From Candidatus Methanofastidiosum methylothiophilum (GTDB lineage: Archaea; Methanobacteriota_B; Thermococci; Methanofastidiosales; Methanofastidiosaceae), in assembly GCA_001587575.1 (NCBI GenBank), contig LNJC01000019.1, forward strand, positions 1 to 32,373: a DNA stretch of 32,373 bases, given 5' to 3'. This document shows positions 1-32,373 of the stretch, piece after piece. Under the pieces are notes generated by a model, which made no database searches, was not told the origin of the DNA, and was given only the letters and a program-made list of their open reading frames with translations. The position numbers were made by a program, and so were the translations under genes. The stretch's first letter is position 1. Each line of letters opens with the position of its first letter.

Positions 1-1
1 T

Positions 2-547
2 CCAAGCAGGGTAGTAATAGTAGACGGTACAGGAATAAAGACGACAAATAGAGGTGACTGGCGCTCAGTGTTCTACGAAAGAAGGAAAAACTGGCTCAAA
101 GTGAACATTGCCATAGATGAAAATACCGGTGAGCTATTAGGTATTGACATTGCCCCTGGTCCACAGCACGACAGCAAATCTTTTGAGAAGATAGTTCAAG
201 ATGTTCCAATGTCAGTATTGAAAGGTGACGGAGCATTCGACAAGAAAGGCATATTCAATTACTGCTATAGGAACAAAATCACTCCCGCGATTAAAGTTAG
301 AAAGAGTTCGATACCTCGTAGCAGGAGTTCGCCCCTAAGGAAAAAGTGTGTGCAAGAGTTAATGGGTCTTGGTGAGGAAGCTTGGAAAGAAAAATACGAT
401 TATGGTAAAAGATGGCTAGTCGAAAGCTATTTCTCAGCTGTCAAGCGTTCCTACGGAGAGTCAGTCAAATCAAGAAGAAGCGACATGATGGTAAAGGAGG
501 CAATGATTAAGTTTTTGCTTTATGCAACAGTTAGACAAATTGCATAA
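2..547 (+). CDS. IS4/IS5-family DDE transposase, N-terminally truncated by the window edge
   Basis: The reading frame is open to the left edge, so the GTG at 68 is internal and the true start lies outside. All three catalytic residues are visible: the first Asp in the VDGTG motif at nt 23-25, the second Asp in KGDGAFD (nt 227-229), and the Glu in the C-terminal motif near nt 422. That last motif fits the Y-(2)-R-(3)-E-(6)-K signature of IS4/IS5 transposases exactly (Y-GK-R-WLV-E-SYFSAV-K). The catalytic C-terminal half is uninterrupted, so this copy may be active if its N-terminus is intact. The stop lies 34 nt before the terminal repeat. The exact IS subgroup cannot be assigned by reading. 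Confidence 0.85.
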   Translation, partial: PSRVVIVDGTGIKTTNRGDWRSVFYERRKNWLKVNIAIDENTGELLGIDIAPGPQHDSKSFEKIVQDVPMSVLKGDGAFDKKGIFNYCYRNKITPAIKVRKSSIPRSRSSPLRKKCVQELMGLGEEAWKEKYDYGKRWLVESYFSAVKRSYGESVKSRRSDMMVKEAMIKFLLYATVRQIA

Positions 548-581
548 AGCACTGCTTCTGGAAAAGGATACATAGTTTTAT

Positions 582-621
582 AGGCATAGTTGCTAGAAGC
601 GCTGAATTATGCAACCATGCA
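582..621. repeat. Insertion-sequence terminal repeat, right end, with internal dyad
   Basis: This 40-bp sequence is the reverse complement of 32330-32369 without a mismatch. It also contains an imperfect internal dyad: GCATAGTTGC at 585-594 can pair with GCAACCATGC at 611-620 (9 of 10 positions), and AGCGCT sits near the centre. In single-stranded form it would fold into a hairpin. It marks the outer end of the element downstream of the transposase. Confidence 0.8.
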
Positions 622-653
622 CTTTAATAAGTATATATTTGATTTAAGTTATT

Positions 654-663
654 CTTAAATATA
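654..663 (+). promoter_or_regulatory. Putative TATA box of the transglutaminase-like gene pair
   Basis: CTTAAATATA lies about 25 nt upstream of the ATG at 684, the distance expected between an archaeal TATA box and the transcription start. No Shine-Dalgarno sequence precedes the ATG, so the transcript is probably leaderless. The box lies about 35 nt outside the IS terminus. Confidence 0.45.
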
Positions 664-683
664 GACTTCGTCTTAATAAAATC

Positions 684-1463
684 ATGGACAATAGGCTTCT
701 AGTTGTTTTATTTTTTATAGTGGGTATTTTATTCTTTTCATTTATGTTTATTAGTGAAACTCAAAAATTAAATAGTCAATTAGAATCAAATTACGAACTA
801 GAAGCAAAAATAATTGAATCTTATTCAAATCTCCAAGATACTAATTCTACCTTAATAGAAAAAATAATGGGGCTTGAAGAAAAAATTCAAGATAAAACTA
901 GACTATCAGAAGAGGAAAAATCACTTAATTATTTACAGAATGAATTAAATCAAGAAATATATTCTTACAAAGTATATGAATCAAAAGATCCTCGAGATTT
1001 CGTTGATGCCAATGATTCATTAGTCTTAGAAACCTTGAATCAAATTATTACCCCCAATATGAGCAAGGCAGAGAAAGTAAGAGAGATATTCAAGTATACA
1101 AGGGACGAAATTAAGAGAGATGACAAACTTATACGAAATGGTAGAATTGACTACTGGAACTATCCAAAAAACATCATTCAGAGTAAAAAAGGAGAGTATG
1201 AAGATAAAATAATTCTACTAATATCGATGCTTAGATCTGCAGGATTTAGTGAAAATGAAGTTGAAGTAGTTGGGGCAAAAATCAATTTGCCAAATTCTAC
1301 TTCTTCAGATATTTGGGTAGAATTGAAACTGAACGGAAATATATATTTACTTTTACCTAGAGAAAATAACAATTTTGATTCTTTTAATAAAAATGATATT
1401 TACACGATTTACAGTGTTCAAGAATTATACAGATTTAATGATAAAAAATTGACGAGGTCATAA
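684..1463 (+). CDS. Membrane-anchored transglutaminase-like protein lacking the catalytic triad
   Basis: Residues 5-23 form one hydrophobic membrane anchor, followed by a charged, coiled-coil-like stretch (about 25-95) and a transglutaminase-like domain (about 115-230). That domain aligns by eye over its length with the next gene: RDEIK, YWNYP against YWQFP, GEYED against GDCED, IWVEL against AWVEL. The catalytic positions are replaced: Cys to Tyr172, His to Asp209, Asp to Leu224. The whole 259-residue protein contains no cysteine and no histidine. It is therefore predicted to be a non-catalytic paralog, perhaps a partner, scaffold or substrate-binding subunit of its neighbour. The domain should lie outside the membrane if the anchor is N-in. 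The gene is intact, with one nucleotide between its stop and the next start. The biological role is unknown. Confidence 0.8.
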   Translation: MDNRLLVVLFFIVGILFFSFMFISETQKLNSQLESNYELEAKIIESYSNLQDTNSTLIEKIMGLEEKIQDKTRLSEEEKSLNYLQNELNQEIYSYKVYESKDPRDFVDANDSLVLETLNQIITPNMSKAEKVREIFKYTRDEIKRDDKLIRNGRIDYWNYPKNIIQSKKGEYEDKIILLISMLRSAGFSENEVEVVGAKINLPNSTSSDIWVELKLNGNIYLLLPRENNNFDSFNKNDIYTIYSVQELYRFNDKKLTRS

Positions 1464-1464
1464 A

Positions 1465-2226
1465 TTGAATAATAAAGAATTTAAGATTGTAATAATCTTG
1501 TTAATGGTTATGACGTCAATACTATTCTCAGGGTATTTACTTAGATATTACCAGTACAACCAAAGTCTTGAAAAAGAAAAGAATATAGAGGATATGCTAA
1601 TACTTTATGATAAAGAAAATGCCATTCTTCAAGATAGAATAAAGTCAATAGATGAGGATATGATACTTGAAGATGTAAATATAAAAGATCTTCAAATAAA
1701 TATATTACAGAGAACAGATAATGTTAATCTTCTAAGAAATCAGATAACAGTTTATGAAAAATTAAAGAATTATGACATGACTGTTTTCATAACACCGGAC
1801 AATGAAAAAATTAGATCTTTTGCTAATCAAATCGATACAGAAAATCCAGTTACAATATATAAGTTCGTTCGTGATGAAATTAAATATGTCGAAGATTATC
1901 TAACTTTTGATTACAGATTTGAATATTGGCAGTTTCCTGAAGAAACCTTAAAATTAAGAACTGGAGACTGTGAAGATCAGGCCATTTTATTATGCACACT
2001 ATTAAGGGCTAAAGGGTACAGCCCTGAAGATGTAAAAGTAGTATTTGGACTAACATCCTCAAATACCGGACATGCATGGGTAGAGCTTTTTTATGAAGGG
2101 GGTTGGGTTGTTTTTGATCCAACAAGTAGTGCAAATGAGTATATTGAAAAGACTAGGTATTATTCCTTAATCAATGCAAATTATAAAGGCTCGTTTAATG
2201 ATGTAAACTATGAATTTATCCAATAA
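1465..2226 (+). CDS. Membrane-anchored transglutaminase-like cysteine protein with intact triad
   Basis: Residues 6-26 form a single membrane anchor, followed by a predicted coiled coil (about 30-100) and a transglutaminase-like domain. The papain-like triad is present: Cys169 in GDCEDQA, His203 in GHAWVEL and Asp218 in VFDPTSS. Such archaeal domains may be peptidases or act on amide bonds; no substrate can be read from the sequence. The start is TTG at 1465, supported by GAGGT at 1454-1458 with a 6-nt spacer, and the gene follows its catalytically dead paralog by one nucleotide, so the two are probably cotranscribed. Its stop abuts the convergent acdB stop with no gap. Confidence 0.85.
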   Translation: MNNKEFKIVIILLMVMTSILFSGYLLRYYQYNQSLEKEKNIEDMLILYDKENAILQDRIKSIDEDMILEDVNIKDLQINILQRTDNVNLLRNQITVYEKLKNYDMTVFITPDNEKIRSFANQIDTENPVTIYKFVRDEIKYVEDYLTFDYRFEYWQFPEETLKLRTGDCEDQAILLCTLLRAKGYSPEDVKVVFGLTSSNTGHAWVELFYEGGWVVFDPTSSANEYIEKTRYYSLINANYKGSFNDVNYEFIQ

Positions 2227-2931
2227 CTAATCTATTACAATTAATGCATCTACTGCTACTGCACCCTTTTCACTGACAAATACGGGATTTAAATCGAGTT
2301 CTTTAACTTCGGGAAAATCAGATACAAATTTTGATACTTTGAGCATAATATCTACAATTGCACCTATATCAGATGGTTTTTCACCTCTGACTCCACAAAG
2401 CATTTGATGCGATCTTATTTCGGAGACCATTTCATAGGCGTCTTCTTTTTCTATAGGAATTATTCTAAATGAAACATCTTTTAGTACCTCAACGAAGATA
2501 CCACCAAGACCAAACATTAATACATGCCCAAATTGATTATCTTTAGAAACTCCTATGATAACTTCTCTTTGTTTTGGCATCATATGTTGGACTATTACAC
2601 CTCGTATGTCTGCTTTAGGATTAAACTTCTTTGAATTTTGGATTACTTTTCTATAACCTTCAAGAATATCTTCCGCCTTTGATAAATTCAGAATAACGGC
2701 ACCGGCATCAGTTTTGTGCATAATGTCAGGTGATGCAATTTTAAGTACCACTGGATATTCAACCTTTCTTGCTATTTTAAGTACTTCTTCTTCAGAAGAT
2801 GCAATTCCTTCTTTTGGAACATTTATTCCGTAGGCTTTCATAATTTCCTTAGCTTCATGTTCCATTAAAGAAGTTCTGCCTTCAGATCTTACAAACTCCA
2901 ATATTCTCTTTACGCTCTCTATGGATATCAC
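2227..2931 (-). CDS. acdB: ADP-forming acyl/acetate-CoA ligase, beta subunit (ATP-grasp)
   Basis: This is the small ATP-grasp subunit of the archaeal ADP-forming acetyl-CoA synthetase, which converts acyl-CoA, ADP and phosphate to acid, CoA and ATP. Its 234 residues match the usual length of the separate beta subunit. The N-terminal EGRTSLMEHEAKEIM motif and the PDIMHKTDAGAV motif are clear; His72 in the latter corresponds to the beta-subunit histidine that takes part in phosphoryl transfer in this family. The gene lies downstream of acdA and overlaps it by 50 nt in another frame. The nominal GTG start lies within a GGTGAT Shine-Dalgarno-like element, so initiation three codons later at ATA is possible; there is no ATG before the conserved region. 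Confidence 0.92.
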   Translation of the reverse strand: MISIESVKRILEFVRSEGRTSLMEHEAKEIMKAYGINVPKEGIASSEEEVLKIARKVEYPVVLKIASPDIMHKTDAGAVILNLSKAEDILEGYRKVIQNSKKFNPKADIRGVIVQHMMPKQREVIIGVSKDNQFGHVLMFGLGGIFVEVLKDVSFRIIPIEKEDAYEMVSEIRSHQMLCGVRGEKPSDIGAIVDIMLKVSKFVSDFPEVKELDLNPVFVSEKGAVAVDALIVID

Positions 2932-4291
2932 CCCTGACTATTGCATGATTAATTAAAGCATATGCCGCTCTTGCTGCCCTCTCTGGAGAAGGATAAATCG
3001 CCAAGCCTCCTTTTTCTAATTTCCTAAGACATGGGGTAATTATTTCTCCACCTGCACCTAAGATAAGAATAGGTTTATTCGAATTCCTTTTAATATCTAA
3101 AATTAAATCGGCAGAATCTAAAGAGAGTGTTGGAACTTGAAGCAACAAAATAACTATGATTAAACCTACATCCTGATCCTCTAGAAGAGCTTTAAGTCCA
3201 ATTTCATAACGTTCTTTATCTGCATCCCCTACTAGGTCCATTGGATTAGAAACAACAACTCTTTCAGGAAATTGTTCCTTTAGTTTATTTACTGTATATT
3301 CGCTTAAATTAGCAAGGCGTAAACCATTCATCTCTAACGCATCTGCTGTCATTACACCTAAGCCACCAGCATTTGTTAAAATAGCAACTCCATCACTTGT
3401 TGGATACACTTGCTTTTCTAGGGCTTTTGCCATGTCAAATAATTCTTCAAAATTATTTGCCCTTATTATGTGAGATTGTTTAAAAGCTGATTCATATATT
3501 TTATCTTCACCTGCAAGACTTCCGGTATGGCTTGAAGCAGCTTTTGCCCCTGATTTAGTTTTGCCAGATTTCAATGCGAGAATAGGCACTCGTTTAGTGG
3601 CCTTTTTAGCGGACTCCATAAATCTCCGGCCACGCCTTATACCTTCAATGTACAAACAGATGACCTTAGAGGTCTCATCATTGTATAAGTAGTCTATTAA
3701 ATCAGCTTCATTAACATCTATTTTGTTTCCGTAACTTACGACTTTGGATATCCCAATTCTTTCCTTACTTGTCCAATCTAATATAAGTCCTGCAAATGCC
3801 CCACTTTGGGATAAAAATGAGATATTGCCTTTTTGAGGATAAGAGACCTTATCTTTTGATAAAAATATTGTATTGACACCAGAGAAGTTATCGTAAATTC
3901 CTATACAGTTGGGCCCTATTATTCTTATCCCATATTTCTTGGATATTTCTACTAACTTATCTTCTCTTTCTTTCTCTCCAATTTCTGAAAATCCTCCAGA
4001 AACTATTACTACCCCTTTAACACCTTTTTTCCCACATTCTTCTAAAATATCTGCCACATAAGGTGCTGCAATGGCTACAACTGCCATATCGACATGATTT
4101 GGAACGTCAAGAATACTTTTGTAACTAGATTTACCAAATATAAGTTTCTTTTTGATGTTGATAGGATATAATTCTCCTGGAAAATCTTCAGTCAGATTTT
4201 TCATTATTTCGTAGCCAACACTTCCAACATTATCTGAAGCACCTATGACTGCAATAGAAGAAGGGTTAAAAAAGAAATCTAAGTCTGTCAT
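2882..4291 (-). CDS. acdA: ADP-forming acyl/acetate-CoA ligase, alpha subunit (CoA-binding)
   Basis: This is the large subunit of the archaeal ADP-forming acyl-CoA ligase, with 469 residues as is usual for the split form. It has an N-terminal CoA-binding domain (SSIAVIGASDNVGSVGYE), succinyl-CoA-ligase-like domains, and SSHTGSLAG with the phosphorylated histidine at His255. With AcdB it would make ATP from acetyl-CoA or other acyl-CoAs, in the cytoplasm. The ATG at 4291 has a TATA-like TTTAAATA (4320-4327) about 30 nt upstream, so acdAB probably has its own promoter separate from gatDE. The acyl group used cannot be told from sequence. Confidence 0.93.
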   Translation of the reverse strand: MTDLDFFFNPSSIAVIGASDNVGSVGYEIMKNLTEDFPGELYPINIKKKLIFGKSSYKSILDVPNHVDMAVVAIAAPYVADILEECGKKGVKGVVIVSGGFSEIGEKEREDKLVEISKKYGIRIIGPNCIGIYDNFSGVNTIFLSKDKVSYPQKGNISFLSQSGAFAGLILDWTSKERIGISKVVSYGNKIDVNEADLIDYLYNDETSKVICLYIEGIRRGRRFMESAKKATKRVPILALKSGKTKSGAKAASSHTGSLAGEDKIYESAFKQSHIIRANNFEELFDMAKALEKQVYPTSDGVAILTNAGGLGVMTADALEMNGLRLANLSEYTVNKLKEQFPERVVVSNPMDLVGDADKERYEIGLKALLEDQDVGLIIVILLLQVPTLSLDSADLILDIKRNSNKPILILGAGGEIITPCLRKLEKGGLAIYPSPERAARAAYALINHAIVRGDIHRERKENIGVCKI

Positions 4292-4319
4292 ACTTTCACA
4301 TACTATTATGGAATCAGAT

Positions 4320-4327
4320 TATTTAAA
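4320..4327 (-). promoter_or_regulatory. Putative TATA box of acdAB
   Basis: Read on the minus strand this is ATTTAAAT, centred about 32 nt upstream of the acdA ATG. It lies in the 66-nt gap after the gatE stop, where no other promoter-like AT block is better placed. Confidence 0.4.
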
Positions 4328-4357
4328 TATATTATGTAAGAAAAAGAGAAAATCAGA

Positions 4358-6229
4358 TTAAGAAGATTTTAGTATTTCATCGATTTTTTCTTTTAAAATT
4401 TTATTAATTAAACTTCCATCAACTTTTCCTCTAAACTCTTTCATGCAAAGGCCCATCAAGGGAGAAATTGCACGGTCGCCCTTTTCTAATATAAAATCTT
4501 TCTTCTCAAGTATTATCTTTTCTATTGCAAATTCGACATCGGCTGAATTATTATCAGACGAGAAGTCTGAAAGAACTATTTCTATGTCCTCTCCTTTCGA
4601 CACTCGCTTCAATACTTCCTCTATCCCTTCTTTTGCAATTATTCCTTTAGATACCTTTTCAAAAAGAAGGTATAAAGTTTGATCATCGGTAACATATCCT
4701 TCTTCTCTTTCTAAGTTTTTAGATAGATCTAGAGCTTTTATAAAAATAGTAGATTTTATGTCGAGAGAAGAAATAACTTTTTCAAAAAGTTCGGGGCTCT
4801 CGTACACTATTCTTTCTGCTTCGTCTTTCTTTAGGCCATATTTATCGATAAATTTATTTACCTTTTCATCGAAAGTCTCGGGAAGATTTTCTTTAATATT
4901 CCTTATTAGTTCTGAGTCGATGGTAAATGGGGGGATATCTGTTTCTGGATACATTCTAGCTCTTCCGGGAAGTGGCCTAGAATATTTGGAATTCCCATCT
5001 TCTAAAGCATCTCTTGTTTCATTTGGAACCTCTAAGAAGGCTTTTTTACACCTCTCAAATACCTCTTCTAAAGCCTTCTTGCATATGTCCTCTTTTCCAG
5101 CTACAATAACAAATGAATCCAGTTCAGCAATCTTTAGCTTAGCTCTTACCTTATTGACTTCATCACTAGTTATCCCATAATTTGGGAGTTCATCTATGTG
5201 AAATAATCCTGAAAGACCATATGTTTTCACATGATCTGCTAATTCAGTTCCAAACCTCCTTCCCTTTTGGATATCTTTACCAAGTATGCCCTTGAAGTTC
5301 TTTAACTTAGTTGCATAAACTCCGCCGTTCTTTTTTATTGAACTGGCAATAATCTTAGAGGAAGTGTTATTAAAAATATCAGTGACTTCAATGATTTTAA
5401 ATTCAAGATCTTTTTCTGACCCTCTTTTATTTAATTCCTTTTTTATTTCGACAAGAGCAATCTGTCGTTCGACTTCTCTTTCTACCCATAGAGGTATCAT
5501 GTCTAGCTTCTGAACTCCTTTCAGTTCAACTCTGCCACCTTCTCTAATTGAAACGTTAAGGTCTTGTCTTATAGTTCCAAGTCCTCGCTTTACCTTTCCA
5601 GTTGCCCTTAATATTTGTCCTAATATGTATGCAGCTTCTTTTGCCTGCTCAGGATTTGAAATATCGGGGCCTGTAGCAATCTCAACTAAAGGAATGCCCA
5701 ATCTATCAAGCCTAAAAGTTTTAGTAGTGTCATCTTGGCTAATCAGTCTAGCCGCATCTTCTTCAAGACATACTGTAAGTATTGAAACTGGGCCCTGTTT
5801 TGTTTCAATATATCCATCTGTTGATATAAGCATAGTTCTCTGAAAAGCAGATGTGTTTGAACCGTCAAGAACAGTTTTTCTCATTACCTGGATTTCTTCA
5901 ATTATATTGGAATTTAGAAGTAATGAAACCTCAACACCTATAATTTTAGCTTCTTCAGAAACTAAATGTGGGGGCTCCTCATCAAGCTCCACAAGGCAGT
6001 TAGTGTCATAATATTGGTATATATACGTTTTGCCCCTCATATATTCCTTTAATGCGGCTACATCCACTTCACCTATTTCTGATGGAGTGGGTCTAAGCCG
6101 TCGCTCTATCGTATCTAATGGATCATCAGTCCTCAGAATAGTTGGGCAGTCACAGAATAGTTTTCTTTTTGTGTTTAGCTGCTGATGAATTTCTAATCCT
6201 ACTTTAAGGCCAAGTTCTTTATAATCCAT
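4358..6229 (-). CDS. gatE: Glutamyl-tRNA(Gln) amidotransferase subunit E
   Basis: GatE is the tRNA-binding kinase/amidotransferase subunit of the archaeal GatDE complex, which converts Glu-tRNA(Gln) to Gln-tRNA(Gln). The protein has the GatB/E start (KVGLEIHQQLNTKRKLFCDCP), the EEPPHLVSEEA and LNVSIREGGRVELKGVQ motifs, a GAD-type insert in the middle and a YqeY-like helical tail, giving 623 residues. I place the start at ATG 6229 because GGTGAT of the Shine-Dalgarno sequence (6234-6239) stands 4 nt upstream; the in-frame GTG at 6238 lies inside that sequence. The gene overlaps the end of gatD by 11 nt, consistent with translational coupling. Confidence 0.95.
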   Translation of the reverse strand: MDYKELGLKVGLEIHQQLNTKRKLFCDCPTILRTDDPLDTIERRLRPTPSEIGEVDVAALKEYMRGKTYIYQYYDTNCLVELDEEPPHLVSEEAKIIGVEVSLLLNSNIIEEIQVMRKTVLDGSNTSAFQRTMLISTDGYIETKQGPVSILTVCLEEDAARLISQDDTTKTFRLDRLGIPLVEIATGPDISNPEQAKEAAYILGQILRATGKVKRGLGTIRQDLNVSIREGGRVELKGVQKLDMIPLWVEREVERQIALVEIKKELNKRGSEKDLEFKIIEVTDIFNNTSSKIIASSIKKNGGVYATKLKNFKGILGKDIQKGRRFGTELADHVKTYGLSGLFHIDELPNYGITSDEVNKVRAKLKIAELDSFVIVAGKEDICKKALEEVFERCKKAFLEVPNETRDALEDGNSKYSRPLPGRARMYPETDIPPFTIDSELIRNIKENLPETFDEKVNKFIDKYGLKKDEAERIVYESPELFEKVISSLDIKSTIFIKALDLSKNLEREEGYVTDDQTLYLLFEKVSKGIIAKEGIEEVLKRVSKGEDIEIVLSDFSSDNNSADVEFAIEKIILEKKDFILEKGDRAISPLMGLCMKEFRGKVDGSLINKILKEKIDEILKSS

Positions 6230-7508
6230 TTTTATCACCTTTTATCCGATAGTTTATTTCTCCAGACATGTTGTCAAGCATGTTTCTCTTGACCTCAAAG
6301 TATTCATTTGTATGGCCCAAAATCCAAGATAATTTAAGATATGCTGTTTCAGGCAACATATCTTCTGCATAAATTACTCCCATTTCTTCCATTATTCTAC
6401 CGTTGGAATAAACAAAGGGATCAACTCTGCCAAAGAGACACTGAGTTGCAAAGACAATTATTATGTCTTGTTCTCTCGCCCTTTTAATTGAATCTACCCA
6501 AGAAAATTTTTCATTTATTGTGTCTGTTGGAACGTGGCCTAGAGCTGATGCCTCGATTACCAAACCTTTGTAGCCTTTATCTATATAGTAATCAAGTATC
6601 TCAGGATTAAAGTTGGGATATGCTTTAATAATTGCAGTTCTCTCTTCCATTTCAATATCAGGATATACTTCATTATCATCATTTCTTTTCCTGTAATCTG
6701 AGAATCTCTCTATTTTACCATTCATGAATACTTTCGCTAAAGTTGATGTGTTGATTGGTCTAAATGTATCCCTCCTTGTTGAGTGCATCTTTCTTACTTT
6801 AGTTCCTCTAAGAACATTGCAATAAGTGTCGCTCATTTCTCCGTGCATTACAATTACAGATTCTCCTATGTCAGAATGCCCAGCAACATATGAAGCGCAG
6901 ATAAGATTCATAGAACCATCAAAACTTCCTCTATCAGGACTTCTTTGAGCGCCTACAAGGCATACGGGTTTTGAAAGATTTTGAAGCATGAAAGATAGTG
7001 CTGCCGAAGTATAGTGGAGCGTGTCAGTTCCATGAGTTATTATTACCCCTTTAGAACCAGAGTTTAATTCTTTTGCTGATTCTTTGGCCAATATTTTATA
7101 ACATTCAAAAGTCATTGATTCAGAAGCTATTTGAAACGGAGAGGAAATATTTCTAAATGTAGCTATGTCGGATAATTCTGGTGCCATAAAGAATATTTCT
7201 TCAGGCTTCATTAACCATCTGACACCTCCTGTTTCATAATCTACTCTAGAGGCTATTGTTCCCCCAGTAGATATTAAAGATATTTCAGGAAGATCTTTTC
7301 TCTTTTCAAATTTTACTTCAGAAAATATTTTTGGCTTTTGTTTTTTTTCCATATTAATAATTTCAACTGAATCTTTCCTAAAACCTATATTATACCCGTT
7401 AGATAATTTAATAATAATAGAATCTTTTTTAGGAGAAGGTATAACTATTCCCTCGTAACTAGTGTTACCTTTCCTTAAAGTAACAATGTCTCCAACTTCT
7501 GGCTCCAT
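6219..7508 (-). CDS. gatD: Glutamyl-tRNA(Gln) amidotransferase subunit D (glutaminase)
   Basis: GatD is the asparaginase-like subunit that releases ammonia from glutamine for GatE. It has an N-terminal beta-barrel-like extension (1-60, with the GDIVTLRKGN start), then the L-asparaginase fold with its two threonine motifs: TGGTIAS at 81-87 and HGTDT at 159-163. The 429 residues match the archaeal family and distinguish it from free L-asparaginases, as does the gatE gene directly downstream. A TATA-like TATATA about 25 nt upstream of the ATG and the lack of an SD sequence suggest a leaderless transcript. Confidence 0.95.
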   Translation of the reverse strand: MEPEVGDIVTLRKGNTSYEGIVIPSPKKDSIIIKLSNGYNIGFRKDSVEIINMEKKQKPKIFSEVKFEKRKDLPEISLISTGGTIASRVDYETGGVRWLMKPEEIFFMAPELSDIATFRNISSPFQIASESMTFECYKILAKESAKELNSGSKGVIITHGTDTLHYTSAALSFMLQNLSKPVCLVGAQRSPDRGSFDGSMNLICASYVAGHSDIGESVIVMHGEMSDTYCNVLRGTKVRKMHSTRRDTFRPINTSTLAKVFMNGKIERFSDYRKRNDDNEVYPDIEMEERTAIIKAYPNFNPEILDYYIDKGYKGLVIEASALGHVPTDTINEKFSWVDSIKRAREQDIIIVFATQCLFGRVDPFVYSNGRIMEEMGVIYAEDMLPETAYLKLSWILGHTNEYFEVKRNMLDNMSGEINYRIKGDKNGL

Positions 7509-7529
7509 ACCAAAGAATTAGAATCTTAA

Positions 7530-7540
7530 TATATAAGTGT
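7530..7540 (-). promoter_or_regulatory. Putative TATA box of gatDE
   Basis: The minus strand reads TTATATATTA, centred about 26 nt before the gatD ATG at 7508. This spacing puts the transcription start at or next to the ATG. Confidence 0.5.
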
Positions 7541-7593
7541 TTTACATTTGAAAATCAAAATTTAAATAAAATATAAAAAAGAAAATATAAGGA

Positions 7594-8841
7594 TTAATAA
7601 CCAAATCCTCTTGCCTTCATTGCATCGACGACTCTCTCAATCGCGACAACATAGGAAGCTGTTCTCATGTCTATATTGTATTTTTCCTTTGCTTTGATTA
7701 CATCCCAGAATGCCTTTGTCATCTTTTTGTCAAGCTTCTCATAAACTTCATCAGTGGACCAATAATAGTTCATCAAGTTCTGTACCCACTCAAAATAAGA
7801 AACAGTAACACCGCCTGCGTTACATAGGAAGTCAGGCAACTGATATACTCCTTTTTTTATAAGTATTTCATCAGCTTCAGGAGTAACTGGACCATTTGCA
7901 AGTTCGGCTACCATTTTTGCTTGAATCTTATCGGCATTTTTAGCAGTTATCTGATTTTCTAGAGCTGATGGGCACAAAATGTCACATTTAAGATATAGGA
8001 GGTCTTCATTAGTAATATTTTTTGCCCCAGGGAAGTTTATAACTGATCCTGTTTTTTCTTTGTGCTCAAGAACTTTATAAGGGTCAAGCCCATACTCATT
8101 ATATATGCCTCCTTGGGAATCAGAAACAGCTATAACTTTTGAGCCTTGGTCGAATAAGAATTGGGCGATATAAGATCCAGCGTTTCCATATCCTTGTACC
8201 ACGCTAGTTGTTTTTTTAATATCCCATTTCAAGTACTTTATGTACTCTCTGATTGTGTACCATGCACCCTTTGCTGTTGCATCACCTCTACCTAAGGAAC
8301 CCCCAATGGCAAGTGGTTTTCCTGTAATAACCCCCGGAGAATAATGTTGTCGTATCTTAGAAAACTCGTCCATCATCCAACCCATTATCTTTGGATTAGT
8401 ATAAACATCAGGGGCGGGAATATCTAACTCAGGACCAATAAATTTGTAAATCGCTGCAATAAATCCTCTAGATAGTCTTTCAATTTCCCTATCGCTCATT
8501 TCTTTTGGATTGCAGATTATCCCTCCTTTTCCTCCCCCATAGGGTATATCCACAACTGCACACTTCCACGTCATCCAAGCGGCAAGTGCCCTTACTTCAG
8601 ATGGCGATACATTCCAATGATACCTTATTCCTCCTTTTGTAGGGCCTCTAGCATCATTATATTGACATCTATAACCAGTAAAAACTTTTACACTACCATT
8701 ATCCATTGTAACAGGCACAGTTACCTCAAGAAATCTCTTAGGTTTTTTCAATGCTTCGTATATTCCTTCATCAAGTTTCAGAACTTTGTTTACTTTATCA
8801 AGTTGTTTTAATACATTTTCAAAAGGATCTATGTGTTCCAT
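7594..8841 (-). CDS. gdhA: Glutamate dehydrogenase (Glu/Leu/Phe/Val family)
   Basis: The enzyme interconverts 2-oxoglutarate plus ammonia and glutamate using NAD(P)H in the cytoplasm. The 415-residue hexameric-type sequence has the substrate-binding [10 protein letters not shown] motif (Lys69), the second lysine Lys93 in MTWKCAV, the catalytic Lys105 in PYGGGKGG, and a Rossmann fold beginning VVQGYGNAG. Cofactor preference is not clear by eye. The ATG at 8841 follows an almost full-length SD, GGGGAGGT (8847-8854), with 5 nt spacing, suggesting strong translation. It is a single-gene unit; downstream comes gatD with its own promoter. The upstream region contains a long inverted repeat. With aconitase and isocitrate dehydrogenase elsewhere in the window it completes a route from citrate to glutamate. 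Confidence 0.97.
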
Positions 8842-8846
8842 AGAAT

Positions 8847-8897
8847 ACCTCCCCTTTAGACTGTTAATTTTTTAAGTATTTAAATCTTAGTTATATT
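8847..8897 (-). promoter_or_regulatory. gdhA: gdhA promoter and strong ribosome binding site
   Basis: The minus strand shows AT-rich TATA candidates, AATATAA at about 8891-8897 and TTTAAATA at 8877-8884, followed by GGGGAGGT (8847-8854) just before the ATG. The more distal TATA candidate would give a short leader that still includes the SD sequence. Confidence 0.45.
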
Positions 8898-8940
8898 CTT
8901 TGGCAGAAAAGGGCCCCAATTGACAATAAATACTCAAAAT

Positions 8941-8990
8941 TAATGCCATATATACAATATATCAAACTATATTTAATATTGATGGCATTA
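8941..8990. repeat. Inverted repeat upstream of gdhA
   Basis: TAATGCCAT at 8941-8949 and ATGGCATTA at 8982-8990 are perfect 9-bp inverted arms, with a second nested pair CAATAT (8955-8960) and ATATTG (8976-8981). The arms are 32 bp apart. The element sits about 70-130 bp upstream of the expected gdhA transcription start and about 54 bp after the stop of the preceding MBL gene. It could be a pair of regulator half-sites or a hairpin at the end of the lonB-MBL transcript. No poly-T tract follows it in the lonB direction. The rest of the 202-nt gap is AT-rich with a GGGCCC hexamer at 8911-8916. Confidence 0.4.
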
Positions 8991-9043
8991 TATTGCATTA
9001 TGAGATATATATAAAATGAGTTAAGCCGCACAATATTCGAAGC

Positions 9044-9688
9044 TTATATATCTTCTTCCATTAGAGTGACCATATACTTGTTAAATAAGAGATCTTTCCC
9101 GGGGAAACTTTCTCCGTGTCCTGGGAAAACTTCTTTAACTTTGATATCGCAAAGCTTTTTTAAAGATTCCTTTAGGTCTTCAAGATTTCCTGATGGAAGA
9201 TCGTATCTCCCCACGGATCCTTTGAAAACAGTGTCCCCTGAAAAAAGATAGCTTTTATATTCTTCCAAAAGACACATTGATCCAGAAGTATGTCCTGGAG
9301 TATGTATCACCTTAAGTATATACTCGCCAAGGTCAATTTCATCGTTTTCTTTTAGAGGGTTGACATCTTTATACCCCTCAAATTTTTGAGAAAATGCCCA
9401 GAAAAAAGTTTTCTCTGTTGCATTCTGTATATCAAGGTAGTCTTTCTCATGTGCATAAATTGGAACTTCAAAGAATTTATTACCACCAATATGGTCATAA
9501 TGGCAGTGAGTATTGATGATAAAATCTATTTCAAGGTCATTTTCATCTACATAGTCATATATTCTATAATTCTTATATGTTCCAGTATCAATTAGAACAG
9601 TGACATCGCTTTCCAGGATATAACAATTAGAGTCAATTCCTAATGACTCTATAAAATGAAACATTTGATCACTTGTATTCCTTATCAT
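9044..9688 (-). CDS. MBL-fold metal-dependent hydrolase (glyoxalase II-like)
   Basis: This 214-residue metallo-beta-lactamase-fold protein has the full metal-binding set: HCHYDH at 61-66, then PGHTSG, SGDTVF and FPGHGES. This arrangement is that of glyoxalase-II-like thioester hydrolases, but the substrate is not readable. Its ATG overlaps the lonB stop by 4 nt (ATGA at 9685-9688), so it is probably translated from the lonB message by coupling. The functional link to the protease is not evident. Confidence 0.88.
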   Translation of the reverse strand: MIRNTSDQMFHFIESLGIDSNCYILESDVTVLIDTGTYKNYRIYDYVDENDLEIDFIINTHCHYDHIGGNKFFEVPIYAHEKDYLDIQNATEKTFFWAFSQKFEGYKDVNPLKENDEIDLGEYILKVIHTPGHTSGSMCLLEEYKSYLFSGDTVFKGSVGRYDLPSGNLEDLKESLKKLCDIKVKEVFPGHGESFPGKDLLFNKYMVTLMEEDI

Positions 9689-11628
9689 CCTAGAGATTCT
9701 TTTAGTTTCGTTAGGTTCTTAATAAATTCTGAATTTTTATTTGCGATTAATACATAGCTCAAGATATCTTCTAGTCTCTTAACTGGAACTATCTTTATCT
9801 GCTCTCGCTTTGATTTTTCTAGGTAGACATCATCTTTATTAGATTCTGGGATAATTACCTCTTTCATTCCGCTTTCAAGCGCAGCCTCTATTTTAGCAGT
9901 GACTCCTCCTATCGGAAGAACGTCACCCCTAACGGATAAAGAGCCTGTCATGGCAACATCTTGTCTTATTGGAAGTTCTTCAAGTGCAGAAATAACTGCT
10001 GTGGCAACTGATACACTGGCACTATCACCTTCAACCCCTTCATATGCTTGAAGGAACTGGATAGTAATGTCAAAGCTAGACAAATCCTTATTCGTGTATC
10101 TCTTTATTAAAGAAGATACAATAGATATGGATTCCTTTGCTATCTCCCCAAGCTTTCCTGTAGCAATTACATTACCATGAGACTTTGAAGAAGATCTAGT
10201 TACACCAACTTCGATAGGAGTAATAATTCCGCTTCCTTCTCCTAAAACGGCAAGCCCATTTACCTTTCCTATCTGAGCGCCGGTAGAGCCAAATATTTGG
10301 TAAGCCTTTTTCCTGTCAATATAGTCATCAGCAATCTGGTGTTCAAGTGATCTTGAAAGCTTTCTTGCTTCAATGATGTGCTCAACTGTGACAATAGAAT
10401 CTCCCTTAGATAATGCAACGTCACCAGCAGCCCTCACCATTCCACCAAGTTCTCTCAATCTTAAGGTCAAGTGATTCTTTCTGTTGCTTCTCCTTCTTGC
10501 TTCTTGGACTATTTCAGCAACTGCATCCAGAGAGAAGTGAGGTATTTTTGCATCTTTTTTTACTTCTTGTGCAACAAATCTAACGATCTTCTTTATATTC
10601 TCCTCATTAGCAGGCATGGAGTTTTCCATGTAAACTTCATATCCATAACCTCTAACTCTTGAACGTAAAGCTGGATGCATGTCCCTTAATGTTTCAAGAT
10701 TTCCTGCTGCAACTAAGACAAAGTTGCATGGGACTTTCTCTGTCCTAACCATTGCACCAGAACTCATTTCGCTCTGCCCAGTTATAGGATATGCTTTTTC
10801 CTGCATTCCTGTAAGTATGGCCTGTTGCATTTGAATCTTCAGTGTTGAGATTTCATCAATAAAAAGTAGTCCTTTGTGTGCCTTGTGAATCATGCCAGCT
10901 TCTACCCTTTCATGTGCGGGAGTACCGAGTCCTCCTGATTGGAATGGGTCGTGCCTAACATCTCCAAGTAATGCTCCAGCGTGAGCTCCTGTTCCATCTA
11001 AAAACGGAGCGTGGTCCCATTTAGAATTATCTACTAACACCTTTGGAATCATGACTTGATTTTTAATCCTGAATGTCTGCATCCCAAAGAATATGATAAC
11101 AGCAAGGAACAATCCCCAAAGTAATTGCCCTTGAGTTAATGCTATAACAACAATCGCACCTATGACAAAGAAAAGTATCATTCTTTTAGTTTCTTCCTGT
11201 TTTTTTGCCATTGCTTTGTGTTCGTCGATAATGAGCCTTGCCTTACCTCTTGGAACTGTCCTTATCCTAGGAGTATTTGGATCGTCAGGATTTGGATATG
11301 CCAATATATCTTCCAAATCTTCCTTTGGAAGAAGTTCTGCCATCGCCAATCCTAACATTGATTTTCCTGTTCCAGGTTCTCCTATTAGCAATACGTTTCT
11401 TCTCTGTTTAGCTGCAGTTTTAACAATTTCAACAGCATGATCTTGGCCAATAACCTGGTCAATTAAATTCTCAGGTACTTCTATTTCTTCAGTTGTTGAA
11501 ACGTCGTAAAAAGATTTAATCTGTTCTCTTACTTTTTTTACTTCCTCAGTTATATCTACTAATTCTTCATTTTGTATATTTACTTCTTTTTTTTCTGCAT
11601 CTTGAATTGAAGATTTTTTCTTTGCCAT
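9685..11628 (-). CDS. lonB: Archaeal Lon protease, membrane-anchored LonB type
   Basis: ATP-dependent serine protease of the archaeal LonB class, anchored in the cytoplasmic membrane and facing the cytosol. Counted from the ATG at 11628 (647 residues): Walker A GEPGTGKS at 83-90, two adjacent membrane segments at about 150-185 inserted in the AAA+ domain, Walker B GLLFIDE at about 253-259, then the proteolytic domain with catalytic Ser536 (GDSAS) and Lys565+14=579 (GGVTAK), 43 residues apart as in characterised LonB. I chose the ATG at 11628 because GAGGA lies 7 nt upstream. The longer in-frame start at 11670 would place codons over the promoter TATA box. The MBL gene overlaps the 3' end. Confidence 0.95.
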   Translation of the reverse strand: MAKKKSSIQDAEKKEVNIQNEELVDITEEVKKVREQIKSFYDVSTTEEIEVPENLIDQVIGQDHAVEIVKTAAKQRRNVLLIGEPGTGKSMLGLAMAELLPKEDLEDILAYPNPDDPNTPRIRTVPRGKARLIIDEHKAMAKKQEETKRMILFFVIGAIVVIALTQGQLLWGLFLAVIIFFGMQTFRIKNQVMIPKVLVDNSKWDHAPFLDGTGAHAGALLGDVRHDPFQSGGLGTPAHERVEAGMIHKAHKGLLFIDEISTLKIQMQQAILTGMQEKAYPITGQSEMSSGAMVRTEKVPCNFVLVAAGNLETLRDMHPALRSRVRGYGYEVYMENSMPANEENIKKIVRFVAQEVKKDAKIPHFSLDAVAEIVQEARRRSNRKNHLTLRLRELGGMVRAAGDVALSKGDSIVTVEHIIEARKLSRSLEHQIADDYIDRKKAYQIFGSTGAQIGKVNGLAVLGEGSGIITPIEVGVTRSSSKSHGNVIATGKLGEIAKESISIVSSLIKRYTNKDLSSFDITIQFLQAYEGVEGDSASVSVATAVISALEELPIRQDVAMTGSLSVRGDVLPIGGVTAKIEAALESGMKEVIIPESNKDDVYLEKSKREQIKIVPVKRLEDILSYVLIANKNSEFIKNLTKLKESLG

Positions 11629-11654
11629 TAATATTTCCTCTAGAAAGACTTTAG

Positions 11655-11667
11655 CGTTTATATATAT
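11655..11667 (-). promoter_or_regulatory. Putative TATA box of the lonB-MBL operon
   Basis: The minus strand reads GATATATATAAAC, centred about 33 nt before the chosen ATG at 11628. It predicts transcription from about 11636, immediately at the SD sequence. This is in the 180-nt divergent gap with prs, which is otherwise AT-rich with no other gene visible. Confidence 0.5.
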
Positions 11668-11852
11668 CAAGCCTTTAAAAATATATCGTGCTTATAATAT
11701 AACTTAGGTATTATGATTGTTTTTTACATAGATAATTTACTAGAAAAATAATCTTACTTAAATATAAATCTATTTTTTAAAATAATTCAGAAAATATAGC
11801 ATAAAGAGAAAAATATATTAATGATTAGATATACCAAATTTAAGGTGGTATA

Positions 11853-12701
11853 ATGTTTGTTACCTCATTGTCATCTAAAGCAACTTTAGAGAAACTAAAA
11901 GGAGATTTTAAACTAATAGATTGTCACTTTGAGAGATTCCCAGATGGAGAAGGATATGTCAGATTTAATGAAAAGGTCAAGAATATTAAAGAAATTCTTA
12001 TAGTCCAATCATTATATTATCCTCAAGATGAACATATAATGCAGCTTTTTTTCATGATTGATGCGCTTCAGGATTTAAAAATTAAGACTCATGTTTTGAT
12101 TCCGTATATGGCTTATGCAAGGCAGGACAAGAGATTTAAGGACTGGGAATCCATTTCAGGGATTTCATTGGCAAAGATTATAGATCGATTTGGCCTAGAA
12201 TCAGTATATACTGTAGATATCCACGATTTGAAGATTACTAAAGCTATGGACGGAGAAAATCTATCAGCCATGCCATTAATAGCGGATTATTTGACAGATT
12301 TGAACCTAAAAGAACCAGTTATTATATCTCCGGATAAAGGGTCAGTTGAAAGGGCAAAAATCGTTGCAGATCAGATGGGGGCTGAGTTTGATCATCTTGA
12401 AAAAACTAGGCTTTCTGGGGATACTGTTGAGATAAGACCAAAAGAAATTAATACTAAGAACAGAGATGTAGCAATTGTTGATGATATAATTTCAACAGGC
12501 GGAACTATGGCGAAGGCTTGTGAAGTACTAAAAAGAGAAGGAACTTTGAAGGTATTGTCTGGAGCAACACACCTATTAATGATATCAAATGCGGAGGAAA
12601 AACTAAAGAAAGCTGGAATAGATAGAATTTTTGGATCTGATTCCATACCCTCTAAATTTTCAGACATATCTATTGCCAAAATTATTGAAGAAATATTTTA
12701 G
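11853..12701 (+). CDS. prs: Ribose-phosphate pyrophosphokinase (PRPP synthetase)
   Basis: Makes 5-phosphoribosyl 1-diphosphate from ribose 5-phosphate and ATP, the precursor for purines, pyrimidines and, in this window, the HisG reaction. The 282-residue sequence has the FPDGEGYVRF motif, the YMAYARQDKRF ATP-binding loop, DIHDLKITK, and the PRPP-binding DDIISTGGTMAKA loop. It is shorter than bacterial enzymes, as usual for archaea. The ATG is preceded by AAGGTGGT with 3-5 nt spacing. An XRE-CBS regulator gene follows 8 nt downstream, so the two form an operon. Confidence 0.96.
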   Translation: MFVTSLSSKATLEKLKGDFKLIDCHFERFPDGEGYVRFNEKVKNIKEILIVQSLYYPQDEHIMQLFFMIDALQDLKIKTHVLIPYMAYARQDKRFKDWESISGISLAKIIDRFGLESVYTVDIHDLKITKAMDGENLSAMPLIADYLTDLNLKEPVIISPDKGSVERAKIVADQMGAEFDHLEKTRLSGDTVEIRPKEINTKNRDVAIVDDIISTGGTMAKACEVLKREGTLKVLSGATHLLMISNAEEKLKKAGIDRIFGSDSIPSKFSDISIAKIIEEIF

Positions 12702-12709
12702 GAGATTAG

Positions 12710-13255
12710 ATGATTGATCTTGGTGAAGTAAAAAAGTTAAGGAAAAAATTTGGGATTACCCAAAAAGAGTTGGCAGTGAAAGCTGGAGTTACCCAAGCAT
12801 ATATTGCTAAACTTGAGAATAAGCAGATTGATCCTAAACTCTCTACTTTTAACAAGATATTATACGCCTTAGAAGAGCTAAGAGCACGGATGAAAAAAAT
12901 ACAAGATGTTATGGTATCGCCAGTAATATTCGTCCATCCAAAAGACAAGGTAAGTGATGCCATAACAATAATGGCAAGATACAATATATCCCAGCTTCCT
13001 GTTTTAAGAAACGGTACGCCCGTGGGAAGTCTGTCAGAAAAATCTCTCGTAAAAAAACTTGGAATTGGAAAAATTTGTGAAAAGCCTGATCTTACCGTAT
13101 CAGAAATTATGGATGAAAGCTTTCCTGTTGTATCAAAGGAACAAAGTTTTGTCGAAGTTTATACCCTATTAAAAGAAAATCAAGCAGTACTTATTGAAGA
13201 AATGGGAAGAGTTGTAGGAATAATTACTAGGGCAGATATCCTCGACAAGATATAG
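12710..13255 (+). CDS. XRE-type HTH regulator with two CBS domains
   Basis: A 181-residue protein with an N-terminal helix-turn-helix of the Xre/Cro type (about 6-60, FGITQKELAVKAGVTQAYIAKLEN) and two CBS motifs (about 62-115 and 124-180). CBS pairs usually bind adenine nucleotides, so this is likely a ligand-responsive DNA-binding regulator. It lies 8 nt after prs with GGAG before its ATG and is expected to be cotranscribed. A role in sensing AMP, ATP or related nucleotides and controlling prs or other genes is an inference. Confidence 0.9.
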   Translation: MIDLGEVKKLRKKFGITQKELAVKAGVTQAYIAKLENKQIDPKLSTFNKILYALEELRARMKKIQDVMVSPVIFVHPKDKVSDAITIMARYNISQLPVLRNGTPVGSLSEKSLVKKLGIGKICEKPDLTVSEIMDESFPVVSKEQSFVEVYTLLKENQAVLIEEMGRVVGIITRADILDKI

Positions 13256-13316
13256 CCTTTATTAATAGTTAATTTTAAAAACAAATGTTCATTCCATAGG
13301 GAAAAGGAGGTTATAT

Positions 13317-13766
13317 ATGCCAATAATTAATTTTAATATTACAAAAGCCGAAGTAGAAAAGAAAAAATTGGAGAAAGTACCTGAAGGGCCTGTGAGTTTC
13401 ACGCAAACACCAAATATTGTCTCAATAAAAGAGATACAGATGTCTGGACCTGGAGGAAGACTAAACGTTTTAGATGTTGAATTCAACTTCCTTTCAAACT
13501 ACGACCCTGATGTAGGTGCTGCAAGCATAAGGGGAAACGTTTACTACCAAGAAGGAGAAGAGTTCAGAAAAAAAATTCTTGAACAGTGGGAAGGTAAAAA
13601 ACCACTAGACACTGCATTTTTTGATGAAGTCATAAACGGAATAAACTCAAAATGCTATGTATTTTCAATGATGCTAATAAAGGAACTTGGACTTCCAATA
13701 GCAACACCATTCAGATATAGTGCTTCTCCAGATGCTGCTAAGGCCGAAAAGCCAAAAAAGAAGTAA
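13317..13766 (+). CDS. Conserved hypothetical protein, possibly SecB-like fold
   Basis: I do not recognise this 149-residue protein with certainty. It is acidic-basic mixed, soluble, has no membrane segment, and ends in a lysine/alanine-rich tail (about 135-149). The middle reads like alternating long beta strands (about 28-80) followed by a helix ending in LIKELGLPIATPF. That order loosely recalls SecB-type or archaeal SecB-like chaperones, but the resemblance is weak. It has a very strong SD (AGGAGG at 13305-13310, 6 nt spacer), suggesting abundant expression. The 3' side carries T-rich tracts, then the promoter of the methyltransferase fusion. Confidence 0.7.
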   Translation: MPIINFNITKAEVEKKKLEKVPEGPVSFTQTPNIVSIKEIQMSGPGGRLNVLDVEFNFLSNYDPDVGAASIRGNVYYQEGEEFRKKILEQWEGKKPLDTAFFDEVINGINSKCYVFSMMLIKELGLPIATPFRYSASPDAAKAEKPKKK

Positions 13767-13776
13767 TACTTCTATA

Positions 13777-13803
13777 ATTTATTTTAAACTTTTTCTTTTA
13801 ATT
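13777..13803 (+). terminator. T-rich terminator after the conserved hypothetical gene
   Basis: A run of T-rich segments including TTTTTCTTTT starts about 10 nt after the stop at 13766. Archaeal termination commonly occurs at such tracts without a hairpin. Confidence 0.4.
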
Positions 13804-13840
13804 TAAAATTTAATGCTTTTATTATTAAAGATTAAATAAT

Positions 13841-13859
13841 TGGATGGTCTAGCCATCCA
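13841..13859. promoter_or_regulatory. Operator-like palindrome upstream of the methyltransferase fusion
   Basis: TGGATGG at 13841-13847 and CCATCCA at 13853-13859 are perfect 7-bp inverted arms around a 5-bp spacer. The palindrome is centred about 24 bp upstream of the TATA box (13870-13878), roughly -49 from the predicted transcription start, where archaeal activators often bind. It could also be a hairpin in the tail of the previous transcript, though it lies about 75 nt after that stop and past the T-tracts. Confidence 0.45.
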
Positions 13860-13869
13860 TGAAAAAGCT

Positions 13870-13878
13870 TTTATAAAT
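13870..13878 (+). promoter_or_regulatory. TATA box of the methyltransferase/corrinoid fusion gene
   Basis: TTTATAAAT is a close match to an archaeal TATA box and is preceded by a purine-rich GAAAAAG element. It predicts a transcription start near 13899 and a leader of about 48 nt. Confidence 0.55.
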
Positions 13879-13900
13879 TAATAAGAAGGAACAATCGGGT

Positions 13901-13929
13901 TAGTTAACCTAATTTTATTTGGTTGGCTA
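13901..13929 (+). promoter_or_regulatory. Leader stem-loop before the methyltransferase fusion
   Basis: In RNA, 13901-13909 (UAGUUAACC) can pair with 13921-13929 (GGUUGGCUA) over 9 bp, counting two G-U pairs, with an 11-nt loop. The stem begins at about the predicted transcript 5' end and finishes 4 nt before the SD sequence AAGGAGG (13934-13940). It could protect the 5' end, or affect ribosome access. It resembles no riboswitch class that I recognise. Confidence 0.35.
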
Positions 13930-13947
13930 CATAAAGGAGGAGATTAT

Positions 13948-15702
13948 TTGGCATTAAGAGAAATGACACCATATAGAAGATTCATGTCCGCTATGACTGG
14001 CGGCCGTGTTGATAGAACACCTGTAATGGTTCTTTCTAACTTTTGTAAAGAATTAATGGCTTCAACAAACGTTACTTGGCCAGCATGTCAGACTGATTCA
14101 AAGGTTATGGCACAATTTCAGGCAGGAAGATATGAAGTATGGGGACTAGATGTATTGATATCACACAACGATTTAGTATCCGAAGCAACAATGCTCGGAG
14201 CAGAAATTGACCTTGGAACAGACCTTAGACATCCCTCAGTATTAAAGCATGTACTTGAAAATACTGATCCAACAAAATACAACATGCCAAAAGATGTTGT
14301 ATCTAAGGGAAGAAATCCAATTGTTGAAGGTTCTGCTAAGATTTTAGTTGAGAAATATGAAGGACTTGTTCCAGTTCTAAGAACAGTTACCGGTCCAATG
14401 ACAATTGCAGGTCACCTTTTTGGTGTTGACAGGATTTTAATGTGGTCAAAACAAGAAGAAAAGAAATTTGAAGCTTGTCTTGATATATGTACAGATCTCT
14501 GTATAGAAATCATCAGAAACTCTGCAGACTCGAGCGGAGTAGATGGATACTACATGCCTGACCCGACAGCATCAGGAGATTTACTTGATCCAAAAGATTT
14601 CCAGTACTTCCTCGAACCAAGATATAAGAGAATGACAAAGGAAACAAAAGATGTTGTTTCAATGTTACACATTTGTGGCGATACAAGAGGATATATGGAC
14701 AGGATCCCACACTCTGGATTTGATGCGTTCTCATTTGAGGCTCCTGGAACTTCTGTTAAGGAAGCAGTAATGGGTCTTGGAGACAGGGTTACACTAGTTG
14801 GAAGTTTGGAAACAATCCCCGTCGTTATGATGGGTAAGCCTGATTATGTTTACACACAGTCATTAAGAGATATCGCAGATGGGGTAGATATACTTGCACC
14901 TGCATGTGGTACACCGCCAATGACTCCAAATGCAAACATAAGGGCAATGGTAGAAGCATGTGAGCCAAAAAAGGTCAAGAGAAAAGTTGTCGCGCTAAGC
15001 AAAGAAGAAATCATAAAGAAATACACACCAGCAAAACCTGAACTTGCAGAAATTACAAGGGCAGTTATGGTAGGAGATGCCGTAACAACTGAAAATTTAG
15101 TAGTAGCAGCTCTTAAGAAAGGAGTTAAACCAATTGATCTAGTAGAAGAAGCTTTGTTACCTGGTGCAATTGGAGTAGCAGAGATGTACGATGGCGGTTA
15201 TGCCTTCGTTCCTGAGATATTACTCGCTGCAAATGCCATGAAGAAGGGTATCGGCCACTGTCAGAGTGCAATGGGAAATGTAAAGCCAAAGGGTAAAATT
15301 ATAATGCACGTTGCATTCGGTGACGTACATGCCATTGGAAAAGACATTGTGAAATCAATCTTAACTGCAAAGGGATACCAAGTAACGGATCTTGGTGCAA
15401 GTGTACCATGGGAGAAAGTAGTGGAAGCTGCAAAGAAGGAAAAGCCTGACGTTGTATCTGGAACTGCATTAATGACAACAACAAGAACTGCATTCCCAAG
15501 AGTAGTTGAACTTATGAAGAAGGAAGGTTTAGAGATTCCATTCATAGTTGCAGGTGGAGCAGTTGACCCAGCATACGCAGAAACAATGGACTATGCAATA
15601 TACTGTAAAGGACCAGGAGATGCCGAGCCTGTCTTTGAAGGTATAAGAAAAGGCAAGAAGTGGCAACAGATCAGAGAAGAAGAACACAAGAAATACAAGT
15701 AA
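13948..15702 (+). CDS. Methyltransferase/corrinoid-protein fusion (methyl:coenzyme M type)
   Basis: One 584-residue chain joins two proteins usually made separately. Residues 1-345 are a UroD-fold zinc methyltransferase of the MtaA/MtbA/MtsA class, with zinc ligands His241 and Cys243 (HICGD) and Cys320 (APACGTPP). Residues 350-445 are the helical cap of a corrinoid protein (MYDGGYAFVPEILLAANAM) and 448-572 the B12-binding domain, with DVHAIG at 459-464 supplying the cobalt-ligand His461. It should transfer methyl groups between a methylated compound, the bound corrinoid and coenzyme M. Methylated-thiol use is suggested by known methanogen fusion proteins but is not proven by sequence. The start is TTG at 13948, 7 nt after AAGGAGG. 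The gene has its own promoter and T-rich terminator. Confidence 0.9.
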   Translation: MALREMTPYRRFMSAMTGGRVDRTPVMVLSNFCKELMASTNVTWPACQTDSKVMAQFQAGRYEVWGLDVLISHNDLVSEATMLGAEIDLGTDLRHPSVLKHVLENTDPTKYNMPKDVVSKGRNPIVEGSAKILVEKYEGLVPVLRTVTGPMTIAGHLFGVDRILMWSKQEEKKFEACLDICTDLCIEIIRNSADSSGVDGYYMPDPTASGDLLDPKDFQYFLEPRYKRMTKETKDVVSMLHICGDTRGYMDRIPHSGFDAFSFEAPGTSVKEAVMGLGDRVTLVGSLETIPVVMMGKPDYVYTQSLRDIADGVDILAPACGTPPMTPNANIRAMVEACEPKKVKRKVVALSKEEIIKKYTPAKPELAEITRAVMVGDAVTTENLVVAALKKGVKPIDLVEEALLPGAIGVAEMYDGGYAFVPEILLAANAMKKGIGHCQSAMGNVKPKGKIIMHVAFGDVHAIGKDIVKSILTAKGYQVTDLGASVPWEKVVEAAKKEKPDVVSGTALMTTTRTAFPRVVELMKKEGLEIPFIVAGGAVDPAYAETMDYAIYCKGPGDAEPVFEGIRKGKKWQQIREEEHKKYK

Positions 15703-15705
15703 ATT

Positions 15706-15735
15706 ATTTTTTATTCTTTTTTTAATTAATTTTTC
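15706..15735 (+). terminator. T-rich terminator after the methyltransferase fusion
   Basis: Successive T-runs (TTTTTT, TTCTTTTTTT, TTTTT) begin 4 nt after the stop at 15702, as expected for an archaeal oligo-T terminator of a well-expressed gene. Confidence 0.55.
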
Positions 15736-15772
15736 ATACATTTTATTCTAGATTAGGATACGCTCTCAAAAA

Positions 15773-15785
15773 CTTTTTATATTTA
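15773..15785 (+). promoter_or_regulatory. Putative TATA box of the F420H2:NADP oxidoreductase gene
   Basis: TTTTTATATTTA is centred about 39 nt before the ATG at 15818. It predicts a start near 15805 and a short leader that contains AGGTTGAT as SD sequence. Confidence 0.45.
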
Positions 15786-15817
15786 GACAAGTATAATTTA
15801 TTTTAAGGTTGATTTAA

Positions 15818-16558
15818 ATGAAAAAAATTGCTATTATTGGGGGAACTGGCGGACAGGGAACGGGACTAGCGTTAAGATGGGCAAGGGCTGGACATGAAAT
15901 TTATATAGGTTCAAGAGAAGAAAGCAAGGCTTGTGCATCTGCAGATAGTTTAAAAACAATTTGTATTGATGTTGCATGTTCTTTATTAGAAATAGAAAAA
16001 TCAGATATTCAAGCTGTAAAGGAAAAAGTTCCAGAAGCAAAGATATCTGGATTTGATAACTTAGAAGCTGCAAAGAGGGCGGATATCATAGTGCTTAGTG
16101 TACCTTATTCGCATCTTATCCCGACAGTAGCTTCTATTAAGGAAGCTCTAACTGAAGGAAAAATAGTTGTATCCGTAGTTGTACCTCTTTCAACTGCTGT
16201 TGGTGGAAAAGCCACAACAGTTATTGCCCCTTGGGAAGGCAGCGCTTCAGAAGTAATACAAAGCCTAGTTCCAGAGAATGTTCAAGTTATCAGTGCATTT
16301 CAGAATGTAAGTGCCGACAGACTTTCTGACCTTGCAAATACAGTTGATTGTGACATTATTGTATGTGGCGGCTCAAAAGATGCAAGAAAAAATATAATGG
16401 AACTAGCAAGAGATATACCTGGGGCAAGAGCAATTGATGGTGGACCACTACAGAATTCAAGACTTGTAGAGCCTATCACAGCACTACTCATAGGGATGAA
16501 CATAAGGTATAAAGTAAAAGAAGGAATGGGTATAAGATTTACTTATCTTCCTGAATAA
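15818..16558 (+). CDS. npdG: F420H2:NADP oxidoreductase (NADPH-dependent F420 reductase)
   Basis: Transfers hydride between reduced coenzyme F420 and NADP+, supplying NADPH in methanogens. The N-terminal Rossmann motif IGGTGGQGTGLALRWARAGH and the following IGSREESKA (NADP-type, Ser-Arg after strand 2) are typical, as is the VVPLSTAVGG segment and the C-terminal GGPLQNSRLVEP motif. At 246 residues it is somewhat longer than the compact F420 reductases, mostly between strands 2 and 4. It sits directly after the methyltransferase fusion, with its own promoter, and converges with a VOC gene. Confidence 0.9.
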   Translation: MKKIAIIGGTGGQGTGLALRWARAGHEIYIGSREESKACASADSLKTICIDVACSLLEIEKSDIQAVKEKVPEAKISGFDNLEAAKRADIIVLSVPYSHLIPTVASIKEALTEGKIVVSVVVPLSTAVGGKATTVIAPWEGSASEVIQSLVPENVQVISAFQNVSADRLSDLANTVDCDIIVCGGSKDARKNIMELARDIPGARAIDGGPLQNSRLVEPITALLIGMNIRYKVKEGMGIRFTYLPE

Positions 16559-16572
16559 ATAATTTTTTAATT

Positions 16573-17016
16573 TTATTCTGAATATAATCCTTCTTTTTTA
16601 TTATATACTTCTATTATGTTTCCATCTGGATCATAGAAATAGAAGAATCTCTTGCCATTTATCTTTGGGTGTGGATGAGATAAAGTTACAGGTTCTGAAA
16701 CAACTTCGATGCAATTATTTACAAACTTTTGGTGTAGCGCATCAACATCTTCAACTTCAAACGCAATGTGATTAAAAATTGAAGGACTTTCCATTAATCC
16801 ATTATTAAATTCCACCAACTCTATATTAACTTTTGATTTTGGATCTGATAATACTGCAAATACAACGTCAAAGCCTTCTATTCCAGTTACTTTTTCGAAC
16901 TGTTCACCACTTATAGGGTGTTCAAAGACTGTTTCTAACCCTAATGTTTCTTTATAGAATCTTTTTGATGATTCTAGATTTGAAACAAGTAAAGCTATGT
17001 GATTTAAAGTTGCCAT
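16573..17016 (-). CDS. VOC-superfamily (glyoxalase/epimerase-like) protein
   Basis: A 147-residue vicinal-oxygen-chelate protein with two beta-alpha-beta-beta-beta modules. Likely metal ligands are His6 (LNHIALLV), Glu56-region (NIELVEF), His83 (FNHIAFEV) and Glu137 (DGNIIEVYN). The sequence lies between methylmalonyl-CoA epimerase and glyoxalase I types; the substrate cannot be fixed. It is a lone minus-strand gene that converges with npdG, with 14 nt between the stops. Confidence 0.85.
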   Translation of the reverse strand: MATLNHIALLVSNLESSKRFYKETLGLETVFEHPISGEQFEKVTGIEGFDVVFAVLSDPKSKVNIELVEFNNGLMESPSIFNHIAFEVEDVDALHQKFVNNCIEVVSEPVTLSHPHPKINGKRFFYFYDPDGNIIEVYNKKEGLYSE

Positions 17017-17087
17017 GAATTATTTAAGAAAAGAATAGTTTTAAAGGTTTTGAAATATTGGATAATAATATTACTAATATTATTAAC

Positions 17088-18173
17088 CTAAAATTTATCA
17101 CTCATTTTCTTTATCAGCTTTATTTTTTTAGACATACCACGTCCTCTTAACTTCTCTGTTATTCTAGTCATCTCATTCTGCTTAATAGAAAGGTACTCAA
17201 TCTCTTTTTTGAGTTTCATATAATGCTGATATCTACGCAATTCAAGTTTTCCATTCTCAATAGCATTCTTTACTGCACAGCCCGGCTCATTTATATGTGT
17301 ACAATCAGAAAATTTACAGTTTTGAGAAAGAGCTTCGATATCAGAAAAAACATCGCTTACATCTCCATCCTCAGACCACAATTGGAGTTCTCGCATACCG
17401 GGGTTATCGATGATCATTCCTCCATTGGGGAGCATAAACATCTCGCGATATGTTGTAATGTGCCTCCCATGACTGTCAGATTTTCTAACTGATCCAACTT
17501 TTTGACGATTTGTGCCAAGCAGCTTATTGATAATAGTAGACTTTCCAACTCCCGAAGATCCAAGAAGTGCTATCGTTTTTCCTTTGCCAAGGTATTGATC
17601 AAGAGACTCTAGACCTTCATTAAGTTCAGCACACAAAGGGTGTATGGGGATTGTTGAATCTATTCTCTTTACTTCTTCCAATCTTTTATCGAGGTCCTCA
17701 CAAATATCCGATTTGTTTAATATTATAACAGGTTTTGACCCACTTTTTGAAACTAGAGTAAGGTACCTCTCAATTCTTTGAATGTTAAAATCATTGTCAA
17801 TGCCCGATACGATTAAAACAAAATCAACATTTGCAAGTAATACCTGTTCTTCTGTGATCTTACCTGCAATCTTTCTAGAGAATTTACTCTTTCTAGGGAG
17901 AACTGAGTGGATTGTACCCTTACTATCAGTTTCCCTCTTTATGACTACCCAGTCCCCAACTACCGGAAAAGTAGTTTTATCTTGGGCTGTGAATCTAAAT
18001 TTACCTGAAACTCTAGTTTCAATTTCTCCAGTTTCGGTAAGCACCATGTAACTTTTTCGCTGCACCTCAGTTATACGACCTGGTATTAATCCATCTTCTT
18101 GAAATATAGTGAAATTATCATGGAAAAATGGATCCCAGCCGATTGTTTCAAGATCAATTAACGATTTATCCAT
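17088..18173 (-). CDS. rsgA: RsgA/YjeQ-type circularly permuted GTPase
   Basis: RsgA is the bacterial small-subunit maturation GTPase. The domain order seen here is an OB-fold (about 30-95), then the permuted GTPase with G4 (NKSD) before G1 (GSSGVGKST) and G3 (DNPGMREL), then a zinc-binding domain with C-x5-C-x-H-x5-C (CKFSDCTHINEPGC). All parts are present, so it looks functional. RsgA is typical of bacteria, so acquisition by transfer is likely. I start it at ATG 18173 because AGAGGGT lies a few nt upstream; a longer in-frame TTG at 18194 has no SD sequence. The partner in an archaeal ribosome is unclear. Confidence 0.92.
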   Translation of the reverse strand: MDKSLIDLETIGWDPFFHDNFTIFQEDGLIPGRITEVQRKSYMVLTETGEIETRVSGKFRFTAQDKTTFPVVGDWVVIKRETDSKGTIHSVLPRKSKFSRKIAGKITEEQVLLANVDFVLIVSGIDNDFNIQRIERYLTLVSKSGSKPVIILNKSDICEDLDKRLEEVKRIDSTIPIHPLCAELNEGLESLDQYLGKGKTIALLGSSGVGKSTIINKLLGTNRQKVGSVRKSDSHGRHITTYREMFMLPNGGMIIDNPGMRELQLWSEDGDVSDVFSDIEALSQNCKFSDCTHINEPGCAVKNAIENGKLELRRYQHYMKLKKEIEYLSIKQNEMTRITEKLRGRGMSKKIKLIKKMSDKF

Positions 18174-18288
18174 GAAATACCCTCTTCCATTCAAAGTAAG
18201 TATTTCAATGATTTAAAAAACTAACATTATTTTCGAATAGTTCAATAATAGACTTTCCTGAAATTCAGGATGCATTATCTCGAATAAA

Positions 18289-18297
18289 TAGGTTTTT
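18289..18297 (+). promoter_or_regulatory. Putative TATA box of the small zinc-ribbon gene
   Basis: GGTTTTTATAA at about 18289-18299 lies some 38 nt upstream of the ATG at 18333. It would give a very short leader; no clear SD sequence is seen. Confidence 0.4.
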
Positions 18298-18332
18298 ATA
18301 ATAGGAATAATAATAGAAAATTCTGATAGCCT

Positions 18333-18587
18333 ATGAAAAAGAAAAAATCTATAAATAATAAACAATCGAAAGATTATGTAAAGATTTGCCCAAATTGTGG
18401 GAGTATTAATGTTTCCTCTGAATCCTATAATATAGGGATCAGAGATGTTTGTAAAGATTGTAGGCACGGAAGTATACAAGAAAGCCTCTTCATTAATGAC
18501 CTTATATATTTCCCTGAAATCTTAGAATCCGACATTGAAGAATTCAGAAAAGAGATTATAAAAAAGAAAGAGAATAAGAAAGATTAA
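18333..18587 (+). CDS. Small zinc-ribbon protein of unknown function
   Basis: An 84-residue protein with a lysine-rich start, a four-cysteine zinc-ribbon (Cys19, Cys22, Cys40, Cys43 in CPNC and CKDC) and a charged helical C-terminus. The knuckles recall those of transcription factors or ribosome-associated ribbons, but no family is recognised. The gene has its own promoter and its stop overlaps the convergent isocitrate dehydrogenase stop by 4 nt. Confidence 0.75.
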
Positions 18588-19783
18588 ATTTTTTCCATAT
18601 TCTTAATTATTCTTTCACCGAACTCAGAACATTTTACTTCAGTCGCGCCTTCCATCTGCCTTGCAAAATCGTAGGTGACGTATTTTTGTTTTATTGTTTC
18701 TCCAAAGCTTTTTTCAACTAAAGTTGCTGCTTCCTTCCATCCAAGGTAATTTAACATCATGACACCTGAAAGTAACAAGGAGCCAGGATTTACTTTGTCC
18801 ATGCCTGCATATTTTGGTGCAGTTCCATGAGTTGCCTCAAAGACCGCATAACCTTCTCCTACATTTCCACCCGGTGCAATTCCTAGCCCCCCAACTTGAG
18901 CAGCAAGAGCATCAGAGAAATAATCTCCGTTAAGATTTGGCATGACAAGAACATCGTACTCAGCGGGCCTCAGAAGGGCCTGTTGGAACATATTGTCTGC
19001 AATGGCATCTTTTAGAACAATGCCAGAATTATTATATTCAGTATAAGGAACAATCTTTCCTTTGTAATCATGATTAGCAAGTTCATACGCCCAATTCTTG
19101 AAAGCTCCTTCAGTGTACTTCATTATGTTTCCTTTATGGACTACAGTTACAGATTTTCTTTTGTTTTCTATCGCATAATCGAAAGCTTTCTTAACAATTC
19201 TCTTTGTACCAAATTCCGATATAGGTTTTATACCAATACTAGAGTTTTTCCTTATTTTTACTCCAAACTGTGATTCAAGATAAGAAATAACTTTATTGGC
19301 CTCATCAGAGCCTGCTGCCCATTCAATACCGGAGTAAACATCTTCAGTATTTTCTCTAAAAACGATCATGTCTACATACTCAGGATGTTTCATAGGGGAA
19401 GGAATCCCTGTATAATACCTAACTGGTCTTATGCATGCATAGAGGTCAAGTGCTTGTCTTAATGTAACGTTTATGCTTCTGATACCTCCCCCGACTGGCG
19501 TTGTTAAAGGTCCTTTGATACCTACTATGCATTCTTTTATCTTATCAACTGTTTCATCCGGGAGCCAACTTTTTGTTTTATTGAATGCTTTCTGTCCCGC
19601 TAAAACTTCAATCCAGTATATTTTCCTTTTACTACCATATGCTTTCTGAACAGAAACATCAATTATCTTCTGCGAGGCCTTCCATATATCAGGACCAATT
19701 CCATCTCCTTCAATGAAAGGAATAATTGGATAATCGGGAACATCAATCTTCCCTGATCTTATTGTAATTAAATCTCCGCTCAT
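18584..19783 (-). CDS. icd: Isocitrate dehydrogenase, probably NADP-dependent
   Basis: Oxidatively decarboxylates isocitrate to 2-oxoglutarate. The 399-residue sequence carries the substrate motif [30 protein letters not shown], the metal-binding [14 protein letters not shown], and [17 protein letters not shown]. Lys-Tyr in the last motif correspond to the NADP-specifying pair of E. coli Icd. ATG at 19783 is preceded by GAGGAGAT, which overlaps the end of aconitase, one nucleotide away, so the two genes form an operon. No citrate synthase gene is in the window. Confidence 0.96.
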
Positions 19784-19784
19784 T

Positions 19785-21701
19785 TTATCTCCTCATTTTA
19801 TTATATACATAATTTAAGGCCCCTCCGGCCTTCAAAAGTTCTAGATCTCTGCCTAGGAGGTTCTTGTTAAGTTTATAGGATTCTTTCTTTGTGGTATTCT
19901 TACATACTATATTGCTAAAGTCTCCTATCTCAATGATTAGTTCATCTCCAAAATCTATCTTGTTATAGTCTTTTTCATCAGAAAATGTCAATGGAACAAT
20001 TCCAAAGTTAACTAAATTTGCATGATGTATCCTTGCAAAACTTTTTGCAATTACTGCCTTAACCCCCAAAAACATTGGGGCAATGGCGGCATGCTCTCTT
20101 GAGGACCCCTGGCCATAATTACTTCCACCAATGATAAATCCTCCACCTTTGGCTTTGGCCCTTGAAGGGAAATCTTTGTCTATTCTTTCAAATGTATGCT
20201 CTGAAATTTTTGGGATATTTGACCTAAGTGGCAATATCTTTGCTCCTGCTGGCATGATATCATCAGTTGTAATATTATCTCCAGTTTTTAGTAAAACTGA
20301 ACCTTTCAAAGGATCTTTTAGGCTTTCATTTCTTGGTACCGGTTTTATATTTGGCCCTCGGATTATTTCAACATCTTTTTCGTCGTCTGTTGGAAAGATG
20401 AACATATTATCATTGATCTCAAATTTATCGGGCATCTTTATCTTGGGATATTTTCCAAGCTTTCTCGGGTCTGTGATAACTCCATAAAGAGCTGCTGCAA
20501 CTGCAACTTCAGGACTTACTAAGTAGATTTCTGCATCTTTAGTTCCACTTCTGCCTTCGAAATTTCTGTTGAAAGTTCTAAGTGATGTACCCCCAGAAGG
20601 TGGTGCTTGTCCCATTCCGATACATGGCCCGCATGTGCACTCCAAAATTCTTCCTCCGGCGTCAACGATATTCTTAAAATGTCCATCCTTAGTTATCATA
20701 GAAAGAACTTGTTTAGAACCAGGTGAAACAACTAAGCTTACATCAGGATGAACTGTCTTTCCTTTAAGAACTTCAGAAACTAAGGCCAAATCTTTGTATG
20801 AAGAATTTGTACAACTTCCGATTGCAACTTGAGATACTTTTGTTCCTTCAATCTCGTTTACTTTGACAACATTATCAGGCATATGGGGTTTTGCTATCAT
20901 TGGCTCCAATTTGTCTAAATCAATTGAGATAGTATCAGAATATTCTGCATTTTTATCTGCTTGGAGATTCTGCCATTGATTACTCCTCCCTTCTGACTCC
21001 ATAAATTTCTTTGTGATTTTGTCACTTGGAAAGACTGAAGTTGTCGCTCCAAGTTCTGTACCCATATTTGTGATTGTTGCTCTTTCCGGAACGGATAATC
21101 TATTAATACCTTTTCCTGTAAATTCAAATATTTTATTAACTCCGCCCTTAACGGACAATCTTCTTAATAATTCTAAAATTATATCCTTTGCTGAAGTCCA
21201 TTCAGAAAGTTGCCCATCAAGACATACTTCAATTATGTCGGGCATTTTCAAATAGAAAGGCTCTCCTGCCATTGCAAGTGCAACATCAAGCCCTCCTGCC
21301 CCTATAGAAATCATACATATTCCCCCACCTGTGGGAGTGTGGCTATCCGAACCAAGAAGGGTCTTCCCAGGGATTCCAAATCTCTCAAGGTGCAGCTGGT
21401 GGCATATACCATTCCCAGGTCTTGAGAACACTAACCCATATTTTTTGGCGACACTCTGGAGGTATACATGATCATCTGCATTTTCAAAAGAAGTCTGTAA
21501 AGTATTGTGATCAACATAACTAACAGATAACTCTGATTTAACTTTTGGGACCCCCATCGCTTCAAACTGTAAGTAAGCAAGGGTGCCTGTTGCATCCTGA
21601 GTCAGAGTCTGATCAATTTTAATCCCAATAAGACTTTGACTTTGCATCTCGCCCTCAATTAGGTGAGAGGATATAATCTTTTCAGAAACATTATAAGCCA
21701 T
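19785..21701 (-). CDS. Aconitate hydratase, compact bacterial-type
   Basis: Isomerises citrate and isocitrate with a 4Fe-4S cluster. The three cluster cysteines are in IGSCTNSS and [22 protein letters not shown] marks the swivel domain that carries a catalytic serine and arginine. At 638 residues it is much shorter than AcnA or AcnB and matches the compact group found in Aquifex-like and anaerobic bacteria, which argues that the aconitase-Icd pair may have been acquired. The ATG at 21701 follows GGTGG with 5 nt spacing. Isocitrate dehydrogenase follows directly. Confidence 0.93.
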
Positions 21702-21818
21702 ATAACCACCAATTGTTCACTATAAGCTCTTTTGATTGGTATATTGATTAAGTTTTTAAGTTTAGTGGATACATTAAGGCAGATTATTGTAATAAATGAA
21801 ACAATTGCTTGGAAATAT

Positions 21819-22343
21819 CTACTCTAGATCTATTGTTTCTAAATCTTCTACTTTTTTATCTTCATAGCTAACTATTGAAAGCTTTTTTATTTTACCGTAA
21901 ATCTCAAAGTTCTTTTCGTTTAATTCAACGACAAGCTTCTTACATTCATTTGCATTAGTAGAATTCCCGACACCCAAATGTGGGATAAATTGAATAGCAA
22001 GGAAAAGTTCATCTTTAAGTTTACCTGAATAGAATTTATCGTGAGTTTTAATAATATTGCTAAATCCTTCATCAGGAACTAAAAATACATGCCAGTAGTC
22101 ATTGAATGAGTCTTTATTTAATACTGCACTTCTAAGACAGAAGTCAATCTCTTTTAGTCCTTTAGATTTTTCTTTTATTTCAGAAATGAGTTCCTTTTTT
22201 TTCAGAGTTAATACTGGAAATACAAATGTAAAATGAGGTTTTACAGAATCATAGTAAAGAACATCGTATTTATTTCTCAAATCTTGGATCCAATCATGGT
22301 CCTTCTTTTTTAATTCTGGATATGCAATTACTAAAAGAGACAT
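21819..22343 (-). CDS. 2H phosphoesterase (2'-5' RNA ligase-like) protein
   Basis: A 174-residue protein of the 2H phosphoesterase superfamily. The first motif is canonical (His37-Phe-Thr-Phe in KPHFTF); the second is His122-Leu-Gly-Val (IPHLGV), where Gly replaces the usual Thr or Ser. Members hydrolyse or join cyclic or 2'-5' phosphates; the substrate here is unknown. It is a lone gene with a divergent peroxiredoxin downstream of its start. The C-terminal tail is acidic. Confidence 0.75.
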   Translation of the reverse strand: MSLLVIAYPELKKKDHDWIQDLRNKYDVLYYDSVKPHFTFVFPVLTLKKKELISEIKEKSKGLKEIDFCLRSAVLNKDSFNDYWHVFLVPDEGFSNIIKTHDKFYSGKLKDELFLAIQFIPHLGVGNSTNANECKKLVVELNEKNFEIYGKIKKLSIVSYEDKKVEDLETIDLE

Positions 22344-22437
22344 AATTATAATATTATTTTTTATAATAAAAATATATCTATTTTCAGACAGAAATAGTTT
22401 TAATTTGAAATAACTAATAATTTATGAAGTGACAAAT

Positions 22438-22923
22438 ATGACAGAACAAAATATACCAAAAATAGGTGAAAGTGCACTAAATTTTTGTCTTCCTAACGAA
22501 GATGGAAATGAAGTATGCCTTGATAAGTATAAAGGAAAATGGGTCGTATTGTATTTCTATATGAAAGACAATTCGAAAAGTTGTACTATCCAAGCAGTTG
22601 ACTTCTCTGCTAATTTTAATGAGTTCACTGAAATGGACGCTCAGATAATTGGAATAAGTCCAGACTCTTCAAAGAGTCACAAGAATTTTATAGGCAAGAA
22701 TTACCTAAAAATTGAACTTCTAAGTGACCCAGAAAATACAGTAGCTAAGAATTATGGATTATGGCAAACAAAAAAGATGTACGGAAAAGAGTATATGGGA
22801 GTAATTAGGAGTACCTTTATAATAGATCCTAAGGGAATCATTAAAGCAGTATGGGCTAATGTAAAAGTTAATGGGCATGCAGAAGAAGTTAGAGATAAAC
22901 TAAAAGAGTTAAAAAATAATTAA
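22438..22923 (+). CDS. Peroxiredoxin, BCP/PrxQ-like, without resolving cysteine
   Basis: Thioredoxin-fold peroxidase of 161 residues. The peroxidatic cysteine is Cys49 in DNSKSCTIQAVDF. In typical BCP the motif is DNTPGCTTEACDF, so the active-site Thr is Ser here and the resolving cysteine five residues on is replaced by Val. The protein would therefore act as a 1-Cys enzyme or be regenerated by another thiol. Two other cysteines, Cys17 and Cys27, could serve instead. ATG at 22438 is preferred to an in-frame GTG at 22429 because it fits AGTGA better. It stands alone on the plus strand. Confidence 0.85.
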   Translation: MTEQNIPKIGESALNFCLPNEDGNEVCLDKYKGKWVVLYFYMKDNSKSCTIQAVDFSANFNEFTEMDAQIIGISPDSSKSHKNFIGKNYLKIELLSDPENTVAKNYGLWQTKKMYGKEYMGVIRSTFIIDPKGIIKAVWANVKVNGHAEEVRDKLKELKNN

Positions 22924-22964
22924 TCTATAAAATCTCTTAGAATTAATTCTTTTTTTAAACGAAT

Positions 22965-23147
22965 TTAAATATATTTCATTCTTAATACATTAATAAAAAC
23001 TACAGACCCGACAACGGTCATTCTTGCATGGGGGTGGATAGGTAGAAAAATTCCTCCTAAAAGGATGCCTATTCCAACTATAGAATGTGTCAATAAATTC
23101 TTCCAGTCAGTAAGATATATTTTAATTTTATTTAATATCCCCTTCAT
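22965..23147 (-). CDS. Small membrane protein of unknown function
   Basis: A 60-residue protein with a basic N-terminus (1-15) and two hydrophobic segments (about 19-38 and 43-57), separated by PIHPHARM. GGTGA stands 5-6 nt before the ATG and an AT-rich TATA-like block (TTTAAATA) lies about 35 nt upstream, both supporting a real gene. No family is recognised. Confidence 0.6.
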   Translation of the reverse strand: MKGILNKIKIYLTDWKNLLTHSIVGIGILLGGIFLPIHPHARMTVVGSVVFINVLRMKYI

Positions 23148-23262
23148 TTTATTTCACCAACCCAAAGAGCCTTTTTTTTATTTAAATATTTTTCTATAAT
23201 CTGTAATTCTGTCTTATCCCCAAACTTTTTATAGAAAGAAATCCCATTTTAATGGGGATTTT

Positions 23263-23466
23263 ATGTCAGATGTTGCGAAAGTTATTGAGGTTGTTGGAAA
23301 ATCTGAGATAAGCTGGGAAGATGCAGTAGCAAAAGCAGTTTTTGTTGCTTCAAAGACTGTCCACAACATTAAAGGTGTTGAAGTGGAAAAACTGACAGGG
23401 AAAGTATCTGATGGCAAGATAACTAAATATAAAGCCACTGTTAAGTTAATCTTTGTTGTTGAATAA
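23263..23466 (+). CDS. Dodecin-family protein
   Basis: A 67-residue dodecin-fold protein with the VIEVVGKSEISWEDAVAKAV and YKATVKLIFVVE signatures. Dodecins form 12-mers that store or protect flavin. In flavin-binding dodecins a Trp in N-x-x-W-x-E-V stacks on the flavin; here Gly38 stands at that place (HNIKGVEV). Flavin binding is thus uncertain. A TATA box (TTTTTATAG, about 23226-23235) lies close upstream, and GGGGATTTT precedes the ATG. The 3' side is a T-rich convergent terminator shared with the Nudix gene. Confidence 0.88.
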   Translation: MSDVAKVIEVVGKSEISWEDAVAKAVFVASKTVHNIKGVEVEKLTGKVSDGKITKYKATVKLIFVVE

Positions 23467-23492
23467 ATAAATTAATTTTTTTTATTTTTGTT
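23467..23492. terminator. Convergent T/A-rich terminator between dodecin and Nudix genes
   Basis: A TTTTTTTTATTTTTG tract follows the dodecin stop, on the coding strand of the dodecin gene, and overlaps the end of the convergent Nudix gene. It is a plausible archaeal oligo-T terminator for the dodecin transcript. Confidence 0.4.
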
Positions 23493-24152
23493 TATATTTA
23501 CAATATGCCAAAATCTGTTGTAAGCATCACTTTTAGGATTAGATAATTCTTTTAAGACTGCTGTTGCGCCATCTGCGAAATTAGAGGGATTTTCTTTAAA
23601 TGACGATACTAATTGGGAAATATCTATCTCTTCGTAGGATAATTCTTCAATTGTCCCGTCTTCATTCTCATCAGTGACTATAATTGTTGAATCAGCAGGT
23701 ATGAACAAGATATATCCTGTCATATATCCAACATTTATTGAACTTGTGTCATCAAAGCCTGTTAAAAGTTCACCGACTTTAGTAAATCTTATCAGATCTC
23801 TAGATGAGAAGACATAAGGCCTCCCATCATTTGAAACGGCTATTTCTTCCCTGGTTTCCCTTAAAGCCGTTTTATCGATTGATTGCTCAATAGCTTTTGG
23901 ACCCAATAATAAAAGAGGTTCATAGCTAACATGTCCTCCATTGAAATCATATTTAGATGGGCCTATCTTCCTTTTTTTTGATCTCTTATGTAGAATTGTT
24001 ATTTCTGTACCCCTTATAATTGGAACAATGTTAACTGAAAAGTGAGGTATTCTAAAACTACTATGGACAATATCTCTTCTAACAAATCCACCTACGGAAA
24101 AACTTTCTTCTTCTTTTAATACAAAAGGGAGATATTCTTTATTTTCAGACAT
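23472..24152 (-). CDS. Nudix-fold hydrolase with an expanded Nudix box
   Basis: A 226-residue protein whose Nudix core is shown by NGGHVS (71-76) and RETREE (98-103), the divalent-metal helix of the Nudix box. The spacing between the glycine and the RExxEE is about 11 residues longer than in the canonical box, with the insert rich in leucine (EPLLLLGPKAIEQ). Such proteins hydrolyse nucleoside diphosphates linked to another group; the substrate is unknown. Eight nucleotides separate it from the M1 peptidase stop upstream, so it is probably cotranscribed as its second gene. Confidence 0.75.
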   Translation of the reverse strand: MSENKEYLPFVLKEEESFSVGGFVRRDIVHSSFRIPHFSVNIVPIIRGTEITILHKRSKKRKIGPSKYDFNGGHVSYEPLLLLGPKAIEQSIDKTALRETREEIAVSNDGRPYVFSSRDLIRFTKVGELLTGFDDTSSINVGYMTGYILFIPADSTIIVTDENEDGTIEELSYEEIDISQLVSSFKENPSNFADGATAVLKELSNPKSDAYNRFWHIVNINKNKKN

Positions 24153-24160
24153 ATTTCAAC

Positions 24161-26983
24161 CTAGTTTATGAAATTAATTTCACCATATTTATCTTTATAT
24201 TTTTCTATAGCTATAGGCGCCCCTATCAATAATCTTCTAGCAGTGTTATAGACACTTGGCATTTTTTCTTGATTTATATTTGACAGTATATCAAGAAGAA
24301 CTTGTACTAAAGCTAAATGGTGTTTTTCTTCCATATCGTCTATATTACCAAATACCTTTATTGCATTGACGGCGGTGTATTCATTTATTTTTGATAGTTT
24401 AATGATTATGTTTTTTAAGAAATCCCTGCCTTCTTCTGTTTCCAATGATTTCTTTCTATTGTGCGCAAATTGAACATATAGGGATCTTTGGTCATTAGAC
24501 TGCTCAATCCTAAATGAATTAGATCTTTCTATTCTTTTTATTATTTTCAATGTGTCATCACTACTGTTTGATGCTATGATTCCAAGAAATGATTCCCAGC
24601 TTACTAAATTCTTTTTTGATCTTTCTTCAAATGATTTAAGAACTTCCATTTTATCAGTTGCAGAGCTATTAAGGTATAAAGAAAATGCGGTTAACTTATC
24701 TGTAGCGGAATCAGATTTCTCAAGTTGTGATTTGATAATTTCCTGGATATCTTTTGTATCTAAAGTGGCCAATAAAGATAATGCAACATTTTTTACTTGC
24801 CTTCTTTTTATTTCAATGCTCTTAGTTTCAATATAGCTATTGCCCGAACAGGGAACATTATATTTTTTGTATATTGCTAAAAGTTCCTTCTTGTATTTAT
24901 TTGCAATTGCTTCCATTAGCTCCTTTTTAACATTATACATTTTAGTATATTGATGAGCAAATTTTCTATCATCTACAGATTCGAATATTGTAAGGAATTG
25001 GCCACCTACTTTTTCCATTAGATCTTCATCAGAAATAAGTTCAAAGTAGAGATCAATTATATCTTCATTTGGAGTGAGTTCTATACCATGTAGGAGGCGC
25101 ATTTTCTCGTTATCAAGCAGTTTATATAATGCAACATATTTAGCAATTATATCTTTGTCGTTTTTTATTTGACAGATGAGTTCTTCTGTGGTTATCTCAA
25201 AATCTACTTTCCCATAGAAAGAGTAATCTCTATTTAATGATAAAAAGTGGGATTCTGGAATATTTTCAAAAATAACATTAGTTTCTGGACTATCTATTTT
25301 TTTTATTGTCTGAACGATGTCATTACCTTTTTCATCGACTATAGCAAGTATTAGCGGAAATGTCCATAACATTCCTTCTTTTGGGCTCATTTGCTTTAGA
25401 TTAAGAGTTAATTTTTTTGCTTTTTTGTCATATTGTGATTTAATTTTTACTATTGGAAACCCTGTTTGTTTTAGCCATTGTTTCGCCATTTTAGAAAAAC
25501 TCATGCCTGAGACTTCTTCCATTGCTGCAATCCAATCCTCCGTTGTTGCATTTCCATGACTAAATTTTTTGTGGTATAAATCTAAGCCTTTCACAAATTT
25601 TTCTTTTCCCATAAAAGTTTCAATCATTTTTACAAATTCTGGAGCTTTGACATATGTAACTCCTGTAATTAGTTCATTTGGATCATTAAATCCATCAGGT
25701 ACTATAGGCATTACAGATGAACCTTGATCAGATGCGAAAGTTCCACTGCTTGGAGCAAGTAAAGTTAATACGGTCTTTAATCTACTATACTCTTTTCCAA
25801 AAAGAAATTCGTGATACCATCTTTCAATTATTACTGTAACTGCTTCATTCAACCATATTTGGAATGGATCTTTACCAGTGACTTCTGAACCGTTTAGATT
25901 ATGATAGTATTCGTGAACCTTAACAGAAGTCATGTACTCAAATCCATTATCCGTCATATCGTTAAAAGGCATAATTCTATTTGTACTGATTGTTGTATTG
26001 CCAACATTTTCCATACCGCCAAAATCAGAATTTTGCATCGCAATTTCACGATATACTGTGCCAGTATATTTGTAGCCAGGTATAATTATATTATTTAATT
26101 CTAATAGCTTATTTCTTACTAATTCAAGTTTTTTAATATCTCTTGAAATCTTAAATTTTTCTCTTTCTTCGATTAAAGACATCATTTGATGCCTAGTTTC
26201 TAGATTATCATATTGATTGGGTCCTGTGAAAAGATATGTCCATAGTACACAATTGTGAAGGACATCCAAAGCTTTTTCTGCTATTTCTTTTATCGAATTT
26301 GGAGGAACAAGTAATTCTAACATGAATCTATGCCCATCGGGGTATTCAACTTCTCTTTTAAAAGTTGAATAAGTTCCTACGCCTAAGAAAAAAAGATAAG
26401 GAGCCATTGGAGTAACTGTATTTGCATATTTTATTCTATCTCTTCCCCCCCCTATAGAATGCCTTTCTTCGACAATATCTCCGTTTGTAATTATGTTAGT
26501 ATATCTTTCATCTGCAATAATTGTAGTAGTGTAAGTACATTTTGCCATCATATCATCAAAACATGGCACAATTCTTTGGAATCCCCATTGTTGGCACTGA
26601 GTAATTTGTTGTGGTGGCGCTCCAGCAGGAGTTTCATCATAATATAATCCTTCCAATATATTTTTTGTTGGTCGGCAGATAGTTTCAGTATTTATTATAA
26701 ACTCTGTTTCAGGCGGTATTGATTTATTAAAATTAATAACGATAATGTTGTCATCTTTTTTATATTGGTATTCTGTTTCATGTTTTTCTACAGAGATAGA
26801 TATGATTTCAAGATTTTTAGCATTTAATTCAACTTTTGATAAGGAAGAATTAAGAGATTTAACTTTAAGTTTTGATTTAACATTAGTATATTTATCATAT
26901 ATGTCAAAAATTAGATCCATATGGATTACTTTTACTGGAAGATCTTTGAAATCTTCAGGATAATACTTGAAAAGTCTTTTAAT
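24161..26983 (-). CDS. M1-family zinc aminopeptidase, apparently initiated at AUU
   Basis: Large cytoplasmic M1 aminopeptidase. Counted from the first ATG (26920): exopeptidase motif GGMEN at 301-305, zinc site HEYYH at 336-340 and Glu359, then a long helical C-terminal domain as in PepN-type enzymes. Before GGMEN lies a charged insert of about 50 residues (240-285). The frame remains open upstream of the ATG for 21 codons, back to ATT at 26981-26983, and those codons read like family sequence (KRLFKYYPEDFKDLPVKVIH). The only SD sequence, GGGGAGGTG at 26989-26997, stands 5 nt before ATT and about 68 nt before the ATG. I therefore place the start at ATT (940 residues). A start at 26920 (919 residues) is the fallback. 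Confidence 0.88.
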   Translation of the reverse strand: MKRLFKYYPEDFKDLPVKVIHMDLIFDIYDKYTNVKSKLKVKSLNSSLSKVELNAKNLEIISISVEKHETEYQYKKDDNIIVINFNKSIPPETEFIINTETICRPTKNILEGLYYDETPAGAPPQQITQCQQWGFQRIVPCFDDMMAKCTYTTTIIADERYTNIITNGDIVEERHSIGGGRDRIKYANTVTPMAPYLFFLGVGTYSTFKREVEYPDGHRFMLELLVPPNSIKEIAEKALDVLHNCVLWTYLFTGPNQYDNLETRHQMMSLIEEREKFKISRDIKKLELVRNKLLELNNIIIPGYKYTGTVYREIAMQNSDFGGMENVGNTTISTNRIMPFNDMTDNGFEYMTSVKVHEYYHNLNGSEVTGKDPFQIWLNEAVTVIIERWYHEFLFGKEYSRLKTVLTLLAPSSGTFASDQGSSVMPIVPDGFNDPNELITGVTYVKAPEFVKMIETFMGKEKFVKGLDLYHKKFSHGNATTEDWIAAMEEVSGMSFSKMAKQWLKQTGFPIVKIKSQYDKKAKKLTLNLKQMSPKEGMLWTFPLILAIVDEKGNDIVQTIKKIDSPETNVIFENIPESHFLSLNRDYSFYGKVDFEITTEELICQIKNDKDIIAKYVALYKLLDNEKMRLLHGIELTPNEDIIDLYFELISDEDLMEKVGGQFLTIFESVDDRKFAHQYTKMYNVKKELMEAIANKYKKELLAIYKKYNVPCSGNSYIETKSIEIKRRQVKNVALSLLATLDTKDIQEIIKSQLEKSDSATDKLTAFSLYLNSSATDKMEVLKSFEERSKKNLVSWESFLGIIASNSSDDTLKIIKRIERSNSFRIEQSNDQRSLYVQFAHNRKKSLETEEGRDFLKNIIIKLSKINEYTAVNAIKVFGNIDDMEEKHHLALVQVLLDILSNINQEKMPSVYNTARRLLIGAPIAIEKYKDKYGEINFIN

Positions 26984-26988
26984 TTAAA

Positions 26989-26997
26989 CACCTCCCC
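26989..26997 (-). promoter_or_regulatory. Strong SD sequence that points to an AUU start
   Basis: The minus strand reads GGGGAGGTG, complementary to the conserved 16S rRNA tail. From GGTG to ATT there are 5 nt, the same spacing seen for prs and aconitase in this window (GGTG to ATG, 5 nt). No ATG, GTG or TTG in the coding frame is at a usable distance. Confidence 0.7.
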
Positions 26998-27022
26998 ACT
27001 TAGAAAATAAAAATAATTAAAT

Positions 27023-27838
27023 CTATTTTTTAGAGTTTTTATTTTTTGGATTAGATCTAGAATTTATCTTTTTTGTTTTTTTTGCTTCAATAATAAGAGG
27101 TTTTAATCCGCCCTTTTGTATAACAAAATTAACCCAATTTGTGTAATGGTCAGAACCCTTAATTTTCCTTATTCTTATTTGTTTTAGAAGGATATCGGAA
27201 GCCATGTAAGTAGGGTCGTATCGTAAATCAATTATTCCATCTACAATATAGTCAAAAACATCAGCAAATCCTTCAAATGCTTTGAGTCCGTAGTGAAGTG
27301 TTGATACAAAAAGAACGTTTCTTTCTTTTGATCCTCTTGCCCTCCAATTTTTTATAGATTCAACAACTTGGGAAGGATCTGATAAAGTCATTAATTCAGT
27401 TAAAGAGTCAATCAAAACCACGCCATTATCATTCATTTTGAGTTCGTCCATTAAACTAACTAATTTATCAGTAAAGTTGGGCAGATCATCTGGCTCTCTT
27501 AAAACTGTGACACATTTTTCATCATAGTCTGCTTTCATCCTAAAAGAGTAACAATCTAAGAATCTAAGTAATCCTTTCTCGCAAAAAGGAGTAAGATCCC
27601 ATCCAAGACTTTTAATATCTGAAAAAACTGAGGGAGGTGAATTATCAAGTGCAACATATATTACAGGCTCTCCTTTTTTTAGGAAATTATAACATAACTC
27701 CCCTAATATTGCAGATTTGCCTGTTCCTCCCTCCCCCAATAGGACAATGAAGGAATCTCTTGGGATTCCTCTAATTATTAAATCATCTAGAAGCTGGATA
27801 TCTGTTTTAATATTTTGACGTTCTTTAAAGCCTTTCAT
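27023..27838 (-). CDS. KaiC/RadA-like RecA-fold ATPase
   Basis: A 271-residue single-domain KaiC-like ATPase with Walker A GEGGTGKS (35-42), Walker B VVLIDSLTEL (about 149-158) and a lysine-rich disordered tail. The usual KaiC catalytic carboxylates after strand 2 are replaced by Asp-Asn (VALDNSPPS). Archaeal genomes carry many such proteins, thought to act in signal transduction or motility and regulation; the partner is unknown here. It lies upstream of the M1 peptidase on the same strand but with about 25 nt and a strong SD in between, so cotranscription is possible in the order KaiC-like then peptidase. Confidence 0.85.
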   Translation of the reverse strand: MKGFKERQNIKTDIQLLDDLIIRGIPRDSFIVLLGEGGTGKSAILGELCYNFLKKGEPVIYVALDNSPPSVFSDIKSLGWDLTPFCEKGLLRFLDCYSFRMKADYDEKCVTVLREPDDLPNFTDKLVSLMDELKMNDNGVVLIDSLTELMTLSDPSQVVESIKNWRARGSKERNVLFVSTLHYGLKAFEGFADVFDYIVDGIIDLRYDPTYMASDILLKQIRIRKIKGSDHYTNWVNFVIQKGGLKPLIIEAKKTKKINSRSNPKNKNSKK

Positions 27839-27924
27839 AATTATTAGTTAATTTTGAACTATAAAAAAGTAATTATTTTTATTAGATAATAAGCTTTAAG
27901 AAACAAAAGAAGCAATAAGTATCA

Positions 27925-28194
27925 ATGAAAAGAGTTAGAATCTACGTTTCAGGATTGGTACAAGGAGTATTTTATCGTGCTAATGCCCAAAAAGAAGCAC
28001 AAAGACTTAGAGTTACAGGTTATGTGAAAAATCTTCACGATGGTAGAGTTGAAGCAGTTATAGAAGGAGAAGACATTTGCGTTAATAAGATGATTCAATG
28101 GTGTGAAGTTGGCCCCAAATACGCTAGAGTAGACAAAGTTGAATTGATTAATGAACATTACAATGGCGAGTTCAAAGATTTTAGCATTAAGTGA
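27925..28194 (+). CDS. acyP: Acylphosphatase
   Basis: An 89-residue acylphosphatase that hydrolyses acyl phosphates. The catalytic residues are Arg18 (GLVQGVFYR) and Asn36 (YVKNLHDGRVEA). There is no membrane segment. It is divergent from the KaiC-like gene and its stop abuts the convergent MBL gene stop without a gap. Confidence 0.95.
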   Translation: MKRVRIYVSGLVQGVFYRANAQKEAQRLRVTGYVKNLHDGRVEAVIEGEDICVNKMIQWCEVGPKYARVDKVELINEHYNGEFKDFSIK

Positions 28195-29046
28195 TCATTG
28201 ACATTTAGTATCTTTTCCTAAATGAAATCCTTCGAATTCAAGCATTACTTCAAATCCAGTGTATCCTCTACAATACATCCTGCCAAGTGAAGAATGAAGT
28301 TTTAAGGAAGCATTGTCCCCAGTGCAATGAAATCCAAACAAAGTTATCCCATATTTTTTAAGATAATCTATCGTTTTAGAAATCCTGTTTTCGTCTGCTG
28401 AAACAAGATGGGTTCCTCCAAGAACCAAGAATACATCGTCACCTATCAAGTCTTTTGAATGCTCGATGGTATTTAATAGCCCAGAATGATTACATCCCAA
28501 AATTACAACTCCTCCTACATTAGTTTTTATTACAATAGCTTGGTCATCTGGTATGCTGTCATGATCGTATTTTGGCCCTAATTTTTTCAGGAATGATGTC
28601 GAAACTTTTTCAAAATCAAACGTTCTTTCTATCTCTCCTGTAGTGTAGATATTCTTTGAAAGTTCAATACTTTCTTCGGTAAGATATATTTCAGGCAAAT
28701 CTTTCTTTTTAAAAGGAACTCCAATATATTTCGATTCTGTAGTTGTTTTTTTATATTTTTGATCAAATATTGAAGGGTGGGCATATAATTTTGCGCCAGA
28801 ATATTTTATGATATCTATTAGCCCACCAGTATGGTCATAATGCCCATGACTTATGAAGACTTTAGAAATATCTTCTTTTTTTTCCCCCAATATTTCTAAA
28901 TTATGATTAAGTACTTCAAAAGTTCTACCTGTATCAAATAATATTTTTTCTTTATTTTCAATTAAAAAACTAAGTCCATGCTCTCCCCAAAAATTAGAAG
29001 AGAGTTTCACATTATTATCTACCACACATTTAATTTTTGCATTCAT
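28195..29046 (-). CDS. MBL-fold hydrolase, possibly methanopterin-pathway type
   Basis: A 283-residue MBL-fold protein of the group with SHGHYDHTGG (His67, His69, Asp71, His72) and VVILGCNHSGLLNTIEHSK. This group includes the archaeal protein described as 7,8-dihydropterin-6-methyl-4-(beta-D-ribofuranosyl)aminobenzene 5'-phosphate synthase, an enzyme of methanopterin synthesis. Assignment to that role here is tentative, because family members have varied functions. Its start overlaps the stop of the Mrp gene by one nucleotide (TAATG), so the two are translationally coupled. Confidence 0.8.
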   Translation of the reverse strand: MNAKIKCVVDNNVKLSSNFWGEHGLSFLIENKEKILFDTGRTFEVLNHNLEILGEKKEDISKVFISHGHYDHTGGLIDIIKYSGAKLYAHPSIFDQKYKKTTTESKYIGVPFKKKDLPEIYLTEESIELSKNIYTTGEIERTFDFEKVSTSFLKKLGPKYDHDSIPDDQAIVIKTNVGGVVILGCNHSGLLNTIEHSKDLIGDDVFLVLGGTHLVSADENRISKTIDYLKKYGITLFGFHCTGDNASLKLHSSLGRMYCRGYTGFEVMLEFEGFHLGKDTKCQ

Positions 29047-29822
29047 TACAATCCTTCCAGGATATCATATATCCCTCCAAGATCTATTTCATATTCCTCT
29101 ATTTTACCCTCATCACATAGTTTTGAAATTTTTGGATCTATTGGTATTTTGCCTACTATTGGAACCCCCATCTTGTTGACTTCTCCATTCCCAAATACAT
29201 TAATTATTTTGCCGCAGTCTGGACATAGTGCATATGACATATTCTCAACAACGCCCAATATTTTAACATTCAGCTCTTCGGCCATTGATATTGCTTTCTT
29301 AACAATTGTTGCTGCGAGTATTTGAGGAGAAGTTACCACTAAAAATCCATCTAATTTGATGCTCTGCATCAAAGTCAATTGTACATCACTTGTTCCAGGT
29401 GGAAGATCAAATAATAGATAATCTAACTCATCCCAAATAATATCTGCAAGAAATTGGGATACTGCTCCACTTATCATTGGGCCTCTCCAGATAACTGCAT
29501 CTTCATTATTAGGTAGTAAAAGACTCATGGACATTATTTTAATACCCCTCTCAGTTACTACTGGCATTATACCTGAACTTCCTCCAATTGGTTTTTCATT
29601 TGTGCCAAACATCATAGGGATACTTGGTCCTGTTATATCAAGGTCAAGTATACCTACAGTTTTTCCTTGTTTCGCGAGATACGATGCTATTAAAGAAGTT
29701 ACAACAGACTTTCCAACTCCACCTTTACCGCTCCCAATAGCTACCTTTTTACCAATCTTTGACATTCTTTCTTCAATGTTCATCTTTTGAACTTTCATTT
29801 GCTCTTGAAGGTTAGAAACCAT
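29046..29822 (-). CDS. Mrp/NBP35-type P-loop ATPase, Fe-S carrier
   Basis: A 258-residue Mrp/ApbC/NBP35 family protein, a scaffold or carrier for iron-sulfur clusters. The deviant Walker A GSGKGGVGKS is at 30-39, and CPDC with Cys200 and Cys203 is the cluster-binding CxxC of this family. The N-terminus is short and lacks the domain of unknown function seen in bacterial Mrp. GGTGG lies 4-6 nt before the ATG. An MBL gene follows in the same operon. Confidence 0.93.
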   Translation of the reverse strand: MVSNLQEQMKVQKMNIEERMSKIGKKVAIGSGKGGVGKSVVTSLIASYLAKQGKTVGILDLDITGPSIPMMFGTNEKPIGGSSGIMPVVTERGIKIMSMSLLLPNNEDAVIWRGPMISGAVSQFLADIIWDELDYLLFDLPPGTSDVQLTLMQSIKLDGFLVVTSPQILAATIVKKAISMAEELNVKILGVVENMSYALCPDCGKIINVFGNGEVNKMGVPIVGKIPIDPKISKLCDEGKIEEYEIDLGGIYDILEGL

Positions 29823-29945
29823 TTATACCACCTTGACCTTTATCTTCCCTACTATTTAAAACTTTTTAGATGCGCCTAATATAAATAATATTACAAATAA
29901 TAAATTTATTTTTATATTAAATTAACTTATATTAAATGCAAAACG

Positions 29946-29954
29946 TTTATAAAT
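29946..29954 (+). promoter_or_regulatory. Putative TATA box of the secreted TPR-protein gene
   Basis: TTTATAAAT is centred about 28 nt before the ATG at 29978, and no SD sequence is present; a leaderless transcript is expected. The rest of the 155-nt divergent gap with the Mrp gene is AT-rich and shows no gene. Confidence 0.5.
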
Positions 29955-29977
29955 AATTTATTATCAATTTATATAGT

Positions 29978-31387
29978 ATGAATAAAGCGATAACTAGTTT
30001 TTTAATATTATTAATAGTATTTTCTACTTTTGGAACCTTTATTGGTGCTCAAGAAGACACAAAAAACTTAATTCCAGAGGTTTCGCTTAATTATCCAACT
30101 GATGCTACTCCAAACCAAGAGATCAAAGTTACGGTAAGAGTAAAGAATACTGTAAATGATGTAATGTGGGATACACTTGCATACGTTGATGAAGATTCAA
30201 TGACTAAAGAAGCAAAGGCTGCATTCCAGATTATTGAAGGAAAAAAACTGTTCCCCGTCAGAATGGATCCGGGTCAAGAAGAAAGTGTTATATTAACTGT
30301 TAAAGTTACAACAAGAGCTCTGAGTGGAGAGTATTTGCTTCCTGTGGTTGTGGCAACTGGTATTGGAGGATGTAGAGAAGGTTGTGAGCCATCTCTATTG
30401 ACCGTATTCTCAACTATTAAAATTAAAAGAAATGACCCGTTAATCACGCTGGAATTCGATAGGTATCAAATAGATATCGAACAAGGCGTCTGTGAAGTTG
30501 AACTGGTAGTACCTTATTTGCCAAACATACCCTTTAGAATTACTAATGTCAATAATACAGAATCAGCATATAATCTTAGGATGACTGTTGTCCAAGACAC
30601 GCCAATGGTAAAAGGAATTATTGATCCCCCTGTTAATCAGAGTGTTTTACCTCCGGGCGGACAAATTACTGGATCTCTTTATATTAGAGCATCTTATGAA
30701 GCCCCAATAGGAACTCAAGTTATTAGAGTTAGACTGGTGTACGCAGATAAATATGGGGCAGATTACGATCTGTTTAGAGAAATTGGTGCAACAGTGAAAA
30801 ATGTAGGAAAGAATTTTTATAATCAAGGCAGGTTGTACTATGATGCTTGTGATTATGGAAATGCTAAGATTTCTTTAGGTCAGGCTAGAGAGATATACTT
30901 AGAAAATAATAATATATTAGTTGTGCAAGAAATTGACAAACTAGTAAAAAGAATGGACGCTAATGATAAGTTTATGGAGGGCCAAAATAGATTCTTTTCT
31001 GGGGACCTAAAAAATGCTGTAGCTTATTATTCTGAAGCAAAGACTCTTTACACAGAAATTAATGACTGTCAAGCAGTTCAATTATGTGAAGACGCTATGA
31101 GGGCGGCAAATAGACCTCTAGGCGGAATCCTTGGAGGAGTTTCTGGATCTGGCGGAGATAGTCTTACTACATTTTCTATACATACAATAATTGAAATTAT
31201 ACTTGCAATTATTGTCGCGATATTATTGATTATAATAATTAGGGGAAAAGGTGGAAGTGGTGGTGGAAGAAGCTTAAATATTAAAGGAAAGATAAAAAGA
31301 CCATCACAACAACAAGTTAATAGACCTTCCCAGCAGCCGATATCTAGACCATCTGCAGAACCTATAAGGCCAATAAGAAAAATATAA
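29978..31387 (+). CDS. Secreted, membrane-anchored protein with TPR-like region
   Basis: A 469-residue protein with a signal peptide (1-24, cleavage probably after GA in FIGAQ), an extracellular immunoglobulin-like or NEW3-type beta region (about 35-270, with conserved cysteine pairs such as CREGC), a TPR-like helical part (about 275-375, GRLYYDACDYGNAKISLGQA and FFSGDLKNAVAYYSEAKTLY), a membrane helix at 401-421 and a basic cytoplasmic tail with RPSQQ repeats. The order of a beta-sandwich outside, TPR and a C-terminal anchor recalls archaeal cell-surface proteins with COG1361-type domains. The substrate or partner is not known. It has its own promoter, converges with hisG, and is not part of an operon. 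Confidence 0.8.
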   Translation: MNKAITSFLILLIVFSTFGTFIGAQEDTKNLIPEVSLNYPTDATPNQEIKVTVRVKNTVNDVMWDTLAYVDEDSMTKEAKAAFQIIEGKKLFPVRMDPGQEESVILTVKVTTRALSGEYLLPVVVATGIGGCREGCEPSLLTVFSTIKIKRNDPLITLEFDRYQIDIEQGVCEVELVVPYLPNIPFRITNVNNTESAYNLRMTVVQDTPMVKGIIDPPVNQSVLPPGGQITGSLYIRASYEAPIGTQVIRVRLVYADKYGADYDLFREIGATVKNVGKNFYNQGRLYYDACDYGNAKISLGQAREIYLENNNILVVQEIDKLVKRMDANDKFMEGQNRFFSGDLKNAVAYYSEAKTLYTEINDCQAVQLCEDAMRAANRPLGGILGGVSGSGGDSLTTFSIHTIIEIILAIIVAILLIIIIRGKGGSGGGRSLNIKGKIKRPSQQQVNRPSQQPISRPSAEPIRPIRKI

Positions 31388-31396
31388 TAAATTTTT

Positions 31397-32266
31397 TTAG
31401 TATATTACTTTATTTAAAGAATATTCAATTATCCCTTCTGCTCCGGCACTTTTTAATTTTGGGATAAGGTCTCTGATTATTTTTTCATCGACTATTGTTT
31501 CAACAGCAACCCATCCATCAGAACTCAAATTAGATATAGTAGGTTTTCTAAGGGCGGGTAACACAGAGATTACTTCTTCAAGATTCGCTTTCTGTACGTT
31601 CATTTTTACTCCGACCATAGATTCTGCCGCTAATGCACCTTTTAATAGCATAAAAAGATCTTCAGTTTTCTTTCTTTTCCAACTACTTTTCCAAGATTCT
31701 TTATTGCTTATAAGAACGGTAGTAGATTCTATTAAAGTATCTAAAACTCTAAGATTGTTAGCTTTGATAGATGAACCTGTTTCAGTTAGGTCCACTATCG
31801 CGTCAACAAGTTCAGGGACTTTTACTTCTGTTGCGCCCCAAGAGAATTCTACTGATGCATCAATTCCTTTATCCGAAAGATATTTTTTTGTAATATTGAC
31901 TACTTCAGTTGCAATTCTTTTTCCATTTAAATCATCAAGAGTTTTTATCTTTGAAGATTCAGAAACGGCTAATACCCATCTTACTGGTCTTAATCCTTGT
32001 TTTGCATAAATAAGTTTTCCCACATTTACTACATCGGCATTATTTTCTATTACCCAATCCATCCCAGTAAGTCCAATATCAATTATTCCTTTTTCAACAT
32101 ATCTTGGTATTTCCTGCGCTCTGATCAACAAGCATTCAATATTTGTATCATCGATAGTCGGTTTATAAGATCTAGAAGAAACATTAATCGAATATCCTGC
32201 TTTTTTAAACATGTTTAAGGTAGATTCCTGTAGGCTACCTTTGGGCAATCCAATTTTAAGCATCAT
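31397..32266 (-). CDS. hisG: ATP phosphoribosyltransferase, long form
   Basis: Catalyses the first step of histidine synthesis, from ATP and PRPP. The 289-residue sequence has the N-terminal [14 protein letters not shown], the type-II periplasmic-binding-like catalytic domain, [17 protein letters not shown], which is the PRPP-binding site of HisG, and a C-terminal ACT-like regulatory domain (about 215-289), which marks the long, HisZ-independent form. I start it at ATG 32266, 4 nt after GTGAT; the in-frame GTG at 32275 lies inside that SD sequence. It is a single gene in this window; no other his gene is near. Confidence 0.95.
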
Positions 32267-32308
32267 TTTAATCACTTTTGATTATAAAACTCGTCCTCAA
32301 GAACTGTT

Positions 32309-32319
32309 TATATATTTTA
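32309..32319 (-). promoter_or_regulatory. Putative TATA box of hisG
   Basis: The minus strand reads AATATATAAAC, about 48 nt upstream of the hisG ATG. It lies only about 11 nt from the IS terminus, so the insertion replaced the region immediately upstream of the hisG promoter. Confidence 0.45.
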
Positions 32320-32329
32320 TGCAATAATT

Positions 32330-32373
32330 TGCATGGTTGCATAATTCAGCGCTTCTAGCAACTATGCCTTCAT
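32330..32373. mobile_element. Terminus of a second insertion-sequence copy at the right edge
   Basis: Positions 32330-32369 are the exact reverse complement of 582-621. Four further bases (32370-32373) do not continue the match with the other copy, so this is probably the opposite terminus of a same-orientation copy. The rest of the element lies beyond the window. Confidence 0.75.

Follow-up and report, generated by a model that had tools for sequence, protein, structure and literature searches.

A conserved archaeal gene pair encoding a membrane-anchored transglutaminase-like protein with an intact catalytic triad and its predicted pseudoenzyme paralog

Introduction

LapG of Pseudomonas and Legionella and DvhG of Desulfovibrio are cysteine proteases of the BTLCP (Peptidase_C93) family with a transglutaminase-like fold, a Cys-His-Asp triad and the motif Asp-Cys-Glu-Asp, and are controlled by a c-di-GMP receptor (LapD or DvhD). 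DvhG is a membrane-anchored LapG relative with an N-terminal membrane helix, in which mutation of the residues flanking the catalytic cysteine (D316/E318) abolishes activity (PMC13090378). Inactive transglutaminase domains are also known. RloB, from the rlo operon of Pseudomonas aeruginosa, is an inactive transglutaminase with seven membrane helices, its domain predicted to face outward and its partners being an aspartic protease and an ATP-grasp protein, with no active paralog (PMC12239564). Catalytic residues are likewise lost in domains of polymorphic toxins, for which a binding role has been proposed (PMC3482391), and in human EPB42 (PMC10318531); for neither is an adjoining live paralog of like architecture described. 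Dead partners with other folds include the prozyme of Trypanosoma AdoMetDC, a dead paralog that regulates the active one (PMC5201418), and CspC:CspA of C. difficile, paired pseudoproteases that transduce a signal (PMC12880746).

The locus described here, from uncultured archaea, comprises two adjacent genes, one for a catalytically dead and the other for a live transglutaminase-like protein. The live paralog shares fold, triad and Asp-Cys-Glu-Asp motif with LapG and DvhG, and the pair shares the N-terminal membrane helix with DvhG. Unlike both, the pair is archaeal and has a long helical stalk, its live protein falls far under the LapG equivalog cut-off, and its control, if any, would lie with the dead paralog instead of a c-di-GMP receptor. 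The dead paralog belongs to the superfamily of the toxin domains and EPB42 and resembles RloB in its predicted outward-facing inactive domain and its operon with a protease (here a predicted one), differing in membrane helices and partners. The role proposed for it is that of the AdoMetDC prozyme, although the folds of that enzyme and of CspC:CspA are unrelated and the complexes shown there are for this pair only proposed. Searches of the literature yielded no account of the pair in either Methanofastidiosum or Theionarchaea. The statement of an earlier sequence-only reading that no such system is described stood for the dead/live pair in the literature searched, but not for inactive membrane-bound transglutaminase-like domains or for dead-paralog partners, both already described. 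Little is known of regulated proteolysis at the archaeal cell surface, and the pair is a compact, testable case of a pseudoenzyme partnering an active paralog there, which extends LapG-like features (fold, calcium motif and membrane tether) to archaea.

Results

Layout of the pair

The window is the whole stretch of DNA analysed, 32,373 nt of contig LNJC01000019.1 of Candidatus Methanofastidiosum methylothiophilum; coordinates are those of the window, forward strand. The dead paralog (684..1463, +) starts with ATG and encodes 259 aa, as defined by its open reading frame, Pfam, alignment and model. It comprises a membrane helix (residues ~5-23), a long helical stalk to residue ~100 and a transglutaminase-like domain (~105-259). 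The live paralog (1465..2226, +) starts with TTG, encodes 253 aa and has the same layout. The two reading frames are 1 nt apart, as the sequence-only reading had stated, and the proteins align over nearly their whole length with 62 of 232 residues identical (27%, E=3e-19). Both exceed the cut-off of 23 bits for Pfam Transglut_core (PF01841), the live paralog with 55.3 bits and the dead one with 27.6.

The alignment also bore out the claims made for the catalytic residues. The Cys-His-Asp triad of active enzymes is intact in the live paralog (+ strand: Cys169, 1969-1971; His203, 2071-2073; Asp218, 2116-2118) and absent from the dead one, where the same columns hold Tyr172, Asp209 and Leu224, the codon of Tyr172 at the catalytic Cys position being 1197..1199 (+). 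The first protein had been said to contain no cysteine or histidine, and it has none of either, a state limited to some species: four dead homologs of the genus carry one His, and those of Theionarchaea have two Cys and four His, none of them in the triad Cys and His columns. A Phe-Asn-Asp motif near the C-terminus (1434-1442 and 2194-2202) occurs without change in every protein of the pair, dead or live.

The live paralog and LapG

The best PDB match of both structure models is LapG (live E=3.1e-7, dead E=3.3e-5). By sequence profile LapG is again the best match of the live protein (E=8e-6), with YVED...YW.P...GDCED in common, and the dead profile gave no significant match among PDB sequences. 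The Pfam profile Peptidase_C93 (BTLCP, PF06035) is matched by the live protein with 30.6 bits (cut-off 27), and neither by the dead protein nor by the live homolog of Theionarchaea. Against the LapG equivalog NF045674 the live protein scores 25.7 bits, far below the cut-off of 320, and the name LapG was rejected for this reason. With the Peptidase_C93 match, this indicates that it may act like a tethered LapG without being LapG.

The catalytic cysteine lies in the motif D168-C169-E170-D171, where D168 and E170 are invariant in the ten live proteins of the pair. These Asp and Glu residues are equivalent to the calcium-binding residues of LapG and form a putative calcium site. No gene for a LapD-like receptor or a LapA-like substrate was noticed adjoining the pair.

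Structure models and stalks

The AlphaFold2 models have a pLDDT of 84.7 (dead) and 88.3 (live). In both, a single helix runs from about residue 2 to about residue 100 and is followed by the transglutaminase-like domain, the long helix being of high confidence. The common layout of membrane anchor, coiled coil and transglutaminase-like domain proposed from the sequence was recovered in its first and last parts and only partly in the middle one: the helix is confident, the heptad periodicity of the stalk is marginal at most, and coiled coil was rejected as a firm assignment. The stretch linking membrane helix to domain measures 83 residues (dead) and 82 (live) in the genus, and 90 (dead) and 90-91 (live) in Theionarchaea, so that between lineages both stalks shift together by about one heptad. 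These matched lengths fit side-by-side packing, though they come from only two lineages and depend on where the membrane boundary is estimated to lie. An outward orientation of the domains is predicted from the positive-inside rule, with a signal that is clear for the Theionarchaea proteins but weak for the two of the window.

Distribution and gene neighbours

A profile search of the phylum (115 genomes) identified the two genes side by side, always dead before live, in 8 of 10 genomes of Methanofastidiosum and in both of the Theionarchaea genomes with matches. The exceptions in the genus are G003, whose contig breaks off within the adjoining gene for the acetyl-CoA synthetase beta subunit, and G008, a genome 76% complete; neither therefore shows a true loss of the pair, and their absence was rejected as uninformative on dispensability. 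Two genomes of the same order, G019 and G017, each encode one active relative without the long stalk (L058:872-1645 and L011:1126-1887). In that of G019 the catalytic Asp is replaced by Glu, just like in the live proteins of Theionarchaea; this relative also has the Phe-Asn-Asp motif, which is Met-Ser-Asp in G017.

Outside these two lineages no pair was found among 84,980 species scanned with two short peptide patterns, a scan of limited sensitivity that could have missed more distant pairs beyond the phylum. Viral contigs encode no relative, and a viral origin of the pair was rejected on this ground.

The neighbours in the genus are a pyridine nucleotide-disulphide oxidoreductase, located upstream in those relatives whose contigs reach that far, and subunits of acetyl-CoA synthetase (ADP-forming). 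In Theionarchaea the pair follows Memo/AMMECR1 and radical SAM genes and precedes an ABC-transport-auxiliary-like gene. Since the flanking genes are wholly different between lineages, the pair is the conserved unit. The sequence-only reading had called for a search of related genomes, and in these two archaeal lineages dead and live genes have stayed side by side since a time before Methanofastidiosum and Theionarchaea diverged.

Expression signals

Dead and live genes are separated by a single nucleotide in seven of the eight genus genomes, by 2 nt in the other and by about 4 nt in Theionarchaea. A Shine-Dalgarno-like GAGGT of the live gene (1454..1458, +) lies inside the dead gene, in its final codons; it is GAGGT in 7/8 genus genomes and GGGGT in G005. 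The short spacing and a site of this kind inside the dead gene suggest coupled translation. Upstream of the pair there is a conserved block (632..663, +) whose TATA-like TTAAATATA (655-663) precedes the ATG by about 25 nt. This block is probably a dedicated promoter, from which the transcript of the first gene would be leaderless.

Inactivation and conservation of the dead gene

In each of the ten dead proteins Tyr stands in place of Cys, and either Asp or Trp in place of His. Their triad columns are Y/D/L in the genus and Y/W/D in Theionarchaea; those of the live proteins are C/H/D in the genus, and in Theionarchaea the third position is Glu. In the tree all dead proteins group in a single clade (support 98/95), and the split between dead and live is retained (99/96) in a domain-only tree from which catalytic columns and stalk were removed. 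A tree with independent duplications was rejected (p-AU 0.015), all of these trees having long branches between lineages. The shared Tyr and Asp or Trp, together with the single clade, point to one old inactivation, and a separate one in each lineage is disfavoured by the trees, including that without catalytic columns and stalk. The third residue, Asp in the Theionarchaea dead proteins and Leu in those of the genus, would have been lost later or separately.

The dead gene is under purifying selection, with a pairwise dN/dS of 0.11-0.21 that is similar to that of the live gene (~0.08-0.22). Synonymous sites are near saturation in the wider comparisons, so that the close pairs weigh most: G001/G002 (dead 0.109, live 0.197) and G006/G007 (dead 0.111, live 0.176). 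Between lineages the dead proteins are most conserved in the former active-site segment (47%) and little in the stalk (10-12%). R151, G153, R154, Y172, K175 and A198 are invariant across lineages in the dead proteins and not in the live ones, the first five of them lying in this former active-site segment, and at Tyr172 the motif KG-x-YEDK is invariant in all ten except for x. Such a conserved former active-site face suggests a re-used binding face and not drift.

Discussion

The reading favoured, which is slightly more likely to be right than not, is that the live protein is a membrane-tethered cysteine peptidase and the dead paralog its subunit for substrate binding or regulation. The two-cistron operon would encode an outward-facing LapG/BTLCP-like cysteine peptidase and a catalytically dead paralog, each anchored by its N-terminal helix and held outward by matched helical stalks, with the two subunits most likely packed side by side. 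The live subunit, possibly calcium dependent, would cut or modify a cell-surface protein. The reshaped former active-site face of the dead subunit may bind the substrate or a signal and so position or gate the live one. Conserved adjacency, spacing and matched stalks make such a heteromeric complex, and regulation by the dead subunit, plausible. Less favourable to this reading are the marginal heptad periodicity, the two-lineage basis of the stalk comparison, the low LapG equivalog score of the live protein, the lack of LapD-like or LapA-like genes noticed beside the pair and the weak positive-inside signal of the two proteins of the window.

The opposite view of the first gene, as a functionless decaying remnant, agrees with the fact that in this species no residue of the triad is left, and is extremely improbable. 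All homologs of the gene are without the catalytic Cys and His, and none of the ten contains stops or frameshifts, so neither of two signs that the sequence-only reading had named for a remnant (a retained triad elsewhere, or decay in relatives) was found. The dead-gene dN/dS of 0.11-0.21 and the six dead-specific residues invariant across lineages also oppose it; pseudogene decay was rejected on dN/dS and conservation. A pseudoenzyme beside an active paralog, as first proposed, is well supported by the same dN/dS values and by the retention of the pair in two lineages. In another reading the two proteins form no complex, and the dead one would be an independent surface homodimer binding peptides or other ligands, adjacency reflecting tandem duplication and joint expression. 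The peptide-binding anchors that inactive transglutaminase domains are proposed to form in polymorphic toxins (PMC3482391) and the marginal heptad periodicity of the stalk speak for such a homodimer. The order, adjacency and 1-4 nt gap kept in two lineages with unrelated surroundings, and the matched stalk lengths, speak against it, and it is considered rather unlikely. In a further reading the live protein would form or cleave amides in cell-wall or S-layer material, as a transamidase, isopeptidase or peptide amidase of the same fold and not as a LapG-like site-specific protease, and the dead one may still help it. The top Pfam match of the live protein is the general Transglut_core, and weaker structural matches include streptococcal TglA and the pseudomurein endoisopeptidase PeiP. 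This reading is unlikely given that LapG is the top match by structure and sequence, that Asp and Glu stand on either side of the cysteine and that the Peptidase_C93 cut-off is passed (30.6 against 27).

The peptidase with a dead co-subunit may have a variant in Theionarchaea, where the dead paralogs are extended ahead of the membrane helix by an N-terminal segment of some 60 residues (L029:3086-3304 and L030:3982-4200). This segment matches winged-helix Pfam families weakly (HTH_45, E=0.019; HVO_A0261_N, E=0.038), gives only a low probability in profile-profile comparison and has no other match in the ten genomes searched; winged helix was rejected as a firm assignment. From this weak resemblance the Theionarchaea dead protein may be a membrane-spanning one-component regulator, its dead protease being the outside sensor for the substrate or state of the live one, so that a surface protease would be read out by its own dead copy. 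The DNA-binding part would have been lost, or never gained, in Methanofastidiosum, leaving a pure co-subunit. This proposal is speculative and its correctness doubtful.

Other features of the contig

Outside the system, positions 1..621 (+) contain the 3' part of an insertion-sequence transposase and the right end of the element. It lies upstream of the promoter-like block, which is left intact, and is not found upstream of the pair in the aligned relatives. At the other end of the window, 32330-32369 is a 40-bp match to the end of this element, so that insertion-sequence material stands at both ends of the contig. Copies are also located at the ends of other contigs, so the element probably broke the assembly. 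At 13948-15702 the window encodes what by eye appears to be a fusion of a methyltransferase with a corrinoid-binding domain, which would plausibly serve methylated-thiol methanogenesis.
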